Part shown: positions 1 to 64,000 of the stretch, one piece after another
How positions within the stretch are numbered: the stretch's first letter is position 1
Layout of the letters: every line of letters begins with the position of its first letter
From: Sphingomonas sp. J315
GTDB taxonomy: Bacteria; Pseudomonadota; Alphaproteobacteria; Sphingomonadales; Sphingomonadaceae
Reading direction: 5' to 3'
Assembly: GCF_024666595.1 (NCBI RefSeq)
Contig: NZ_CP088296.1
Span: 1,364,001 to 1,428,000, forward strand
Length of the DNA: 64,000 nucleotides
Notes under the pieces: generated by a model
Database searches by the model: none
Seen by the model: the letters and a program-made list of their open reading frames with translations, nothing else
Told to the model about the DNA's origin: nothing
Position numbers and translations under genes: made by a program

Positions 1-18
1 GATGTGATGAAACGCTGA
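1..18 (+). CDS. Possible 3' end of a gene entering from the left
   Basis: Frame 1 reads Asp-Val-Met-Lys-Arg followed by TGA at 16-18, directly before a hairpin repeat. This could be the C-terminus of a plus-strand gene cut by the window edge. Five codons cannot identify a product, so this is only a flag. Confidence 0.2.
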   Translation, partial: DVMKR

Positions 19-20
19 CC

Positions 21-53
21 CGGCGCTCCTGCGAAGGCAGGAGCCCAGAGCCA
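21..53. repeat. Hairpin repeat, CTCCTGC family
   Basis: An imperfect palindrome built on GCTCCTGCGAAGGCAGGAGC followed by CCAGAG. The same core with the same CCAGAG flank recurs at 1871-1900 (one base different in the loop). Recurrence at gene ends suggests a REP-like dispersed repeat. Confidence 0.6.
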
Positions 54-78
54 AATCTGAATCGCTCCGTAACTAGCG

Positions 79-315
79 CTATTCCGCCTCGGCCTTCTTC
101 TTGGCCAGCTCCGCCTCCTTCTCGGCATCATAGCCAGTCGAGGGTGGCGCATGGTGCGAATGCACCGGCTGCGTCGTCGCAGGCGGGTCCGAAGCATCCA
201 TCGATTCATCCAGCGCGCGATCGAGCCGCGCCTGTTTGCTCTCCGGATTCTTCTCGAGCCGTTCGGCGATACTCTCGTCGGTCCCGGCGTCACCGCGCTT
301 CTTGTCGTCTTCCAT
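79..315 (-). CDS. Small acidic/charged hypothetical protein
   Basis: A 78-residue, very hydrophilic protein starting MEDDKKRGDAGTDESIAERL and ending in a Glu/Lys/Ala stretch (EKEAELAKKKAEAE). I recognise no domain. The start at 313-315 was chosen over an upstream in-frame codon because GGGAGCAGGACA lies just before it and the extra N-terminal sequence looks non-coding. There is no signal peptide or membrane segment, so a cytosolic, possibly disordered protein is likely. It lies downstream of the Bax-inhibitor-like gene on the same strand but is separated from it by a terminator, so it is probably transcribed alone. Confidence 0.6.
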   Translation of the reverse strand: MEDDKKRGDAGTDESIAERLEKNPESKQARLDRALDESMDASDPPATTQPVHSHHAPPSTGYDAEKEAELAKKKAEAE

Positions 316-397
316 TGTCCTGCTCCCAAAGGGGTGGACGTCGAAAACGCGCGCCGGGCGATTCGCGTTCCGCCTCCGAAACGCTGATGGCGCAACG

Positions 398-430
398 CAG
401 AAAGGCCCGGCCATCGCTGGCCGGGCCTTC
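398..430 (-). terminator. Rho-independent terminator
   Basis: Perfect 10-bp inverted repeat AGGCCCGGCC / GGCCGGGCCT (403-412 and 419-428) with a 6-base loop, followed on the minus strand by TTTCTGC. It sits 30 bp past the stop of the Bax-inhibitor-like gene. Confidence 0.75.
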
Positions 431-456
431 CCGATTTCCCAAGCCTGTCGCAGCGA

Positions 457-1203
457 TCAGTCGCGCGACGTGCCGAAGATGCTGAGGATGAACTGGAACA
501 TGTTGATGAAGTCCAGATACAGGCTCAGCGCGCTCATGATCACGACCTTGCCGACCATGTCGGTGCCCGCGACATAGGCGTACATGCTCTTGATCCGCTG
601 CGTGTCATAGGCGGTCAGGCCCGCGAAGATCAGCACACCCGCGATGCTGATGATCAGCGCCATCATGCTCGACTGGGTAAAGATGTTGATGATCGACGCG
701 ACGATGATGCCGATCAGGCCGACGATCAGGAAGCTGCCGAACCCGGTCAGGTCACGCTTGGTGGTATAGCCATAGAGGCTGAGGCCCACAAAACCCGCCG
801 CCGTCGCGAAGAACGCCTGCGCGACCGACGTGCCGGTGTAGCGCAGCAGCAGCGTCGAGAGCGACAGGCCCATCAGCACCGCGAAGCTCCAGAACAGAAC
901 CTGCAGCGTGCCGGTCGACATCTTGTTCTGGCCGAAGCTCATTGCGAACACGATCGCCAGCGGCGACAGGATGATCAGCCAGGCGAGCGGCCCGCCATTG
1001 GCAAAGACCGAATAGGCCATCGACTGCTCGCCGCCCCATGCGAACATGAGCGCGACGATGCCGCTGAGCAGCACGCCCGAGGCCATATAGTTGTAGACCG
1101 AAAGCATGTAGGACCGCAGCCCCGCATCATACGCGGCATCGCGCGTACCTGCGGCCGTCGCGTACGGCGCGGCGGTCGTTTGGGGGTCAGACCAGTTAGC
1201 CAT
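457..1203 (-). CDS. Bax inhibitor-1/YccA family membrane protein
   Basis: A 248-residue polytopic inner-membrane protein with about seven hydrophobic segments after a soluble N-terminus of about 30 residues (MANWSDPQTTAAPYATAAGT). The segment LIFAGLTAYDTQRIKSMYA near the C-terminus is characteristic of the BI-1/YccA family, in which acidic residues in the last helices form a pH-sensitive pore. YccA interacts with FtsH in E. coli, and related proteins modulate calcium leak in other organisms. Any such role here is inference from the family. Length is typical. It appears monocistronic and ends in a strong terminator. ATG at 1201-1203 is preceded by AAAGGAG. Confidence 0.9.
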   Translation of the reverse strand: MANWSDPQTTAAPYATAAGTRDAAYDAGLRSYMLSVYNYMASGVLLSGIVALMFAWGGEQSMAYSVFANGGPLAWLIILSPLAIVFAMSFGQNKMSTGTLQVLFWSFAVLMGLSLSTLLLRYTGTSVAQAFFATAAGFVGLSLYGYTTKRDLTGFGSFLIVGLIGIIVASIINIFTQSSMMALIISIAGVLIFAGLTAYDTQRIKSMYAYVAGTDMVGKVVIMSALSLYLDFINMFQFILSIFGTSRD

Positions 1204-1333
1204 CTCAAACTCCTTTGCCCGGCGGTCTCAGATGATCGGCCGCCCGGATGTTATCGAATATCATGGTTCTGCCGACGAGATTCAAGGAAAACCGGCATCG
1301 CGGCGTCTGACGAAATGGGTTAATGCCCGCGCG

Positions 1334-1870
1334 ATGCACCGTCTGTTCGTCGCATTGCGCCCGCCACCCGCGATTCGTGACCGCCTCACCGACCTGATGG
1401 ATGGGGTCGAGGGCGCGCGCTGGCAGGGCGACGACCAGCTCCACATCACGCTGCGCTATATCGGCGAAGTCGATCGCCGCACCGCCGAGGACGTCGCAAC
1501 CGCGCTGTCGGCGATCCGGTTCGACCTTCCCCCGCTCCGGCTCGACGGCTGCGGCACATTCGACACCAAGGGGCGTCCCAATGCGCTCTGGGCCGGGGTC
1601 GCCCCGCGCGATGCGCTCGCGACCCTGCACAAGAAGATCGACCGCGCGATGATCCGCATCGGCCTCGAACCCGAGCACCGCGCCTATGTCCCGCACATCA
1701 CGCTCGCCCGCCTCGCCGGATCGGCGGGACCGGTCGACGGCTTTCTCGCCCGCCACGCCGCGCTGACCAGCCCGGAGTTCACCGTCGATCACATGGCCCT
1801 CTACGAAAGCCGCCTCGGCCATGGGGGCGCGAGCTACGAACCGGTCGAGCGCTACGCGCTGACCGCCTAG
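1334..1870 (+). CDS. thpR: RNA 2',3'-cyclic phosphodiesterase (2'-5' RNA ligase family)
   Basis: A 178-residue member of the 2H phosphoesterase superfamily. Two HxTx motifs are present, HITLRYIGE near residue 40 and HITLARLAG near residue 121. They supply the paired catalytic His/Thr residues. Family members hydrolyse 2',3'-cyclic phosphates at RNA ends and can join 2'-5' linked tRNA halves. The start MHRLFVALRPP matches the usual family N-terminus, so about 34 upstream in-frame residues are excluded. It stands alone, divergent from the Bax-inhibitor-like gene, and is followed at once by a hairpin repeat. Confidence 0.88.
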   Translation: MHRLFVALRPPPAIRDRLTDLMDGVEGARWQGDDQLHITLRYIGEVDRRTAEDVATALSAIRFDLPPLRLDGCGTFDTKGRPNALWAGVAPRDALATLHKKIDRAMIRIGLEPEHRAYVPHITLARLAGSAGPVDGFLARHAALTSPEFTVDHMALYESRLGHGGASYEPVERYALTA

Positions 1871-1951
1871 AGCTCCTGCGCAGGCAGGAGCCCAGAGTCA
1901 CATGCGATTGGCGTCGCAACCCCGGTGCTCCTGCCTGAGCAGGAGCACCGG
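1871..1951. repeat. Two adjacent hairpin repeats (CTCCTGC family)
   Basis: The first unit (from 1871) repeats the palindrome found at position 25, with the CCCAGAG flank. The second (1922-1950) is a near-perfect hairpin CGGTGCTCCTGC-CTGA-GCAGGAGCACCG. They fill the space between the convergent thpR and sodC genes and could act as a bidirectional terminator as well as a REP-like element. Confidence 0.65.
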
Positions 1952-1955
1952 CCCG

Positions 1956-2540
1956 TTACCCCGCCGCGAACACGCCGCATGCGACGCGGTCGCCGCTGTC
2001 GCCCGACGGATCGGTTTTCTGGTCGTCCTTGCCGGCATGGACCACGAACGCCGAGCCATCGGCATCGAGCAGCTGCGCCATCGTGCCCGAGCGCAGCGTG
2101 AAGCTCAGCGTGCCGCTGCCGTCGTCCGCGACGGTCAGGTTCGGCATGTCGCCGGCATGCGCGCCCTGCGGATTGTCGAGGCCGTGCTGGGTCGACTCAG
2201 GATTCCAGTGGCCGCCCGCAGTGGTGAATCCCGGCGCATCGCATTTTCCGGTCATATGGACATGCACGCCATGCTCGCCCGGCGTGATCCCGGTGACCGA
2301 CACGGTGACCGCCAGTCCATCGGCGGTGGTGGTCGCCACCGCGCTGCCCGCCGCGCTGCCGTCCGCCTTGGTCAGCGTCGCGGTGGCGCTCTCGGCGGTG
2401 GCGCTGCCATTTTCGACCGGCAGCACTTCATTGCCCGACATCATCGTGTCGTTTGCGGGCATTGCGGTGTTGGTCGTCTCCGCGCCGCCGCACGCAGCGG
2501 TCAGCATCAGCGCGGCAATCGCGCAGCCGGTCCGGATCAT
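1956..2540 (-). CDS. sodC: Cu/Zn superoxide dismutase, lipoprotein
   Basis: A 194-residue periplasmic superoxide dismutase that dismutates superoxide to peroxide and oxygen. A signal sequence ends in the lipobox-like LTAAC (Cys17), so membrane anchoring is likely. A Ser/Thr/Ala-rich linker precedes the SOD domain. Metal-ligand motifs are visible: GEHGVHVHMTGKC, GGHWNPESTQHG and GAHAGDMPN, and the C-terminal GGDRVACGVF region is represented by SGDRVACGVF. The start MIRTGCAIAALM is preceded by AGGAGA; longer upstream reading lacks a signal-like sequence. It is convergent with thpR across hairpin repeats and probably monocistronic. Confidence 0.92.
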   Translation of the reverse strand: MIRTGCAIAALMLTAACGGAETTNTAMPANDTMMSGNEVLPVENGSATAESATATLTKADGSAAGSAVATTTADGLAVTVSVTGITPGEHGVHVHMTGKCDAPGFTTAGGHWNPESTQHGLDNPQGAHAGDMPNLTVADDGSGTLSFTLRSGTMAQLLDADGSAFVVHAGKDDQKTDPSGDSGDRVACGVFAAG

Positions 2541-2601
2541 CCTTGGTCTCCTGTTGCAAAGGCTCGCGTCGCCAATGAGCGAGCGGGTAAAGGGTTCCGC
2601 T

Positions 2602-3498
2602 TCACGCCCGCGGATGGGCGTTACGGTAGACGTCGAGCAGATGCGCGGCATCGACCGCCGTGTAGATTTGCGTCGAGCTCAGGCTGGCATGGCCGAGCAG
2701 TTCCTGCAAGGCGCGCAGGTCCGCTCCACGCCCGAGCAGATGCGTCGCAAAGCTGTGGCGCAGCGCGTGCGGCGTGGTGCGTTCGGGCAGCCCCAGCCGC
2801 ACCCGCGCCGCGCGCACCGCGCGCCGCACCAGCGCCGGATCGAGCGGCCCGCCCCGCGCACCGCGGAACAGCGGCGCGGCGCTCGCGGTCCCATAGGGGC
2901 AGAGTCGCACATAATCCTCCACCGCCGCGCGCACCTGCGGCAATAGCGGCACGATCCGCACCTTGTCGCGCTTGCCCGTGACGCGCAGCGTCTCGCCAAG
3001 CGGGAGCGCCGCGCCCGTCAGCCCCATCGCCTCGCCAATTCGAAGTCCCGCGCCATAGAGCAGCAGCAGCACCGCCAAGTCGCGCGCCGCGATCCACGGC
3101 TCGCGCGCCTCGTCCGCGACTTCCTCGGCCAGCGCCACCGCCTCGTCGGGCGAAACCGGGCGCGGCACCCCCTTGCGCACCCGCGGCCCGCGCAGCCGGG
3201 GCAGCTCCGCCTCCGCGCCCGCCGCAAAGCTCAGAAACGCGCGCACCGCCGACAGCTCCCGCGCGGCGCTGGCATTGCCGATCCCGTCAGTGCGGCGATG
3301 CGCCAGATAGGCGCGCAGGTCGGCGGCGCTCACCTTGGCCAGCCCCGCGCGATCCACCGCCCCGCCCCAATGCCCCGACAGAAACGTCATCAACCGCACC
3401 GCCGTCGCCTCATAGGCCCGCACCGTATGCGCCGACCGCCGCCGATCCCGCGCGAGATGCGCACCGAACAGCAAAGGCAATGGCTTGTCGTCCATCAC
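2602..3498 (-). CDS. xerC: Tyrosine recombinase XerC
   Basis: A 298-residue phage-integrase-family recombinase. The N-terminal SAM-like core-binding domain (about 1-100) precedes the catalytic domain. Visible active-site residues are Arg in GLRIGEAM (about 153), the HxxR box HALRH (His244/Arg247), His270 in GHASLSST and nucleophile Tyr279. With XerD it resolves chromosome dimers at dif next to FtsK. Length and chromosomal setting favour XerC over a mobile integrase, and no att sites or phage genes lie nearby. It starts divergently from the hydrolase at 3569. A second in-frame Met directly follows the first, so the start could be one codon later. Confidence 0.88.
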   Translation of the reverse strand: MMDDKPLPLLFGAHLARDRRRSAHTVRAYEATAVRLMTFLSGHWGGAVDRAGLAKVSAADLRAYLAHRRTDGIGNASAARELSAVRAFLSFAAGAEAELPRLRGPRVRKGVPRPVSPDEAVALAEEVADEAREPWIAARDLAVLLLLYGAGLRIGEAMGLTGAALPLGETLRVTGKRDKVRIVPLLPQVRAAVEDYVRLCPYGTASAAPLFRGARGGPLDPALVRRAVRAARVRLGLPERTTPHALRHSFATHLLGRGADLRALQELLGHASLSSTQIYTAVDAAHLLDVYRNAHPRA

Positions 3499-3568
3499 GG
3501 CAACCTAACCGCCCCCGCGTCGCGCGTCATGGTTCAATCGGCGCGATTTTGTCCCTAAGACCCTCCCC

Positions 3569-4291
3569 ATGATCAACGCCGCCGGCCACCGCCTCGCCTT
3601 TCACCACAGCCCCGGCACCGGGCCGACCATCGTCTTCCTGCCGGGCTATGCCTCCGACATGAGCGGGAGCAAGGCGGTGGCGATCGAGGCATGGGCGCAA
3701 TCCACCGGCCGCGCCTTCCTCCGCTTCGACTATGCCGGATGTGGCGACAGCGAAGGCGCGTTCGAGGATCAGACGCTCGCCAGCTGGCGCGACGATGTGC
3801 TGCTGCTTATCGACCGCCTGATCGATGGACCGATCATCCTGGTCGGGTCGTCGATGGGCGGGTGGATCATGCTGCTCGTCGCCAGGGCACGGCCCGACCG
3901 CGTCGTCGGGCTGGTCGGCATCGCCGCCGCCCCCGATTTCACCGACTGGGGGTTCACCCAGGCGCAGAAGATGACGCTGCTCAATGAAGGGCGCCTCGAA
4001 CAGCCCTCCGAATATGCTCCGGAACCGACGATCACTACCCGCGCCTTCTGGTCGTCGGGCGAGGCGAACCGGCTGATGCATGGCCCCATCGACCTGTCCA
4101 TCCCCGCCCGGCTGATCCACGGCCAGCGCGACCCCGACGTCCCGTGGGAACGCAGCGTCACCCTCGCCGGTCTCCTCCGTTCAGACGATGTGCAGACAAT
4201 TCTGGTCAAGGACGGCGACCACCGCCTGTCGCGCCCGCAGGACATTGCCCTGATCCTGCGCACCCTTGAGGATCTACTCGCTACGCCATGA
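3569..4291 (+). CDS. Alpha/beta hydrolase
   Basis: A 240-residue cytosolic serine hydrolase of the alpha/beta fold. The nucleophile elbow GSSMGG lies near residue 95, the oxyanion region is [13 protein letters not shown] near 25-37, the acid is probably Asp in HGQRDPDVP (about 190) and the catalytic His is in GDHRLS (about 216). The sequence resembles small ABHD10-like esterases, but the substrate cannot be read from sequence. Its TGA overlaps the ATG of the downstream TPR gene (ATGA), so the two are translationally coupled. Confidence 0.85.
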
Positions 4292-5031
4292 TGTTCCTGC
4301 TCCTCGCTTCCGCCGCCCAGACTGTCGCCGGACCACCCTCGCCCGAGGAGCAGCGCTGGGAACGCTGCGTCGAACTCGCCGTGGACAATCCCGTGCAGGG
4401 CATCGCCGAGGCGGATCGCTGGCGGCTGTCGGGGGGGCGTTTCCTCGCCGAGCAATGCCGCGGGATGGCCTATACCCGGCAACAGCGCTGGGTCAGCGCT
4501 GGCGGCGCGTTCGAAACCGCCGCGCGCGAGGCCGAAGTCGCGCGCGACCGCCGGGCGTCGAAATATTGGGCTCAGGCGGGCAATGCCTGGCTCGCTGCGG
4601 GCGAGGCCGCCAAGGCGCGCTCCGCGCTCGATGCAGCGCTGGCGACCGGCACACTCGAAGGACTGGAACGCGGCGAGGCGCACCTCGACCGCGCCCGCGC
4701 CCTCGTCGCATCGGGCGACCTTGCCGGCGCGCGCGGCGATCTCGACAAGGCGCTGGTCCATGCCGCGAAGGACCCGATGGCCTGGCTGCTCTCCGCCAAT
4801 CTCGCGCGCCGCACCGGCAATATCCCGCTCGCCCGCGACCATATCGCCAGGGCGCTGGAGATGGCCGGCGACGATGCCTCGGTCCAGCTGGAGGCGGGGA
4901 ATATCGCCGCAGTCGCGCGCGACGAGGCGGGGGCAAAGGCCGCCTGGACCCGCGCCGCGCAACTCGCTCCGGACAGCCCGATCGGCGCATCTGCGCGCGC
5001 CGCGCTCCAACAATTTGCCGAGCAGGAATAG
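4288..5031 (+). CDS. TPR-repeat protein, probably exported
   Basis: A 247-residue Ala-rich protein with a short hydrophobic N-terminus ([15 protein letters not shown]) that looks like a signal peptide. The rest is helical repeats consistent with TPRs, for example [18 protein letters not shown] and [23 protein letters not shown] proteins act as scaffolds, so the partner is unknown. It overlaps the hydrolase by four bases and precedes gloA by 53 bp. The run of seven G at 4434-4440 is in frame here and does not disrupt the gene. Confidence 0.75.
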
Positions 5032-5084
5032 AAACCAGGCCCCGCATCCCTATCTCTGGCGCGAACCAGCGACAGGGAAGTCCC

Positions 5085-5549
5085 ATGCATTACCTCCACA
5101 CCATGATCCGGGTGACCGATCCCGAAGCCTCGATCCGCTTCTTCGAACTCCTCGGCCTGAAGGAGACCCGGCGGATGGAGAGCGAGAAGGGTCGCTTCAC
5201 GCTGATCTTCATGGCCGCGCCGGGCGATATCGAAGCCGACACGTCCGAAGCCGATGGCCGCCCGCGCGCCGAGGTGGAACTCACCTATAACTGGCCGCCC
5301 GAGGACGGCAGCCCGCCCGAGGTCTACACCGGCGGTCGTAATTTCGGCCACCTCGCCTATCGGGCCGAGAATATCTACGAGACGTGCCAGCGACTGATGG
5401 ACGCCGGCGTCACCATCAACCGCCCGCCGCGCGACGGCCATATGGCGTTCGTGCGCAGCCCCGACGGCATCTCGGTCGAGCTGCTGCAGGCCGGCCATCT
5501 CGAACCCGCCGAACCCTGGGCGTCGATGCCGAACACCGGGGTGTGGTGA
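5085..5549 (+). CDS. gloA: Lactoylglutathione lyase (glyoxalase I)
   Basis: A 154-residue glyoxalase I of the VOC fold. It isomerises the methylglyoxal-glutathione hemithioacetal to S-D-lactoylglutathione. The N-terminus [20 protein letters not shown] and the segments [18 protein letters not shown] and [11 protein letters not shown] are classic. Candidate metal ligands are His5, a Glu of the first module, His in FGHLAY and Glu in VELLQ. The start follows AGGGAAG. gloB lies one gene downstream and gshB 2.5 kb away, a local concentration of glutathione-dependent detoxification. Confidence 0.92.
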
Positions 5550-5556
5550 GCTACCG

Positions 5557-6702
5557 ATGACGGGCATCCTTCATGGCTGGCCCGTCCGGGAATTTTTCAG
5601 GCTGACCGGTGCGCAAGTACCGATCATCCAGGCACCGATGGCGGGCGCTGGCGGAGTCGCGCTCGCCGCTGCCGCGATCCGCGGCGGCGCGGTCGGGTCG
5701 CTCCCCTGCGCGATGCTGACGCCGGATCAGGTGCACGAGCAAGTGGCGCAGGTGCGCGCGCAGGCGGACGGCCCGCTCAACCTCAACTTCTTCTGCCACG
5801 TGCTCGGCGACCCGCCCAATGAGAGCGCGTGGCGCGCGCTGCTCCAGCCCTTCTATGACAAGGAAGGCGTCGGCCCGCCCGAAACCCCGCCTCCGCTGCG
5901 CACGCCGTTCGACGATGCGATGTGCCGCGTGGTCGAGGAAGTGCGGCCCGAGATCGTCAGCTTCCATTTCGGTCTCCCGGAACCCGCCCTGCTGGATCGG
6001 GTCCGCCGCGCTGGCGCGCTGATTGTCGGTAACGCCACCACGCGCGCCGAGGCCCGCGCCCTGACCGATCAGGTCGATCTGGTCATCGCGCAGGGGTTCG
6101 AAGCCGGTGGCCATGCCGGCCATTTCCTCGACGGCTACCGCCCCGAGGGGACGCTGGCGCTGGTACGGCAGGTCGCGCTCGATGCCGATCTGCCGCTCGT
6201 TCCTGCGATCGCTGCGGGAGGCATCGCGGATGCGGCGGGTATCGCAGCAGTACTTCAGTTGGGCGCAGGCGCAGTCCAGCTCGGCACCGCCTATCTTCAC
6301 ACGGCCGAGGCGACGATCTCCCCCGCCCATCGCGCAGCGCTGCGCAGCGGCGAGACGGTCGTCACCAACCTCTTCTCCGGCGGACTCGCGCGCGGGATAC
6401 GCAACGCGCTGATCGACGAAATCGGGCCGGTGCATCCTGCCGCCCCGCGCTTCCCCTATGCCTCCGCCGCGCTCGCCGAACTGCGCCGCATGGCCGAGGC
6501 GGACGGGCGTGGCGACTATTCCCCGCTCTGGACCGGACAGGCCGCGTCGCTCGGCGCCCCGCTCCCCGGCGAGCCTCCCGAAGGCGCACAGGCGCTCACC
6601 GAACGGCTGGCGCGGGAACTTTTCGAACTGCTAGGAGAGTCCGATGATCGAAGTGGTCCGCATCCCAGCGTTAAGCGACAACTATATCTGGATGGCGCAT
6701 GA
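5557..6702 (+). CDS. Nitronate monooxygenase family protein
   Basis: A 381-residue FMN-dependent TIM-barrel enzyme of the 2-nitropropane dioxygenase type. PIIQAPMAGAGG (about 23-34) opens the barrel, QGFEAGGHAGH (about 184-194) carries the conserved His/Gly loop, and VPAIAAGGIADAAGI with GAGAVQLGTAYL forms the phosphate-binding region. The family oxidises alkyl nitronates; the real substrate here is unknown. It starts 7 bp after gloA and overlaps gloB by 59 bases, unusual but with a good gloB ribosome-binding site inside its 3' end. A different frame has a TAG just before the gloB start, so a missed base near the 3' end is possible though unproven. Confidence 0.85.
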   Translation: MTGILHGWPVREFFRLTGAQVPIIQAPMAGAGGVALAAAAIRGGAVGSLPCAMLTPDQVHEQVAQVRAQADGPLNLNFFCHVLGDPPNESAWRALLQPFYDKEGVGPPETPPPLRTPFDDAMCRVVEEVRPEIVSFHFGLPEPALLDRVRRAGALIVGNATTRAEARALTDQVDLVIAQGFEAGGHAGHFLDGYRPEGTLALVRQVALDADLPLVPAIAAGGIADAAGIAAVLQLGAGAVQLGTAYLHTAEATISPAHRAALRSGETVVTNLFSGGLARGIRNALIDEIGPVHPAAPRFPYASAALAELRRMAEADGRGDYSPLWTGQAASLGAPLPGEPPEGAQALTERLARELFELLGESDDRSGPHPSVKRQLYLDGA

Positions 6703-7372
6703 CCCGGCCTCGGGCGAAACCATCGTCGTCGACCCCGCCGCCGCCGACCCGGTGCTGGAAGGGGCAGCCGCGCGGGGCTGGACGATCACCGCGATCTGGA
6801 ACACCCACTGGCACCCCGACCACACCGGCGGCAACGCCGCGATCAAGGCCGCCACCGGCTGCACCGTGATCGCCCCCGCCGCCGAATCCGCGAAGATCCC
6901 CACCGCCGACCGGCTGGTGGCAGAGGGCGACATGGTGATGCTCGGCACGTTCCAGGCGGAGGTGATCGACGTCCCCGCCCACACCGCCGGCCATATCGCC
7001 TACCACCTGCCCGAGGCGGAGATCGTCTTCGTCGGCGATACCTTGTTCGCAATGGGCTGTGGCCGTCTGTTCGAAGGAACAGCGGCGCAGATGTTCGCCA
7101 ATATGCAGCGGCTCGCCGCGCTCCCGGGCGACACGACGGTCTATTGCGCGCATGAATATACCCAGTCCAACGGCCGCTATGCGCTGGTCGCGGAGCCGGA
7201 CAATGCGGCGCTGATCGCGCGGATGGCTGAGGTCGATGCGATGCGCGCGCAGGGCCTCCCCACCGTCCCGACCAGCATCGCGCTTGAACGGGCGACCAAC
7301 CCCTTCATGCGTGCATCATCCGTGGAAGAGCTGGCCGAACGCCGTGCGGCGAAGGACAGCTTTCGCGGCTAG
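6644..7372 (+). CDS. gloB: Hydroxyacylglutathione hydrolase (glyoxalase II)
   Basis: A 242-residue metallo-beta-lactamase-fold hydrolase that converts S-D-lactoylglutathione to D-lactate and glutathione. The metal motif THWHPDHTGG (residues 54-63) is complete, followed by His in DVPAHTAGHIAYH, Asp in FVGDTLF and His in YCAHEYT. The start MIEVVRIPALSDNYIW is typical and is preceded by TAGGAGAG. The gene overlaps the 3' end of the nitronate monooxygenase gene and its stop overlaps the convergent DedA gene by four bases. With gloA it completes the methylglyoxal pathway. Confidence 0.93.
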   Translation: MIEVVRIPALSDNYIWMAHDPASGETIVVDPAAADPVLEGAAARGWTITAIWNTHWHPDHTGGNAAIKAATGCTVIAPAAESAKIPTADRLVAEGDMVMLGTFQAEVIDVPAHTAGHIAYHLPEAEIVFVGDTLFAMGCGRLFEGTAAQMFANMQRLAALPGDTTVYCAHEYTQSNGRYALVAEPDNAALIARMAEVDAMRAQGLPTVPTSIALERATNPFMRASSVEELAERRAAKDSFRG

Positions 7373-7971
7373 CGCGTCCGCCGGTTCCAGGTCACGACGC
7401 GATAGGCCCAGATTGCCGCCGCCACCACAGAGGTGCCGATCGCGACCGGACCGACATAAACCTGCAGCTGCTGGAACTGCGACCCCAGCAGCAGCCCGGC
7501 ATAGGCCAGCACGGCGTTCCAGATCGCGCTGCCGATGAATGTCGCCGCCAGAAAGCGCGGAATCCCCATCTTTGCCATCCCTGCGGGCAGCGAGATCATC
7601 GTGCGGAAGGTGGGAAAGAAGCGGAACACGAACACCACCCACAGCCCGTGCCGGTTAAAGAAGCGGTCGAGCTTCTCGACATCTTCCCAGGTCAGCGTCA
7701 GCCAGCGCCCGTGCCGCTCGACGAACGGCCGGATGCGCTCAATCCCGATCCAGCGCCCCACGCCGTACCAGAACATGTTGCCCAGCGTCGTCCCCAGCGT
7801 CGCGACGATCAGCAACGGCGTCATGTCCATGTCGCCGCGCGCCACCGCCATCCCGCCAAAGCCCATGATGACCTCGGACGGGATCGGCGGAAACACATTC
7901 TCGAGCGTCATCAGGATGAAGATCCCGACATAGCCGCCCCAGGCGATCAGGTTGAGGATGAACTCGGTCAT
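7369..7971 (-). CDS. DedA family membrane protein
   Basis: A 200-residue polytopic inner-membrane protein of the DedA/VTT (SNARE-associated) family. The early reentrant motif ENVFPPIPSEVIMGFGG (about 24-40) and the central FRFFPTFRTMISLPAGMAKM (about 115-134) are diagnostic. Recent work on the family assigns undecaprenyl-phosphate or phospholipid flipping; which applies here is unknown. It lies downstream of gshB on the same strand, separated by an inverted hairpin-repeat pair, so it may be cut off from gshB transcription. Confidence 0.9.
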   Translation of the reverse strand: MTEFILNLIAWGGYVGIFILMTLENVFPPIPSEVIMGFGGMAVARGDMDMTPLLIVATLGTTLGNMFWYGVGRWIGIERIRPFVERHGRWLTLTWEDVEKLDRFFNRHGLWVVFVFRFFPTFRTMISLPAGMAKMGIPRFLAATFIGSAIWNAVLAYAGLLLGSQFQQLQVYVGPVAIGTSVVAAAIWAYRVVTWNRRTR

Positions 7972-7988
7972 AAGGGGATAACGCTCAA

Positions 7989-8092
7989 GTCCCCCTCCCG
8001 CTTGCGGGAGGGGCTAGGGGAGGGTCTGTCCAAAGGCGAAACGCAGGAGGTTACAGGCCCTCCCCCGACCCCTCCCGCAAGCGGGAGGGGAG
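7989..8092. repeat. Inverted pair of CCCTCCCGC-TTGCGGGAGGG repeats
   Basis: Two copies of a hairpin element face each other. Copy 1 (7989-8031) contains CCCCTCCCGCTTGCGGGAGG plus GCTAGGGGAGGGTCTG. Copy 2 (8051-8092) is its inverse, with CAGGCCCTCCCCCGACCCC. The arrangement is like a BIME. Copy 2 lies inside the reading frame of gshB and encodes its last residues. A looser relative is at 26198-26240. Confidence 0.75.
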
Positions 8093-9040
8093 ATGCGCCA
8101 CCCGACGCTCAATCGCGTCCCAGATCATCGCGGCGGTATCGGTCCCGTTGAACCGGTCGATCGCCACGATCCCCGTCGGCGACGTCACGTTGATCTCGGT
8201 CAGCCATTCGCCGCCGATCACGTCGATCCCGACAAAGATCAGACCGCGCCGTTTGAGCTCCGGCCCCAGCGCCGCGCAAATCTCGGCTTCCTTCGCGGTC
8301 AGTTCGGTCTTCGCTGCGGTCCCGCCGACCGCCAGGTTCGACCGGATTTCGCCCTCGCCCGGCACGCGGTTGACCGCGCCCGCCACCTCGCCATCGACCA
8401 GCACGATGCGCTTGTCGCCCTTCGCCACATCGGGAAGGAACGCCTGCACCATATGCGGCTCGCGATAGGCGGTGTTGAACACCTCGATCAGCGACGACAG
8501 GTTCGCGCCGTCGGCGTCGATCTTGAAGATCGCCTTGCCGCCATTGCCATGCAGCGGCTTGACCACGATCGCGCCATGCTTCGCCAGAAACGCCTTCGCC
8601 TCGTCATAGTCGCGCGTAATCAAGGTCGGCGGCATGAAGCGCGCGAAATCGAGCACCCAGACCTTCTCGGGCGCATTGCGCACGCTGGCGGGATCGTTGA
8701 CCACCAAAGTCTTGTCGGAAATCCGCTCGAGCAGATGCGTCGCGGTGATATAGCCGAGGTCGAACGGCGGATCCTGTCGCATCAGCACGACATCGACCTC
8801 TTCGCCCAGATCGAGCGACACCGGCTCACCGAACTCGAAATGATTCCCCGCGACCCGCTGCACCGTCACCGGGTGCGCCTTCGCCCACACCCGCCCATCG
8901 GCATAGTTCAGCGCTTCGGGCGCATAGTGGAACAGCCGATGCCCGCGCGCCTGCGCCGACAGCATCAGCGCAAAGGTCGAATCGCCCGCGATATTGATCG
9001 AGGCAAGCGGGTCCATCTGCACGGCGACGGTGAGGGGCAT
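8051..9040 (-). CDS. gshB: Glutathione synthase
   Basis: A 329-residue ATP-grasp enzyme that adds glycine to gamma-glutamylcysteine. MPLTVAVQMDPLASINIAGD is the usual N-terminus, RQDPPFDLGYITATHLLE and VVKPLHGNGGKAIFKI (nucleotide-binding loop) are conserved, and LTEINVTSPTG carries metal ligands near the C-terminus. The start at 9038-9040 is used because the upstream extension looks non-coding. The last dozen residues (PSRLREGSGEGL) and the stop codon come from a dispersed hairpin repeat, so the original C-terminus has probably been replaced or extended. It follows yraN and rsmI on the same strand. Confidence 0.95.
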   Translation of the reverse strand: MPLTVAVQMDPLASINIAGDSTFALMLSAQARGHRLFHYAPEALNYADGRVWAKAHPVTVQRVAGNHFEFGEPVSLDLGEEVDVVLMRQDPPFDLGYITATHLLERISDKTLVVNDPASVRNAPEKVWVLDFARFMPPTLITRDYDEAKAFLAKHGAIVVKPLHGNGGKAIFKIDADGANLSSLIEVFNTAYREPHMVQAFLPDVAKGDKRIVLVDGEVAGAVNRVPGEGEIRSNLAVGGTAAKTELTAKEAEICAALGPELKRRGLIFVGIDVIGGEWLTEINVTSPTGIVAIDRFNGTDTAAMIWDAIERRVAHLPSRLREGSGEGL

Positions 9041-9107
9041 TCGCGGTCCTTTGTCGGCTTCAACGCCGCAAGTAGGGAGCCGGTGGGCGAATGTCACCCG
9101 ATCCCCT

Positions 9108-9461
9108 CTAACCAATCCAGGCATTCTCGATATGGCGCGGCCGCACGCCCGGCGCGAGAAGCAGCACATCGACCCGGATATCCTCGCCGTTCGCTGCATA
9201 GCGCGGCATCAGATACTCCGCGGCCGCCGCGACCCGCGCGAGCCGCCGCTCGTCGATCGCGAAATCGAGTTCTGACGCCGTCTTGCGCGCCTTCACCTCG
9301 ACGAACGCCACCAGCCGTCCGCGCTTCGCCACCAGGTCGACCTCCCCCGCCGGCGTCCGCACCCGCCGGTCGAGGATCCGCCACCCCCGCAACCGCAAAT
9401 ACCACGCGGCGCGCGTCTCCCCGTCGCGGCCCGATTGCTCGGCAGCGCGGCGGTCTCTCAC
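9108..9461 (-). CDS. yraN: YraN family protein (UPF0102), endonuclease-like
   Basis: A 117-residue protein of the UPF0102 family with a restriction-endonuclease-like core: GETRAAWYLRLRGWRIL, then AGEVDLVAKRGRLVAFVEVK, which supplies the E-x(n)-D-x(n)-ExK residues. Its cellular role is not established. It begins with GTG at 9459-9461, whose bases overlap the rsmI stop (GTGA), indicating translational coupling. The order rsmI-yraN-gshB beside an LpoA-like gene is common in proteobacteria. Confidence 0.87.
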   Translation of the reverse strand: MRDRRAAEQSGRDGETRAAWYLRLRGWRILDRRVRTPAGEVDLVAKRGRLVAFVEVKARKTASELDFAIDERRLARVAAAAEYLMPRYAANGEDIRVDVLLLAPGVRPRHIENAWIG

Positions 9462-10291
9462 CCCTTGAGCTCCATCGCCCGCGCATACAGTGCCTTGCGA
9501 TCCAGCCCCAGCCGCTTGGCCACCTCGCCCGCCGCCTTCGACACCGGCAGCCGCGTCAGCGCCTCGGCCAGCGCCGCATCCGCATCCTCCGCGCTCGCCG
9601 GAGTCGCCTCGCCCGGCGGGGCGACCACGACCACGATCTCGCCCTTCGGCCCGCCCTCGGCATAGCGCGCCGACAATTCGGTCAGCGATCCCGTCACGCA
9701 TTCCTCGAACTTCTTGGTGATCTCGCGCGCCACCGCCGCCTCGCGATCCCCCAGCCCCTCGGCCAGTGCCGCCAGCGCGGCCGACAGCCGCGGCCCGCTT
9801 TCGTAGAAGACCAGGGTCGCGCGCACCCCCGACACTTCGGCAATCGCCTCCGCCCGCGCCTGCTGCTTGCTCGGCAAAAATCCCATGAACAGAAACCGGT
9901 CGGTCGGCAGTCCGGCCAGCGTCAGCGCCGCGATCCCCGCGCACGGCCCGGGAATCGTCACCACTGCATGCCCCGCCGCACGCGCGTCGCGCACCAATTT
10001 GTATCCGGGGTCGGAGATCAACGGCGTCCCCGCGTCCGACACCAACGCCACCGCCTCACGCTCCATCCGCGCCACCAGCCCCGGCCGCACCGCCTCGGCA
10101 TTGTGGTCGTGATATGGCGTCATCGGTCGCTTCGCACCCAGATGCCGGAACAACCCCGCTGTCACACGCGAGTCCTCGACTGCAACCACATCGGCGTTCA
10201 GGAGTATTTCAGCCGCACGCGGGGAAAGATCGCCGAGATTGCCGATCGGCGTCGCGACGATGTAGAGGCCGGGCTGAAGAACAGAAGTCAT
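9458..10291 (-). CDS. rsmI: 16S rRNA (cytidine1402-2'-O)-methyltransferase
   Basis: A 277-residue tetrapyrrole-methylase-fold enzyme that 2'-O-methylates C1402 of 16S rRNA in the decoding centre. GLYIVATPIGNLGDLSPRA (about 8-26), VAVEDSRVTAGLFRHLG, LVSDAGTPLISDPGYKLV and VTIPGPCAGIAALTLAGLP are family hallmarks. Its ATG is only 11 bp from the divergent start of the LpoA-like gene, and I see no clear Shine-Dalgarno sequence there. It is the first gene of the rsmI-yraN-gshB run. Confidence 0.93.
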   Translation of the reverse strand: MTSVLQPGLYIVATPIGNLGDLSPRAAEILLNADVVAVEDSRVTAGLFRHLGAKRPMTPYHDHNAEAVRPGLVARMEREAVALVSDAGTPLISDPGYKLVRDARAAGHAVVTIPGPCAGIAALTLAGLPTDRFLFMGFLPSKQQARAEAIAEVSGVRATLVFYESGPRLSAALAALAEGLGDREAAVAREITKKFEECVTGSLTELSARYAEGGPKGEIVVVVAPPGEATPASAEDADAALAEALTRLPVSKAAGEVAKRLGLDRKALYARAMELKG

Positions 10292-10302
10292 TGGGGAACG
10301 TC

Positions 10303-11502
10303 ATGGCAGAGGCAGGACTGAAACGCCAACCGGGCATCGCGACCATCGTCCGGGGGATCGTCATCGGCGCGGCGCTCGCGCTGTCGGCCTGCGTCCGCCC
10401 CTCAGCCCCGCCGCCGGAGCCGGTGCGGCCGGGACCGACCACGCCGGTCCGCCCGACCACCCCGCCGCCGATCCGCCCCGGTCTGCCCGAGGCGGATACC
10501 GAACGGCACCGCGTCGCCCTGCTCGTCCCGCTGTCGGGCACCAATGCCGGGATCGGCCGCAGCCTCGCCAATGCGACCCAGCTTGCGATCCTCGATCTCA
10601 AGGCGGACAATGTCCGCATCACGACCTACGATACCGCACTCGGCGCGACCGCCGCAGCGACCCGCGCGCTGGCCGACGGCAACAAGCTGATCCTCGGTCC
10701 GCTCCTGTCCGAGGACGCGCGCGCCATCGCGCCGCTCGCCCGCCGCGCCGGGGTACCGGTGCTCGCCTTCTCGAACGACACCAGCGTCGCCGGCAACGGC
10801 ACCTATGTCATGGGCTATGCCCCCGCCCAGTCGATCGAGCGCGTGGTCGATTATGCCCGGCGCAGCGGCGTCACCGACTTTGCCGGCCTGATGCCGACCG
10901 GCCTCTATGGCGACCGCGCCAGCACCGCCTTCCTCCGCGCGGTCGAGGGTGCGGGCGGCAAGGTCACCGCGCTCGAAACCTACAACCGCGGCGCACCGGC
11001 GATGAACGCCGCGATCGCCCGCCTCGCTCGCTCGCCATTCCAGGCGGTGCTGATCGCCGACAGCGCCAGCGGCGCGGTCACCGCGATCCCCGGCATCCGC
11101 CGCGCCAATGCCAGCGCAAAGGTGCTCGGCACCGAATTGTGGAACAGCGATTCGGGCATTGGCGGGATGACGCCCCTGACCGGCAGCTGGTTCGCCAGCG
11201 TCTCCGACACGCTCTACCGCACCTATGCCGCCAAATATCGGGCGCGCTTCGGCGCGGCACCCTATCGCCTGTCGACGCTCGGCTATGACGCGGTGCTGCT
11301 CACCGTCCGCATCGCCCGCGACTGGCGCCCCGGCGACGCCTTTCCGACCGATCGCCTGGGCGACAGCGGCGGCTTTGGCGGCATCGACGGCGCGTTCCGC
11401 TTCGGCCGCGACGGCGTCGCCGAACGCGCGCTGGAGGTGCAGGAGATTCGCGGTGGCACCACCGTCACGGTGTCCCCCGCACCGCAGGGTTTCGGGCGGT
11501 AA
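10303..11502 (+). CDS. Penicillin-binding protein activator LpoA-like lipoprotein
   Basis: A 399-residue outer-membrane or periplasmic lipoprotein. The signal sequence ends in LALSAC (lipobox, Cys near 30), followed by a Pro-rich linker (about 32-60) and a periplasmic-binding-protein-like fold related to the LpoA C-terminal domain and branched-chain amino-acid binding proteins: RVALLVPLSGTNAGIGRSLA, GNKLILGPLLSEDARAIAPLA, GVPVLAFSND, GYDAVLLTVRIARDW. In E. coli LpoA activates PBP1A; that role here is inferred from similarity and from the shared neighbourhood with rsmI-yraN. ATG follows GGGGAACGTC. A large inverted repeat follows the stop. Confidence 0.85.
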   Translation: MAEAGLKRQPGIATIVRGIVIGAALALSACVRPSAPPPEPVRPGPTTPVRPTTPPPIRPGLPEADTERHRVALLVPLSGTNAGIGRSLANATQLAILDLKADNVRITTYDTALGATAAATRALADGNKLILGPLLSEDARAIAPLARRAGVPVLAFSNDTSVAGNGTYVMGYAPAQSIERVVDYARRSGVTDFAGLMPTGLYGDRASTAFLRAVEGAGGKVTALETYNRGAPAMNAAIARLARSPFQAVLIADSASGAVTAIPGIRRANASAKVLGTELWNSDSGIGGMTPLTGSWFASVSDTLYRTYAAKYRARFGAAPYRLSTLGYDAVLLTVRIARDWRPGDAFPTDRLGDSGGFGGIDGAFRFGRDGVAERALEVQEIRGGTTVTVSPAPQGFGR

Positions 11503-11509
11503 GTCAAAA

Positions 11510-11638
11510 ATCCTCCCCGGAACGGGGAGGGGGACCATGCGCAGCATGGTGGAGGGGGCCCGAGGCAAGCGCATCCGTTGCCTCGGGCCCCCTCCGTCAG
11601 CGCTGCGCGCTGCCACCTCCCCGTTCCGGGGAGGGTTT
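11510..11638. repeat. Large inverted hairpin repeat (BIME-like)
   Basis: Outer arms AATCCTCCCCGGAACGGGGA and its inverse at about 11616-11636 enclose internal hairpins: ATGCGCAGCAT, a pair GGCCCGAGGCAA / TTGCCTCGGGCC, and GCAGCGCGCAGCGC. The element separates the convergent LpoA-like and hemW genes. The outer arm recurs as a single hairpin at 20675-20700. Confidence 0.8.
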
Positions 11639-12776
11639 ACCGAACCACCTCCCGCAATATCCCCTCCAGTACCGGCATCCCCGCATCGGTAACCCGCAGC
11701 CGATCGCCCTCGCGCACGATCAGCCCATGTGCCGCCAGTCGCTCCACCGCATCCAGATCGACAAACCCCGCCCCGATCCGCGCCAGGTCGACGCCCTCGG
11801 CCAGCCTTAGCCCCATCACCAGCGCCTCGGTCGCGCGTTCGGCCTTCGTCAGCGCAACCTCCTCCTGCATCCCATGCCCGTTGCGCGCCACCGCGTTCAG
11901 CCAGTTCTCCGGCTTCTTGTGGCGCGTGGTCGCCTGCCCCGTCCGCCGCCCATGGGCTCCCGGCCCGACCCCGGCATAATCGGTATAGCGCCAGTAGCTG
12001 AGGTTATGCCGGCTCTCCGCCCCGCGCCGCGCATGGTTCGACACCTCGTACAGCGGCAGCCCCGCCGCGCCGGTCAACGCCTGCGTGACGTCCCACAGAT
12101 CGGCCGCCGCATCGGCGTCGGGGATCACCAGATCGCCCTTCGCCGCGAGCGTCGCAAAGCGCGTCCCCGGCTCGATCGTCAGCTGATACAGCGACAGATG
12201 CTCGGTCCCGAAGCTGAGCGCTTGGCGAAGTTCCGTCTCCCAGTCCGCCACCGTCTGCCCCGGCCGCGCATAGATCAGGTCGAAACTCACCCGTCCGAAA
12301 TGCCGCTGCGCCGTCGCCAGCGCCCCCAGCCCCTCGGCCACGCCATGCGCCCGCCCCAGAAAGCCCAGCGCTTCATCGTCCAGCGCCTGCAACCCCAGCG
12401 ACACACGGTTCACCCCCGCCGCAGCCAGATCGGCGAACCGCGCCGCCTCGACCGATGACGGATTGGCCTCCAGCGTCACTTCCAGATCGCCCTGCGGCGT
12501 CCATGCCGCGACCGCCGCGTCGATCACCGCCGCGACCGTTTCGGGCGGCATCAGCGACGGCGTGCCCCCGCCGAAGAAGATCGATCCCAGCCGCCGCCCG
12601 GGCAGCAACGCCGCCTCGTGCGCCAGGTCGGCGAGCAGCGCCTTGCGCCACGCATCCTGGTCCACCACCTCGCGGACATGGCTGTTGAAATCGCAATAAG
12701 GGCATTTGGACACGCAGAACGGCCAGTGGACATAGAGCGCCAGCGGTTCGGCATCACTCGGTTGGGAAGCGTTCAT
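11637..12776 (-). CDS. hemW: Radical SAM heme chaperone HemW
   Basis: A 379-residue radical-SAM protein, formerly called oxygen-independent coproporphyrinogen oxidase-like. The cluster motif is CVSKCPYC (Cys21, 25, 28) within LYVHWPFCVSKCPYCDFNSH, with the extra aromatic/Cys pattern typical of HemN/HemW. SIFFGGGTPSLM and GVNRVSLGLQALDD follow, and a C-terminal HemN-like domain is present. HemW delivers heme to respiratory proteins in the family members studied. Order hemW then rdgB and rph on the same strand is widespread in alphaproteobacteria, though here other genes intervene. Confidence 0.92.
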   Translation of the reverse strand: MNASQPSDAEPLALYVHWPFCVSKCPYCDFNSHVREVVDQDAWRKALLADLAHEAALLPGRRLGSIFFGGGTPSLMPPETVAAVIDAAVAAWTPQGDLEVTLEANPSSVEAARFADLAAAGVNRVSLGLQALDDEALGFLGRAHGVAEGLGALATAQRHFGRVSFDLIYARPGQTVADWETELRQALSFGTEHLSLYQLTIEPGTRFATLAAKGDLVIPDADAAADLWDVTQALTGAAGLPLYEVSNHARRGAESRHNLSYWRYTDYAGVGPGAHGRRTGQATTRHKKPENWLNAVARNGHGMQEEVALTKAERATEALVMGLRLAEGVDLARIGAGFVDLDAVERLAAHGLIVREGDRLRVTDAGMPVLEGILREVVR

Positions 12777-12815
12777 CTGGCGCGCGCTATGCGCCGGATT
12801 GAGGTCTCACGAAAG

Positions 12816-13367
12816 ATGCTGCTGTTCCCCCTGCTGATCCTCGCCGCCTGCTCGCCCCAGGCCGAAGAACCCAAGCGATTCGTCGAACGCCGGGAGTCGA
12901 TGGCGCCCGCCCCGCGCGGAGCCGACCGGCTGCGCACCGCGATGCTCGACACCCACAACGCCGCACGCGCCGCTGTGCGCGTACCGCCGCTAAGCTGGGA
13001 CGAAGGGCTTGCGCGTGACGCCGCCACCTATGCACGCGACCTCGCCCGTCGCGGCGCGTTCGAACATTCAAGGCAACCGCGCGGCCCCGCTGCACAGGGG
13101 GAAAATCTGTGGAAAGGCACCCGCAGCGCCTATCGTTACGAAGAGATGGCCGGACATTGGGTCGCGGAAAGGCGCGACTATCTCAACCGCCCGATCCCCA
13201 ATATCAGCCGCACCGGTCGCTTCGTCGATGCCGGCCACTATGCCCAGATCGTCTGGTCGCGCACCACCCGAGTCGGCTGCGCACTGGCCAGCAACGCACG
13301 CGAGGATGTGCTGGTGTGCCGCTATTCCCCCGCGGGGAATGTGATGGGACAGGTCGCGTTGCCTTAA
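12816..13367 (+). CDS. CAP-domain (SCP/PR1-like) lipoprotein
   Basis: A 183-residue exported protein. MLLFPLLILAACS is a compact lipoprotein signal with Cys12. The CAP domain spans about 55-183: LDTHNAARAAVRVPPLSW, YARDLARRGAFEHS, GENLWKGT, FVDAGHYAQIVWSRTTRVGC (the CAP1 signature) and VLVCRYSPAGNVMG (CAP2). CAP proteins are secreted; bacterial ones have no general assigned activity. An in-frame ATG nine codons upstream is possible, but the chosen start gives the clean signal peptide. It is divergent from hemW and ends against a hairpin repeat. Confidence 0.87.
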   Translation: MLLFPLLILAACSPQAEEPKRFVERRESMAPAPRGADRLRTAMLDTHNAARAAVRVPPLSWDEGLARDAATYARDLARRGAFEHSRQPRGPAAQGENLWKGTRSAYRYEEMAGHWVAERRDYLNRPIPNISRTGRFVDAGHYAQIVWSRTTRVGCALASNAREDVLVCRYSPAGNVMGQVALP

Positions 13368-13374
13368 CCAACTT

Positions 13375-13457
13375 CGTCACCCCGGGCTTGACCCGGGGCC
13401 CAGCTGCCTTGCCCAACGGATGAAGAAGCGGGGCCCCGGGTCAAGCCCGGGGTGACG
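13375..13457. repeat. Inverted repeat, GTCACCCCGGGCTTGACCCGG family
   Basis: Two opposed copies of CGTCACCCCGGGCTTGACCC, with GGGGCCC extensions, flank a short spacer. The family recurs at 17779-17887, 21540-21625 and 26718-26878. The right copy is translated as the C-terminus of the gene ending at 13441. Confidence 0.78.
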
Positions 13458-14118
13458 ATGATTTGGTGGCTCGCGCCTTCAACCGCTCCACCCGCGCGAA
13501 CGAAGCTTCCTCGCGCCCGAACAGGTAGAATTTCGCCTTCCGCCCCGCCGCCTCGTCGCCCTCCAGCCGCCGCTCCAGCTTGCGGATACCGAAACTGCCC
13601 TTGAGGCAGCACACGCACCCGCATGGCGGCGCACCATTCGCGCCGGGCATGTAGCGCCACCCCGTCACCTGCGGCAGCATCTTGAAGCGCAGAATTTCGC
13701 TCCGTGCGATCGGCCGCGCGATCGTCACCTGGAAGCCCTCGGGCGAGGACGGCAGCGCCCGCCCACGCTGCACCGCCTTCGACGCCTTGTCCGTCACCCG
13801 CGCCGCAGCCGGATCGCGCTGCTCGGCGGCCAGCATCAACGCTACCGCCTCCGCCGCGCGCATCGCCACGGGGGTACCGTTGAAATGCGACACCTCGACC
13901 ATCTCGTCATCGGGGATCCGGAAATAGACCCCCGCGATCGTCCCGCCGCCCATCCGCCGCAGCTCGCGCAGCCATTGATGCGCGATGTTGAACTCGCGCG
14001 TCACCGGCAGCGCATAGATGCGATCGGCGCGCCACCCGTCCTTCTTGACGAAGGCGATCCCCCCGCGCCGGATACCGGGCAGATTGCGGTGACTGGTCAG
14101 GTGGACAAAGGTCGCCAT
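13441..14118 (-). CDS. Uncharacterised protein with CxCxC motif
   Basis: A 225-residue soluble protein that I cannot assign. The N-terminus FVHLTSHRNLPGIRRGGI resembles the 'His ... GI ... GGI' start of small ADP-ribosyltransferase-like folds (DarT/KptA type), followed by YALPVTREFNIAHQW and VYFRIPDDEMVEVSHFNGTP. A cysteine cluster PCGCVCCLKGSFG near residue 175 could bind metal. These are resemblances only. The last residues (SSPRA) and the TGA come from a dispersed repeat. It starts 18 bp from the rdgB stop on the same strand, so it could be the distal gene of an rph-rdgB unit. Confidence 0.75.
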   Translation of the reverse strand: MATFVHLTSHRNLPGIRRGGIAFVKKDGWRADRIYALPVTREFNIAHQWLRELRRMGGGTIAGVYFRIPDDEMVEVSHFNGTPVAMRAAEAVALMLAAEQRDPAAARVTDKASKAVQRGRALPSSPEGFQVTIARPIARSEILRFKMLPQVTGWRYMPGANGAPPCGCVCCLKGSFGIRKLERRLEGDEAAGRKAKFYLFGREEASFARVERLKARATKSSSPRA

Positions 14119-14136
14119 TCGCCCACCCTAGCCACT

Positions 14137-14805
14137 TCAGAACACCGCCGCGACCAGCTGACTGAAAGCGTCAGCACGATGGCTCATCGCGTGCTTCGCC
14201 GCAGGGTTCATCTCGCCAAAGCTGCGGTCATGGCCTTCGGGCACGAACATCGGATCATAGCCAAAGCCCCGGTCGCCACGCGGCGGCCAGATCAGCGTGC
14301 CGTCGACCCGCCCCTCGAACCATTCGACATGCCCGTCGGGCCAGGCGAGCGCGAGCGCGCAGACGAAATGCGCCGCACGCGACGTCCCCTCGGGCATTGC
14401 GTCCAGCAACGTGTTGACCCGCCGCATCGCGCGGTCGAAATCGCGGCCTTCGCCCTCCTCAGGCTCCAGCGCCGGAATGCCCGGATCGGGCAGGCCCCAG
14501 CGCGCCGAGAAAATCCCCGGCTCGCCGCCCAGCGCCTCGACGCACAGCCCGCTATCGTCGGCCAGTGCGGGCAGACCCGACAGGTCCGCCGCCTGCATCG
14601 CCTTCAGCTCGGCATTGGCGACGAAAGTCGTTCCCGTCTCCTCCGGCTCGGGCAGGTCGAGCGACGCCGCGCTGATCGGCTCGATGCCATAGGGCGCGAG
14701 CAGCTCGCGAATCTCGCGGACCTTGCCCTCATTATGGCTGGCGATGACCAGCTTGCCGGGGGCCAGCTTGCGGATCGCCTGCGGGGCGTCTCCCTCGCCG
14801 CTCAT
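14137..14805 (-). CDS. rdgB: XTP/dITP diphosphatase (RdgB/HAM1)
   Basis: A 222-residue house-cleaning pyrophosphatase that removes deaminated purine nucleotides. [19 protein letters not shown] (about 18-36) is the signature N-terminus, with [34 protein letters not shown] and [20 protein letters not shown] conserved, including the catalytic Asp of ADDSG. It begins 13 bp after the rph stop on the same strand, so the two are almost certainly an operon. Start ATG at 14803-14805 gives a 17-residue leader before the fold; a later start is possible. Confidence 0.93.
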
Positions 14806-14818
14806 CGTCCCGTCGCCT

Positions 14819-15517
14819 TCAGCTGCGCAGCAAAATCTCGCCGCAGCCGATCCGCGCCAGCCGCAACAGCCGCAGCAGCCCTTCCTCGTCATAGCACGCG
14901 CCCTCGGCGGTCGCCTGCGCCTCGGCAATCTTGCCGTCGGCGAGCAGCACGAAATTGGCATCGGCATCCGCCGCGCTGTCCTCGTCATAATCCAGGTCAA
15001 GCACCGGATTGCCCTGATAGATGCCGCACGACACTGCCGCGACCTGCTGGATGATCGGATCGCTCGTCAGCTTCCCCTCCGCGATCAACTTGTCGACCGC
15101 GAGTCGCAGCGCGACCCACGCGCCGCTGATCGCCGCCGTGCGCGTGCCGCCATCGGCCTGGATCACGTCGCAATCCAGCGTGATCTGGCGCTCGCCCAGC
15201 GCCTTGAGGTCGGTCACCGCGCGCAGGGATCGCCCGATCAGCCGCTGGATCTCCTGCGTCCGCCCCGACTGCTTGCCCTTCGCCGCCTCGCGATTGCCGC
15301 GCGTGTGGGTCGCGCGGGGCAGCATGCCATATTCCGCGGTCACCCAGCCCTCGCCCTTGCCGCGCAGCCAGGGCGGCAGCCGCTCCTCGACGCTCGCGGT
15401 CACCAGCACCTTGGTATTGCCGAAACTCACCAGCACCGATCCTTCGGCGTGGATGGTGAAGTTGGGCTCGATGCTGATTGCACGCATCTGGTCGGGGGCG
15501 CGGCCGCTGGGGCGCAT
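14819..15517 (-). CDS. rph: Ribonuclease PH
   Basis: A 232-residue phosphorolytic 3'-5' exoribonuclease that trims tRNA 3' ends. Clear family segments are [70 protein letters not shown] and [15 protein letters not shown]; RNase PH assembles as a hexamer. ATG at 15515-15517 follows AGGAGACT. It is the first gene of an rph-rdgB unit and is read away from hrcA, with the DUF6438 lipoprotein gene inserted between the two. Confidence 0.95.
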
Positions 15518-15609
15518 AGGGGGGAGTCTCCTGAACTGGTTTGGCAGCGGACCTAGACGCGATGGAACGAACGCGCCAGTCTGACGCTTCGATCCGTCGG
15601 AGAAACGAT

Positions 15610-16122
15610 ATGCGGCGCGTGGGTCTTGTATTCGCATTGGGGCTGGCAATGGCGGGCTGCGCCCGCACGCCGGGGCCAACGGGACCAGTTCCAGCTGCAC
15701 GCGCGGTGACGTCGATCGAATACACGACCGGACCCTGCTTTGGTGCCTGTCCAGTCTATCGCTTTAGCATTTCCAGCGATGGGAACGGGACGTTTGAGGG
15801 GCGCAAGCATACAGGCGTGACCGGCACCCGTCGATTCAGCCTCACGCGCGCCGAATATGATGCTTTCGTCGCTGCGCTTTCCCGCTTCCGTCCCGCTCCC
15901 GATACGGAGCGGGAGATCGTTCCAGGCACGCCGGACTGCAAGGCTGCGGCGACGGATCTGCCGAGCGTGGAGGTGCGCTGGGAATATGCCGACGCACGAA
16001 CCAGTCGCCTCGACTATTATTTCGGCTGCGACATGGAGGCGAACCGCGCCATGGCCGACGCCATCGGCAACGCCCCCGACCTGATCCCCGCGCTGACCCC
16101 GCTGATCGGCGAACGGCCTTGA
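15610..16122 (+). CDS. DUF6438-type lipoprotein
   Basis: A 170-residue predicted lipoprotein. [18 protein letters not shown] is a signal peptide with a lipobox ending at Cys17. The mature part contains [20 protein letters not shown] and a later [10 protein letters not shown], a pattern of conserved cysteines and CPVY that I associate with DUF6438. Function is unknown. It lies between the divergent rph and hrcA genes and reads toward hrcA with a 30-bp gap, so its transcription may continue into hrcA-grpE. Confidence 0.75.
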
Positions 16123-16152
16123 GAGCCAGCGCCGACACGCTACATCAATGAT

Positions 16153-17196
16153 GTGACCATCCCGCCGATCACCGAACTGACCGACCGCGCCCGCGACATT
16201 TTCCGCGTCGTGGTGGAGTCGTACCTCGACGCGGGCCAGCCGGTGGGGTCGCGCACCATTTCGCGCGCGCCCGGCCTCAACCTCTCCCCCGCCTCGATCC
16301 GCAACGTCATGCAGGATCTGGAGGAGCTCGGCCTGCTCGCCGCGCCGCATACCAGCGCGGGGCGGATGCCGACCGAACTCGGCCTCCGCCTGTTCGTCGA
16401 CGGCATGATGCAGGCCAACGAGCCCTCGGCGGAGGAGCGCGCCGCGATCGAATCGCGCGCCGCGACGCGCGGTCCGGTTGAGGAGGCGCTGGCCAGCACC
16501 ACCGCCGCGCTGTCCGGCCTGTCCGCCTGTGCCGGCATGGTGCTCGTCCCCAAGGCGGAGCGGGTATTGCGCCAGTTCGGTTTCGTCCCACTGGGCAACG
16601 ACCGCGCGCTCGCGGTGCTGGTCGGAGAGGACGGATCGGTCGAGAACCGCGTCGTCGAACTCCCCCCGGCCTGCCGCCGGGCGCGCTCGAACAGGCGGCG
16701 AACTACCTCACCGCCACGCTCGGCGGCCTGACCCTGTCCGAAGCCCGCGTCCGGATCGGCCGCCAGATCGCCACCGAACGCGCCGCGCTCGACGATGCTG
16801 CGCGCGCGCTGGTCGAACGCGGCCTTGCGGTCTGGTCGCAGGATGGCGATGATCGCCCCGTTCTGATCGTGCGCGGCCAGGCCCGCCTGCTCGACAGTGC
16901 CGCCGCCGAGGACCTCGATCGCGTCAGCCAGTTGCTCGACGAGCTGGAGGGCAAGGAGGAAATCGCCCGCCTGCTCGACAGCGCGCGCGAGGCCGACGCC
17001 GCACGCATCTTCATCGGCAGCGAGAACAAGCTGTTCGCCTTGTCCGGCTCCTCGGTCATCGCCAAACCCGTCCGCGCGATGGACGGCCGCGTCGTCGGCG
17101 TGGTGGGGGGTAATCGGCCCGACGCGGTTGAACTATGCCCGCGTCGTGCCCATGGTGGACTTCACCGCTTCAACCCTGGCCAGATTGCTGGCCTGA
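16153..17196 (+). pseudogene. hrcA: Heat-inducible repressor HrcA, broken by two compensating indels
   Basis: HrcA represses groE/dnaK-type heat-shock operons by binding CIRCE. The N-terminal winged helix is intact (ARDIFRVVVESYLDAGQPVG, SPASIRNVMQDLEELGLL). Reading is lost at the C run 16662-16667, where seven C would continue as ELPPGLPPGALEQAANYL. It returns at the G run 17105-17110, where five G would give [20 protein letters not shown]. As written, translation stops at 16731, but with both corrected the product is 347 residues, normal for HrcA. Two opposite errors in homopolymers look like sequencing artefacts. I found no CIRCE in front of it. grpE follows by 24 bp. Confidence 0.88.
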
Positions 17197-17220
17197 CTCA
17201 TAACAGAACACGCAGGAACC

Positions 17221-17769
17221 ATGACCGAAGACAATAAGACCGAAGCGACCGAAGACCTCCGCGCGGAGACCGCCGAGCAGGCGCCCGAAGTCGCCGAGCA
17301 TGACCGCGTCGCCGAGCTGGAGGCAGAGCTGGCCGAAGCCAAGTCCGCGACCCTCTACGCCCGCGCCGAGGCCCAGAACCTGCTCCGCCGTGCGCAGAAG
17401 GAGGCGGAGGACGCGCGCAACTATGCCGCGACGGGCTTTGCGCGCGACATCCTGTCGGTCGCCGACAATCTCGGTCGCGCCCTCTCGGCGATCCCCGAAG
17501 AGCTGCGCGAGGACGAGAAGATGAAGGGGCTGATCACCGGCCTCGAAGCCACCGGCCGCGAACTCGACAGCGTCTTCGCCCGCCACGGCATCTCGAAGAT
17601 CAGCGCGCTCGGCGAAGCGCTCGACCCCAACCGCCACCAGGCGATGATGGAAATCCCCAGCGCCGACGCGGAACCCGGCACGATCGTGCAGGAAATCCAG
17701 TCCGGCTACATGATCCGCGACCGCCTGCTGCGCCCCGCACTGGTCGGCGTGGCGAAGAAGCCGGATTGA
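17221..17769 (+). CDS. grpE: Nucleotide exchange factor GrpE
   Basis: A 182-residue co-chaperone that releases ADP from DnaK. An acidic disordered start (about 1-25) leads into a long coiled-coil helix (about 28-75), then a four-helix bundle (FARDILSVADNLGRALSA, GLEATGRELDSVFARHGI) and the beta-wing carrying DPNRHQAMMEIPSAD and GTIVQEIQSGYMIRDRLLRP. It directly follows hrcA, the usual alphaproteobacterial pair, so both should be co-transcribed. A dispersed inverted repeat starts 10 bp after the stop and may terminate transcription. Confidence 0.96.
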   Translation: MTEDNKTEATEDLRAETAEQAPEVAEHDRVAELEAELAEAKSATLYARAEAQNLLRRAQKEAEDARNYAATGFARDILSVADNLGRALSAIPEELREDEKMKGLITGLEATGRELDSVFARHGISKISALGEALDPNRHQAMMEIPSADAEPGTIVQEIQSGYMIRDRLLRPALVGVAKKPD

Positions 17770-17778
17770 ATTCAACTT

Positions 17779-17887
17779 AGTCACCCCGGCCCTGTGCCGG
17801 GGTCCACTGCGCCGCACGTCCGGCGACAGCGGCTCGAGCATCGCGCCTGCCGCCCGGTGGATCCCGGCACGAGGCCGGGATGACGAT
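17779..17887. repeat. Inverted repeat, GTCACCCCGG family
   Basis: The left arm AGTCACCCCGGCCCTGTGCC GGGGTCC and the right arm ATCCCGGCACGAGGCCGGGA TGACGAT are opposed across 50 bp. This subtype (GTGCCGGGGTCC core) also occurs at 26718. It lies between grpE and glnD. Confidence 0.72.
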
Positions 17888-17931
17888 CAAGGCGGGTAGC
17901 GCGTACCTCGCCCTTCCCCTATCTCCACCCC

Positions 17932-20672
17932 ATGTCCGGCCGTTTTGACTCCATCCCCCCACCGCCGCGCGATCATCGACCGGCGGGCATTGGCGGACGA
18001 CCTCGCCGCGCTCGATGCTCCCGATACGATGCGGCTGCGTCAGGCCGGGGCGCTCCGCCTCAAACAGGCGCTGGAGGATGGGCGCGCCGAAATCGCCCGC
18101 CGACTGATCGAACACCCGGCCAAGGGGCATGAAAGCGCGGCCAGCGGCGCGTTCCTGATGGATCAGCTGCTGCGCACCCTGTGGGACTTCACCCTCGCGC
18201 GCCTCTACCCCAACAGCAACCCGACCGCGGCCGAGCGGATGACGCTGATCGCGGTGGGCGGCTATGGCCGGGGCGAGATGGCGCCGCACAGCGACGTCGA
18301 TATCGGCTTCATCACCCCCTGGAAGCAGACCGGGTGGAGCGAGCAGGTCATCGAATCGATGCTCTATTCGCTGTGGGACATGGGGCTCAAGGTCGGCCAC
18401 AGCTCGCGCTCGCTCGACGAGATGGTACGTGAGGCAAAGGGTGACATCACCGTGCGTACCGCCTTGCTGGAGGCGCGCTATATCTGGGGCGACACCACGC
18501 TCTATGACGAGGGTGCCGCGCGCTTCAAGGCGGAGATCCAGAACGGGACGGCGCGTGACTTCATCGCGCAAAAGCTCGCCGAACGCGATGAGCGTCACCG
18601 CAAGATGGGCGACAGCCGCTATGTCGTCGAACCCAATGTCAAGGAGGGCAAGGGCGGGCTGCGCGACCTGCACACCCTGTTCTGGATCGGCAAATACGCT
18701 CATGGCGTGCGCGAGCCGGGCGACTTGGTCGAGGCGGGGCTGCTCACCAAATTGGAGTATCGCCAGTTTCGCCGCGCCGAAAATTTCCTCTGGGCGGTGC
18801 GCTGTCACCTCCACGACCTCTCCCGTCGCGGCGAGGACCGGCTGACCTTCGACTATCAGCGCGAGATCGCGGAGCGGATGCGCTACGCCGACCGGCCGGG
18901 CAAGTCGAAGGTCGAGCGCTTCATGCACTTCTACTTCCTCCAGGCGAAGATGGTCGGCGACCTGACCGGCGTCTTCCTCGCCCATCTGGACGAGAAGTTC
19001 GCCGCGCGGGGCAGCCGTTTCGGCCTGCCCCGCATCCGCCGCAGTCCGCGCAAGCTCAAGGGCTTCGTCCTCGATCGCGGCCGCCTCGCCTTGCCGCGCG
19101 ACGATTTCTTCGCCGAGGATCCGGTGCGCCTCGTCGAGCTGTTTCAGCTCGCTGACCTCCACAAGCTGGAGGTGCACCCGCTCGCGATGCGCGCCGCCAA
19201 TCGCGATGCCAAGCTGATCGCCGACTGGCGCGACGATCCGCGCGCCAATGCTCTGTTCATGGACGTGCTGACCAGCCCCCCGCGACCCCGAGACCGTATT
19301 GCGCTGGATGAACGAGGCGGGGGTGTTCGGCCAGTTCGTTCCGGACTTTGGCCGCGTCGTCGCGCAGATGCAGTTCGACATGTACCACCATTTCACGGTG
19401 GACGAGCACACGATCCGCGCGGTCGGCCTGCTCAACCGGATCGAAAAGGGCGACCTCAAGGAGGATCACCCGCTCTCCACCTCGATCCTCGACCAGGTCG
19501 CGTCGCGCCGCGCGCTCTACGTGTCGGTGCTGCTGCACGACATCGCCAAGGGGCGCGGCGGCGATCACAGCGTGATCGGTGCCGAGATCGCGCTCAAGCT
19601 TGGCCCCCGCTTCGGCCTGACCGCGGCGGAGACCGAGACGGTGTCCTGGCTGGTCCGCTATCACCTGCTGATGTCCGCGACCGCGTTCAAGCGCGACCTC
19701 AGCGATTTCAAGACGATCCTCGACTTTGCCGAGGTGGTGCAATCGCCCCAGCGGCTGATGATGCTGCTGATCCTCACCGTCGTCGATATCCGCGCGGTCG
19801 GCCCCGGCGTGTGGAACGGGTGGAAGCGCCAGCTGCTCACCAACCTCTTCGACAGCGCCGAGGAAGTGCTGCGCCTCGGCCACAAGCAAAAGGGTCGCAG
19901 CGAGCGGATCGCCGCGAAACAGGCCGCGCTTGGCCGCGCGCTCGACCGCGATGTCGGCGATTTCGTCCGCCGCCTCGCCGATCCTTACTGGGTTGCGGAG
20001 CCGGAGGATGTGATCGAACGCAACGCGCGCTTCATTGCCCGCGTTGGCGACGCGCAGCTGTCGGTCGAGGCAACAGTCTATCCCGATCGCGGCGCGACGC
20101 TCGTCACCGTCTATGCCGCCGACCATGCCGGGCTGTTCTACCGCATCGCCGGCGCGATCCATGCTGCGGGCGGCAACATCATCGACGCGCGCATTCACAC
20201 CACGCGCGACGGCATGGCGCTCGACAATTTCCTCGTTCAGGACCCGCTCGGCCGCCCGTTCGACGATCCCGGCCAGCTCGCCCGCATCGAAAGCGGCATT
20301 GCCGAGGCGCTGGCCAACCGCGCCAAGCTCACCGAACGCCTCGCCGCCAAACCGCTCCGACTCCGCGCCGATGCCTTCACGATCGAACCGAACGTGCTGA
20401 TCGACAACAAGGCGTCGAACCGCTTCACCGTGATCGAGGTGCAGGCGCGCGACCGCCCGGCGCTGCTTCACCACCTCGCTTATGCGCTGTTCCAGTCAAA
20501 GGTGACGATCCACAGCGCGCACGTCGCCACCTATGGCGAGCGCGCGGTCGATACCTTCTACGTAACCGACCTGACCGGCGACAAGATCACCGCTGTGCTG
20601 CGCCTGAAGTCACTCGAACGCCGCCTGCTCGACGCAACCGCGGGCCAAGGCGAGTTCGCCAGCGCAGCGTGA
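17932..20672 (+). pseudogene. glnD: PII uridylyltransferase/uridylyl-removing enzyme GlnD, frameshifted
   Basis: GlnD senses glutamine and uridylylates or deuridylylates PII. Present are the nucleotidyltransferase motif GGYGRGEMAPHSDVDIGF, the linker domain GKGGLRDLHTLFWIGKYAHG, the HD domain (YHHFTVDEHTIRAVG, LLHDIAKGRGGDHS) and two C-terminal ACT domains. The reading breaks at 19276-19281 (six C where five give SPRDPETVLRWMNEAG). A second likely extra C at 17955-17960 separates ATG 17932 (MSGRFDSIP) from HRRAIIDRRALADDL; otherwise a TTG at 17945 would be the start. Corrected length is about 912 residues, normal for GlnD. The lesions look like homopolymer errors. Confidence 0.9.
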
Positions 20673-20674
20673 CC

Positions 20675-20700
20675 AATCCTCCCCGGAACGGGGAGGATTT
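20675..20700. repeat. Solitary hairpin repeat
   Basis: AATCCTCCCCGGAACGGGGA followed by GGATTT, a near-perfect hairpin identical in core to the outer arms at 11510-11638. Two bases past the glnD stop, it could serve as a terminator. Confidence 0.65.
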
Positions 20701-20765
20701 CAGTGCTTCCGCCATCGCACCCCCCGCCCTACACTCCCCCCATCACCACCGGGAGGACATGAGAT

Positions 20766-21149
20766 ATGGGCGTACTCGGCATGGGCGGGCTGTTCTTCCG
20801 GGCGCAGGACCCGGACGCGCTCAACACATGGTATCGCGAACATCTCGGTATCGGCGCGGGCTGCGTCGCCGAGGATAGCGGGGGCGAGGCGAATGAATGG
20901 GTGTGGCAGACGGTCGGCGGCCCGATGGTCTTCGCGCCGTTCAAGGCGACCACCGACTATTTCGCCGAAGAGAAGCAGTTCATGATCAACCTGCGCGTGC
21001 GCGATCTGGAAGGGATGCTCGAACAGCTCAACGCCGCCGGCATCGACATCATCACCAAACCCGAATGGGACGAAGGCGGCATCGGCAAATTCGCCCGCAT
21101 CCACGACCCCGAAGGCAACGCCATCGAACTATGGGAGCCGCCCGTATGA
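20766..21149 (+). CDS. VOC family protein (glyoxalase/dioxygenase fold)
   Basis: A 127-residue protein with one paired beta-alpha-beta-beta-beta VOC fold: LGMGGLFFRAQDPDALNTWY at the start, FMINLRVRDLEGMLEQLNAAG in the middle and IHDPEGNAIELWEPP at the end. The first module lacks an obvious metal His, so it may be a non-enzymatic or divergent member. GGAGGACATGAGAT precedes the ATG. Its TGA overlaps the ATG of the next small gene (ATGA). Confidence 0.83.
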   Translation: MGVLGMGGLFFRAQDPDALNTWYREHLGIGAGCVAEDSGGEANEWVWQTVGGPMVFAPFKATTDYFAEEKQFMINLRVRDLEGMLEQLNAAGIDIITKPEWDEGGIGKFARIHDPEGNAIELWEPPV

Positions 21150-21346
21150 CCGCCGTCTGGATCGCGCTCGGCGCGGTGGCGATTTCGCTGGTCACCGTGT
21201 TCATCTCGCTCAACGCGGCGAAGGAGGCCAAACGCAAGAAAGATGGCGGTGACGGCGGCACCACCCACGCCAGCGACACCGATCGCGACCGCGCGGACAG
21301 CGATGGTAGCGGTGACAACGGCGGTGACGGCGGAGGGGGAGACTAA
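21146..21346 (+). CDS. Small single-pass membrane protein with Gly/Asp-rich tail
   Basis: A 66-residue protein: one hydrophobic segment (TAVWIALGAVAISLVTVFIS, about 2-21), a basic stretch NAAKEAKRKKD, then a low-complexity Asp/Gly/Ser tail ending GDNGGDGGGGD. The positive-inside rule places the tail in the cytoplasm. No family recognised. It is translationally coupled to the VOC gene by a four-base overlap, and a repeat cluster begins just after the stop. Confidence 0.6.
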   Translation: MTAVWIALGAVAISLVTVFISLNAAKEAKRKKDGGDGGTTHASDTDRDRADSDGSGDNGGDGGGGD

Positions 21347-21348
21347 CC

Positions 21349-21527
21349 AATTCCTCCCCTGAGCTTGTCTCAGGGGAGGGGGACCGCCGCCGAAGGCGGT
21401 GGTGGAGGGGCCGCGCCAACGGCGCGGAACGCGTGCGGCAAGCGATCCGCTGCGTCTGCGCGCAGCGCCCCTCCACCACCCGCTACGCGGGCGGTCCCCC
21501 TCCACCAGCAAGCTGGGGGAGGAATTG
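21349..21527. repeat. Mosaic of nested hairpin repeats
   Basis: Outer arms AATTCCTCCCCTGAGCTTGT and AGCAAGCTGGGGGAGGAATT, next GGGGGACCGCC ... GGCGGTCCCCC, then GGTGGTGGAGGGGC ... GCCCCTCCACCACC, with GCGCCAACGGCGC and GCTGCGTCTGCGCGCAGC inside. The whole 180 bp can fold into one long branched hairpin. It shares the GGAGGGGGACC module with 11510-11638. Confidence 0.78.
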
Positions 21528-21539
21528 ACCACACTCCCT

Positions 21540-21625
21540 CGTCAGCCCGGCCTTGAGCCGGGCCAAGGCTTCTTCTTCCCAACGCTGAAAAGAAAGCCCA
21601 GCCCCGGGTCAAGCCCGGCGCGACG
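21540..21625. repeat. Inverted repeat, GTCAGCCCGG/GGGTCAAGCCCGG family
   Basis: A left arm CGTCAGCCCGGCCTTGAGCC faces a right arm CCCCGGGTCAAGCCCGGCGC. It is a degenerate member of the family at 13375, 17779 and 26718. The right arm is translated as the last residues of the gene ending at 21609. Confidence 0.65.
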
Positions 21626-22073
21626 TGCTCAAATCAGCGGGCCGCACGAAGCGTGCTTCTCCAATCTCGGCTCCCCGCAGCTTCGCGAATCGCCATGCTG
21701 CGACCGTGCCAATGATCGTTGCTACGGCGACGATGATCGGAACCACGGCACTTCCGCGAGCAGTCTGATTCCACCAGAGGATAAATGAAGCCGAGAAACC
21801 CATCACAGCAATGGCGATGGCGCCGCTATAATCGGGATTTAGCCGCCCGCTCCACGCACTCTTGGGCTTCGGTGACGGATCGAGTGCGCTCCCGACAATG
21901 GCCAGCAAGAATATGGGGAAACCAAGCGTGTCGCCGAGCACGCCCCATCTTTCCTCAAAGCCGGGGTCAGACACTTCAAGATAGCGCGTCAGCACATATG
22001 CGCCGAACGTCATGGCTGCGATGATATAGGCCGTACGGGACAGACGGCGGCGCAGTCGGCGACTCAGCTTCAT
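21609..22073 (-). CDS. Hypothetical membrane protein
   Basis: A 154-residue protein with an Arg-rich start (MKLSRRLRRRLSRTA) and about four hydrophobic segments (IIAAMTFGAYVLTRYL, LGFPIFLLAIVGSAL, AIAIAVMGFSASFILWW, VVPIIVAVATIIGTVAAW). No family recognised. Codon and base use are less GC-rich than in neighbours, consistent with weaker selection or later arrival. Its last residues (TSRRA) and TGA lie in a dispersed repeat, like the gene ending at 13441. The start is 12 bp from the end of the GH16 gene upstream on the same strand. Confidence 0.65.
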   Translation of the reverse strand: MKLSRRLRRRLSRTAYIIAAMTFGAYVLTRYLEVSDPGFEERWGVLGDTLGFPIFLLAIVGSALDPSPKPKSAWSGRLNPDYSGAIAIAVMGFSASFILWWNQTARGSAVVPIIVAVATIIGTVAAWRFAKLRGAEIGEARFVRPADLSTSRRA

Positions 22074-22085
22074 CGGTTCGCCCCC

Positions 22086-22943
22086 TCAATCCCGCTGCCA
22101 AACCCGCACGTAATCCACTTCCATCGCCGCCGGGAACGCCTTGGGATCGATCCCCTTCTGCCCGCCCCAGCCGCCGACCGCGACGTTCAGGATCAGATAT
22201 TCGGGCGTGCCGAACGGCCAGGTCTGCGGATCGCCCTTCTTATCATTCTCGAACCGCATATAGGCGCGGCCGTTCATGCCCACGAGGATGCGGTCCTCAT
22301 TCCAGTCGAGCTGATAGGTGTGAAACGTCTCGCACACATCGGGCCGCACGACATGCGCGCCCTTCTGCGTCTGCGCGACATGGTTGTACGCGCCGGTATG
22401 CACCGTGCCATGGACGCGGCCATTGTCCCAGCCGACATGCTCCATGATGTCGATCTCGCCCATTGCGGGCCAGCCGCGGCGGTCGTCCGACGCCAACATC
22501 CAGATCGCGGGCCAGATGCCGCGCCCGCACGGCAATTTCGCGCGGACCTCGAAGAACCCGTAGCGCCAGTCGGCAATCCCCTTGGTGAAGATCTTGCCGG
22601 ACGCATAATCCTGGCCGCCATAATCGGCCTTGTCCTTCAGCCGCTCGATCGTGGCGGTGAGGATCAGCCGGCCATTCTCGACCCGCACATTTTGCGGTCG
22701 CGCGGCGGCGTAATACTGCTTTTCCTCATTGTGCCAGCCGAGCTTGTTGCGCGCGGTGTCGTACGCCCAGCGCTTCGGATCAGGCAGGCCGTCGACATCG
22801 AACTCGTCCGACCAGACCAGCTTCGCATCCGCAGGACGGACGAGCGGCTCGTCCGTCCCGGCGGTGATCGGTGGGCTGTGCACCACCTGCGCAGCAGCAG
22901 GCAGCGATGCGGCCAGCGCGAACAGGAGGAGTGCCGCCCTCAC
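22086..22943 (-). CDS. Glycoside hydrolase family 16 (beta-glucanase-like)
   Basis: A 285-residue secreted enzyme. A signal peptide ([19 protein letters not shown]) is followed by the GH16 jelly roll: [38 protein letters not shown], then the catalytic motif [10 protein letters not shown] with Glu163 as nucleophile, Asp165 and acid/base Glu168. Trp-rich substrate strands include GIWPAIWML. The family cleaves beta-1,3 or mixed-linkage glucans or related polysaccharides. It starts with GTG at 22941-22943 overlapping the infC TGA (GTGA), odd for a secreted hydrolase, so expression is coupled to translation-factor synthesis unless an internal promoter exists. Confidence 0.92.
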
Positions 22944-23486
22944 TTGGGCGACAGCACCATCAGCATCTGCCGGCCTTCCATGCGCGGATAGCTTTCGACC
23001 TTCGCCACCTCGGCGCTGTCCTCCTGGACGCGCTTCAACAGGTTCATGCCCAGCTGGCCATGACTCAGCTCGCGCCCGCGGAAGCGCAGCGTGATCTTCA
23101 CCTTGTCGCCCTCGCCGATGAACTTGTGCACCGCCTTCATCTTCGTCTCATAATCATGATCGTCGATGTTCGGACGCATCTTGATCTCCTTGATCTCCTG
23201 CGTCTTCTGCGACTTGCGGGCGAGGTTCGCCTTTTTCTGCGCCTCGTACTTGTACTTGCCGACGTCGAGATATTTGGCGACGGGCGGGTCCGCGTTCGGC
23301 GACACCTCAACCAGGTCGAGGCCAAGCGCCTGCGCCTGCTCCATCGCTTCGCGCGTGAACATCACGCCCAGATTCTCGCCCTCATGGTCGATCACGCGAA
23401 CCTTGGGGGGAGGTGATGAATTCATTGTGCCGCGGACCAGTGGGGACCGGAGGCGCGAAGCCGCGCCGGGACATGGGAGGACGTAT
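22940..23486 (-). CDS. infC: Translation initiation factor IF-3, one-base frameshift near the N-terminus, probable AUA start
   Basis: IF-3 keeps 30S and 50S subunits apart and checks initiator tRNA-start codon pairing. The undisrupted frame (22940-23425) covers [19 protein letters not shown], the Lys-rich linker and the C-domain ([20 protein letters not shown]). It begins [13 protein letters not shown], shorter than normal. Upstream in another frame lies [20 protein letters not shown], the missing IF-3 N-terminus; five rather than six G at 23405-23410 (plus strand) join them. The natural start may be AUA at 23484-23486, eight bases after AGGAG, giving M-R-P-P-M and 181 residues, or ATG at 23472-23474. 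Non-AUG starts allow IF-3 autoregulation. Confidence 0.88.
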
Positions 23487-23596
23487 AGGAACAGCTCCTG
23501 TTATAATTTCGACCAGTTACGATAACGCAGAAACGCGCGAGCGGGTAGTCCCGCCGCGCGATCCTGACGAAAAAGCCACACGCTGTGGCGCGCGGG

Positions 23597-25597
23597 TTAC
23601 GCCTTCATATCGGGCGCCAGCGCCGCATCCGCAAGCATCGCGATGGCGTCGTCGAGGCGCATCACCTTCTGCCCCTCGCTGCCCAGCGTGCGGACCGCGA
23701 CCGTGCCCTCCTCGGCCTCGCGCTTGCCGACGACCAGCAAATGCGGGACCTTGGCAAGGCTGTGCTCGCGCACCTTGTAGTTGATCTTCTCGTTGCGCAG
23801 ATCGCTCTCGACCCGGATTCCGGCGGCCTTGAGCTTTACGACCGCATCCTTCGCATAGTCATCCGCATCCGACACGATCGTCGCCACCACCGCCTGCACC
23901 GGCGCCAGCCATACCGGCAGCCTTCCGGCGAAATGCTCGATCAGAATGCCGATGAACCGCTCGTACGAGCCAAAGATCGCGCGGTGCAGCATCACCGGCC
24001 GGTGCCGCTCGCCATCCTCGCCCACGTACGACGCATCCAGCCGCTCGGGCAGCACCCGGTCCGACTGGATCGTCCCCACCTGCCACGTCCGCCCGATCGC
24101 GTCGGTCAGATGCCATTCCAGCTTCGGCGCATAGAAGGCCCCCTCGCCCGGCAGCTCCTCCCAGCCATATTCGGGCGTCGCCAGCCCCGCGCGCACCACC
24201 GCGTCGCGCAGCTCATTCTCCGCCTTGTCCCAGTCGGCGTCGGAGCCAAAGCGCTTCTCGGGCCGCAGCGCCAGCTTGATCGAATAGGTGAAGCCGAAGT
24301 CGCGATACACCCGGTCCGCCAGCTCGCAGAAGGCCTGCACCTCGGCGACGATCTGGTCCTCGCGGCAAAAGATATGCGCGTCGTCCTGCGTGAACTGCCG
24401 CACGCGCATCAGCCCGTGCAGCGCGCCATGCGGCTCGTTGCGGTGGCAACAGCCATTCTCGTACAGCCGCAGCGGCAGCTCGCGATAGCTCTTCAGCCCC
24501 TGCCGGAAAATCAGCACATGCGCCGGGCAGTTCATCGGCTTCAGCGCCATCCAGTCGGCCTCGCCGCTGATCACCGGGCCGTCATCGTCGACGTTCGGCA
24601 CCTCGTCGGGGATCACGAACATATTCTCGCGATACTTGCCCCAATGGCCCGACTGCTCCCACTGGCGCGCGTCCATCACCTGCGGCGTCTTGACCTCGCG
24701 ATAGCCAGCAGCATCGATCGCACGGCGCATATAGGCCTCAAGCTGACGCCACACCATGTACCCCTTGGGGTGCCAGAACACGCTGCCATGCGCTTCCTGC
24801 TGCAGGTGGAACAGGTCCATCTCCGCACCCAGCTTGCGATGGTCGCGCTTCGCCGCTTCCTCCAGCTTATGCAGATGCGCGTCGAGCTGCTTCTTGTTGA
24901 GCCAGCCGGTGCCATAGATGCGCGTCAGCTGCGCATTCTTCTGGTCGCCGCGCCAATAGGCCCCCGCGACGCGCATGAGCTTGAACGCCTGCGGATCGAG
25001 CTTGCCGGTCGATGCCAGATGCGGCCCCCGGCACATGTCGAGCCAGTCGTCGCCCGACCAGTACACCGTCAGCTCCTCGCCCTCGGGCAGTTCCTTGGCC
25101 CATTCGGCCTTGAAGCTCTCGCCCTCGGCGGTCCAGCGGTCGATCAGCGCCTGCCGGCTCCACACCTCACGGCGCAGCGGCTTGTCGGCGCGGATGATCT
25201 CGCGCATCTTCTCCTCGATCGCGGGCAGATCCTCCATCGAGAAGGGCGCACGCGACGCCGGAGCCATCACGTCATAGTAAAAACCGTCATCGGTCGCCGG
25301 GCCAAAGGTGATCTGCGTCCCCGGCCACAGCGCCTGCACCGCCTCGGCCAGGATATGCGCAAAGTCATGCCGCGCCAGCTCCAGTGCATCGGCCTCGTCC
25401 CGCGCCGTCACCAGCGCCAGCGCGCTATCCTTCTCCAGCGGCCGCCCGATATCGCGCAATTCGCCATCGACCCGCGCGGCAATCGCCGCCTTGGCCAGCC
25501 CCGGCCCGATCGCGGCGGCAATGTCGCCCGGCGTGGTCCCCGGCGGCACTTCGCGCACCGAGCCATCGGGAAGCGTGATCGAAAGAAGGTCGGCCAT
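23597..25597 (-). CDS. thrS: Threonyl-tRNA synthetase
   Basis: A 666-residue class II aminoacyl-tRNA synthetase that charges tRNA-Thr. Domains in order: TGS (about 1-62, [20 protein letters not shown]), the SAD editing domain ([16 protein letters not shown], with later FYYDVMAP), the catalytic core with motif 2 ([19 protein letters not shown]) and motif 3 ([20 protein letters not shown]), then the anticodon-binding domain. The zinc/threonine site Cys appears in [15 protein letters not shown] follows AGGAT. infC lies 110 bp downstream on the same strand, the classical thrS-infC order. Confidence 0.97.
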
Positions 25598-25831
25598 ATC
25601 AATCCTGCATGTTTGACGTGCCTATGCACGGGCACGCGGCGCTAGAAAAGGGGCAGGATCAGGAGGAGCAGCGCCATCTCACCCGATCCCGGGCAAGAGG
25701 GCGGCGGAGCGGCTCTAACCGCGCACGCCAAACCCTCCCGCCGCGGCGGGAGTGGTGGTGGTAGTGCTGGCGAAGCGATGAGCCATGGCACGGATATAGC
25801 GCGGCGCATGCTTCGACGCTACCCTCCGCCC

Positions 25832-26185
25832 ATGCCCGCCGACCACCGCATCGCCGCCATCCTCCCCTGCCGCGACCTGCAGGCGAGCACCGATTTCTAC
25901 CAGCGCCTCGGCTTTACCCTCGACAGCGACTGGGGCCATTACCGCATCCTGAGCGACGGCAAGGGCTGGCACCTCCATCTGCGCCACGAACCCAACACGC
26001 CCCAGGCCCCCGACAATCCCTTCGGCCTGTACCTCTACGCCGAAGACGTCGACGCCATCGCCAACCGCGTGCGCGATGCGATCATCGAGCCGGGTACACC
26101 CCACCTCAAACCCTGGGGCATGGTCGAATTCGCGGTCAGCGATCCCGACGGGGCACTCGTCCGCGTGGGGCGGGAGGCGAGCTGA
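25832..26185 (+). CDS. VOC family protein (bleomycin-resistance-like)
   Basis: A 117-residue VOC-fold protein: IAAILPCRDLQASTDFYQRL at the start, WHLHLRHEP in module one, NPFGLYLYAEDVDAIANRV and WGMVEFAVSDPDGALVRVGR in module two. Such proteins either sequester antibiotics or act as metalloenzymes, and the ligand is not predictable. The start MPADHRI was preferred; in-frame starts at 25778 and 25808 would add residues with no resemblance to the fold. It stands alone, divergent from thrS. Confidence 0.78.
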   Translation: MPADHRIAAILPCRDLQASTDFYQRLGFTLDSDWGHYRILSDGKGWHLHLRHEPNTPQAPDNPFGLYLYAEDVDAIANRVRDAIIEPGTPHLKPWGMVEFAVSDPDGALVRVGREAS

Positions 26186-26197
26186 CCGCCCGCAATC

Positions 26198-26240
26198 TCT
26201 AGCCCCTCCCGCCTTCGCGGTAGGGGTTGGGAGGGTCTTC
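26198..26240. repeat. Degenerate CCCCTCCCGC hairpin repeat
   Basis: CTAGCCCCTCCCGCCTTCGC followed by GGTAGGGGTTGGGAGGGTC, a looser copy of the elements at 7989-8092, 13 bp after the VOC gene. Confidence 0.5.
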
Positions 26241-26353
26241 TTCTGCGTCTTCTTCAAGCACCCCGACGCATCACAAATTCCTCACCGCCGCCTCATTACC
26301 CCGCGCGCAAACCCCGCCATCCCTGCCCTGTCACCCAGCACAGGAGCCACCCC

Positions 26354-26713
26354 ATGACCCCCACCACCGCGTATCGCAGCGGCATCGCGCTCGTCGGCCT
26401 CACATCCTTCCTGATCGTCTGGACCAGCATCGTCCGCGACGAAGGCAGCGCCGCCGGCAATTTCATGATCATCCTCGCCACCGCCGTCGGCGGCTATGCC
26501 TGCCGCTTCGAAGCCGCCGGTCTTGCCCGCACCATGGCCGGCGTCGCGGCGATGCAGCTCATCCTCGGCCTGCTCACCGCCACCGCCCCGATCACCGCCA
26601 CCCTCCCCGGCGGCGCACCCAAGGCCTTCGCCTTCCACGCGGTGTTCACGCTGCTCTGGCTGGGAAGCGCGGCATTGTTCCGCACCGCTGCACGCAGGAC
26701 GGCGACACACTAA
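26354..26713 (+). CDS. Hypothetical four-helix membrane protein
   Basis: A 119-residue protein with four predicted transmembrane segments: SGIALVGLTSFLIVWTSIV, FMIILATAVGGYACRF, MAGVAAMQLILGLLTAT and FHAVFTLLWLGSAALF. The layout is compact, with a short Arg-rich tail. No family recognised. ACAGGAGCCACCCC precedes the ATG. It is followed within 5 bp by a repeat block and then the periodic GTCGC array. Confidence 0.65.
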   Translation: MTPTTAYRSGIALVGLTSFLIVWTSIVRDEGSAAGNFMIILATAVGGYACRFEAAGLARTMAGVAAMQLILGLLTATAPITATLPGGAPKAFAFHAVFTLLWLGSAALFRTAARRTATH

Positions 26714-26717
26714 CGAT

Positions 26718-26878
26718 CGTCACCCCGGCCCCGTGCCGGGGTCCACCCCCGCCACACGCTCGGCAGCGGAGGCTCCACCTACCAACCCCGCCACAATCGT
26801 CACCCCGGGCTTGACCCGGGGCCCAGCTTCTTCGACCGGCCAAGGCAGCTGGGCCCCGGCTCAAGGCCGGGGTGACGA
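26718..26878. repeat. Tandem pair of GTCACCCCGG inverted repeats
   Basis: Two sub-elements. The first starts CGTCACCCCGGCCCCGTGCC (same subtype as 17779). The second starts CGTCACCCCGGGCTTGACCC (same subtype as 13375) and ends in the opposed arm CGGCTCAAGGCCGGGGTGAC. This occupies the first third of the 516-bp gene-free stretch 26714-27229. Confidence 0.75.
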
Positions 26879-26968
26879 AAGGAGGCGAAATCCGCTTTCC
26901 TACAAACCGCCAAAAAGCGCATAGACTGGCCGATGCGCAACCCGCCCGAAACTACCCTGAAGATACGC

Positions 26969-27171
26969 GACGCGCCGCTGTCGCACGCCGGTCGTGCCGG
27001 GCTCGCGCCACGGTCGCGAACCCGTCGCGCCGGTGTCGCTTGCCCGTCGCACATCGGTCGCGGCACAGTCGCCTCCCCGTCGCCCGCATGTCGCGCCGAT
27101 GGTGTCAGCCCGTCGCGCAGGTGTCGCGTCACAGTCGCCTACCCGGCGCAAACCCGCCCCGTCGCGGTCGT
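26969..27171. repeat. Phased array of GTCGC every 11 bp with variable 6-bp spacers
   Basis: Nineteen consecutive positions in an exact 11-bp register. Exact GTCGC starts at 26980, 27013, 27024, 27035, 27046, 27057, 27068, 27079, 27090, 27112, 27123 and 27134. One-base variants are GACGC (26969), GTCGT (26991 and 27167), CTCGC (27002) and GGCGC (27145). Weak positions are 27101 and 27156. The phase is kept across the degenerate position 27101. Spacers differ, yet CCC, GGT/GAT and ACA endings recur. Eleven bp is about one helical turn, so the pentamers lie on one DNA face. No convincing gene covers it: all plus-strand frames are open but low-complexity and lack ribosome-binding sites. Function unknown. 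Confidence 0.9.
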
Positions 27172-27229
27172 CTCCGCCCCACACACGCCCATTTTCGTCA
27201 GGATCGTCGGACGCCTGTCAGGCGCGCGG

Positions 27230-28045
27230 TCAGATCACCCCGAACGGCACCACCCGGTTGAGCGCGATATGCCCGATCCCCGACCGCCCCAGATACGGCA
27301 CCCCCATCTCACGGCACCAGCGGATGATGATCTGCTCAAGGCTCTCCCCGAACGGCACGTCGTTATCGACCATGTCGGTCACCGCGCCCAGCCGCACGCC
27401 CGCAATGCCCTGCAGCTGCGTGGCATGCGCCATCTGGAACAGCATCCGGTCGATCCGGTACATCGGCTCGCCGACCTCCTCGATATGCAGCACATGGTCG
27501 GTCAGGTCGGGCAGCCACGGCGTGCCGATCATCGCCGCCAGGATCGACAGGTTGAACGCCGCCGCCGGGCGACCGTCCAGCGTCGGCTCCAGCCCGTCGC
27601 GCTTGCCGTCGATCAGCCAGCTCAGCACCCAGCCCGCGTCGGTGCCCTTGTCGTTGACCCCCATGGCGCTCGCCATCGACCCATGCGCCTGCCGCCCGAT
27701 CCGCCGCGCATAGAGCGCACCCAGCATGAACCCCATGTCGGAATAGCCGATATAGGTCTTGGTCTTCGCCGCAGGCCCCAACTTCGACATCGCGACATCG
27801 AGGATGCGGTTGGAACCATATCCGCCGCGCGCGAACCAGATCGCGTCGAACGCCGCGTCATTGGCGAATTCCAGAAACGCCGCCGCGCGGACATCGTCGG
27901 GACCTGCAAAATGCCCCTCGGTCAGGAAGCATTGCGGGTGGAACACGATCTCATGCGCGGGCCAGTACAGCGCCATGAACGCCTGCATCCGCGCCGCCGA
28001 TTCCGCGCTGACTGTCCGTGCCGGTGCGACGACGCCGATCCGCAT
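27230..28045 (-). CDS. ldcA: LD-carboxypeptidase (murein tetrapeptide carboxypeptidase, S66)
   Basis: A 271-residue cytosolic serine peptidase that removes D-Ala from recycled tetrapeptides. FARGGYGSNRIL (about 71-82) and the nucleophile motif YIGYSDMGFM (Ser102) are the family hallmarks; the Glu/His pair should lie in the C-terminal half (HIEEVGEPMYRIDRML, GIGHIALNR). Start MRIGVVAPA is preceded by GAAGGAAAGC. Upstream in-frame sequence is a dispersed repeat and is excluded. It is divergent from a Mur ligase that would use its tripeptide product. The GTCGC array lies past its stop codon. Confidence 0.88.
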   Translation of the reverse strand: MRIGVVAPARTVSAESAARMQAFMALYWPAHEIVFHPQCFLTEGHFAGPDDVRAAAFLEFANDAAFDAIWFARGGYGSNRILDVAMSKLGPAAKTKTYIGYSDMGFMLGALYARRIGRQAHGSMASAMGVNDKGTDAGWVLSWLIDGKRDGLEPTLDGRPAAAFNLSILAAMIGTPWLPDLTDHVLHIEEVGEPMYRIDRMLFQMAHATQLQGIAGVRLGAVTDMVDNDVPFGESLEQIIIRWCREMGVPYLGRSGIGHIALNRVVPFGVI

Positions 28046-28060
28046 AGCTTTCCTTCGCCT

Positions 28061-28150
28061 GTCCCGCTCATGCTGAGCTTGTCGAAGCACCGTTCTTTCT
28101 GCTCGACCCGTCGAAGAAGAACGGCCCTTCGACAAGCGCAGGGCGAACGG
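28061..28150. repeat. Inverted repeat with GAGCTTGTCGAAG arms
   Basis: The left arm TGAGCTTGTCGAAGCACCGT TCTTTCT is opposed by AGAAGAACGGCCCTTCGACA AGCGCAGGGCGAACGG. Both arms carry the GCTTGTCGAAG core. The element separates the divergent ldcA and Mur ligase genes, so it lies in their promoter region. Confidence 0.65.
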
Positions 28151-28197
28151 AAGTGGGACACGCTTGCCCCCTGTCTCCGAACCCGCGATAGCCCGGC

Positions 28198-29595
28198 ATG
28201 ATGGAACACGGCAAACCCCATTTTTTCGTCGGGATCGGCGGCAGCGGCATGATGCCGCTCGCGATGATCCTCGCCGGCCAGGGCGCGAGCGTCGCCGGCT
28301 CGGACCGCAGCCTCGACTCCGGGCGCCTCCCCGCCAAGTTCGACGCGCTGCGCAACCTCGGCATCGACCTATTCCCGCAGGACGGCAGCGGCATCACCTC
28401 TTCCGATCAGGTGGTGATCGCATCCGCCGCAGTCGAAGCCACCGTCCCCGACATGGTTCAGGCCGCCAGCCTCGGCTGCCCCCGCATGACCCGGGCCGAA
28501 CTCAACGCGAAACTGTTCAACGCCGCCCCGCTGTCGATCGGCGTCGCGGGGACCAGCGGCAAGTCGACCGTCACCGGCATGATCGCGTGGATCCTGTACA
28601 GCCTCGACCGCGATCCCACGGTGATGAACGGCGCGGTGATGAAGAATTTCGTGCGGCCCGAAGCACCGTTCGCCAGCGCATTGGTCGGCGAGGGCGACCT
28701 CTATGTCAGCGAGGTGGACGAGAGCGACGGCTCGATCGCGCTCTACACTCCGCAGGTCGCGGTGCTCAACAATGTCAGCCTTGACCACAAGAGCCTCGAG
28801 GAACTCCGCACCCTGTTCGGCGACTTCGCGGCCAAGGCGCGCACCACCATCGTCAATATCGGCGACCCGGAAAGCGCGGAACTGGCGAGGGCGCTCGACC
28901 CGGCCCGCACGCGAACCTTCGCGGTCGATGCCGAAGCGGACCTCTCCGCCCGCAACCTGACGCCCGAACCCTTCGCGATCAGCTTCGACCTCGAAATGGA
29001 CGGCGCCACCCGCCGCATCCGCCTATCGGTGCCCGGCACCCACAATGTCGCCAACGCCCTCGCCGCGATCGGCGCTTGCATCGCCGCCGGTCTCGACCCC
29101 GATGCGGTATGCGAGGCGATTCAGGGCTTCACCGGCCTGCGCCGCCGCTTCGAACTGGTCGGCGAAGCGAACGGCGTCGCGGTGATCGACGATTTCGGGC
29201 ACAACCCCGACAAGATCGGGGCGACGCTCGACACGCTCCACGCCTTTCCCGGCCGCATCCTCGCGCTGTTCCAGCCGCACGGCTATGGCCCGCTCAAGGT
29301 GATGCGCAGCGAACTCGTCGCGATGTTCGCCGACAAGCTCGCGCCGGGCGACCAGCTGATCCTCCCCGACCCGGTCTATCAGGGCGGCACCGTCACGCGC
29401 GAAGTGACCAGCGCCGACATCATCGCCGACATCGCCGCCACCGACCGCGATGCCCGCCACATCCCCGACCGCGCCGCCGCCGCCGCCCACCTCGCCGCCA
29501 TCGCCCAGCCCGGCGACCGCATCGTCATCATGGGGGCAAGGGACGACACGCTCAGCCTGCTCGCGCAAAGCATCCTCGACGATTTGGAAAGGTAG
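28198..29595 (+). CDS. Mur ligase family protein (Mpl/MurC-like)
   Basis: A 465-residue ATP-dependent ligase. HFFVGIGGSGMMPLAMIL (about 8-25) is a MurC/Mpl-type UDP-binding Rossmann loop, GVAGTSGKSTVTGMIAW (about 117-133) is the ATP P-loop, VSEVDESDGSI and NNVSLDH follow, and the C-terminal domain has VIDDFGHNPDKIGATL and ILALFQPHGYGPL. It is either UDP-MurNAc-L-Ala ligase or Mpl, which attaches recycled tripeptide to UDP-MurNAc. The latter is favoured because ldcA is its divergent neighbour and because a true murC would normally sit in the division cluster. No recycling permease is seen nearby. Confidence 0.85.
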   Translation: MMEHGKPHFFVGIGGSGMMPLAMILAGQGASVAGSDRSLDSGRLPAKFDALRNLGIDLFPQDGSGITSSDQVVIASAAVEATVPDMVQAASLGCPRMTRAELNAKLFNAAPLSIGVAGTSGKSTVTGMIAWILYSLDRDPTVMNGAVMKNFVRPEAPFASALVGEGDLYVSEVDESDGSIALYTPQVAVLNNVSLDHKSLEELRTLFGDFAAKARTTIVNIGDPESAELARALDPARTRTFAVDAEADLSARNLTPEPFAISFDLEMDGATRRIRLSVPGTHNVANALAAIGACIAAGLDPDAVCEAIQGFTGLRRRFELVGEANGVAVIDDFGHNPDKIGATLDTLHAFPGRILALFQPHGYGPLKVMRSELVAMFADKLAPGDQLILPDPVYQGGTVTREVTSADIIADIAATDRDARHIPDRAAAAAHLAAIAQPGDRIVIMGARDDTLSLLAQSILDDLER

Positions 29596-29605
29596 GCAAT
29601 CTTTT

Positions 29606-29657
29606 TGTAAAGCTACATTGACATCGCCAATCAGATCGGCGTAAAGCTCACTTGTCA
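29606..29657 (+). promoter_or_regulatory. Putative promoter with two operator-like repeats
   Basis: TGTAAAGCTACATTGACA (29606-29623) and CGTAAAGCTCACTTGTCA (29640-29657) match at 13 of 18 positions, 34 bp apart. The first ends in a perfect -35 TTGACA; 17 bp later comes GTAAAG, a weak -10 overlapping the second copy. The layout fits autoregulation by the XRE regulator encoded downstream. Inference from pattern only. Confidence 0.5.
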
Positions 29658-29678
29658 TTTGAACAAGGGAGCTTTCCA

Positions 29679-30096
29679 ATGCGCAACACCACCCCCGCCG
29701 GTCGGCGCTACATCGCCCGGTTCATGCCGCTGATCGCGGTCTATGTCGCAACGCTGTTCATCACGACCTGGGTGATCCGCGACAGCCAGCCCTCTGGCGC
29801 GCTGCTCGGCCTGCTTTCGGTCCTCCCCGCCCTGCCGCTGGTCGGGATCATCGCCGTCCTCGGCCTGTACGTCGTCGAAGAGAGTGACGAATATCTCCGC
29901 TCGCAAATCGTCCGCCACATGATGGTCGGCCTTGGCGGCCTGCTGGCGATCATGAGCATCTGGGGGGTTCCTGGAGTTCGGCGGCGCCGTCCCGCACTTC
30001 CCGACGATGCTGGGCTTCCCGATCTGGTGCGGCATCTGGGGCATCAGCCAGTGCGTCTCCGCCCTGCGCAACCGCAAGTCGGAGGAGGAAGCATGA
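29679..30096 (+). pseudogene. Hypothetical membrane protein, frameshifted
   Basis: Start ATG 29679 follows AAGGGAGC. Four hydrophobic segments can be read: FMPLIAVYVATLFITTWVI, LLGLLSVLPALPLVGIIAVL, MMVGLGGLLAIMSIW and, beyond the break, FPIWCGIWGISQCV. At 29962-29967 six G shift the frame; five G give SIWGFLEFGGAVPHFPTMLG and a stop at 30094-30096, 138 residues. The corrected stop overlaps the ATG of the downstream XRE gene (ATGA), which strongly supports the correction. Probably a sequence error. The pair resembles membrane-protein/XRE modules common in sphingomonads, function unknown. Confidence 0.75.
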
Positions 30097-30296
30097 AGAA
30101 CCGCCTCCGCGTCCTCCGCGCCGAGCGAGAGTGGAGCCAGCAGGACCTCGCCGAGCGTCTCGAAGTGTCCCGGCAGAGCGTCAATGCGATCGAAACCGGC
30201 CGCTACGACCCCTCGCTGCCCCTCGCCTTCAAGATCGCCGACCTGTTCGGCCTGACGATCGAAGAGATTTTCACCAACCCCTCGAAGGAAGCCTGA
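30093..30296 (+). CDS. XRE-family transcriptional regulator
   Basis: A 67-residue stand-alone helix-turn-helix protein. MKNRLRVLRAEREWSQQDLA, then ERLEVSRQSVNAIETGRYDP (recognition helix region) and LPLAFKIADLFGLTIEEIF, make a complete Cro/CI-type fold with nothing else. Such minimal regulators usually autoregulate and control the membrane protein encoded with them. The ATG overlaps the corrected stop of the upstream membrane protein. Candidate operators are at 29606-29657. The next gene starts 3 bp later and may be in the same transcript. Confidence 0.87.
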   Translation: MKNRLRVLRAEREWSQQDLAERLEVSRQSVNAIETGRYDPSLPLAFKIADLFGLTIEEIFTNPSKEA

Positions 30297-30299
30297 GCC

Positions 30300-31202
30300 A
30301 TGTTCCGCCTGATCGCCCTAGCCGCCTTCGCCACAGCCTTCCTCGCCCCACCCCAGCGCTGCCACGCCCAAACCGCCCCGGTCGCCGAACAGCGGATGCA
30401 GCACATCTCGATCGTCGCCCTTGGCGAAGCGAAGCCCGGCCGCGAACCCGTCTACCTCATCCCCGGCCTGTCCAGTCCTCGCCAGGTCTGGGACCGCATC
30501 GCCCCCGATCTGGCCAAGGACCGACAGGTGCTGCTGGTCCAGGTCAACGGCTTCGGCGGCGATGACCTCGGCGCGAATGGCAAGCCCGGCATGACCGACC
30601 GCATCATCGCCGACGTGCTTGCCGACGCCACCAAGCGCGGTGCCAAGCAGCCCGCAGTCATCGGCCACAGCTATGGCGGCCTGATCGGCATGATCCTCGC
30701 CGCCCGCCACCCCGACCGGGTCGGCCGGCTGCTAGTCGTCGACACCCTGCCCTTCTTCGGCAAGCTCTTCGACCCCGCCGCCACCCCCGCCAGCATTGCG
30801 CCCCGCGCGGAACAACTCCGCGCCATGACCGTAGCTGGAGCCGATCGGATGAAGGCGATGCCCGCCGTCACCAGCGACCCCGGCGGCATCTGGTCGAACA
30901 CCCCCGAAGGCCGGATCAAGGTCGCCAACTGGGGCATCAAGGCCGACCAGCGCGCCGTCGCCCAGGCGCTGTATGAAGACCTGATCACCGATATCGGCCC
31001 CGAACTCGGCAAGGTCACCGCGAAACCCTTCACCATCCTCTACGCCGCCGGCGTCGGCGAAGCGCAGGCCAAGGCCGTGTGGGAACCCGCCTATGTCGGC
31101 ACTCCGGCAAAACTGGTCGCGGTCCCCGACAGCTACCACTTCATCATGCTCGACCAGCCGCAGCGCTTCGCCGCAGAGGTGAAGGCATTTCTCACCGAGT
31201 GA
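30300..31202 (+). CDS. Secreted alpha/beta hydrolase
   Basis: A 300-residue protein with a signal peptide (LIALAAFATAFLAPPQRCHA), predicted periplasmic. The nucleophile elbow is IGHSYGGLIGMI (Ser near 123), the oxyanion strand VYLIPGLSSPRQVW, and the C-terminal His lies in VPDSYHFIMLDQP. Substrate unknown; the cap region is Ala-rich. It starts 3 bp after the XRE gene stop, so it is probably the third gene of that operon. A strong bidirectional terminator follows. Confidence 0.83.
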   Translation: MFRLIALAAFATAFLAPPQRCHAQTAPVAEQRMQHISIVALGEAKPGREPVYLIPGLSSPRQVWDRIAPDLAKDRQVLLVQVNGFGGDDLGANGKPGMTDRIIADVLADATKRGAKQPAVIGHSYGGLIGMILAARHPDRVGRLLVVDTLPFFGKLFDPAATPASIAPRAEQLRAMTVAGADRMKAMPAVTSDPGGIWSNTPEGRIKVANWGIKADQRAVAQALYEDLITDIGPELGKVTAKPFTILYAAGVGEAQAKAVWEPAYVGTPAKLVAVPDSYHFIMLDQPQRFAAEVKAFLTE

Positions 31203-31209
31203 CCCGCAA

Positions 31210-31250
31210 CGAAGAAGGGCCGCCCCGGCATCCCGGGACGGCCCTTCTTT
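31210..31250. terminator. Bidirectional rho-independent terminator
   Basis: GAAGAAGGGCCG-CCCCGGCATCCCGGGA-CGGCCCTTCTTT forms a long hairpin with a T run on the plus strand and GAAGAA/A-rich start that serves the minus strand. It separates the convergent hydrolase and transaldolase genes. Confidence 0.85.
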
Positions 31251-31268
31251 CGGTGATGCGACTAGCCC

Positions 31269-31922
31269 TTAGGCAATCGTCTGTCCGGTCTTCGCCCAGT
31301 CGGACAGGAAACCCTCGATCCCCTTGTCGGTCAGCGGGTGCTTGACCAGCTGACGGATCACTGCCGGCGGCGCGGTCATCACATCCGCACCCAGCTTGGC
31401 GGCTTCAAGAATGTGGATCGGATGGCGAACGCTGGCGACCAGGATCTCGGTCTCGAACGCGTAATTGTCATAGATCAGCCGGATATCGCCGATCAGGTCC
31501 ATCCCGTCGAACCCGATATCGTCGTGACGGCCAACGAACGGCGAGATGAACGTCGCTCCCGCCTTCGCCGCGAGCAACGCCTGATTGGCCGAGAAACACA
31601 AGGTGACATTGACCATCGTGCCGTCGCTGGTCAGCGCCTTACACGCCTTCAACCCCTCGATCGTCAGCGGCAGCTTGACCGCGACATTGTCGGCGATCTT
31701 CCGCACGATCTCCGCCTCGCGCATCATGCCCTCATAGTCGAGCGCGACCACTTCGGCCGAAACCGGTCCGTCGACGATGCCGCAGATTTCCGCGACGACC
31801 TCGAGGAAGTTGCGCCCTGCCTTGTGGATCAGCGACGGGTTGGTGGTCACGCCATCCAGCAGCCCGGCATCCGCCAGCTCACGAATATCGTTGGTGTCGG
31901 CGGTGTCGGCGAAGAACTTCAT
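31269..31922 (-). CDS. Transaldolase (small, FSA/TalC type)
   Basis: A 217-residue TIM-barrel aldolase. [55 protein letters not shown] (Schiff-base Lys in VKLP, about residue 85) and [15 protein letters not shown] are typical of the short transaldolase / fructose-6-phosphate aldolase subfamily. It interconverts sedoheptulose-7-P and glyceraldehyde-3-P with fructose-6-P and erythrose-4-P, or cleaves fructose-6-P; sequence alone does not separate these. In alphaproteobacteria this gene is often next to priA, as here. Confidence 0.93.
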
Positions 31923-32012
31923 GGGCCTGCTCCGGTGAAATGTGACAGTTGAATGACGCCGCGCTATGGGCTGCGCGACTCTGTTCGCGAAGCCCTCTAA
32001 CACCGGACTCCG

Positions 32013-32679
32013 ATGCGCTCCATCCTCATCGCTCTCCCGCTGCTGATCGCCGCCCCGGCCTGGGCACAAGGTGACGACAGCGAACTCTGGCTCACCGCGA
32101 CCGGAGAGGTCGCGGTGGCGGACAAGACCAGCATCGAACTCAGAATCGATCAACCGCTTCAGCGACGATTCGGGCGGACTGTATGAGATCGAGCTGGCCG
32201 CCGGGGTGAAGCGCAGCCTCGGCGATGGCTGGTATATCGGCGGTGGCTATGTCCGCGTCGTCAACTATTCGCGCGGTACCGTCACCCGGACCGAAGACCG
32301 GCTGCGCGTGCAGGGCGGCTTCTCCACCGATGCCGGGCCGTTCAAGCTGTCGGGCCGGCTGCGGCTCGAACGACGCGCCGCATCGACCGGCGACGAGATC
32401 GGCTATCGGCTTCGTCCGAACATCAAGGCCGCGCTGCCACTCGGCAAAAGCGATTTCCGCCTGTTCGCGGCGCATGAGAGTTTCCTGCCGCTCGACGACA
32501 CCGACTGGGGCGAGAATGCCGGGCACGACCGGATGCGCAATTCGATCGGGGTGAGCTGGAAGGCGAGCAAGGCGATCAGCGTCGAAGGCGGCTATCTCCA
32601 CCAGTACCGCCTGCCCCGCAACGGCCGCACCAGCGCGACCGACCATGCGCTGACCTTCACGCTGGGCGTCAGCCTCTAA
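32013..32679 (+). pseudogene. DUF2490-like outer-membrane protein, frameshifted
   Basis: A signal peptide [19 protein letters not shown] leads into [20 protein letters not shown], then the reading breaks. Removing one C at 32154-32155 gives [20 protein letters not shown] and joins the remaining frame, a series of amphipathic strands ([46 protein letters not shown]) ending TFTLGVSL. Pattern and terminal strand fit a small beta-barrel of the DUF2490 type, 221 residues. Unlike the other lesions, this one is not in a long homopolymer, so a real mutation is possible. Confidence 0.7.
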
Positions 32680-32724
32680 CCAAAGGCTTCCCACGCAGCC
32701 CGCGAATGCCGATATGGGGCGGGC

Positions 32725-34890
32725 ATGTCCCGCGCCCGCGTCATCGTCCTCAACTCCGCGCTCGGCCCGCTCGACTATCGCATCCCGCGCGGGATGCCGG
32801 TCGAGCCGGGGGCGATCGTTGTCGCGCCGCTCGGTCCGCGCCAACTGATCGGGGTGGTGTGGGAGGCAGAGCGTCTGCCGGTCGAGGAGATTGGCGACAA
32901 TCGCCTCCGCAACCTCCTAGCCGTCGCCGACGCACCCCCAATCCCCGCTCCGCTGCGTCGGTTGGTCGAATGGACCGCCAACTATTATCTCGCCCCGCTC
33001 GCGTCGGTGCTGCGGATGGCGCTCAGCTCGACCTCGGCGCTGGAGGGCGGCAAGACCATCGTCGAATATCGCGCGACCGGCGAAGTGCCGCCGCGCATGA
33101 CCGCGCAGCGCGAACAGGCGCTGGAGCGGATCGGCGACCGCCAAGGACTGATCCGCGAGCTGGCGACGATCGCCGATGTCTCCGATGGCGTGATCCGCGG
33201 ACTGGTCAAGACCGGCGCGATCGAGGGCGTCACGGTCGCACTCGACACCCCCTATCCGCTGCCGGACCCAAGCTTCGGCGCGCCCGCGCTGTCCGACGAG
33301 CAGGAAAGGGTGGCGGCAACGCTGCGCGACGCAGTGCGCGATCAGCACTTCCAGCCCTTCCTGCTCGACGGCGTCACCGGATCCGGCAAGACGGAAGTCT
33401 ATTTCGAAGCCGTCGCCGAAGCGATCCGCGCCGGGCGTCAGACGCTGGTGATGCTTCCCGAAATCGCGCTGACCGAGCCCTTTCTCAAGCGCTTCTACGC
33501 CCGCTTCGGGGTCGAGCCGGTCGCCTGGCATTCGGGCCTGCGCCAGTCGCAGCGGCGGCGGGCATGGCGCGCCATCGCGTGTGGCGAAGCGCTGGTGACG
33601 GTCGGCGCGCGTTCCTCGCTGTTTCTCCCCTATCCGAACTTGGGCCTCATCGTGGTCGACGAGGCGCATGAGACCAGCTTCAAGCAGGAAGAGGGCGTCC
33701 ATTATCACGCGCGCGACGTCGCGGTGATGCGCGGGCATTTCGAAGGCTGCCCGGTCATCCTCGCCAGCGCCACCCCGGCGATCGAGACCCGGCAACAGGT
33801 CGCGCTGGGTCGTTACACCGAACTCAAGCTGCCCGATCGCTACGGCGTCGCCGAGATGCCCGCGATCGAGGCGATCGACCTGCTCGCCGACCCGCCGATG
33901 CGCGGTCGCTGGCTTGCGCCCAAGCTGGTCCGCGCGATCGACGCGACGCTGGAGCGCAAGGAACAGGTGCTGCTGTTCCTCAACCGCCGCGGCTATGCCC
34001 CGCTGACCTTGTGCCGCACCTGCGGGCATCGCTTCCAATGCCCCAATTGCACGGCGTGGATGGTCGAGCATCGGCTGATCAACCGCCTCGCCTGCCACCA
34101 TTGCGGCCACACCATCCCGACCCCGCGCGCCTGCCCCGAATGCGACAGTGAAGACAGCCTGGTCGCGTGCGGTCCGGGCGTCGAACGCATCGCGGACGAG
34201 GTCGCCGCGCTGTTCCCCGATGCCAAAACCGCCATCGTCACCTCCGACACGATCTGGTCCCCGGCCAAGGCGGCGGAATTCGTCGCGCGGATGGAGGCGG
34301 GCGACATCGACATCGTCGTCGGCACGCAATTGGTGACCAAGGGCTACCACTTCCCCAACCTTACCCTCGTGGGCGTCGTCGATGCCGACCTCGGCCTTGA
34401 AGGCGGCGATCTGCGCGCCGCCGAGCGCAGCTTCCAGCAGATCTGTCAGGTCGCCGGGCGCGCCGGACGCGGCGAAAAGCCCGGCCATGTGCTCATCCAG
34501 ACGCACAGCCCCAAGGCGCCGGTGATGCGCGCGCTGGTCAATGGCGATGCGGAGGGCTTCTACGCCGCCGAGACCGAAGCGCGACGCGAGGCGGGTGCGC
34601 CGCCCTTTGGCCGCTATGCCGCGATCATCGTGTCGAGCGAGGACAAGGACGCCGCGCTCGACACCGCCCGCGCGATCGGTCGCAGCGCGCCGCAGGTCGA
34701 GGCGATGCAAGTGTTCGGTCCTGCCCCCGCCCCGCTCGCCATGCTGCGCGGCCGCCACCGCTTCCGCCTGCTGGTCCATGCCCGCCGTGCGCTCGACGTG
34801 CAGGACGTGATCCGCGACTGGCTCGGTGCGCTGGAGTGGCCGGCCAAGGTGCGGGTGGTGGTCGATGTCGACCCATATAACTTCCTGTGA
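32725..34890 (+). CDS. priA: Primosomal protein N' (replication restart helicase PriA)
   Basis: A 721-residue SF2 helicase that reloads DnaB at stalled forks. An N-terminal DNA-binding domain (about 1-100: LDYRIPRGMPVEPGAIVVAP) precedes the helicase: Walker A LLDGVTGSGKTEVYFEA (about 212-228), Walker B IVVDEAHETSFKQ, motif III ILASATPAIET. The zinc-binding insert has paired cysteines (CRTCGHRFQCPNC, CHHCGHTIPTPRACPEC). VVGTQLVTKGYHFPNL and QVAGRAGRGEKPG complete the second RecA lobe. Length is typical and the first Met fits the family. Confidence 0.96.
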   Translation: MSRARVIVLNSALGPLDYRIPRGMPVEPGAIVVAPLGPRQLIGVVWEAERLPVEEIGDNRLRNLLAVADAPPIPAPLRRLVEWTANYYLAPLASVLRMALSSTSALEGGKTIVEYRATGEVPPRMTAQREQALERIGDRQGLIRELATIADVSDGVIRGLVKTGAIEGVTVALDTPYPLPDPSFGAPALSDEQERVAATLRDAVRDQHFQPFLLDGVTGSGKTEVYFEAVAEAIRAGRQTLVMLPEIALTEPFLKRFYARFGVEPVAWHSGLRQSQRRRAWRAIACGEALVTVGARSSLFLPYPNLGLIVVDEAHETSFKQEEGVHYHARDVAVMRGHFEGCPVILASATPAIETRQQVALGRYTELKLPDRYGVAEMPAIEAIDLLADPPMRGRWLAPKLVRAIDATLERKEQVLLFLNRRGYAPLTLCRTCGHRFQCPNCTAWMVEHRLINRLACHHCGHTIPTPRACPECDSEDSLVACGPGVERIADEVAALFPDAKTAIVTSDTIWSPAKAAEFVARMEAGDIDIVVGTQLVTKGYHFPNLTLVGVVDADLGLEGGDLRAAERSFQQICQVAGRAGRGEKPGHVLIQTHSPKAPVMRALVNGDAEGFYAAETEARREAGAPPFGRYAAIIVSSEDKDAALDTARAIGRSAPQVEAMQVFGPAPAPLAMLRGRHRFRLLVHARRALDVQDVIRDWLGALEWPAKVRVVVDVDPYNFL

Positions 34891-35026
34891 TCGCTGACAG
34901 ATCGAGGCTCGACGCGCCGATTGACGCGCGATAGCATCGCGCGGGGCTAAAGGTCGGGCGCGCGATCCAGGTCGGCTCGCCATTGGAGCACGCGCCCGTG
35001 GTCATCGGCAAGAAGGGGGATTGTCC

Positions 35027-36574
35027 GTGATTCGCTTACTCGCATTTGCGGTCGCGCTATTGGCATGCTCGGCTGTCGCTCGGGCAGAATGGTATGAGGC
35101 GAGTTCCGAACATTTCGTCGTTCTCGCCGATGACAGGCCGGAATCGATCACACGCTTTGCGAACGAGCTCGAGAAGTTCGAACGGACGATGCGTGTCTTC
35201 TACCCCAATGCCCGCCCGGCCGCTGCGGGTCCCGCTAACCGGGTGACGGTATTCGTTCTGTCGGGATCGGTATCGGTCGAAAAGCTGACCAAGGACAAGT
35301 TTACCCGCGGCTTCTACATCCCCCGCGCAGGTGCCAATGTCGCCTTTGTTCCGCGGGTGTCCGGGCAAAGCGAAGCCTATGAAATGTCCGGCGCCACCGT
35401 GCTGCGCCACGAATATGCGCACCATTTCATGTTCACCTCGCTCCCGGCCTCGTTTCCGCTGTGGTTCAGCGAGGGCTTCGCGGAATATTGGTCGACCGTT
35501 CGTTTCGAAAAGGATGGCGGCGCGCTGATCGGTGCCGCGCCCCAACATCGCGGCTTTGGGTTGCTCAGCGGCAACCCCCTTCCGGTCGACCAGCTTCTCA
35601 CTCTGACGTCAAGCAAGCTGCCCGAGGACAAGCGCGAGGCAATCTATGGCCGCGGATGGTTGCTCACCCACTATCTGATGAGCGACCCGGAGCGCCAAAA
35701 GCAGCTTGGTGCCTATATCGCGGCAATGAACCGCGGCGAGTCGCTGGAGAAGGCCGCGCTCGCATTTGGCGACCTCAAGGAGCTCGGCAAGGCGCTCGAC
35801 AAATATCTGCGGAGCACCCGCCTCACGGCCAAGCGGATCCCGGCGTCTGCGCTTGCGACGGCACCGGTTACGTTGCGCAAGCTGACCCCGGGAGAGGTTG
35901 CGACCATGGCGGTGCGTGTTCAATCGCGCGCGGGGGTCGATGCGGAGGAGGCCAAGCAGGTCGTTCTCGACGCGCGCAAGGCCGCCGCACCCTATCCATC
36001 CGACCCCGGTGCCCAGGAAGCGCTGGCCGAAGCGGAGTATGATGCGGGCCATTACGCACTCGCGCTCGCCGCTGCGGACCGGGCGATTGCCGCCGCCCCC
36101 AAGCGCACCGAAGCCCTGCTCTACCGCGCAATGGCGAAATTCGCGCTGGCCGAAGAGGGCGACGGCAAGCCAGAGGACTGGGTGGCAGTCCGTCGCGCGA
36201 TCGTCGCCGAAAATCAGGCGGACCCGGAGGATCCGCGCGCGCTGATCCTCTTTTACCGCAGCTATTTTTCTGCCGGCGAACCGCCGACCAAAAATGCCAA
36301 GCTGGGCCTGGCCAGAGCCTATGATATCGCGCTGTTCGACCTTGGCCTGCGGATGAACGCGGCGACGATGTTCCTCAACGATGGCAATCGTGCCGAAGCG
36401 CGCGAGGCGCTGAGGCTGGTCGCCTTTCATCCGCACGGCGGCGGGATGGGAGCCCAGGCCCGCGCGATGATTGCGGCCATCGACCGCGGCGATCCTCCGG
36501 CAAAGGTCTTCGCGGCGCGGGCTACAGACCAGCAAGAGGATGAGAGCGAGAAAACGAAGGAACCCGCAGACTGA
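35027..36574 (+). CDS. Gluzincin-like metallopeptidase domain with TPR C-terminus
   Basis: A 515-residue exported protein with GTG start (AAGGGGG lies 7 bp before it). A signal peptide LLAFAVALLACSAVARA precedes WYEASSEHFVVLADDRPES, a motif typical of DUF1570-like proteins. The catalytic-looking LRHEYAHHFM (about 126-135) has HExxH form with a downstream Glu in WFSEGFAEYW, the gluzincin arrangement. From about 320 on, helical TPR-like repeats dominate (AQEALAEAEYDAGHYALALA), and the tail is acidic. A zinc peptidase is plausible; substrate unknown. The next gene, a serine protease, is on the same strand 73 bp away. Confidence 0.8.
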   Translation: MIRLLAFAVALLACSAVARAEWYEASSEHFVVLADDRPESITRFANELEKFERTMRVFYPNARPAAAGPANRVTVFVLSGSVSVEKLTKDKFTRGFYIPRAGANVAFVPRVSGQSEAYEMSGATVLRHEYAHHFMFTSLPASFPLWFSEGFAEYWSTVRFEKDGGALIGAAPQHRGFGLLSGNPLPVDQLLTLTSSKLPEDKREAIYGRGWLLTHYLMSDPERQKQLGAYIAAMNRGESLEKAALAFGDLKELGKALDKYLRSTRLTAKRIPASALATAPVTLRKLTPGEVATMAVRVQSRAGVDAEEAKQVVLDARKAAAPYPSDPGAQEALAEAEYDAGHYALALAAADRAIAAAPKRTEALLYRAMAKFALAEEGDGKPEDWVAVRRAIVAENQADPEDPRALILFYRSYFSAGEPPTKNAKLGLARAYDIALFDLGLRMNAATMFLNDGNRAEAREALRLVAFHPHGGGMGAQARAMIAAIDRGDPPAKVFAARATDQQEDESEKTKEPAD

Positions 36575-36647
36575 GCGCGACGCCGGCTTGGGGTTGCACC
36601 ACCGCATCGCTTTGGCGAAGGAAGGCTGGTTCGGGCGGAGGCGCGTT

Positions 36648-38165
36648 GTGTTGACTCGATTGTTGCTGACACTGGCGCTGCTGCTCGGTCTGGCGACCCC
36701 GGCGCGCGCCGATGACGATATTTCCGCCGCCGGGCGCGGCGTGGTGCGCATCGTCACGATCGCGACGGTCGAGGGCGAAGTGGTCGGGTTCGGCCATGGC
36801 AGCGGCTTTGCCGTCGCGCCCAATCGCGTGTTGACCAACGCGCATGTCGTCGAATCCGCCGAGCGCTACCCCGGCAATGTCCTGATCGGCGTCGTCCCGT
36901 CAGAGGGCGACAAGTCGTTCCAGGGCCGGCTGATCGCGATCGACAGCGACCGCGACCTGGCGCTGATCGAATTCACCGGCATCCGCCTGCCATCGCTCAC
37001 CTTCTATTCCGGCCCGGTCAGCGAGGGGGACTCGATGATCGCGCTCGGCTATCCCGGAAATGTCGATCTCGCCACCGCACGCACGTCCGCCGACTTCATC
37101 ACTCCGCTGACCCCGATCCGCTCACAGGGCGTGTTCTCCGGTCGCCGCGACCTTCAGGGGGTGAAGGTATTGCTCCACACTGCCGGCATCGCACGCGGCA
37201 ATTCGGGCGGTCCTTTGCTCGACCCGTGCGGGCGCGTGCTCGGTGTCAACGCGGCGCTGACCCGCGCCGACGATGGCGACGCCAGCTTCGGCTTTGCGAT
37301 CAGCAATGAGGAGGTCGCCGCGTTCCTGCGTGAGGCGAAGCAACCGATGCCATCCAACGGCGTCGCCTGCACCAGCATCGCCGAACGCCTGGCACAGGAT
37401 CGCACCGCCGCCGAACAGGCGCGCGCAGCGGACGAACTGCGCGCGCGCGAAGCCGCCGCCAAGGCGGCCGCCGACCGCGAGGACGCGATCCAGACCGCAC
37501 GCAGCGAGAATATCGTGACGCGCGAAAACTATATGGCCGGGGCCGCCCTGCTGCTGGTGATGGGGGCGTTCGCGCTCGGCATTGCCGGACTGCTGCTGAC
37601 CCGCGAACAGAAGCGCGAGGCGATCCTGACTGCGCTCGGCGGCGGCGCGCTGATCGCCGCATCGGTCGCGACCTTCATCCTCCGTCCCGCCTTCGACCCT
37701 GCCGCGGTCGATGGCGGGGCGCGCGTCGCGGTGCCGCCGCCGGTCGCGCAGCCCGGTGGCCTGGGCAAGATGGTCTGCACGATCGACCCCGTCCGCTCGC
37801 GTGTTACCGTGTCGGATACCAAGGATGTAGCGATCGACATCAACCCCGAAGGCTGCGTCAACGGTCGCACCCAATATGCCGAGGCGGGGCAGAACTGGCA
37901 GCGCATCCTCGTGCCGGATGACGAGGCGACCGTCTCGGTGCTCGAATATGCGCCGACGACGCGCACCTATTCGACCACCCGCTACCTGCTGTCTGCCGCG
38001 CAGATGGACACCGCGCGCAAGCGGCGGGCGGACGTCAAGGTCAAGTCCTGCTCGACAGACCCCAGCGCGCGCGCAGAACTCGCCACGCGCCAACAGTCGA
38101 TCCGCACCGCGCTGCCACAGATATTCAACGAGAGGCTGGTCTATAGCTGCAAGCCGGCGGGTTAG
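36648..38165 (+). CDS. Trypsin-like serine protease with membrane segments
   Basis: A 505-residue protein. A signal peptide or anchor (LTRLLLTLALLLGLATPARA) is followed by a Deg/trypsin-like domain with complete triad: His66 in VLTNAHVVES, Asp103 in DSDRDLALIEF and Ser186 in GIARGNSGGPLL. No PDZ domain follows. Instead there is an Ala/Arg/Glu coiled coil (about 225-275), two transmembrane helices (AGAALLLVMGAFALGIAGLL, ILTALGGGALIAASVATFIL) and an about 150-residue C-terminal domain with paired cysteines. GTG at 36648 is used because GGAG lies eight bases upstream. A periplasmic protease tethered to the inner membrane is the likely topology. Confidence 0.83.
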   Translation: MLTRLLLTLALLLGLATPARADDDISAAGRGVVRIVTIATVEGEVVGFGHGSGFAVAPNRVLTNAHVVESAERYPGNVLIGVVPSEGDKSFQGRLIAIDSDRDLALIEFTGIRLPSLTFYSGPVSEGDSMIALGYPGNVDLATARTSADFITPLTPIRSQGVFSGRRDLQGVKVLLHTAGIARGNSGGPLLDPCGRVLGVNAALTRADDGDASFGFAISNEEVAAFLREAKQPMPSNGVACTSIAERLAQDRTAAEQARAADELRAREAAAKAAADREDAIQTARSENIVTRENYMAGAALLLVMGAFALGIAGLLLTREQKREAILTALGGGALIAASVATFILRPAFDPAAVDGGARVAVPPPVAQPGGLGKMVCTIDPVRSRVTVSDTKDVAIDINPEGCVNGRTQYAEAGQNWQRILVPDDEATVSVLEYAPTTRTYSTTRYLLSAAQMDTARKRRADVKVKSCSTDPSARAELATRQQSIRTALPQIFNERLVYSCKPAG

Positions 38166-38629
38166 GCGCGATCGATCCGCGCGGCGAAGCAGCCATGCGC
38201 GGCATTGTGCGCATGGATGTACGCGATCTCGGGCCGGGCGAAGAGGTCGCCGATCCGCGCCTCGGCATCCCCCGCCAGCGCAAGCAATGCGCCACGCAGC
38301 ATCCCGTCCGCGTCATAGCCGCGCAGCGCGATCGGGCGGTTGGCGAAGACCGGCGGCAAGCTGCCCTCGAACCGGTTCGCCACGACCGCGGACTCGCGGA
38401 CATAGATCGCATAGGCGTTGCGGTAGGGCGTGGCGACGGCATGATCCGCGTGGTTGAGCAGCAACACCGTCTCACCCGGCTCGGCATCCTCAAGCGTGAT
38501 GCGGCACGGATAACCGGGCTTGGCATCGGCGCGCACCCGGATCACGCCCTGCTCCGTCAGCGCGTCGTCAGACTGGCCGAACAGCGGCGAGAAGGGTTCG
38601 GGGCTGAGCCCGGTGACGATGTAGCTCAT
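38162..38629 (-). CDS. DUF1203 family protein
   Basis: A 155-residue cytosolic protein beginning MSYIVTGLSPEPFSPLFGQS. The segments YPCRITLEDAEPGETVLLLN and PYRNAYAIYVRE, and the C-terminal IAYIHAHNAAHGCFAARI, match what I know of DUF1203; the conserved His/Cys end suggests a metal or redox site, but no function is established. Its ATG overlaps the ada TGA (ATGA), so it is co-translated with ada. Its own stop overlaps the convergent protease gene by four bases. Confidence 0.82.
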   Translation of the reverse strand: MSYIVTGLSPEPFSPLFGQSDDALTEQGVIRVRADAKPGYPCRITLEDAEPGETVLLLNHADHAVATPYRNAYAIYVRESAVVANRFEGSLPPVFANRPIALRGYDADGMLRGALLALAGDAEARIGDLFARPEIAYIHAHNAAHGCFAARIDRA

Positions 38630-39662
38630 TCCTCGACCCCTTCGCGTGCGCGCAGCACCAGCTTGCGCTCGATGCCATAGGCATAGCCGCCCATGCTCCC
38701 GTCGCTGCGCTGGGCGCGGTGGCACGGGATGATGATCGCGACATTGTTCGCGCCGCACGCCGTTCCCGCCGCGCGCACCGCGCCAGGCCGGCCGACCGCG
38801 ATGGCGAGCTGGGTGTAGCTCAGCGTCTCGCCCGGCGGGATCGCGCGCAGCGCCTGCCACACCGCCTCCTGGAACGCGGTCCCGCGCACGTCCAGCGGCA
38901 GGTCGGTATGTCGTCCAGGCTGCTCCACCTCCGCCACCACCCGGGCCGCAAGATCGGCAAGCGCCGCACCGCCCGCCACGATCTCCGCGCGCGGGAAGCG
39001 GGCGGCGAGCGCAAGGCTGTCCTCATCGAACGCCACCCGGCACAACCCCTTGTCGGTAGCCGCGATCAGCAGCGGCCCCAGGCTGGTCGGCGCGACCGTC
39101 CAGCGGATCGTCACCCCCGCACCGCCATTGCGCCACGCGCTCGGCGTCATGCCCAGCCGGTCGGCGGCAGTTTCGTAAAAGCGGCTGGGCGCGGAATAGC
39201 CCGCCTCGTAAATCGCATCGGTCACGCTGTCCTCCGTATCGAGCGCGGCGGCGGCACGGCGTGCCCGCACCCCCGGGCATAGGCGGCCGGGGTCACCCCG
39301 GTCGCCCGCTTGAACAAGCGCTGGAAATGGTGCGGCGCATAGCCGACCTGCGCGGCCAGCGCCTCCAGCCCGATGGTCTCCTCCGCCCCCTCCAGCAGCG
39401 CGACCGCCTTCGCCACAGCGACCCGCTCACGCCCGATCTCGTCGGGCTTGCAGCGCAGGCACGCGCGCAACCCCGTCGCCCGTGCACTCGCCGCATCGGG
39501 AAAGAAGCGGACATTGCTGCGCAGCGGATGCCGCGCGGGGCAGCTCGGCTTGCAATAGATGCCGGTGGTCAGCACCCCCGCAATAACCCGCCCGTCATAG
39601 GCGCGGTCGCGGCGTTGAAAGGCTTCCCAGGCCTCATCGTCGGAGAGGATCGCGTCGTTCAT
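38626..39662 (-). pseudogene. ada: Bifunctional Ada protein (methyltransferase/regulator), frameshifted
   Basis: Ada repairs alkylated DNA and activates the adaptive response. The N-terminal part has the methylphosphotriester acceptor Cys in GIYCKPSCPARHPLRSNVRF, then CLRCKPDE (zinc site) and an AraC-type helix-turn-helix. The frame is lost at 39270-39274, where five C are read; six would give TPAAYARGVRARRAAAAL and continue into DAIYEAGYSAPSRFYE and the O6-methylguanine transferase domain, whose acceptor is Cys in IIIPCHRAQRSDG. The corrected protein is 345 residues, normal. Start ATG 39660-39662. DUF1203 follows with a four-base overlap. Confidence 0.87.
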
Positions 39663-39765
39663 GTCCCCCGATATAGCGCATCGCACCAACATCGCTTCCC
39701 GCGCATTGCGTCCAAAGCGCGACGCCATTAGGGGGACGCTTTCCCGCAGCTTTCAGGGCAGGCGA

Positions 39766-40251
39766 ATGGCGGACGCACCACTGATCGGCATTGTCATGGG
39801 CAGCACCTCCGACTGGGAGACGATGCGCCACGCCGCCGAGACGCTCGACGCGCTCGGTATCGCGCATGAGACCAAGGTGGTGTCCGCGCATCGCACCCCG
39901 CAACGGCTCTACGATTACGCAACGGGCGCAGCGGATCGCGGACTCAAGGTGGTGATCGCCGGCGCAGGCGGCGCGGCGCATCTGCCCGGCATGGCGGCGT
40001 CGATGACGCATCTCCCCGTGCTCGGCGTACCGGTGGAATCCAAGGCGCTGAAGGGCATGGATAGCCTGCTTTCGATCGTCCAGATGCCCGGGGGCATCCC
40101 CGTCGGCACGCTGGCGATCGGCAAGGCGGGGGCGATCAACGCCGGCCTGCTCGCCGCCGCGATCCTCGCCACCAGCGACACTGCGCTCGCCGAACGGCTC
40201 AAGGCATGGCGCGCGCGCCAGACCGAAAGCGTCGCCACGGATCCCGAATGA
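39766..40251 (+). CDS. purE: N5-carboxyaminoimidazole ribonucleotide mutase
   Basis: A 161-residue class I PurE. It moves the carboxylate of N5-CAIR to C4 in purine synthesis. [20 protein letters not shown] (about 6-25), [14 protein letters not shown] (catalytic His), [14 protein letters not shown] and [20 protein letters not shown] are all present. ATG at 39766-39768 was chosen because the upstream extension is unlike PurE. It is divergent from ada and overlaps purK by four bases (ATGA). Confidence 0.96.
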
Positions 40252-41315
40252 CCGCGATCCCGCCCGGCAGTACCCTCGGAATCCTGGGCAGCGGCCAGCT
40301 CGGCCGGATGATCGCGGTCGCCGCCGCGCAGCTCGGCTATCGCGTTCACATCTATGCACCCGAAAGCGGCCCGGCGTGCGATGTCGCCGCCGCCTTCACC
40401 TGCGCCGCCTATGACGACGAAGCCGCGCTCGCCGCCTTCGCGCGCGACTGCGCCGTGGTTACCTATGAGTTCGAGAATATCGACGCGCGCGCCGTCGCGA
40501 CGATCGCCGCCCATGCGCCCGTCCGACCGGGTCGCGCCTCACTCGAAACCGCCGCACATCGCTGGCGGGAAAAGCGGCTGGCAGAAGAATGTGGCGGGCG
40601 TCCTGCGGCGTGGCACGCGGTCGCATCACGCGCCGATCTCGACGCCGCGATCGCCGCGATCGGCACCCCCGCAATCCTCAAGACCGCGACCGAAGGCTAT
40701 GACGGCAAGGGCCAGGTCCGCCTGACCTCCGCCGCCGACGCCGACCCCGCATGGGCCGCGCTGGGCGGACGCGAATGCGTGCTCGAAGGGCTGGTCGCCT
40801 TCACCCATGAATTCTCGGTGCTGCTGGTGCGCGGCGTCGACGGCACGAGCATCGCCTACCCCACGCCGCACAACGAACATGTCGGCGGCATCCTCGACCG
40901 ATCGACCGCCCCCGCACCCACCGCGATCCTCGAACAGGGCCCCGCCGCCATCGCACTCGCGACGCAGTTGGCGGACCGACTCGACCATGTCGGGCTGCTG
41001 ACCTGCGAGTTCTTCGCCACGCCCGACGGCCCGGTGTTCAACGAAATGGCCCCGCGCGTCCACAATAGCGGCCATTGGACGATCGAGGGTGCAGAAACCT
41101 CGCAGTTCGAAAATCATGTGCGCGCAGTGCTCGGCCTCCCGCTCGGCCCGGTGACCCTCACCGGCACGTCGGTCGAGATGCGCAACCTGATCGGCGACGA
41201 TGTCGATGCCTGGCACGAACTGCTCGCCGAACCCGGTACGCATCTGCACCTCTACGGGAAGCATGAGGCCCGCCCGGGCCGCAAGATGGGTCACGTTACC
41301 CGCGTGACCCGCTAG
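40248..41315 (+). CDS. purK: 5-(carboxyamino)imidazole ribonucleotide synthase
   Basis: A 355-residue ATP-grasp enzyme that carboxylates AIR with bicarbonate, feeding Pur[21 protein letters not shown] is the N-terminal signature, [10 protein letters not shown] follows, the ATP-grasp loop includes [19 protein letters not shown], and [20 protein letters not shown] is the highly conserved C-terminal active site. Its start overlaps the purE stop, so the pair is translationally coupled. Confidence 0.96.
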
Positions 41316-41317
41316 GC

Positions 41318-41491
41318 TCAGGTAACCTTCTTGTAGATCGTCACGCCCAGAACCAGGAACAGCACAGCCACCGCCAATGCGATGAAGAACAGGATCTTGG
41401 CGATATCCCAGGCAAACCCGGCAATCCCGCCAAAGCCCAGCAGCCCGAGCACGAGCGCGATGATCGCGAAGATGAAGGCAGCACGCAGCAT
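41318..41491 (-). CDS. DUF1328 small membrane protein
   Basis: A 57-residue, two-helix membrane protein: FIFAIIALVLGLLGFGGIAG and AKILFFIALAVAVLFLVLGV with a GFGGIAG turn, as in YtjA-like DUF1328 proteins, whose role is unknown. ATG at 41489-41491 follows AGGGAGATTTCAG, a good ribosome-binding site. The longer upstream reading is excluded. It lies 2 bp past the convergent purK stop. Confidence 0.85.
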   Translation of the reverse strand: MLRAAFIFAIIALVLGLLGFGGIAGFAWDIAKILFFIALAVAVLFLVLGVTIYKKVT

Positions 41492-41553
41492 CTGAAATCT
41501 CCCTCTATGCGAAGGAGAACGCGCCAGCCGCCCGGAGTTGCCCCGCACCCACG

Positions 41554-41590
41554 AAAAAGCCCGCCACTCCGAGGAGCAGCGGGCCATTTC
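41554..41590 (-). terminator. Rho-independent terminator
   Basis: On the minus strand GGCCCGCTGCTCC-TCGG-AGTGGCGGGC is followed by TTTTTCG. It lies 20 bp past the stop of the gene at 41611-41910 and separates it from the DUF1328 gene. Confidence 0.78.
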
Positions 41591-41610
41591 ATTTCACGAC
41601 ATCGCCTAGA

Positions 41611-41910
41611 TCAGGCGCGCGTGCCCTCCATCGGGAAGCTGCCGAATGCACCAGCCGTCACGGTGCCCTTGATCGCGTCGCCATCGATCGTGGCTTCGCA
41701 GGTCAGCGTCATCGGCATCGGGATGGTGATGTCGAGCGACCAGCTCAGTTTGTCGCCATCGACCTTGCCATTCTTGATCTCGGTCGTCCCCATCGCGCCG
41801 GCATAGGTGCCGGTGAAGCTGTCGCCCGCGCTGGTTACGGTGAGGGTCGCCTTCTGGTCGCCCATCGGCGAGTGGGTTACGGTATCCCAGCTTCCATCGA
41901 CATTCGCCAT
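41611..41910 (-). CDS. Small beta-rich hypothetical protein
   Basis: A 99-residue soluble protein with no signal peptide: MANVDGSWDTVTHSPMGDQK, ATLTVTSAGDSFTGTYAG, LSWSLDITIPMPMTLTCEAT and KGTVTAGAFGSFPMEGTRA. Alternating short strands and Gly turns suggest a small beta-barrel or lipocalin-like fold. I associate this pattern with conserved sphingomonad hypotheticals, function unknown. AGGAGAGACGAGC precedes the ATG and a strong terminator follows, so it is an independent, probably well-expressed gene. Confidence 0.75.
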   Translation of the reverse strand: MANVDGSWDTVTHSPMGDQKATLTVTSAGDSFTGTYAGAMGTTEIKNGKVDGDKLSWSLDITIPMPMTLTCEATIDGDAIKGTVTAGAFGSFPMEGTRA

Positions 41911-41939
41911 GCTCGTCTCTCCTGCAATCCGGTGTCGCC

Positions 41940-44774
41940 TCAGTTGCCGCCGGCGCCAGGGCCGACGGCTTCAGGCTTCACCACCTCGACAGGCAGGCCG
42001 AGGCTGTCAAGCTGCGGCCGCACCTTCGACGCATCGCCGACCACGACCCATACCAGCTTGTTCGGGTCGAGAGCCGCGCGTGCCGCAGCGTCAACCTGCG
42101 GGATGGTCAGCGCGCGATATTTTTTTGCCAGCTGCTCCTGATAGTCGTCGGGGCGGCGCATGAAGTCGTTCGACTGCATCGCGCCCAGCACCGCGCCTGC
42201 GGTTTCATACTGGCCCGCCATGCGGCGAATCGCGCTGATCACCGACCGGTCGAACTCGGTCTTGGTGATGCCCTTGTCGCCCAGATAGCCCTTCAGCTCC
42301 TTCTGGATCTCGAGGATTGCCGGGCCCGTCTTGTCGGCCTGGACCGGGGCCGAGACGATGAACGGCACCGCATGCTCCAAACGGCTGATGCCGCCGCGCG
42401 CGCCATAGGACCACGCCTTGTCCTCGCGCAGGTTCATGTTGATGCGCGACAGGAAGTCGCCGCCCAGCACTTCGGTGGCGGTGCCGAGTGCGATCGGATC
42501 GGCGAATGGATCGACCGGCGTCATCTGACCGGCAAGGATCAGCGACTGGGGCGAATCCGGCCGGTCGATCAGCAGGATCTTGGGCGCGGCCTGTTGCGGC
42601 TTGGCGGCGAAATCCTTGGTACCGGCGGCACCTTCGCCCTTCCAGTCGCCGAACTTCGCCTCGAACGCCGCCTTCACCTCCGCGATCGGACGGTCCGACA
42701 CAACGAAGATCTTGGCCTTGTCCGGGCGGATCCACGCCTTGTAGTAGTTGACCAGATCGTCGCGGGTCAGCTTCTTCACTGCGGCCGCGTCGCCGGCCAG
42801 CGCGGCGGTCTTCGCATAGGGCGAATCCTTGCCATAGATCAGCGTCGGCATCGCCATCTGCGCCAAGCCAGCCGGGTTCGACCGAATTTGGGCGATCTGC
42901 GCGAGCGTCTGGTTGCGCACCCGCTCGATCTCCGCCTGCGGGAAGCTCGGGTTGCGCGCAATATCGGCCATCAGGTCGAGCGAACCGGCCAGGTTCGGGC
43001 TCGGTGTGAACATCGAGATGGTCGCGCGATCGGCACTGCTGTCTGCGCCGATACCCGCGCCCAGCCGCTCCTGCGCCTCGGCGATTTGAACCGAGTTGCG
43101 GGTCGCCGTTCCTTCCTCAAGCAGCGCGAGCGTCATCCGCTCGGTGCCGAGCGCGGTCGGCACGTCGGATGCAACACCCGCGTCAAATGTGATGACCGCC
43201 TGTGTCACCGGCACCGCATCGCGCTGTGCATAGACCAGCTCGATCCCGTTCGACAGCGTGGTGCGGGTAACGGTCGGGAAGTCGATATCCTTGACCTCCG
43301 CGACGCCGGGCAGCTCGCCGCGCGTACCCTTTACCACTTCGTCCGCGACCTTGACCTTGTCCTTGGGAGCACCGGCGGCCTCGGCATAGGCTTCGCGCGC
43401 ACCCGGCTCGATCGTCAGCGCATAGACGGGACGCGACAGCCACTTGGCGGTCACTGCCCGCGCCTGTTCCGGCGTCACGGCGGCCAGCGTCGCGAGCTGT
43501 TTCTTGTAATAGCCCGGATCGTTCATGTAGAGCGCGCCCGACGCCAGCGTCACTGCCTTGCCGCCAAAGCCGCCAACCGATTCAAGACCACGAATGCGCG
43601 ACGACGCAGTGCGCGTCTTGTATCGCTCCAGTTCTTCGGCGGTAGGACCCGTCTTGATGAAATCGGCGATGATCGCGTCGAGCCGTTCGCCCACCTTGGC
43701 CGCATCGACACCCGGACGGACATCGGCGGAGATCAGCACCATCCCGGCCTGTGCCATCGACTGGTTGAACGCGCTGACGCCGACCGCCAGCTTCTCCTGC
43801 TTGACCAGGATATTGTCGAGCCGCGAGCTGGCAAGGCCGCCCAGCACGCCGACCGATGCGTCGAGCACGGTCGAGTCCGCCTCGCGCATGCCCGGCACCG
43901 CCCACATGCGATAGATGCGGGTCACCGCGACGCGATCCTTCATCACTTCCGCCTTGGCCTCGGCCAAGGTCGGCACCGTGATCTTGGGCTCGGCTGTCTT
44001 GGGACCGGCCTTGATCGCGCCGAAATACTTCTCGACCAGCGGCCTGGCGGTCTTGGCGTCGATATCGCCCGCCAGCACCAGCACCGCATTGTTCGGGCCA
44101 TAATATTGGCGGAACCAGTTCTTGACGTCGTCGAGGCTGGCGGCGTCGAGATCGGCCATCGAACCGATCGTCGAATGGCGGTACGGGTGTCCCTCGGGGA
44201 ACAGCCCCTCGGTAATCTTGTAGCGCAGCAGGCCATAGGGCTGGTTGTCACCTTGGCGCTTCTCGTTCTGCACAACGCCACGCTGCTCGTCGAGCTTCGC
44301 CTGGGTCACCGCGCCGAGCAGATAGCCCATGCGGTCGCTCTCCAGGAACAGCGCCCGGTCGAGCGCAGCGCGCGGCACGGTCTGGAAATAGTTGGTGCGA
44401 TCGACATTGGTCGTGCCGTTGTAGTCGGTCGCGCCTACTTCCTTGAGCGGCTCGAAGAACTCTCCCGGCGAATTCTCGGAGCCATTGAACATCAGGTGTT
44501 CGAACAGATGGGCAAACCCGGTCTTGCCCTTCGGCTCATGCTTCGACCCGACATCGTACCACACGGCGACGCCGACGATCGGTGCCTTGCGATCGGTATG
44601 GACGATGACGCGCAGACCGTTGGCGAGCACGAACTGCTCATAGGGAATGTCAACCCGCTTCACGAGATCGGCGACGGGCACGGCTGCGACCGTCGGAGCG
44701 GGAGCCTGCTGGGCGTATACGGGGGCGCTGAGCACGACCGCGATCGCGGTCAGGCTGGCAAAGGCTGGTTTCAT
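41940..44774 (-). CDS. M16 family zinc peptidase (pitrilysin-like, two-module)
   Basis: A 944-residue periplasmic peptidase. A signal peptide (FASLTAIAVVLSAPVYAQQ) precedes two tandem M16 modules. The first has the inverted zinc motif HLFEHLMF (His89, Glu92, His93) and a downstream Glu in LDEQRGVVQNEKRQ. The second (from about 500: VTRTTLSNGIELVYAQRDAV) lacks an HxxEH motif and is the structural half, as in related single-chain M16 enzymes. These enclose and degrade small peptides. The start at 44772-44774 gives the clean signal peptide. It is divergent from clpB. Confidence 0.93.
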   Translation of the reverse strand: MKPAFASLTAIAVVLSAPVYAQQAPAPTVAAVPVADLVKRVDIPYEQFVLANGLRVIVHTDRKAPIVGVAVWYDVGSKHEPKGKTGFAHLFEHLMFNGSENSPGEFFEPLKEVGATDYNGTTNVDRTNYFQTVPRAALDRALFLESDRMGYLLGAVTQAKLDEQRGVVQNEKRQGDNQPYGLLRYKITEGLFPEGHPYRHSTIGSMADLDAASLDDVKNWFRQYYGPNNAVLVLAGDIDAKTARPLVEKYFGAIKAGPKTAEPKITVPTLAEAKAEVMKDRVAVTRIYRMWAVPGMREADSTVLDASVGVLGGLASSRLDNILVKQEKLAVGVSAFNQSMAQAGMVLISADVRPGVDAAKVGERLDAIIADFIKTGPTAEELERYKTRTASSRIRGLESVGGFGGKAVTLASGALYMNDPGYYKKQLATLAAVTPEQARAVTAKWLSRPVYALTIEPGAREAYAEAAGAPKDKVKVADEVVKGTRGELPGVAEVKDIDFPTVTRTTLSNGIELVYAQRDAVPVTQAVITFDAGVASDVPTALGTERMTLALLEEGTATRNSVQIAEAQERLGAGIGADSSADRATISMFTPSPNLAGSLDLMADIARNPSFPQAEIERVRNQTLAQIAQIRSNPAGLAQMAMPTLIYGKDSPYAKTAALAGDAAAVKKLTRDDLVNYYKAWIRPDKAKIFVVSDRPIAEVKAAFEAKFGDWKGEGAAGTKDFAAKPQQAAPKILLIDRPDSPQSLILAGQMTPVDPFADPIALGTATEVLGGDFLSRINMNLREDKAWSYGARGGISRLEHAVPFIVSAPVQADKTGPAILEIQKELKGYLGDKGITKTEFDRSVISAIRRMAGQYETAGAVLGAMQSNDFMRRPDDYQEQLAKKYRALTIPQVDAAARAALDPNKLVWVVVGDASKVRPQLDSLGLPVEVVKPEAVGPGAGGN

Positions 44775-44924
44775 GGTGCGGAGAGTTCCCGAAGTGGAAG
44801 GTATCGACCGCAACAACATACCGGCCTGTCGAGGGCGCGCAACCCTGCGTTGTTTTCCCAGCTTGCTGCTGCATCATCGGCGCGGCAGCATCAAATCGTG
44901 CGACATAGAATTATTGCAGAGGGG

Positions 44925-44950
44925 CTTGTGTTGCAGAATTGCAACACCAT
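44925..44950 (+). promoter_or_regulatory. Putative clpB promoter with perfect palindrome
   Basis: CTTG (44925-44928) is followed 16 bp later by CACCATCT, close to a sigma-32-type pair. Between and overlapping them is a perfect 8-bp inverted repeat GTGTTGCA-GAAT-TGCAACAC (44928-44947). It may be an operator or an mRNA 5' hairpin for heat-shock control. The Shine-Dalgarno sequence AAGGAGAG is at about 44962. Confidence 0.5.
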
Positions 44951-44980
44951 CTCCCACGGTGAAGGAGAGCAGGGACGATC

Positions 44981-47560
<2,580 letters not shown>

Positions 47561-47603
47561 CGAGCCGGCGCGCGCACCGCCAAGAGTACGCAGCTACCAG
47601 CCT

Positions 47604-47642
47604 GGCGTCCGGCTCACCCGCACACGGCGCGGGCCGGACGCA
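47604..47642 (+). terminator. Possible terminator hairpin after clpB
   Basis: Perfect 9-bp inverted repeat GCGTCCGGC (47605-47613) / GCCGGACGC (47633-47641). No clear T run follows, so termination might be factor-assisted. Confidence 0.4.
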
Positions 47643-47671
47643 GCTTCGTATTTCCTCGGTAGAACTGGCGC

Positions 47672-47914
47672 TTACGGGCCGCCCGCGGGTCGGCCGGTGC
47701 CGTGATCGACGATGGCGCGCGCGACGGAGTTCCCCGATTCGGCGAGGCGCGTCCATTCCGCGCGCGTCTTGCACACGCGCTCCTTGCGCGCGATCGAGCC
47801 GGTCACTTCGATCCGCTTGCACACGCGCTCGCTGCCCGGATCCTGCGCCGGCGTGGCGGGCGTGGGCGTCGTTGCCTGCATCGCAGCGGCAGCCAGTAGA
47901 GACGTTACGAACAT
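47672..47914 (-). CDS. Small exported Cys-containing hypothetical protein
   Basis: An 80-residue protein. MFVTSLLAAAAMQATTPTPA looks like a short signal peptide followed by a Pro/Thr linker. The mature part is SERVCKRIEVTGSIARKERV then CKTRAEWTRLAESGN. The pattern VCK..EVTGS...RKERVCKTRAEW is one I associate with small secreted sphingomonad proteins of unknown function. ATG follows GAGGGATTCCCC. The C-terminus TGRPAGGP is low complexity. Confidence 0.68.
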   Translation of the reverse strand: MFVTSLLAAAAMQATTPTPATPAQDPGSERVCKRIEVTGSIARKERVCKTRAEWTRLAESGNSVARAIVDHGTGRPAGGP

Positions 47915-47984
47915 GGGGAATCCCTCTTTACAGAAGGATTGATCGTAACATGACCAGTTCGGGTTACAATAGTGCGATGCAGCA

Positions 47985-49142
47985 TTATTCGGTGACGCGG
48001 TCCGCCAGGGCACAATAATCGGCGATCACCGACTGTTCGTCAGATGTAAGGTGCGGATTCCACACGTCGAAGATCAGCACGGCGCGCAGTTCATCGCTGT
48101 CATTCCATGCTTCATGCTCGATCGTGTCGTCGAAGGCGAAGGCTTCGCCCTCGACCCACGAGCGCGTCTCGCCTCCCACCCGGAACCCGCACTCCGGCGG
48201 TACGATCAGCGGCAGGTGGACGATCGCGCGGGTGTTGGTCACGCCGGTATGCGGCGGGATGCGCGTGCGCGGCTTCAGGAGCGAGAAGAATGCGCTGGGT
48301 GCCCGTCCCGGGATGCGCGCACCCGGTAATGCCGCCAGCACCGCGGCCGTGCGCGGGCAACGATCGAGTACCGGCTGGTTGGGCGCGCCATACTCCCACA
48401 AAAAGCACGCACCCCAGGCGAGATTATGGTTGAGCGGATCCCAGCGGGTTTCGGGCGTCCCCTTGTCCATACGCACATAGGGCCGCAGCGCTTCGCCCGG
48501 ATCGGCCAGCAGCGCTTCCAGCTCGGCGCGGATCGCCGGTGCCTCGGTCCGCAGCTGCGCGAACCAGGGAAAATGCCCCGCGTCGAAAAACTCGTCGGCG
48601 GGCAGGAAGGGATAGTGCAGCCCTGCGCACTCGTTGCGATAGATCGCACGCCGCCCCAGAGCATGATCGAGAAACGCTCCGGCGCGCCGCCGTGCCGTGG
48701 CGTCGAATCCGGAAACGGCGGGGGACAGCGCCGCTTCCACCGCCTCGGCGATCGTCGCAGTCTGCGCTGCGCAATAGGCGCGTCCATGGTCGAGCAGCGC
48801 CCGCAATTCGGGTGCCGGCTCTGCGATCTGTGCACCCAGCTGGACCACTGCGCTCCAGCGGGTCAGCGCGTCGCGGCGCTCCTCACGCCGTTCGTGCAGC
48901 TGGGCGAGGCGGATCAGCGCGCCGAGATCGCGCTGGTCACAGCCGAGCGCCCCCTCGAGCGCCGCGCGTTCGGCGGCGTCGTCGCCGAGCAAACGGTACG
49001 CATGGGCAAGGTTGCGGTGCAGGCTCCCGGCACCGGGATCCGCCGCCGTGGCCTGTGCGAACAACTGCGCCGCGCTCGCCGCATCGCCCGCGCGAAGTGC
49101 GGCAAGGCCACGCGAATTGGCTTCCTGGGACGATATCGACAT
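47985..49142 (-). CDS. TPR / aspartyl-asparaginyl beta-hydroxylase domain protein
   Basis: A 385-residue protein. The N-terminal third has TPR repeats (NSRGLAALRAGDAASAAQLF, LHRNLAHAYRLLGDDAAERA). The C-terminal half is an Fe(II)/2-oxoglutarate dioxygenase of the AspH/LpxO type: RIPPHTGVTNTRAIVHLPLI supplies the first His and the 2OG-contacting region, and EAFAFDDTIEHEAWN supplies the distal His. It would hydroxylate an Asp/Asn or lipid substrate. Start MSISSQEANSRG at 49140-49142. It is divergent from the sulfotransferase-like gene, with a TonB-dependent receptor beyond. Confidence 0.88.
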   Translation of the reverse strand: MSISSQEANSRGLAALRAGDAASAAQLFAQATAADPGAGSLHRNLAHAYRLLGDDAAERAALEGALGCDQRDLGALIRLAQLHERREERRDALTRWSAVVQLGAQIAEPAPELRALLDHGRAYCAAQTATIAEAVEAALSPAVSGFDATARRRAGAFLDHALGRRAIYRNECAGLHYPFLPADEFFDAGHFPWFAQLRTEAPAIRAELEALLADPGEALRPYVRMDKGTPETRWDPLNHNLAWGACFLWEYGAPNQPVLDRCPRTAAVLAALPGARIPGRAPSAFFSLLKPRTRIPPHTGVTNTRAIVHLPLIVPPECGFRVGGETRSWVEGEAFAFDDTIEHEAWNDSDELRAVLIFDVWNPHLTSDEQSVIADYCALADRVTE

Positions 49143-49225
49143 GACATTGGCGTAATGACACGTCGAGACGATGGAAAGAGAGATGGTTGCCCGATTTTGC
49201 GAACCGGCTAGATCCGCGTGCATCC

Positions 49226-50248
49226 ATGGCTGACCCCGTCTTTGATCCCACCGATCCGACCTGGCTGGCGCACCGCTATGACCGGGCGAGCGACCGCATC
49301 CTGTATCGCCATGTCCCGCGCGCGATGCATGGCGAGGGGCCGTTCCTGACCGACGAGCTGGTGGGGGATCGGCCCCAGCACATCGGGTCGCGCAGCGATG
49401 CGGTCGCGGCGGCGCGTGCACAGGTAGCGCCGGTCCATTTTCTGTTCCACTCGGCCTTTTGCGGATCGACCGTACTTGCCCGCGCGATTGACCTGCCCGA
49501 CTATGCGATGGCCTTGTCAGAACCGGTGTTGCTCAACGACATCGTCGGAATTCGCCGCCGTGGCGAGATGGCGGGGCCGGAAATCGCACGGCTGCTCGAC
49601 GACGCGCTGCTGCTGCTCGCGCGACGCTGGGGACCGGACGAGACGGTTGTGCTCAAGCCGTCCAACATCGTTGCGGGGCTGATGGGGCCGATGCTGGCGC
49701 TGCGTCCCGACGCGCGCGCGCTGCTGCTGTATGCGCCGCTGCCCGACTTCCTCGCATCGGTGGCGCGCAAGGGGTTGTGGTGTCGGCTATGGGTGCGCGA
49801 GCTGCTTGAGGGGATGCTGCGCGAGCGGCTGGTCGATCTCGGGTTTGAGCCCAATGACTATTTCCGGTTGAGCGACCTCCAGGTCGCGGCGGTGGGGTGG
49901 ATTGCCCAGCACCGTCTGTTCGCCACGCTCGCCGCCGCGCATCCCGGGCGGGTGTTCACGCTGTCGTCCGACCGGCTGATGGCGGACCCTGCGCGCGCGC
50001 TCGGCGCGCTGGCGCGGCGTGGATTCATTCCGGAAAGCGCCGCTGCGGCGGGGCTGCTCGACGCCAATCCCGCGTTTCGGCGGCACAGCAAGGACGGGCG
50101 CGACTTCTCGCCGGAAGCGCGCGCGCTGGAACGGGCGGCAGCCGACGCCGCGCATGGCGACGAGATTGCCAAGGTGCACGACTGGGCACGCGCGGTGGCG
50201 GCCAGTGCCGGGGTCGCGCTCGACCTACCCGCAGCGCTGCTGGACTGA
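49226..50248 (+). CDS. Sulfotransferase-like P-loop protein
   Basis: A 340-residue protein. VHFLFHSAFCGSTVLARAID (about 72-91) resembles the PAPS 5'-phosphosulfate-binding loop of sulfotransferases, although the usual PRSGT core is replaced by AFCGST. ETVVLKPSNIVAGLMGPML and DARALLLYAPLPDFLASVAR, the latter in place of the 3'-phosphate strand, fit the same fold. Whether it transfers sulfate is uncertain. The start MADPVFDPTDP was chosen over an in-frame codon 13 residues upstream. Neighbouring AspH-TPR and TonB receptor genes suggest an envelope-modification or uptake locus. Confidence 0.65.
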   Translation: MADPVFDPTDPTWLAHRYDRASDRILYRHVPRAMHGEGPFLTDELVGDRPQHIGSRSDAVAAARAQVAPVHFLFHSAFCGSTVLARAIDLPDYAMALSEPVLLNDIVGIRRRGEMAGPEIARLLDDALLLLARRWGPDETVVLKPSNIVAGLMGPMLALRPDARALLLYAPLPDFLASVARKGLWCRLWVRELLEGMLRERLVDLGFEPNDYFRLSDLQVAAVGWIAQHRLFATLAAAHPGRVFTLSSDRLMADPARALGALARRGFIPESAAAAGLLDANPAFRRHSKDGRDFSPEARALERAAADAAHGDEIAKVHDWARAVAASAGVALDLPAALLD

Positions 50249-50321
50249 ACCCAACGAACATCGATGTGCGCTCGCCGCACCCGGCGGCGGCACGCCCGCG
50301 CTTTTCCAGACGGCAGGCATG

Positions 50322-50353
50322 AAAAGGGGAGCGGGCATTGCTGCCCACTCCCC
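50322..50353 (-). terminator. Rho-independent terminator for the TonB receptor gene
   Basis: On the minus strand GGGGGAGTGGGCAGCAATGC then CCGCTCCCC TTTTC forms a strong stem (one mismatch) with a T tract, 20 bp after the stop. Confidence 0.75.
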
Positions 50354-50372
50354 CGATTCAGTTCCGATCCGA

Positions 50373-53300
50373 TCAGAAGCGGATCTTGGCAGCTGCCACG
50401 TAGCGGCGACCGATCGAGTCGTAGGTCGACGGGAAGGTGTTGCCGCTGTTGAACGAGGTCGACCCCGCTTCACCACCGACCAGCGGCGGATCACGATCGA
50501 ACAGGTTCTGGACGGTGAACGACAGAGTGAAGTTGTCGCTGACAGTGAACCGGGTCGACAGGTCGAAATAGTCATAGGCCGGGATTTCGTTGAAGTTTTC
50601 AACGGTGCCCGCCAGGCCCCCTGCACTCGCCGGCAGCGTGCCGTTGAACAGGTTGCGCGAGCCAGTCGAGAAGCCGCGTGCCGCGAAGTCAGATGCCTGA
50701 CCTTCGTACACGGTGCCCCCAACGTGGCGCCACAGGAGCGACACGTCGAGCGCCTCGATCGACATGGTCGTACGCAGCGACCACTGCCACTCGGGGATCG
50801 GCTGACCGCAGTTGGCCGAGAAGTAGCCGACGCAGTCACGATCGTAGCTGACCGAGGTGGCCTGGAACTTCGACTTTTCGGTCCAGGTCACCGCGCCCGT
50901 GAAGCTCAGCTTTGCGAAGCCGACATCGTGCGAATAATCGGCACGAACGTCGATACCGCTGGTCTCGAGCTTGCCCAGGTTCGAGGTCGCCAGGAACAGA
51001 CCACCCGTGGTGTTCGGGTCGCCGTTCAGGCCGCCGGTAAGCGGATCGCGACGGATCTGGGTGCATGCCAGCGTGGTCGATGCGCCCGCAGCCGGGGTGT
51101 TACCCGAACCGAAGCACGCACGGATCGCGTCGCCTGGGGTGGGCGAGGTGATCGCACCGTCGATGCGGATGTTGAAGTAATCCACCGACATCGAGAAGCG
51201 CGGCAGGAAGGTCGGCGTGAACACGGCACCGACAGTCCAGGTCTTTGCGGTTTCCGGCTGCAGGTTGATGTTACCACCACCCGTTGCGTTCGCCTGACCC
51301 GCGATCGGCTGCGCGATCGAGTTGACGTTGCCCGTCGTCGCGCCCTGCGCAAGGCAGACCGCGCGAAGTTCGCCGGTCGGGGCCGAACGGCCCGGGATCG
51401 GCGCACCCGCGTCGTTGAACACGGCGCACGGATCGTCGGTCAGGTTGGTCAGACCCGTGTTCACCGGCGAGAACAGCTCGGCGATGTTCGGGGCGCGGAC
51501 CGCGCGGGCATAGTTGCCGCGGAACTTGATGTCTTCGATCGGGCTCCAGCTTGCCGCGACCTTCCAGGTCGTGGTGTCGAACGACGGGTTGGTCGGCGCG
51601 TCGACCGTGTAGGACGAGTAGCGAATGCCGCCCTCGATCGTCAGGTCTTCGAAGAACGGCTTGTCCTGAACCAGCGGAACGATCAGTTCGCCGATGGCTT
51701 CATAGACCTTGTAGCCGCCTTCGATGTTCGGAGCGGCGCCACCGGCACCGCCCAGATCACCGCCTGCTGCGAGCGTATCCGACGCCTGCGACGCCTTATA
51801 CTCGCGGAACTCGCCACCGGCCGCGAACGCGATCGAGTCGGTGCCGAACGGGCTGGCGAAGCCGAGGTCGCCGGTCAGCATTGCGCGTGCCTGGGCCATC
51901 GACACCTTGGTACGGACGGTCGAGACTTCGTTCAGGAAGTCCACCGCGCCCGCGGTCCAAGTGCTGTTGTTCTCAGGACCGAACCAGTTGATCGGAACGC
52001 AGCCCGCCGCGGTGCCCGCGAAGCAGCTGGTGGTGTTGGCCGCCAGGAAGCTGTCACGCACGCGCGAGTTCAGCGTGTAGCCCTTGATCTGCTGCAGGTT
52101 CTCGGACTCGCCGTAGCTGCCCCAGACATCCCAGTCGATCGAGTCGGTGACCGCACCCTTGAAGCCGAGGCGGTAGTCGAAGAAGGTGGTCGTGTATTCG
52201 CTGATACGCGGACCGACTTCGGTCGCACGACGGAACAGCGAGCTGGTGACCGTGCGATAGGCCGCGTCGCCCGGGCGCAGCGCCGGGTTGGCGGCGGCGG
52301 TGCAGGTCGCCGCGTCGATGCCGTTGGCCGAGCAGAAGGTGTTGCGCAGCGCGGTGGTCAGGAACGGGTTGTTCAGCGGGATCGCAACCGCGATGCCGAA
52401 CGCGCCCGACGGAGCGATGATCGTCTCGACAGTGTTCTTCGAGAAGATGCCGCGGGTGTAGACTTCGACCGCGTCGCTGATCTCGTAGTTCGCCGCGCCG
52501 TACATGTTGTAACGCTCGAACGGCGTCTGATAGACGTTGTACGGGTTGAAGTTGAACGCAGCAAAGGCGGTACCCGGGTTGAAATCGGTGCCCGCCGCGT
52601 TGACCTGACGGGTGCCCTGGCCGGGGAGCGAGAAGCGCGACGGAACCGCCGTGCCCGAGCCGCCGCCGCCGCCCGAGGTCGAGCTCAGACCGAACAGACC
52701 ATGGATGCGCGCGCCCTGATAGATCGGGTCGGCTTCCTGATACCCGACGCTGAACACCGCGTTGCCGCGTCCGCCGTCGAAGTTCGCACCGATCGTGACG
52801 TCGGCGCGGAAGGTGTGGCCATCGCCCAGCTCGGTGATCTGGTTCGAGACATTCGCCTCGAAGCCCGCGAAGTCACGGCGGGTGATGAAGTTGACCACGC
52901 CCGAAACAGCGTCCGCACCATAGGTGGTCGACGCGCCGCCGGTCAGAACGTCGACGCGCTCGATCAGCGCGAGCGGAACGTTGTTGAGGTCGAACCGGCC
53001 GTTCAGTTCGGCCGGGACCAGGCGAACACCGTCGAGCAGGACGACGTTGCGGTTCGAGCCCAGGTTGCGCAGGTTGACGAACGACGCACCGCCGTTGCCG
53101 TTGTTGACCGCCGAGCCGACCGACGGCGTGACGCCCGGAAGCTCACGCAGCAGTTCTTCTGCGACGTTCGCCTGCTGCAGGTCGATTTCGTCGGAGCCGA
53201 TCACGGCGACCGGGGTCGCCTGTTCGAGGTTCGGGTTCTTGATCAGGGTGCCGGTGATGACGACTTCCTGCGAGTCTGCAGGTGCAGCCTCATCCTGCGC

Positions 53301-53378
53301 GAAAGCAGGCGATGCCGCCATCGACACGCCGATCAGGAGCGTCGACGCCATCAGGCGCGTGCGAAGATTGGATTTCAT
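50373..53378 (-). CDS. TonB-dependent receptor
   Basis: A 1001-residue outer-membrane transporter. The signal peptide (MASTLLIGVSMAASPAFAQ) is followed by the plug domain: EEVVITGTLIKNPN-type start (SQEVVITGTLIKNPNLEQAT), LLRELPGVTPSVGS, FVNLRNLGSNRNVVLLDG and STTYGADAVSGVVNFITR. The 22-strand barrel then ends in the canonical aromatic residue (RRYVAAAKIRF). The LGSNRNVVLLDGVRLVP box and large Cys-containing extracellular loops are typical of sphingomonad receptors for plant-derived or peptide substrates. Start ATG 53376-53378. The AspH-TPR and sulfotransferase-like genes lie downstream. Confidence 0.95.
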   Translation of the reverse strand: MKSNLRTRLMASTLLIGVSMAASPAFAQDEAAPADSQEVVITGTLIKNPNLEQATPVAVIGSDEIDLQQANVAEELLRELPGVTPSVGSAVNNGNGGASFVNLRNLGSNRNVVLLDGVRLVPAELNGRFDLNNVPLALIERVDVLTGGASTTYGADAVSGVVNFITRRDFAGFEANVSNQITELGDGHTFRADVTIGANFDGGRGNAVFSVGYQEADPIYQGARIHGLFGLSSTSGGGGGSGTAVPSRFSLPGQGTRQVNAAGTDFNPGTAFAAFNFNPYNVYQTPFERYNMYGAANYEISDAVEVYTRGIFSKNTVETIIAPSGAFGIAVAIPLNNPFLTTALRNTFCSANGIDAATCTAAANPALRPGDAAYRTVTSSLFRRATEVGPRISEYTTTFFDYRLGFKGAVTDSIDWDVWGSYGESENLQQIKGYTLNSRVRDSFLAANTTSCFAGTAAGCVPINWFGPENNSTWTAGAVDFLNEVSTVRTKVSMAQARAMLTGDLGFASPFGTDSIAFAAGGEFREYKASQASDTLAAGGDLGGAGGAAPNIEGGYKVYEAIGELIVPLVQDKPFFEDLTIEGGIRYSSYTVDAPTNPSFDTTTWKVAASWSPIEDIKFRGNYARAVRAPNIAELFSPVNTGLTNLTDDPCAVFNDAGAPIPGRSAPTGELRAVCLAQGATTGNVNSIAQPIAGQANATGGGNINLQPETAKTWTVGAVFTPTFLPRFSMSVDYFNIRIDGAITSPTPGDAIRACFGSGNTPAAGASTTLACTQIRRDPLTGGLNGDPNTTGGLFLATSNLGKLETSGIDVRADYSHDVGFAKLSFTGAVTWTEKSKFQATSVSYDRDCVGYFSANCGQPIPEWQWSLRTTMSIEALDVSLLWRHVGGTVYEGQASDFAARGFSTGSRNLFNGTLPASAGGLAGTVENFNEIPAYDYFDLSTRFTVSDNFTLSFTVQNLFDRDPPLVGGEAGSTSFNSGNTFPSTYDSIGRRYVAAAKIRF

Positions 53379-53542
53379 AGGTTCAAACCCCCTAAGTCTG
53401 ACCAGATTGGCCATCTGTGGTCGGCCGGACAAAAGCCGGCTCTATCGTGCGTTCTAGGACTGCGCTTTCCCGCGCTGCAATGCGCAATCATTCAACCGCA
53501 TTCGTTTCGTATCCACTGTGACAAATACGACACATTTATGTA

Positions 53543-53559
53543 ATGCTGCACTGCAGCAT
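53543..53559. promoter_or_regulatory. Palindrome between divergent TonB receptor and exported-protein genes
   Basis: ATGCTGC-ACT-GCAGCAT, a perfect 7-bp inverted repeat in an AT-richer stretch (about 53510-53600) where both promoters should lie. A half-site-like GATGCAGC follows at about 53570. A repressor or activator site is plausible. Confidence 0.4.
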
Positions 53560-53620
53560 GATTATTTGATGATGCAGCTAGGGCGCAGGAACGATAGATA
53601 ATTACGCAGGAGGAACTCTC

Positions 53621-54151
53621 ATGCGCCTGGCCGTTGCCGTTCTGATCGCCGTCCTGCTGCCCGCCAGCGCCGCCGCGCAGGATTCGGGGGTGGGTGACCG
53701 CTCGTCCGTCCTGGTCGACGACATCGCAAAATGCCGGGGCATCGCCGATTCCGGCGCGCGCCTCGCCTGCTTCGACAAGGCTGCGGCGGCGCTTCAATCC
53801 GCGCGCGACAAGCGCGAGCTGATCGTGGTCAGCAAGGACACGGTCAAGCAAACCCGCCGCCGCCTGTTCGGCATTGCGTTGCCGCGGATCAAGCTGTTCG
53901 GCGACGGCGTGGACGATGACGAGGAGACCGTCGTCAATTCGATCACCGCCAAGGTCGTTTCCGCGCACAAGACCGACCGCATCCGCTGGCGGATCAAGTT
54001 CGACGACGGGTCGACCTGGACGACGCTGGAGGACTTCCGGGTGAAGGAGCCCAAGTCGGGCGACACGATGGAAGTCAGGCGCGCCGCGATGGGCAGCTTC
54101 ATGGGATCGCTCAATGGCGGGCGTGCGGTGCGGATGATGCGGGTCGAGTAA
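53621..54151 (+). CDS. Exported hypothetical protein
   Basis: A 176-residue protein with a clear signal peptide (MRLAVAVLIAVLLPASAAAQ) and an excellent ribosome-binding site (AGGAGGAACTCTC). The segment VDDIAKCRGIADSGARLACF has the 'C...I.D...RLACFD' pattern seen in many small periplasmic proteins, with a probable disulfide between the two cysteines. The C-terminal half (SAHKTDRIRWRIKFDDGSTW) is beta-rich. No function known. Divergent from the TonB receptor and convergent with the M23 peptidase. Confidence 0.75.
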   Translation: MRLAVAVLIAVLLPASAAAQDSGVGDRSSVLVDDIAKCRGIADSGARLACFDKAAAALQSARDKRELIVVSKDTVKQTRRRLFGIALPRIKLFGDGVDDDEETVVNSITAKVVSAHKTDRIRWRIKFDDGSTWTTLEDFRVKEPKSGDTMEVRRAAMGSFMGSLNGGRAVRMMRVE

Positions 54152-54165
54152 CGGCCCGCGCTACC

Positions 54166-55082
54166 TCAATCCGCAGTAACCGGCATCGACCCCGCGATCA
54201 GCAGCGGGTCGATCCGGGAATTGCCCCATTTCATGCCCCAGTGCAGGTGCGGCCCGGTCGAACGACCGGTGGTCCCGATCGCACCGATCGTCTGCCCCCG
54301 GCGCACCAAATCCCCCACCTTCACGTCGATCCGCGACAAATGCAGGAACGCACTGTTGAGGCTCATCCCATGGTCAAGCATCAACAGCTTGCCCTCCAGC
54401 GTGAAGTCCTGGTGCGCCGCCAGAATTACGACTCCGTCGGCGGGCGCGATCACCGGAGTACCGCTGGGCCGGGCCACATCCACCCCGGAATGATAGGAAC
54501 CGGGCTCGCCCTTGTAGATGCGCTGCGACCCGAACAGGCCCGAGATGCGCCCGGTCACCGGCCACATGAAATCCTGACGCCAGCCCTGAACGTCATGCGA
54601 TTTCGCCCGCGCCGCATTGATCTGTGCCAGTTCGCCGGGGCGACGGCGCTGAAACTCCGCAGTCGGTTGGGAATAGCGCGGCAGCGTGTTCAGCCGCTCG
54701 ATCCGCCAGGCGCGTGGCTGAATCGTCAGGCTCTGGCGCAGGACGCTGCCGTCGACCCGCGTCGCGATCAGCTCGGCGCTGCCCCCGCATCGCGGTCGAA
54801 CGCAATCAGGAAACGGCCATCAGGAGCGACCGGAACGGCGCGACCATCAAGGGTGAGGCGGCTGGTCAGCGCTGGCGCGGTGCCCAGTACGGTGCCGCCC
54901 TGAATCATCGGGCCGTCGAAGCGAAAGGCGTTGCGGGTCTGCGCTGACTGGGCCGGGATCGCCGCGGCGACAGGCGGGGGCAGAGCGGCGACGGCGGGCG
55001 CGATCGGTTCGGGCACGATGCTGCACGTGCCCATCAGCACGAGTGTTGTGCCCGCGACGATCGTCCCGCCAAGTTTCCTCAC
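54166..55082 (-). pseudogene. M23 family metallopeptidase, frameshifted
   Basis: A cell-wall endopeptidase related to LytM/NlpD. GTG start at 55080-55082; a lipoprotein-like signal (TIVAGTTLVLMGTC) is followed by a periplasmic linker. At 54782-54786 five C (plus strand) break the frame after FDRDAG; six would give AGGSAELIATRVDGSVLRQS and run on to the catalytic domain. There HSGVDVARPSGTPVIAPADG and GPHLHWGMKWG carry the zinc ligands (H..D in HSGVD, and HxH in HLH). The corrected length is 305 residues. Its GTG overlaps the stop of the DUF2093 gene (GTGA). Probably a sequence error. Confidence 0.85.
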
Positions 55083-55282
55083 GCCGTGGTCATCGCCTTC
55101 GTCGCGATCTCCGCCGAGGCATAGGCCTCCTGATCGGCAACGCTCCAGTAACGCAGCGCGTCGAGCGAGATCTTTTCCCCGCTCACCGCGCAGACAACAT
55201 GATCGCCCGACGACAGCACGCGAAAGCCGTTCGCCATATAATGAAGCCGCGCCGGACGGGCGGAATTGGACGACATCAGCAT
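55079..55282 (-). CDS. DUF2093 family protein
   Basis: A 67-residue protein: ARLHYMANGFRVLSSGDHVV, then CAVSGEKISLDALRYWSVAD and QEAYASAEIA. The VxCAVSGExIxLxxLRYWSVxxQEAY pattern is the DUF2093 signature of alphaproteobacteria; function unknown. The start is either 55282 (MLMSS) or two codons later. Its stop overlaps the M23 peptidase start, and it follows xseA on the same strand by about 30 bp, so all three are probably one transcript. Confidence 0.85.
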   Translation of the reverse strand: MLMSSNSARPARLHYMANGFRVLSSGDHVVCAVSGEKISLDALRYWSVADQEAYASAEIATKAMTTA

Positions 55283-55313
55283 GGCAACGCTCACTCTTTG
55301 CAATTGGGGCGGG

Positions 55314-56693
55314 CTAGAACAGGCCGGGCTGTTCGGGCTTGTCCCCAGCATAGGGCTTGCCGCCGCCGCGCTCAACCCGCGCGTCCACCGGGCCGTCTCG
55401 GAAATGAAGGGTCAGCGCCCCGGCGGCGCGCGCGTCCGCGGCGCTGGCGATCACCTTGCCGCTCGCCTTGGCGCCGACCCGGACATAGCCGCGCTGCAGC
55501 AGATTGTCGGGATTGACCGCTTCGAGCAGCTTGCGTGCACCTTCCAGCCGATGGCGCAACCCCTCCAGCTTTCGCTCCAGCACCGCCGGGCGCAGCGCCC
55601 CGCCCGCTCGGTCGAGCACACCGCGCGCCACCGTAACCCGCCGCTCCAGCCCGCGATCGAGCCGCGCGGCGAGGTCGTCGGCCTTTTGCCGCTGCGGCCC
55701 GAGCAGCGCATCGCGCCGGGGAATGACGCGAACCAACGCCTGCAGCCGTTCACTGCCGCGCTCGTGGTAACGGCGCGCGCAACGTTCCGTCCGCAGCGCG
55801 AGGGTCGCGATATGGTGGCTAAGGTCGGCGCGCACCGGCACCGCCAGCTCCGCCGCCGCAGTCGGGGTCGGCGCGCGCATATCCGCCGCGAAATCGCACA
55901 AGGTGGTGTCGGTCTCATGCCCGACTGCCGAGATGATCGGGATGCGGCACGCCGCAACCGCACGCACCACCGGTTCCTCGTTGAACGCCCACAGATCCTC
56001 GATCGAGCCACCACCGCGCGCGACGATGACCAGATCGGGACGCGGCACCGGGCCATTCTCCGGCATCGCATCGAACCCGCGCACCGCTGCCGCGACCTCC
56101 GCTGCCGCGCCATCGCCCTGCACTTTGACCGGCCACACCAGCACCCGCGTCGGGAAGCGATCCGCCAGCCGGTGGAGGATGTCGCGGATCACCGCGCCGG
56201 TGGGCGAGGTGACGACGCCTATAACCCGGGGCGCAAAGGGTAACGACTGCTTGCGCGACGCATCGAACAGCCCCTCGCCCGCCAGCTGCGCCTTCAGCTT
56301 CTCGAACAGCGCCATCAAGGCGCCTTCGCCGGCCAGCTCCATCCGCTCGATCACGATCTGGTATTTCGACCGTCCCGGATAGATGGTCAGCTTGCCGGTC
56401 GCGACCACCTCGACCCCGTCCTGCGGGCGGAACGGCAGACGGTCGGCGGCGCCACGCCACATCACCCCGTCGATCACCGCATCGGCATCCTTCAGCGCCA
56501 GATAGACATGCCCCGACGCCGCGCGCTTATAGCCCGAAATCTCGCCGCGCAGCCGGACATGGCCGAACTCGCCCTCGACCATCCGCTTCAGCTTCTGCGA
56601 CAATTCGCCAACCGACAGCGGCGCATCATTGTCCCCTTCCCGCCCCTCGGCTACCAGCCGCGGATTATCGAAGTCGTCGAAGGGGTCTGACAT
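55314..56693 (-). CDS. xseA: Exodeoxyribonuclease VII large subunit
   Basis: A 459-residue protein of the XseA-XseB single-strand exonuclease. The N-terminal OB fold (about 25-125, [40 protein letters not shown]) precedes the catalytic core ([59 protein letters not shown] with the final part read as [20 protein letters not shown]) and a coiled-coil C-terminus. The ATG at 56691-56693 overlaps the divergent purD ATG at 56692-56694: the two starts share the palindrome CATG. Its ribosome-binding AGGA lies inside purD codons. Confidence 0.94.
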
Positions 56694-57960
56694 GAACGTC
56701 CTGTTGCTTGGGTCGGGTGGCCGCGAACATGCGCTCGCCTGGAAGCTCGCGCAATCGCCCCGGCTCGATAGCCTGCATGCGATCCCCGGCAACCCCGGAA
56801 TCGCCGATCATGCGACCTGTCACGACGTGCCGTTGACCGATCATGCGGCCGTCATCGCCTTTTGCCGCGCGCACGCGATCGGTTTCGTCGTGGTCGGCCC
56901 CGAAGCACCTTTGGTCGATGGCCTGAGCGACGCGCTGCGCGCCGCCGGGCTCCCGGTGTTCGGCCCGTCGCGAGCTGCCGCCCAGCTGGAGGGGTCGAAG
57001 GGCTTCACCAAGGATCTGTGCGCGCGCGAGAATATCCCGACCGCCGGTTATGTCCGCGTCCGCGACCTCGACACCGCCCGCGCCGCGCTGGCCCGCGACT
57101 TCGGACGACCGGTGGTGATCAAGGCCGACGGCCTAGCTGCGGGCAAGGGCGTCACCGTCGCGATGAGCGAGGACGAAGCCCAGGCCGCCATCGCCGCGAT
57201 CTTTGAGAAACCCGGCGGCGAAGCGGTGATCGAGGAGTTTCTGGAGGGCGAGGAGGCGAGCTTCTTCGTCATCGCCGATGGCACGAACTTCGTGACCTTC
57301 GGATCGGCCCAGGATCACAAGCGCGTCGGCGACGGCGATGTCGGGCCGAACACCGGCGGCATGGGCGCCTACAGCCCCGCCCCGGTGCTGACCCCGGCGC
57401 TTGAAGCCGAAGCGATCGAGACGATCATCAAGCCGACGATCGCAGGTATGGCCAAGGCCGGAACCCCCTATTCGGGCGTGCTCTACGCCGGCCTGATGCT
57501 CACCCGCACCGGACCGAAACTGATCGAATATAACGCGCGCTTCGGCGATCCCGAATGTCAGGTGTTGATGATGCGGCTGGAGGACGACCTGCTCGACCTG
57601 ATGCTGGCGACCGAGGCGGGCTCGCTTGCTGGTCGTGCCGCGCCCCGTTTCTCGGAAAACACCGCGCTCACGGTGGTGATGGCAGCTAGGGGCTATCCCG
57701 GGACGCCCGAGACTGGCGGCGCGATCGGCGGGATCGACGCGGCGGAAGCGACCGGCGCGAAGGTGTTCCAGGCAGGCACCCGGCTGGACGGCGGGAAACT
57801 GGTCGCAGCGGGCGGTCGCGTCCTCACCGTCACTGCGACCGGTGCCAGCGTCACCCAGGCACAAGCCGCCGCCTATCGCGCGGTCGATGCGATCGACTTC
57901 CCCACCGGCTTCGCCCGCCGCGACATCGGCTGGCGCGAAGTGGCGCGGGAGCGGAGCTGA
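56692..57960 (+). CDS. purD: Phosphoribosylamine-glycine ligase (GARS)
   Basis: A 422-residue ATP-grasp enzyme of purine synthesis. [20 protein letters not shown] is the standard N-terminus, followed by [40 protein letters not shown], the C-terminal [14 protein letters not shown] and [20 protein letters not shown]. The start is fixed by family conservation and by GAAGGGGTCTGAC just upstream, inside the 5' end of the divergent xseA gene. With purE-purK this is the third purine gene in the window, but it is not linked to them. Confidence 0.96.
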
Positions 57961-58072
57961 CCGCGAATCTGACACTTTCAGTCAATTCATGTAACATTAT
58001 CACCTGTTCATCTGCGGCTCATCCGGGCGGGAGCACGCCTTGGCGCTCCATCGCGACCCAAGGGGACCGCCC

Positions 58073-59837
58073 ATGAAGCGCACCGCTGCTCTCGTCTCGC
58101 TTTGCCTCTTGCTGGGTGCTGCTGCGCCGCCGCCGGGCCAGCATCGAACCCACCGCCCGTCCCCACCGCGCGCCGACAATGACTCGCCGGTGCGCTGCAA
58201 GATCGGCAAGGCCGACTATCGCCCCGGAGCGATAATGCCCCAGCGGCGCTACTTCTCGCCGCCAGCTCCGCCCCCCACCCCCGCCCCTGCCATCGGCACC
58301 GCCGCCGCCGGTGATGGCCGCCCCCGCCCCCCGGGCGATCGTGCCGGGTTCGGCTGCCGATGCGGCGCGGATGAAGGTCGCGCCGGGACACGTCGCACAA
58401 GCGGCTCCCTATGGCGCGCCGGGCAATCGCGAGCGCTATGAAGGCAAGGCGGTCGCTGCGGTTCAATCGGTTGCAACTGCGCCCGTCTCGACCTTCTCGG
58501 TCGATGTCGACACCGGGTCCTACTCCAATGTCCGCCGCTTCCTGCAAAAGGGGCAGACGCCGCCCGCAGAGGCCGTGCGGACCGAGGAGATGATCAACTA
58601 TTTCCGCTATGATTATCCGCTGCCCGCCACGCGGCAGGCACCGTTCAGTGTGACCACCGATGTCGCGACGACGCCGTGGAACCCCGACACCCGCCTCGTC
58701 CGCATCGGGCTGCGCGGCTATGACGTGACGGCACAGGGCCGCCCAGCCGCCAACCTTGTCTTCCTGGTCGACGTCTCGGGATCGATGAGCAGCGACGACA
58801 AGCTGCCTCTGGTCAAACGCGCGCTGACCATGCTCGCCGACAAACTGACCGCAAAGGACAAGGTGTCGATCGTCGTTTATGCGGGCGCGGCGGGGGTGGT
58901 GCTCGACCCGACATCCAGCCCTAAGCATATCCGCGCCGCGCTCGACTGCCTCGAAGCGGGCGGGTCGACCGCAGGCGCGGCGGGCATCCAGCTCGCCTAT
59001 GACATCGCCAGCGCGAACTTCATCAAGGGCGGGATCAACCGCATCTTCGTCGCCACCGATGGCGACTTCAACGTCGGGGTCAGCGACAACAAGGCGCTGG
59101 AAGCGATGGTGAAGAAATATCGCGACAGCGGAGTCACGCTCACCACGCTCGGATTCGGCGAGGGCAATTACAACGAGGCGCTGATGGAGCGCATCGCCGA
59201 TCTGGGCAACGGCAACTACGCTTACATCGACAGCGCAATGGAGGCGCAGAAGGTGCTCGACGACGAGCTCAGCGCCTCGCTGTTCACCATTGCCAAGGAC
59301 GTGAAGGTCCAGGTCGAGTTCAATCCGGCGCAGGTCAGCCAGTACCGCCTGATCGGGTACGAGAACCGCGCGCTGGCCGAGGAGGATTTCGACAATGACG
59401 CGGTCGACACCGGCGACATCGGTGCCGGGCATCAGGTGACCGCGCTCTACGAAGTGGTGCCGACCGGGGCGAAGGGCTGGCTGCCCGACCGCCGCTATGA
59501 CGGCAACCGCCCGCCCGCACCGACCGCCTCGGGCCGCGAACTGGCCTTCGTGAAGCTGCGCTACAAGCTGCCGGGCGAGGATGCCTCGCGGCTGATCGAG
59601 AAGCCGGTCCCAGCGGCGCTGCTGCGTACCGCCCCCGCACCGAGCGGTGACATGGCGTTTGCCACCGCCGTCGCCGCCTTCGGACAGAAACTGCGCGGCG
59701 ACAAATATCTCGGCGGCTACAGCTATGCTGCGATCCGGGGCCTGGCGGGCCACCCGCGGGGCTATTGGCGCAACGAGTTCCTCAAGCTCGCCCAGTTGGC
59801 CGCGGTGCAGGAGGTACGCAGCGCGTCGAAGGACTGA
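58073..59837 (+). CDS. VWA-domain exported protein (YfbK-like), frameshift in Pro-rich linker
   Basis: The main frame (58311-59837) holds an N-terminal segment VSTFSVDVDTGSYSNVRRFL typical of YfbK-type proteins, a von Willebrand A domain with the MIDAS motif LVFLVDVSGSMSSDDKLPLV and FVATDGDFNVG, and a conserved C-terminal domain. A signal peptide (MKRTAALVSLCLLLGAAAPP) lies upstream at 58073 in another frame. Removing one C from the six-C run 58271-58276 joins the two through a Pro-rich linker, giving 587 residues. Without it the protein would start at GTG 58311 and lack a secretion signal. Role unknown, probably periplasmic. Confidence 0.85.
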
Positions 59838-59896
59838 TGGGCCCGATCGATCTTCTCGCGCATTGTGACTGAGGATTTGCGCGGGGAGATGGCGAC

Positions 59897-60097
59897 ATGG
59901 ACGAGAAACCCTATGTGCCCCCGGCCGGAATGGCCGAGGCATTCGAATGGGCGACGGTCACCCACTTCCTGCTGATTGCGCTGCTCGCTGCGGGGGCCAT
60001 CGCGATCATCTGGTGGGGCCGCCGCCTGCACCGGCGCTGGAAGGAAGCGCGTGACGAAGCCGCGCGGGCCGCGCAGGAGCGCGAGGCGGAGAACTAG
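59897..60097 (+). CDS. Small single-pass membrane protein
   Basis: A 66-residue protein: a short N-terminus (MDEKPYVPPAGMAEAFEWAT), one transmembrane helix (FLLIALLAAGAIAIIWWG) and a charged helical tail (RRLHRRWKEARDEAARAAQE). GGGGAGATGGCGAC precedes the ATG. No family recognised. It is convergent with the CNNM-like gene, overlapping by four bases. Confidence 0.62.
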   Translation: MDEKPYVPPAGMAEAFEWATVTHFLLIALLAAGAIAIIWWGRRLHRRWKEARDEAARAAQEREAEN

Positions 60098-61401
60098 GCT
60101 TCGATCTCGCTGAGCAGCAGCTTGTCGATCTTGTGGCCGTCCATGTCGACGATCTCGAAGCGCCAGCCTTGTTCGACAAAGCTCTCGCCTTCGTTCGGAA
60201 GCCGCTTGAGCACCGCCAGCGCCAGGCCCGCGACGGTGGCGTAATCGCGGTCCTCGGGCAGCTCGATCTTGATCCGGTCGGCCAGCGCGTCGGCGGCGAG
60301 CTGGCCCGACACCAGCAGCGACCCGTCGTCGCGTACGGTGATCGCCGGATTGTCCCCCGCATCGACATCCGACGCGAACTCGCCCGCAATGGCCGCGAGC
60401 AGATTGGCGGGCGTCACGATCCCCTCGAAATGCCCATATTCGTCATGGACGAAGCCCATCGGCACCGCCGCGCGGCGCAGCGCACCGAGCGCGTCCATCG
60501 CATCGACCTGATCGGGCAGCACCGGCGCGGTCTGGGCGAGCGCGCGCAGGTCGAGCGGACGCCCTTCGATCAGCGCAGTCACCACGTCGCGCGCCTGCAC
60601 CACGCCGATCACCGCATCGACCGACCCGTCGGCGACGGGCAGGCGCGTGTGCGGCGTGGCTGACAAAGCGGCGCGGATCGCGGCCTCGTCCAGATTGACG
60701 TCGATCCAGTCGACTTCGGTGCGCGGGGTCATCACCTCACGCACCGGGCGGTCGGCCAGCCGCACCACGCCCGAGATGATCGAGCGCTCATGCTCCTCGA
60801 TCACGCCCGAATGGGTCGCCTCTGCGACGATCATGTGCAGCTCTTCGGCTGTCACGCTATTCTCGGATTCGCGGTTAAGCCGCAGCAGGTGGAACACCAG
60901 CGCGCTGCTACGGTCCAGCACCCACACGATCGGCGCGGTGATTCGCGCGAGCAACTTCATCATCGGCGCAATGATCACCGCGAACGGCTCGGGCGAGCGC
61001 AGCGCGAACTGCTTGGGCACCAGCTCGCCGAAGATCAGCGAGACGTAGGTGGTAAAGGCGATAACGATGGCGAAGCCGATCGTCTGCGCCAGCTCAGCCT
61101 CGACCCCCAGCGCCTCGATTCGCGCGCCGGCCGGGGTGCCCAGGCTCGCGCCCGAATAGGCGCCGTTGATAATGCCAATCAGGGTGATGCCGATCTGCAC
61201 CGTGGACAGGAACTTGCCGGGGTCGGCGGCGAGATCGATCGCGGCTTGCGCGCCGCGCTTGCCGGTGCGCGCCATCGCCTCCAGCCGCGCCTTGCGCGCC
61301 GACACGATCGCGAGTTCGGACATGGCGAACACGCCGTTGAGCGCGACCAGGGCGAGAATGATCGCGACGTCGATCCAAGGTATGGGGGGAAGCGGGTCCA
61401 T
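60094..61401 (-). CDS. Hemolysin-family CNNM/CorC-type membrane protein
   Basis: A 435-residue protein with three domains: DUF21/CNNM transmembrane domain (about 1-190, DVAIILALVALNGVFAMSEL, SARKARLEAMARTGKRGAQA, TYVSLIFGELVPKQFALRSP), a CBS pair (about 210-335, PVREVMTPRTEVDWIDVNLD, MGFVHDEYGHFEGIVTPANL) and a C-terminal CorC/HlyC transporter-associated domain (FEIVDMDGHKIDKLLLSEIE). Family members act in magnesium/cobalt homeostasis or as sodium-coupled magnesium exporters. The name 'hemolysin' is historical. Start MDPLPPIPW at 61399-61401. Confidence 0.92.
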   Translation of the reverse strand: MDPLPPIPWIDVAIILALVALNGVFAMSELAIVSARKARLEAMARTGKRGAQAAIDLAADPGKFLSTVQIGITLIGIINGAYSGASLGTPAGARIEALGVEAELAQTIGFAIVIAFTTYVSLIFGELVPKQFALRSPEPFAVIIAPMMKLLARITAPIVWVLDRSSALVFHLLRLNRESENSVTAEELHMIVAEATHSGVIEEHERSIISGVVRLADRPVREVMTPRTEVDWIDVNLDEAAIRAALSATPHTRLPVADGSVDAVIGVVQARDVVTALIEGRPLDLRALAQTAPVLPDQVDAMDALGALRRAAVPMGFVHDEYGHFEGIVTPANLLAAIAGEFASDVDAGDNPAITVRDDGSLLVSGQLAADALADRIKIELPEDRDYATVAGLALAVLKRLPNEGESFVEQGWRFEIVDMDGHKIDKLLLSEIEA

Positions 61402-61527
61402 TGGCCTGCTCCCCCATAGTCGCATTCATCCCGGTTTCACAACGCCCGATTCACATCCTGTCGGTGCGCAGGCGGAACAATGGGTCCGGCCCGACCGTTT
61501 GGCGCGTGAAAGTTCATGGAGGTATCA

Positions 61528-62208
61528 ATGCATATTCCAACCAACTGGGCGGTCATCCCCGCTGTCGCCGCGCTCGCGCTGACCGGTGCCTGTGTCACCG
61601 ATCCGGTGACCGGCGAGCAGCGAATGTCGAAGGCCGGAATCGGCGCGATCGGCGGTGCGCTCGGCGGATATCTGCTCGGCGACATTGTCGGTGGCCGCCG
61701 CGACCGGACCGAAAAGATCGTTGGCGCTGGCATCGGCGCGGTCGCGGGTGCGGCGATCGGCAATTACATGGACCGGCAGGAACGCGAGATTCGCGAGCGG
61801 ACCGCCGGGACCGATGTCGAGGTGATCCGTCGCGGCGATGATCTTATCCTGTCCATGCCGTCAGGCATCACCTTCGCCACCGACAGCTCGACCGTTCAGC
61901 CGCAGTTCCGCCCGACGCTGGACAAGGTCGCCGACGTGCTCGACCGGTACAACCAGACCTATGTCGACGTGTACGGCCACACCGATTCGGTCGGCACCGA
62001 CGCCTACAACCAGGCATTGTCGGAACGCCGAGCCCGGGCCGTCGCCGACTATCTCGTCTCTCGTGGGGTGGAAGCCGCGCGGCTCGAGACGCTCGGCTAT
62101 GGTGAAACCCAGCCGATCGCATCGAACGAATCGGTCGAGGGCCGCGCCCAGAACCGCCGCGTCGAGATCAAGATCGTCCCGATTCGGGAAAGCGACATGC
62201 GGCGCTAA
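61528..62208 (+). CDS. OmpA-family lipoprotein
   Basis: A 226-residue lipoprotein: the signal ends in LALTGAC (Cys about 22). A Gly-zipper region follows (IGAIGGALGGYLLGDIVGG, IVGAGIGAVAGAAIGNYM), typical of YiaD-like proteins, and the OmpA peptidoglycan-binding domain (about 110-220) has GITFATDSSTVQPQFRPTL, VDVYGHTDSVGTDAYNQALS, RARAVADYLVSRGV and GRAQNRRVEIKIVP. It should tether the outer membrane to peptidoglycan. The start at 61528 is preferred because GGAGG lies eight bases before it; an in-frame ATG at 61516 overlaps that site. Confidence 0.92.
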   Translation: MHIPTNWAVIPAVAALALTGACVTDPVTGEQRMSKAGIGAIGGALGGYLLGDIVGGRRDRTEKIVGAGIGAVAGAAIGNYMDRQEREIRERTAGTDVEVIRRGDDLILSMPSGITFATDSSTVQPQFRPTLDKVADVLDRYNQTYVDVYGHTDSVGTDAYNQALSERRARAVADYLVSRGVEAARLETLGYGETQPIASNESVEGRAQNRRVEIKIVPIRESDMRR

Positions 62209-62516
62209 CGTCCCTCATCCGGATTCGCGAGCAACCAGGCAGCGCGTACGTAGCGCGTGACCAAGGCCCGGTAGCTCGCGCGTTCGGCGATCGCGGCGGG
62301 AGTAGTCCCGGGCAGGGCGCGGATGCGATCGAGCGACCCGGCCTCGGCCTGACGCAGCATCGACCGCTCTGCACCGGCGTCTCCCAAACGCGCGTAGAGC
62401 CGGGCCAGATTGAGGTTGAGGAGGCTCGCGGCGGGATAGGCGTCGCGCAACTCCGCGCCGCGCAGAATCGACCGGGCGGACCAGCGCTCGCCGGCATGTG
62501 CCAGAGATATCGGCAA
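62205..62516 (-). CDS. Small exported helical-repeat protein, start uncertain
   Basis: The frame encodes GERWSARSILRGAELRDAYP, LLNLNLARLYARLGDAGAER and SYRALVTRYVRAAWLLANPD, TPR-like helices. Upstream of the TTG at 62514-62516 the same frame reads TIALSLIVALLPISLAHAG, an evident signal peptide, but no ATG, GTG or TTG precedes it. A run of seven C at about 62558-62564 lies just upstream, so another homopolymer error may hide the true start, or CTG may be used. Its stop overlaps the OmpA gene by four bases. Confidence 0.5.
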   Translation of the reverse strand: MPISLAHAGERWSARSILRGAELRDAYPAASLLNLNLARLYARLGDAGAERSMLRQAEAGSLDRIRALPGTTPAAIAERASYRALVTRYVRAAWLLANPDEGR

Positions 62517-62621
62517 CAGCGCAACGATCAGTGAAAGGGCTATCGTTCGACCGGGCAGCCCCCCCGATCTACCCCGATCTGGACAGGAGAAGAAATAGCG
62601 TTTTCTGTCAGATAGATCTGA

Positions 62622-63071
62622 CTAACGCCGCGAGACAAAAAACTCCCGCAGCAACGCCCCCGCCTCTGCCTCGCCGATCCCCGGATACACTTCGGGCCGG
62701 TGATGACAGGTCGGCTGGGTAAAGAAGCGCGGGCCATGTTCGACCGCACCGCCCTTGGGATCCGCCGCGCCGTAATAAAGGCGGGCGATGCGGGCATGGG
62801 CGATGGCACCGGCACACATCGCGCAAGGCTCCAGCGTCACCCACAGGTCGCAATCCTCGAGCCGGTCGCGGCCTAGCGCCTGTGCCGCTGCGCGAATCGC
62901 CAGAATTTCGGCATGGGCGGTCGGGTCGTGCAGCGTGCGCGGCGCATTGGCCGCAACCGCGATCACCCGGTCGCCTCGCATCACCACCGCCCCGACCGGC
63001 ACCTCGCTGGTCTCGGCGGCGGCACGGGCGGCGTCGAGCGCGGTGCGCATCGGTTCGGGCAGCGGGAACAT
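62622..63071 (-). CDS. tadA: tRNA adenosine(34) deaminase
   Basis: A 149-residue zinc deaminase converting A34 to inosine in tRNA-Arg(ACG). The cytidine-deaminase fold motifs are HAEILAIRAAAQ (His53 ligand, Glu55 proton shuttle) and TLEPCAMCAGAI (Cys83, Cys86). VPVGAVVMRGDRVIAVAANA and ARIARLYYGAADPKGGAVEH are conserved in TadA, as is the C-terminal LLREFFVSRR helix. Start MFPLPEPMRTALDAAR at 63069-63071. It is an essential gene in most bacteria. Confidence 0.93.
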   Translation of the reverse strand: MFPLPEPMRTALDAARAAAETSEVPVGAVVMRGDRVIAVAANAPRTLHDPTAHAEILAIRAAAQALGRDRLEDCDLWVTLEPCAMCAGAIAHARIARLYYGAADPKGGAVEHGPRFFTQPTCHHRPEVYPGIGEAEAGALLREFFVSRR

Positions 63072-63137
63072 CGTGCCGCTATGCCCCAAGCCGCGACGGC
63101 CCGCCACTGCGCGCCGCCGCCATGCGGGCTGCAGAGG

Positions 63138-63419
63138 TTACTTGGTGGCGGCGGCCGGGGTCGGCTGGGCCCTCTCAACCTCGACGGTCGGCACCTGGAT
63201 CGTCTTGTTCTCCATGGTAATGGTCGGCACCTGAATCGTCGTGTTGGTGGTGCCCATGCCGACATCGCCGACATCGGCGGCGACGGTCGGTGCCTTGCCG
63301 CCTTCGAACTTGATCGTCGGAAGCGAACCCGACTGCATGTTGATGCTGAGCATGCCGAGTGACATCAGCACGACGACCACAACGGCCGCGAGGCCCAGAA
63401 TCGCAAGAAGTCCACGCAT
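63138..63419 (-). CDS. Hypothetical membrane-anchored beta-rich protein
   Basis: A 93-residue protein. One N-terminal transmembrane helix (GLLAILGLAAVVVVVLMSLG) is followed by an exported stretch with internal repetition: TIKFEGGKAPTVAADVGDVG, then TTIQVPTITMENKTIQVPTV, two copies of an IQVPT(I/V) unit. AGGGAGATCGAGCCG precedes the ATG. No family recognised; a small periplasmic adhesin-like strand protein is one guess. Confidence 0.68.
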   Translation of the reverse strand: MRGLLAILGLAAVVVVVLMSLGMLSINMQSGSLPTIKFEGGKAPTVAADVGDVGMGTTNTTIQVPTITMENKTIQVPTVEVERAQPTPAAATK

Positions 63420-63589
63420 CGGCTCGATCTCCCTATTCAGATCGTTTGCGAAATAACGCGTCATTGACCATAGGGGTTGCACGCACGGCGCGAAACAGGG
63501 CGATGCACGGTTGACGAAATCGCGCTGTCCCGTTATCGGGCCGCTCTTTCCCGGCACCGCCGGACAGGCTGAAACCTAGGAACGATCCG

Positions 63590-63880
63590 ATGTCGCGCAT
63601 TTGCGAGCTGACCGGCAAGGGCCGGCAGGTGGGACACAATGTTTCCCACGCCAACAACAAGACCAAGCGCACCTTTCTGCCGAATCTGCAGAATGTGACG
63701 CTGATGTCCGAGTCGCTTGAGCGCTCGATCCGTCTGCGCGTGTCGACCCACGGCCTGCGCTCGGTCGAGCATAATGGCGGCCTCGACAACTGGCTGCTCA
63801 AGACCGGCGACGAGAAGCTGTCGCTGCGTGCGCGCCGCCTGAAGCGCGAGATCGCCAAGAAGGCGACTGCCGCGGCCTGA
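63590..63880 (+). CDS. rpmB: 50S ribosomal protein L28
   Basis: A 96-residue ribosomal protein. [34 protein letters not shown] is the L28 signature (no zinc Cys pair beyond Cys5), and the C-terminal half ([20 protein letters not shown]) matches alphaproteobacterial L28, which is longer than in E. coli. GGAACGATCCG precedes the ATG. A terminator follows 26 bp after the stop. Confidence 0.97.
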
Positions 63881-63906
63881 TCCCTTCGGGGTTCGCCGTC
63901 AACGAC

Positions 63907-63946
63907 CGGCCCGCTCCCGCTGGGACGCGGGCCGTTCGGCGTTTTT
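63907..63946 (+). terminator. Rho-independent terminator of rpmB
   Basis: Perfect stem CGGCCCGC (63907-63914) / GCGGGCCG (63927-63934) with a 12-base loop, then TTCGGCGTTTTT. Confidence 0.75.
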
Positions 63947-63968
63947 GCGGGCAGCGGCGTCCGTTTCC

Positions 63969-64000
63969 CTACATTTCCAGCCGGAACTTGAGCAGCAGCG
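63969..64000 (-). CDS. Possible 3' end of a gene entering from the right
   Basis: On the minus strand the last codons read Leu-Leu-Leu-Lys-Phe-Arg-Leu-Glu-Met then TAG at 63969-63971. The alternating pattern could be the last strand of a barrel or another protein end. Too short to identify. Confidence 0.3.
   Translation of the reverse strand, partial: LLLKFRLEM

Follow-up and report, generated by a model that had tools for sequence, protein, structure and literature searches.

ArcA sites are made of direct repeats with an 11-bp centre-to-centre distance, and most of them have two to five elements (PMC3798270). In terminase small subunits (TerS) of the SPP1 type, helix-turn-helix (HTH) domains are arranged in a ring at intervals of roughly one turn of the helix, and the DNA may be wound round this ring (PMC4737164). 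Beggiatoaceae and Cyanobacteria have TAACTGA direct repeats that are dispersed, mostly intergenic, of unknown function and present in up to 43 copies (PMC4679880). TIGR arrays consist of two alternating repeats of 8–12 nt separated by 9-nt spacers and lie beside a Nop-domain protein (PMC12045711).

An array of GTCGC pentamers near ldcA of Sphingomonas sp. J315 (genome G000; 3.93 Mb, one contig) was compared with these systems. The window, i.e., the whole stretch of 64,000 nucleotides analysed, corresponds to positions 1364001–1428000 of the contig. Operators of the ArcA/PhoB/OmpR type also arrange short direct repeats in 11-bp centre-to-centre steps (PMC3798270), and the GTCGC arrays likewise present direct repeats at one per ~11 bp. 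They differ from such operators in having up to 20 units, in lying downstream of a promoter-like block, in being dispersed together with a 3' block, and in being linked to a predicted TerS-like HTH protein instead of a winged-helix response regulator. In comparison with TerS proteins and pac sites, the array-linked protein may have the HTH fold in common with TerS, but it has no evident ring-forming domain because no helices were predicted beyond residue 72; the arrays are chromosomal and numerous, and phage and plasmid collections gave no match to the protein at E 1e-5. TAACTGA repeats share a dispersed, mostly intergenic arrangement of direct repeats with the GTCGC arrays; there the heptamer itself is tandemly copied, and a variable spacer, shared ends and a linked gene do not appear in the available part of that description (PMC4679880). 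TIGR-Tas resembles the arrays in its short repeats and short variable spacers (PMC12045711), but no Nop domain accompanies GTCGC arrays: PF01798 was found in 0/8 array-bearing genomes, while the control set found it in 4 archaea. With a 5-bp core, a 6-bp spacer and a single repeat type, the arrays also depart from TIGR-Tas geometry, and this class was rejected. CRISPR arrays, with repeats of tens of bases and longer unique spacers, were rejected on the same dimensions. As the preliminary description had suspected, no named element of this form was described in the searched literature (bioRxiv and most subscription papers lying outside it); within that literature the element is undescribed, and it is real and under selection.

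Counted from 26969 in 11-bp steps, 12/19 positions of the array read GTCGC exactly, five were one base off (26969 GACGC, 26991 GTCGT, 27002 CTCGC, 27145 GGCGC, 27167 GTCGT) and two were further off (27101 GGTGT, 27156 GCCCC), in agreement with the earlier count. GTCGC was the top phased pentamer among all 1024 in the 64-kb window (12/19); the runner-up, TCGCG (7), overlaps it, and phased pentamers reached at most 3/19 in 60 dinucleotide shuffles. The unit at 27101, which reads GGTGTCAG, had been called degenerate. Its pentamer is more than one base off, but this is more than decay, as G[GT]TGTCA-type units were found again in arrays of G000, G015 and G133. Tandem Repeats Finder (TRF) returned weak 33- and 66-bp periods at 27024–27149 (66 and 78% matches), and the array is therefore partly a diverged minisatellite. 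The proposal that every GTCGC lies on one face of the DNA was not sustained: at a B-DNA helical repeat of 10.5 bp per turn, a shift of ~9 bp builds up over 18 steps of 11 bp, which takes the pentamers off a single face of straight B-DNA. A value of 10.5 bp per turn is also given for ArcA sites (PMC3798270). Features of the locus are collected in Table 1. The ldcA gene is the convergent neighbour of the element and lies outside it. A 119-residue ORF without a Pfam match lies upstream of the element (window 26354–26713), and inverted REP-like repeats (GTCACCCCGG...CCGGGGTGACG and CTTGTCGAAGCACC...) adjoin it (window 26720–26880 and 28073–28141); these repeats account for noise from miRNA and sRNA models when the window is scanned with Rfam.

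Table 1. Features of the array locus in window coordinates, and HTH genes of the source genome in contig coordinates.
Feature	Position	Strand	Detail
5' block (promoter-like)	26895..26935	+	CTTTCCTACA, then CATAGACTGG..GATG
Hexamers TTCCTA and CATAGA	26897-26902 and 26920-26925	+	17 bp apart; ATG at 26933
Leader, 5' block to array	26936..26968	+	read from sequence
GTCGC-N6 array	26969..27171	+	19 units of 11 bp, last pentamer 27167-27171
Recurrent variant unit GGTGTCAGCCC	27101..27111	+	like units in other arrays
3' block TTTTCGTCAGGATCGTCGGA	27192..27211	+	TTTTCGTCAGCTTCGTCGGA-type match
ldcA, LD-carboxypeptidase (Peptidase_S66)	27230..28045	-	Pfam PF02016/PF17676, ORF scanned 27230-28135
HTH genes in source genome	G000:C1:2143507 and 2170557		

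Three exact tandem units occurred 25 times in G000, at 10 loci (reversed control 0). The ldcA array is one of at least 10 in its genome and belongs to a dispersed family of short elements. The search of relatives that the preliminary description had proposed recovered arrays of like form: four exact units were present in 4/61 sampled genomes of relatives (control 0) and in 20/250 genomes of the genus (control matched in 1). G074 counts among these 20 through a near-identical repeat alone. Under the stricter requirement of Y at position 7, 4/387 genomes of the class matched (control matched in 1), and two of them (G453, G486) carry plain identical repeats. Arrays with the same kind of ends were found at 7/8 loci in Sphingobium, L141 being the exception. 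None of 57 arrays overlapped a gene predicted by a simple gene caller, which overlooks the short HTH gene described below. Where both neighbours were called, their strands in array orientation were ++ at 25 loci, +- at 13, -+ at 10 and -- at 7. The element at ldcA was present in 2/25 genus genomes (G000 and G015, each with 12 phased GTCGC at the ldcA flank, against at most 2 in the other 23). Because the flanking genes differ in those 23 genomes, the comparison revealed no clean empty site at ldcA.

In most members whose flanks were read, a 5' block is followed, usually after ~80 nt, by the array and then by a 3' block. The 5' block takes one of two forms, TTTCCTACA...CATAgACTGGtCGATG or CTTsCAATGTwGGATTT..CTGATCTA..CTGATCGATG. 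Its pattern was matched upstream of 53/61 arrays, downstream of 1 and in 0 of the stretches 900 bp upstream, and G015 retains the block at its orthologous ldcA locus. The tRNA-Trp gene of G000 is preceded by the other form of the block, a gene in G027 (L380) has its ATG at the end of a block, and both forms stand before the small HTH gene elsewhere. As it also precedes tRNA-Trp and the L380 gene, the 5' block is read as a putative promoter; sigma70 promoters are marked by two hexamers, and two candidates are given in Table 1. Eight arrays had no 5' block: five lie directly 3' of a small HTH gene that itself carries the block, one follows def, one stands behind a LexA-type box of uncertain direction, and one is L100. 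At L130 (G068), the array lies behind a LexA-type box (GTTC-N7-GTTC) in place of the 5' block.

The 3' block mostly lies 30–60 nt past the last pentamer and is alike within a genome and different between genomes (TTTTCGTCAGCTTCGTCGGA in G000, G015 and G133, AACTGTCAACTTCGTCAACCG in G029, GAGTCAACTTAGTCAACATTT in G114, ACACTAAACTTCCTCAACATTCG in G163 and GTGAACTTCGCC in Sphingobium). With up to 3 mismatches allowed, TTTTCGTCAGCTTCGTCGGA was found at 13 places in G000 (9 at array loci, 4 elsewhere; reversed control 0). The 3'-block pattern was unrecognised behind 15/68 arrays. Two 3'-block matches, L095 and L096 (G000:2598984 and 3376384), have no three-unit array nearby, and at L381 (G027) a 5' block and a 3' block occur without an intervening array. 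At L036 and L126 (G015 and G068), the array abuts the start codon of an IspD-like gene and is without a 3' block.

Divergence was measured pairwise for four sets of orthologous loci (ldcA, thiD and two others; 12 sequences), with 127 edge columns (61 mismatched) set aside. Pentamers differed in 8.9% of comparisons (71/795) and spacers in 24.5% (234/954), a constraint that is partly ascertained, as the loci were found via the pentamer, although the search asked for no more than three or four exact units in each array. These values bear out the earlier claim of selection on the pentamer and its spacing. The 110 nt downstream of the arrays differed in 156/1338 comparisons and the 110 nt upstream in 21.3% (289/1358); because the upstream flanks diverge to this extent, conservation of the 5' block is limited to its core. 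Over 612 units from 72 arrays, the logo read G99 T88 C93 G95 C93, then G62/C20, then Y86 (G 2%), and was weaker beyond. Position 2 of the pentamer was the least conserved (G in 7% of units), with G1, G4 and C5 conserved. Steps at 65 loci comprised 341 of 11 bp, 19 one base short and 0 one base long; no lengthened step was found in Sphingomonadaceae arrays. Clean gaps within aligned arrays were of 33 bp (ldcA, where the single gap accounts for the 16 units of G015 against 19) and of 11 bp (L105); in the L051/L015/L108 set the array start aligned uncleanly. One array of G114, a genome with recent perfect 11-bp expansions, holds 16 identical units, and units are therefore taken to arise by slippage; unlike in that array, the units of other arrays differ in their spacers. 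An ordinary minisatellite was rejected on the difference between core and spacer divergence and on the weakness of the TRF periods, although some G114 arrays are recent perfect expansions; the weak 33- and 66-bp periods correct in part the preliminary view that this is no ordinary tandem repeat. It is quite improbable that the arrays are neutral or selfish minisatellites, or MITE-like copies, which spread and decay without function. Such copies could show the recent G114 expansions and the patchy distribution, with the ldcA element absent from 23 of 25 genus genomes, but arrays persist at orthologous positions in different species (ldcA, thiD and two further loci), the pentamer is constrained and 3' blocks are alike within a genome.

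Close homologues of an HTH protein of ~100 residues were found in 18/20 array genomes (all but G079 and G160) and in 9/230 other genomes of the genus, the search covering Sphingomonas genomes. A protein family thus tracks the arrays, as the preliminary description had suggested looking for, and its remark that no dedicated gene was evident no longer applies, since HTH genes exist elsewhere in the genome (Table 1). The HTH gene lies under the 5' block in 24/24 parsed loci and runs into an 11-bp-phased array in 22/24 loci examined; among the genomes inspected, one or two family members carry it before the array. The 5'-block pattern was also matched at one of two paralogue loci. The protein is predicted to resemble phage TerS. 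The best Foldseek match to a solved structure had E 1.0, with none at E≤0.001, CoREST SANT domains scored as well as TerS, and no PDB sequence relative was found below E 0.5. PADLOC gave a weak DruK match only (E 0.004), for one of two HTH proteins.

A site of 5–7 bp in every 11 bp, steps found shortened but, in Sphingomonadaceae, not lengthened, the HTH fold and the linkage together suggest tandem HTH binding. We favour, at a probability of about 0.4, a two-part system made of dispersed transcription units with phased sites and a cognate HTH protein that would bind them in tandem. Each unit runs from a promoter-like block through a leader (typically ~80 nt) and as many as 20 phased GTCGC-(G/C)-Y units to a 3' block. 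The HTH protein would be the cognate factor of the arrays, with one HTH contacting each GTCGC in the major groove and subunits aligned head to tail, one per 11-bp step. The resulting nucleoprotein filament or wrap would form just downstream of each promoter with one polarity; it may govern transcription of its own unit, including the HTH gene (feedback), and insulate neighbours. Array length would grow or shrink by slippage in whole units and so tune occupancy. If this is true, the system is an undescribed one of two parts, a tiny HTH protein and at least 10 strictly phased arrays, which some Sphingomonadaceae inherit together; the number of sites per array would be set by slippage, giving a natural series of site numbers for measuring cooperative assembly of DNA-binding proteins.

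Counted against tandem binding are the lack of a close HTH homologue in G079 and G160, the paralogue locus with a 5'-block pattern, the Foldseek result, the equal scores of CoREST SANT and TerS, and 12-bp steps in a Coriobacteriaceae MAG (below). The HTH protein could also act at the 5' block instead. A version in which it recognises that block (TGTwGGA / TTTCCTACA) and controls a promoter regulon with the arrays as passengers fits the block common to HTH gene and array units in all parsed loci, but is unlikely given that the pentamer is under tighter constraint than the spacers, that 22/24 loci retain a phased array after the HTH gene, and that the block also precedes tRNA-Trp.

Relative to transcription, 59/61 arrays were in sense orientation: 53 follow a 5' block, and 6 follow the end of a co-directional gene. 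Such a fixed orientation would not be required of a site that works purely at the DNA level. Leaders were inspected for likeness to the E. coli boxA consensus. A boxA-like pattern was found upstream of 14/61 Sphingomonas arrays and downstream of 0; none of the 10 G000 arrays tested had a match upstream. TCTTTGA was present in 15/15 G114 leaders (12/15 by a stricter pattern), and a hairpin in the G114 leader was seen by eye only. At 7/8 Rhodospirillales array loci, GCTGTTTGA occurs 89–134 nt upstream and resembles the boxA documented before untranslated arrays and RNAs (PMC7862264, PMC4807359). The Rhodospirillales array genes L166, L192, L209, L171, L207, L384 and L412 combine this boxA-like leader with mostly variable GTCGC-R-Y units, and L207 is directed towards the 3' end of rpoD. 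The boxA-like leaders of G114 and those before the Rhodospirillales arrays speak for RNA and against the two-part reading.

The structured RNA offered in the preliminary description was not borne out: the window gave z +1.3 and +1.6, and 51 arrays had a mean z of -0.90 in sense and -0.71 in antisense, with no conserved RNA fold. Rfam scans returned nothing at gathering score for window 25000–30000, and only two tRNAs for eight related loci. A hairpin round the 3' block was tested in six groups: the permutation p was ~0.02 for two, G114 and the G000 group, and not significant for the other four. The array sense strand is pyrimidine-rich (C 39%, G 33%, A only 7%). A coding repeat, already thought less likely, was rejected after translation of 53 arrays (15 further arrays without a recognised 3' block were dropped): among the translations listed, the unit number is not a multiple of three, the 3'-block frame is inconsistent and stops occur in G114, at some loci before the 3' block. 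Two window ORFs through the array had no Pfam match. In one frame, the 3' block of several genomes translates as VNFVN, but this frame is inconsistent with the array, and a coding 3' block was likewise rejected.

The main rival to tandem DNA binding, which we rate somewhat less probable, is that the arrays are non-coding RNA genes in which GUCGC every 11 nt presents an RNA-binding factor with a multivalent platform or decoy, as in CsrB-type sponge RNAs but unstructured. The HTH protein would then only regulate the promoters of these genes. Sense orientation, the promoter block shared by arrays and tRNA-Trp, the pyrimidine-rich strand and the boxA-like leaders of G114 and Rhodospirillales, boxA being known before untranslated arrays (PMC7862264), argue for it. 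It is weakened by the rarity of the boxA-like pattern (14/61, and 0/10 in G000), by a strict 11-nt step without lengthening, for which flexible single-stranded RNA gives no ready reason, by the DNA-binding-type fold of the linked protein, and by the lack of a conserved fold, with the 3' hairpin at p ~0.02 in only 2/6 groups. If it were true, the arrays would form a new multi-copy non-coding RNA family. Rho utilisation (rut) sites are C-rich and G-poor, with YC spaced about 9–13 nt. Loading of Rho by UC every 11 nt would suit the ~11-nt period, the UC in most units and the boxA-like leaders of some genomes; it is very improbable, as the arrays are not G-poor and position 2 is the least conserved of the pentamer, while G1, G4 and C5 are conserved.

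Among the matches listed in an all-species scan, variable-spacer GTCGC arrays were found in Asaia, Telmatospirillum and Rhodospirillaceae MAGs, diverse arrays in a Coriobacteriaceae MAG, and more uniform arrays in a Dehalococcoidia genome and a Bacteroidetes MAG, SZAS TMP-66; most other matches listed were low-diversity repeats. Dehalococcoidia OY282365 gave 164 three-unit matches (control 0). Positions 6–7, left free by the search, were R-Y in 22/22 Dehalococcoidia units, 37/54 units of other diverse arrays, 13/24 in arrays with three distinct units and 17/53 in low-diversity arrays; in Sphingomonadaceae, where only Y holds well, 50/95 units were R-Y. A bolder combination appears doubtful: the arrays would be a new class of chromosomal element, in which a domesticated TerS-like HTH protein coats or wraps the at least 10 phased GTCGC arrays per genome into a sequence-programmed nucleoprotein knot. 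The same GTCGC-R-Y/11-bp logic would then define a broader class of array genes that extends to other phyla, Rhodospirillales members having boxA-like leaders and those of a Dehalococcoidia genome sigma70-type promoters. Loci L135, L139, L155 and L190 of OY282365 are dispersed GTCGCATARGT arrays; at the loci read, TTGAC..N..TAGAGT/TACGGT lies upstream and GCGACACTTT, the unit complement, downstream. In the Coriobacteriaceae MAG (L142, L389, L409), 12-bp steps occur among 11-bp ones, and terminator-like hairpins were seen by eye after the arrays of L142 and L389. Viral contigs held at least 120 stretches with four units, those among the matches listed having mostly few distinct spacers. On the IMG/VR contigs L257, L263 and L269, paired GTCGC arrays lie on opposite strands ~100 bp apart.
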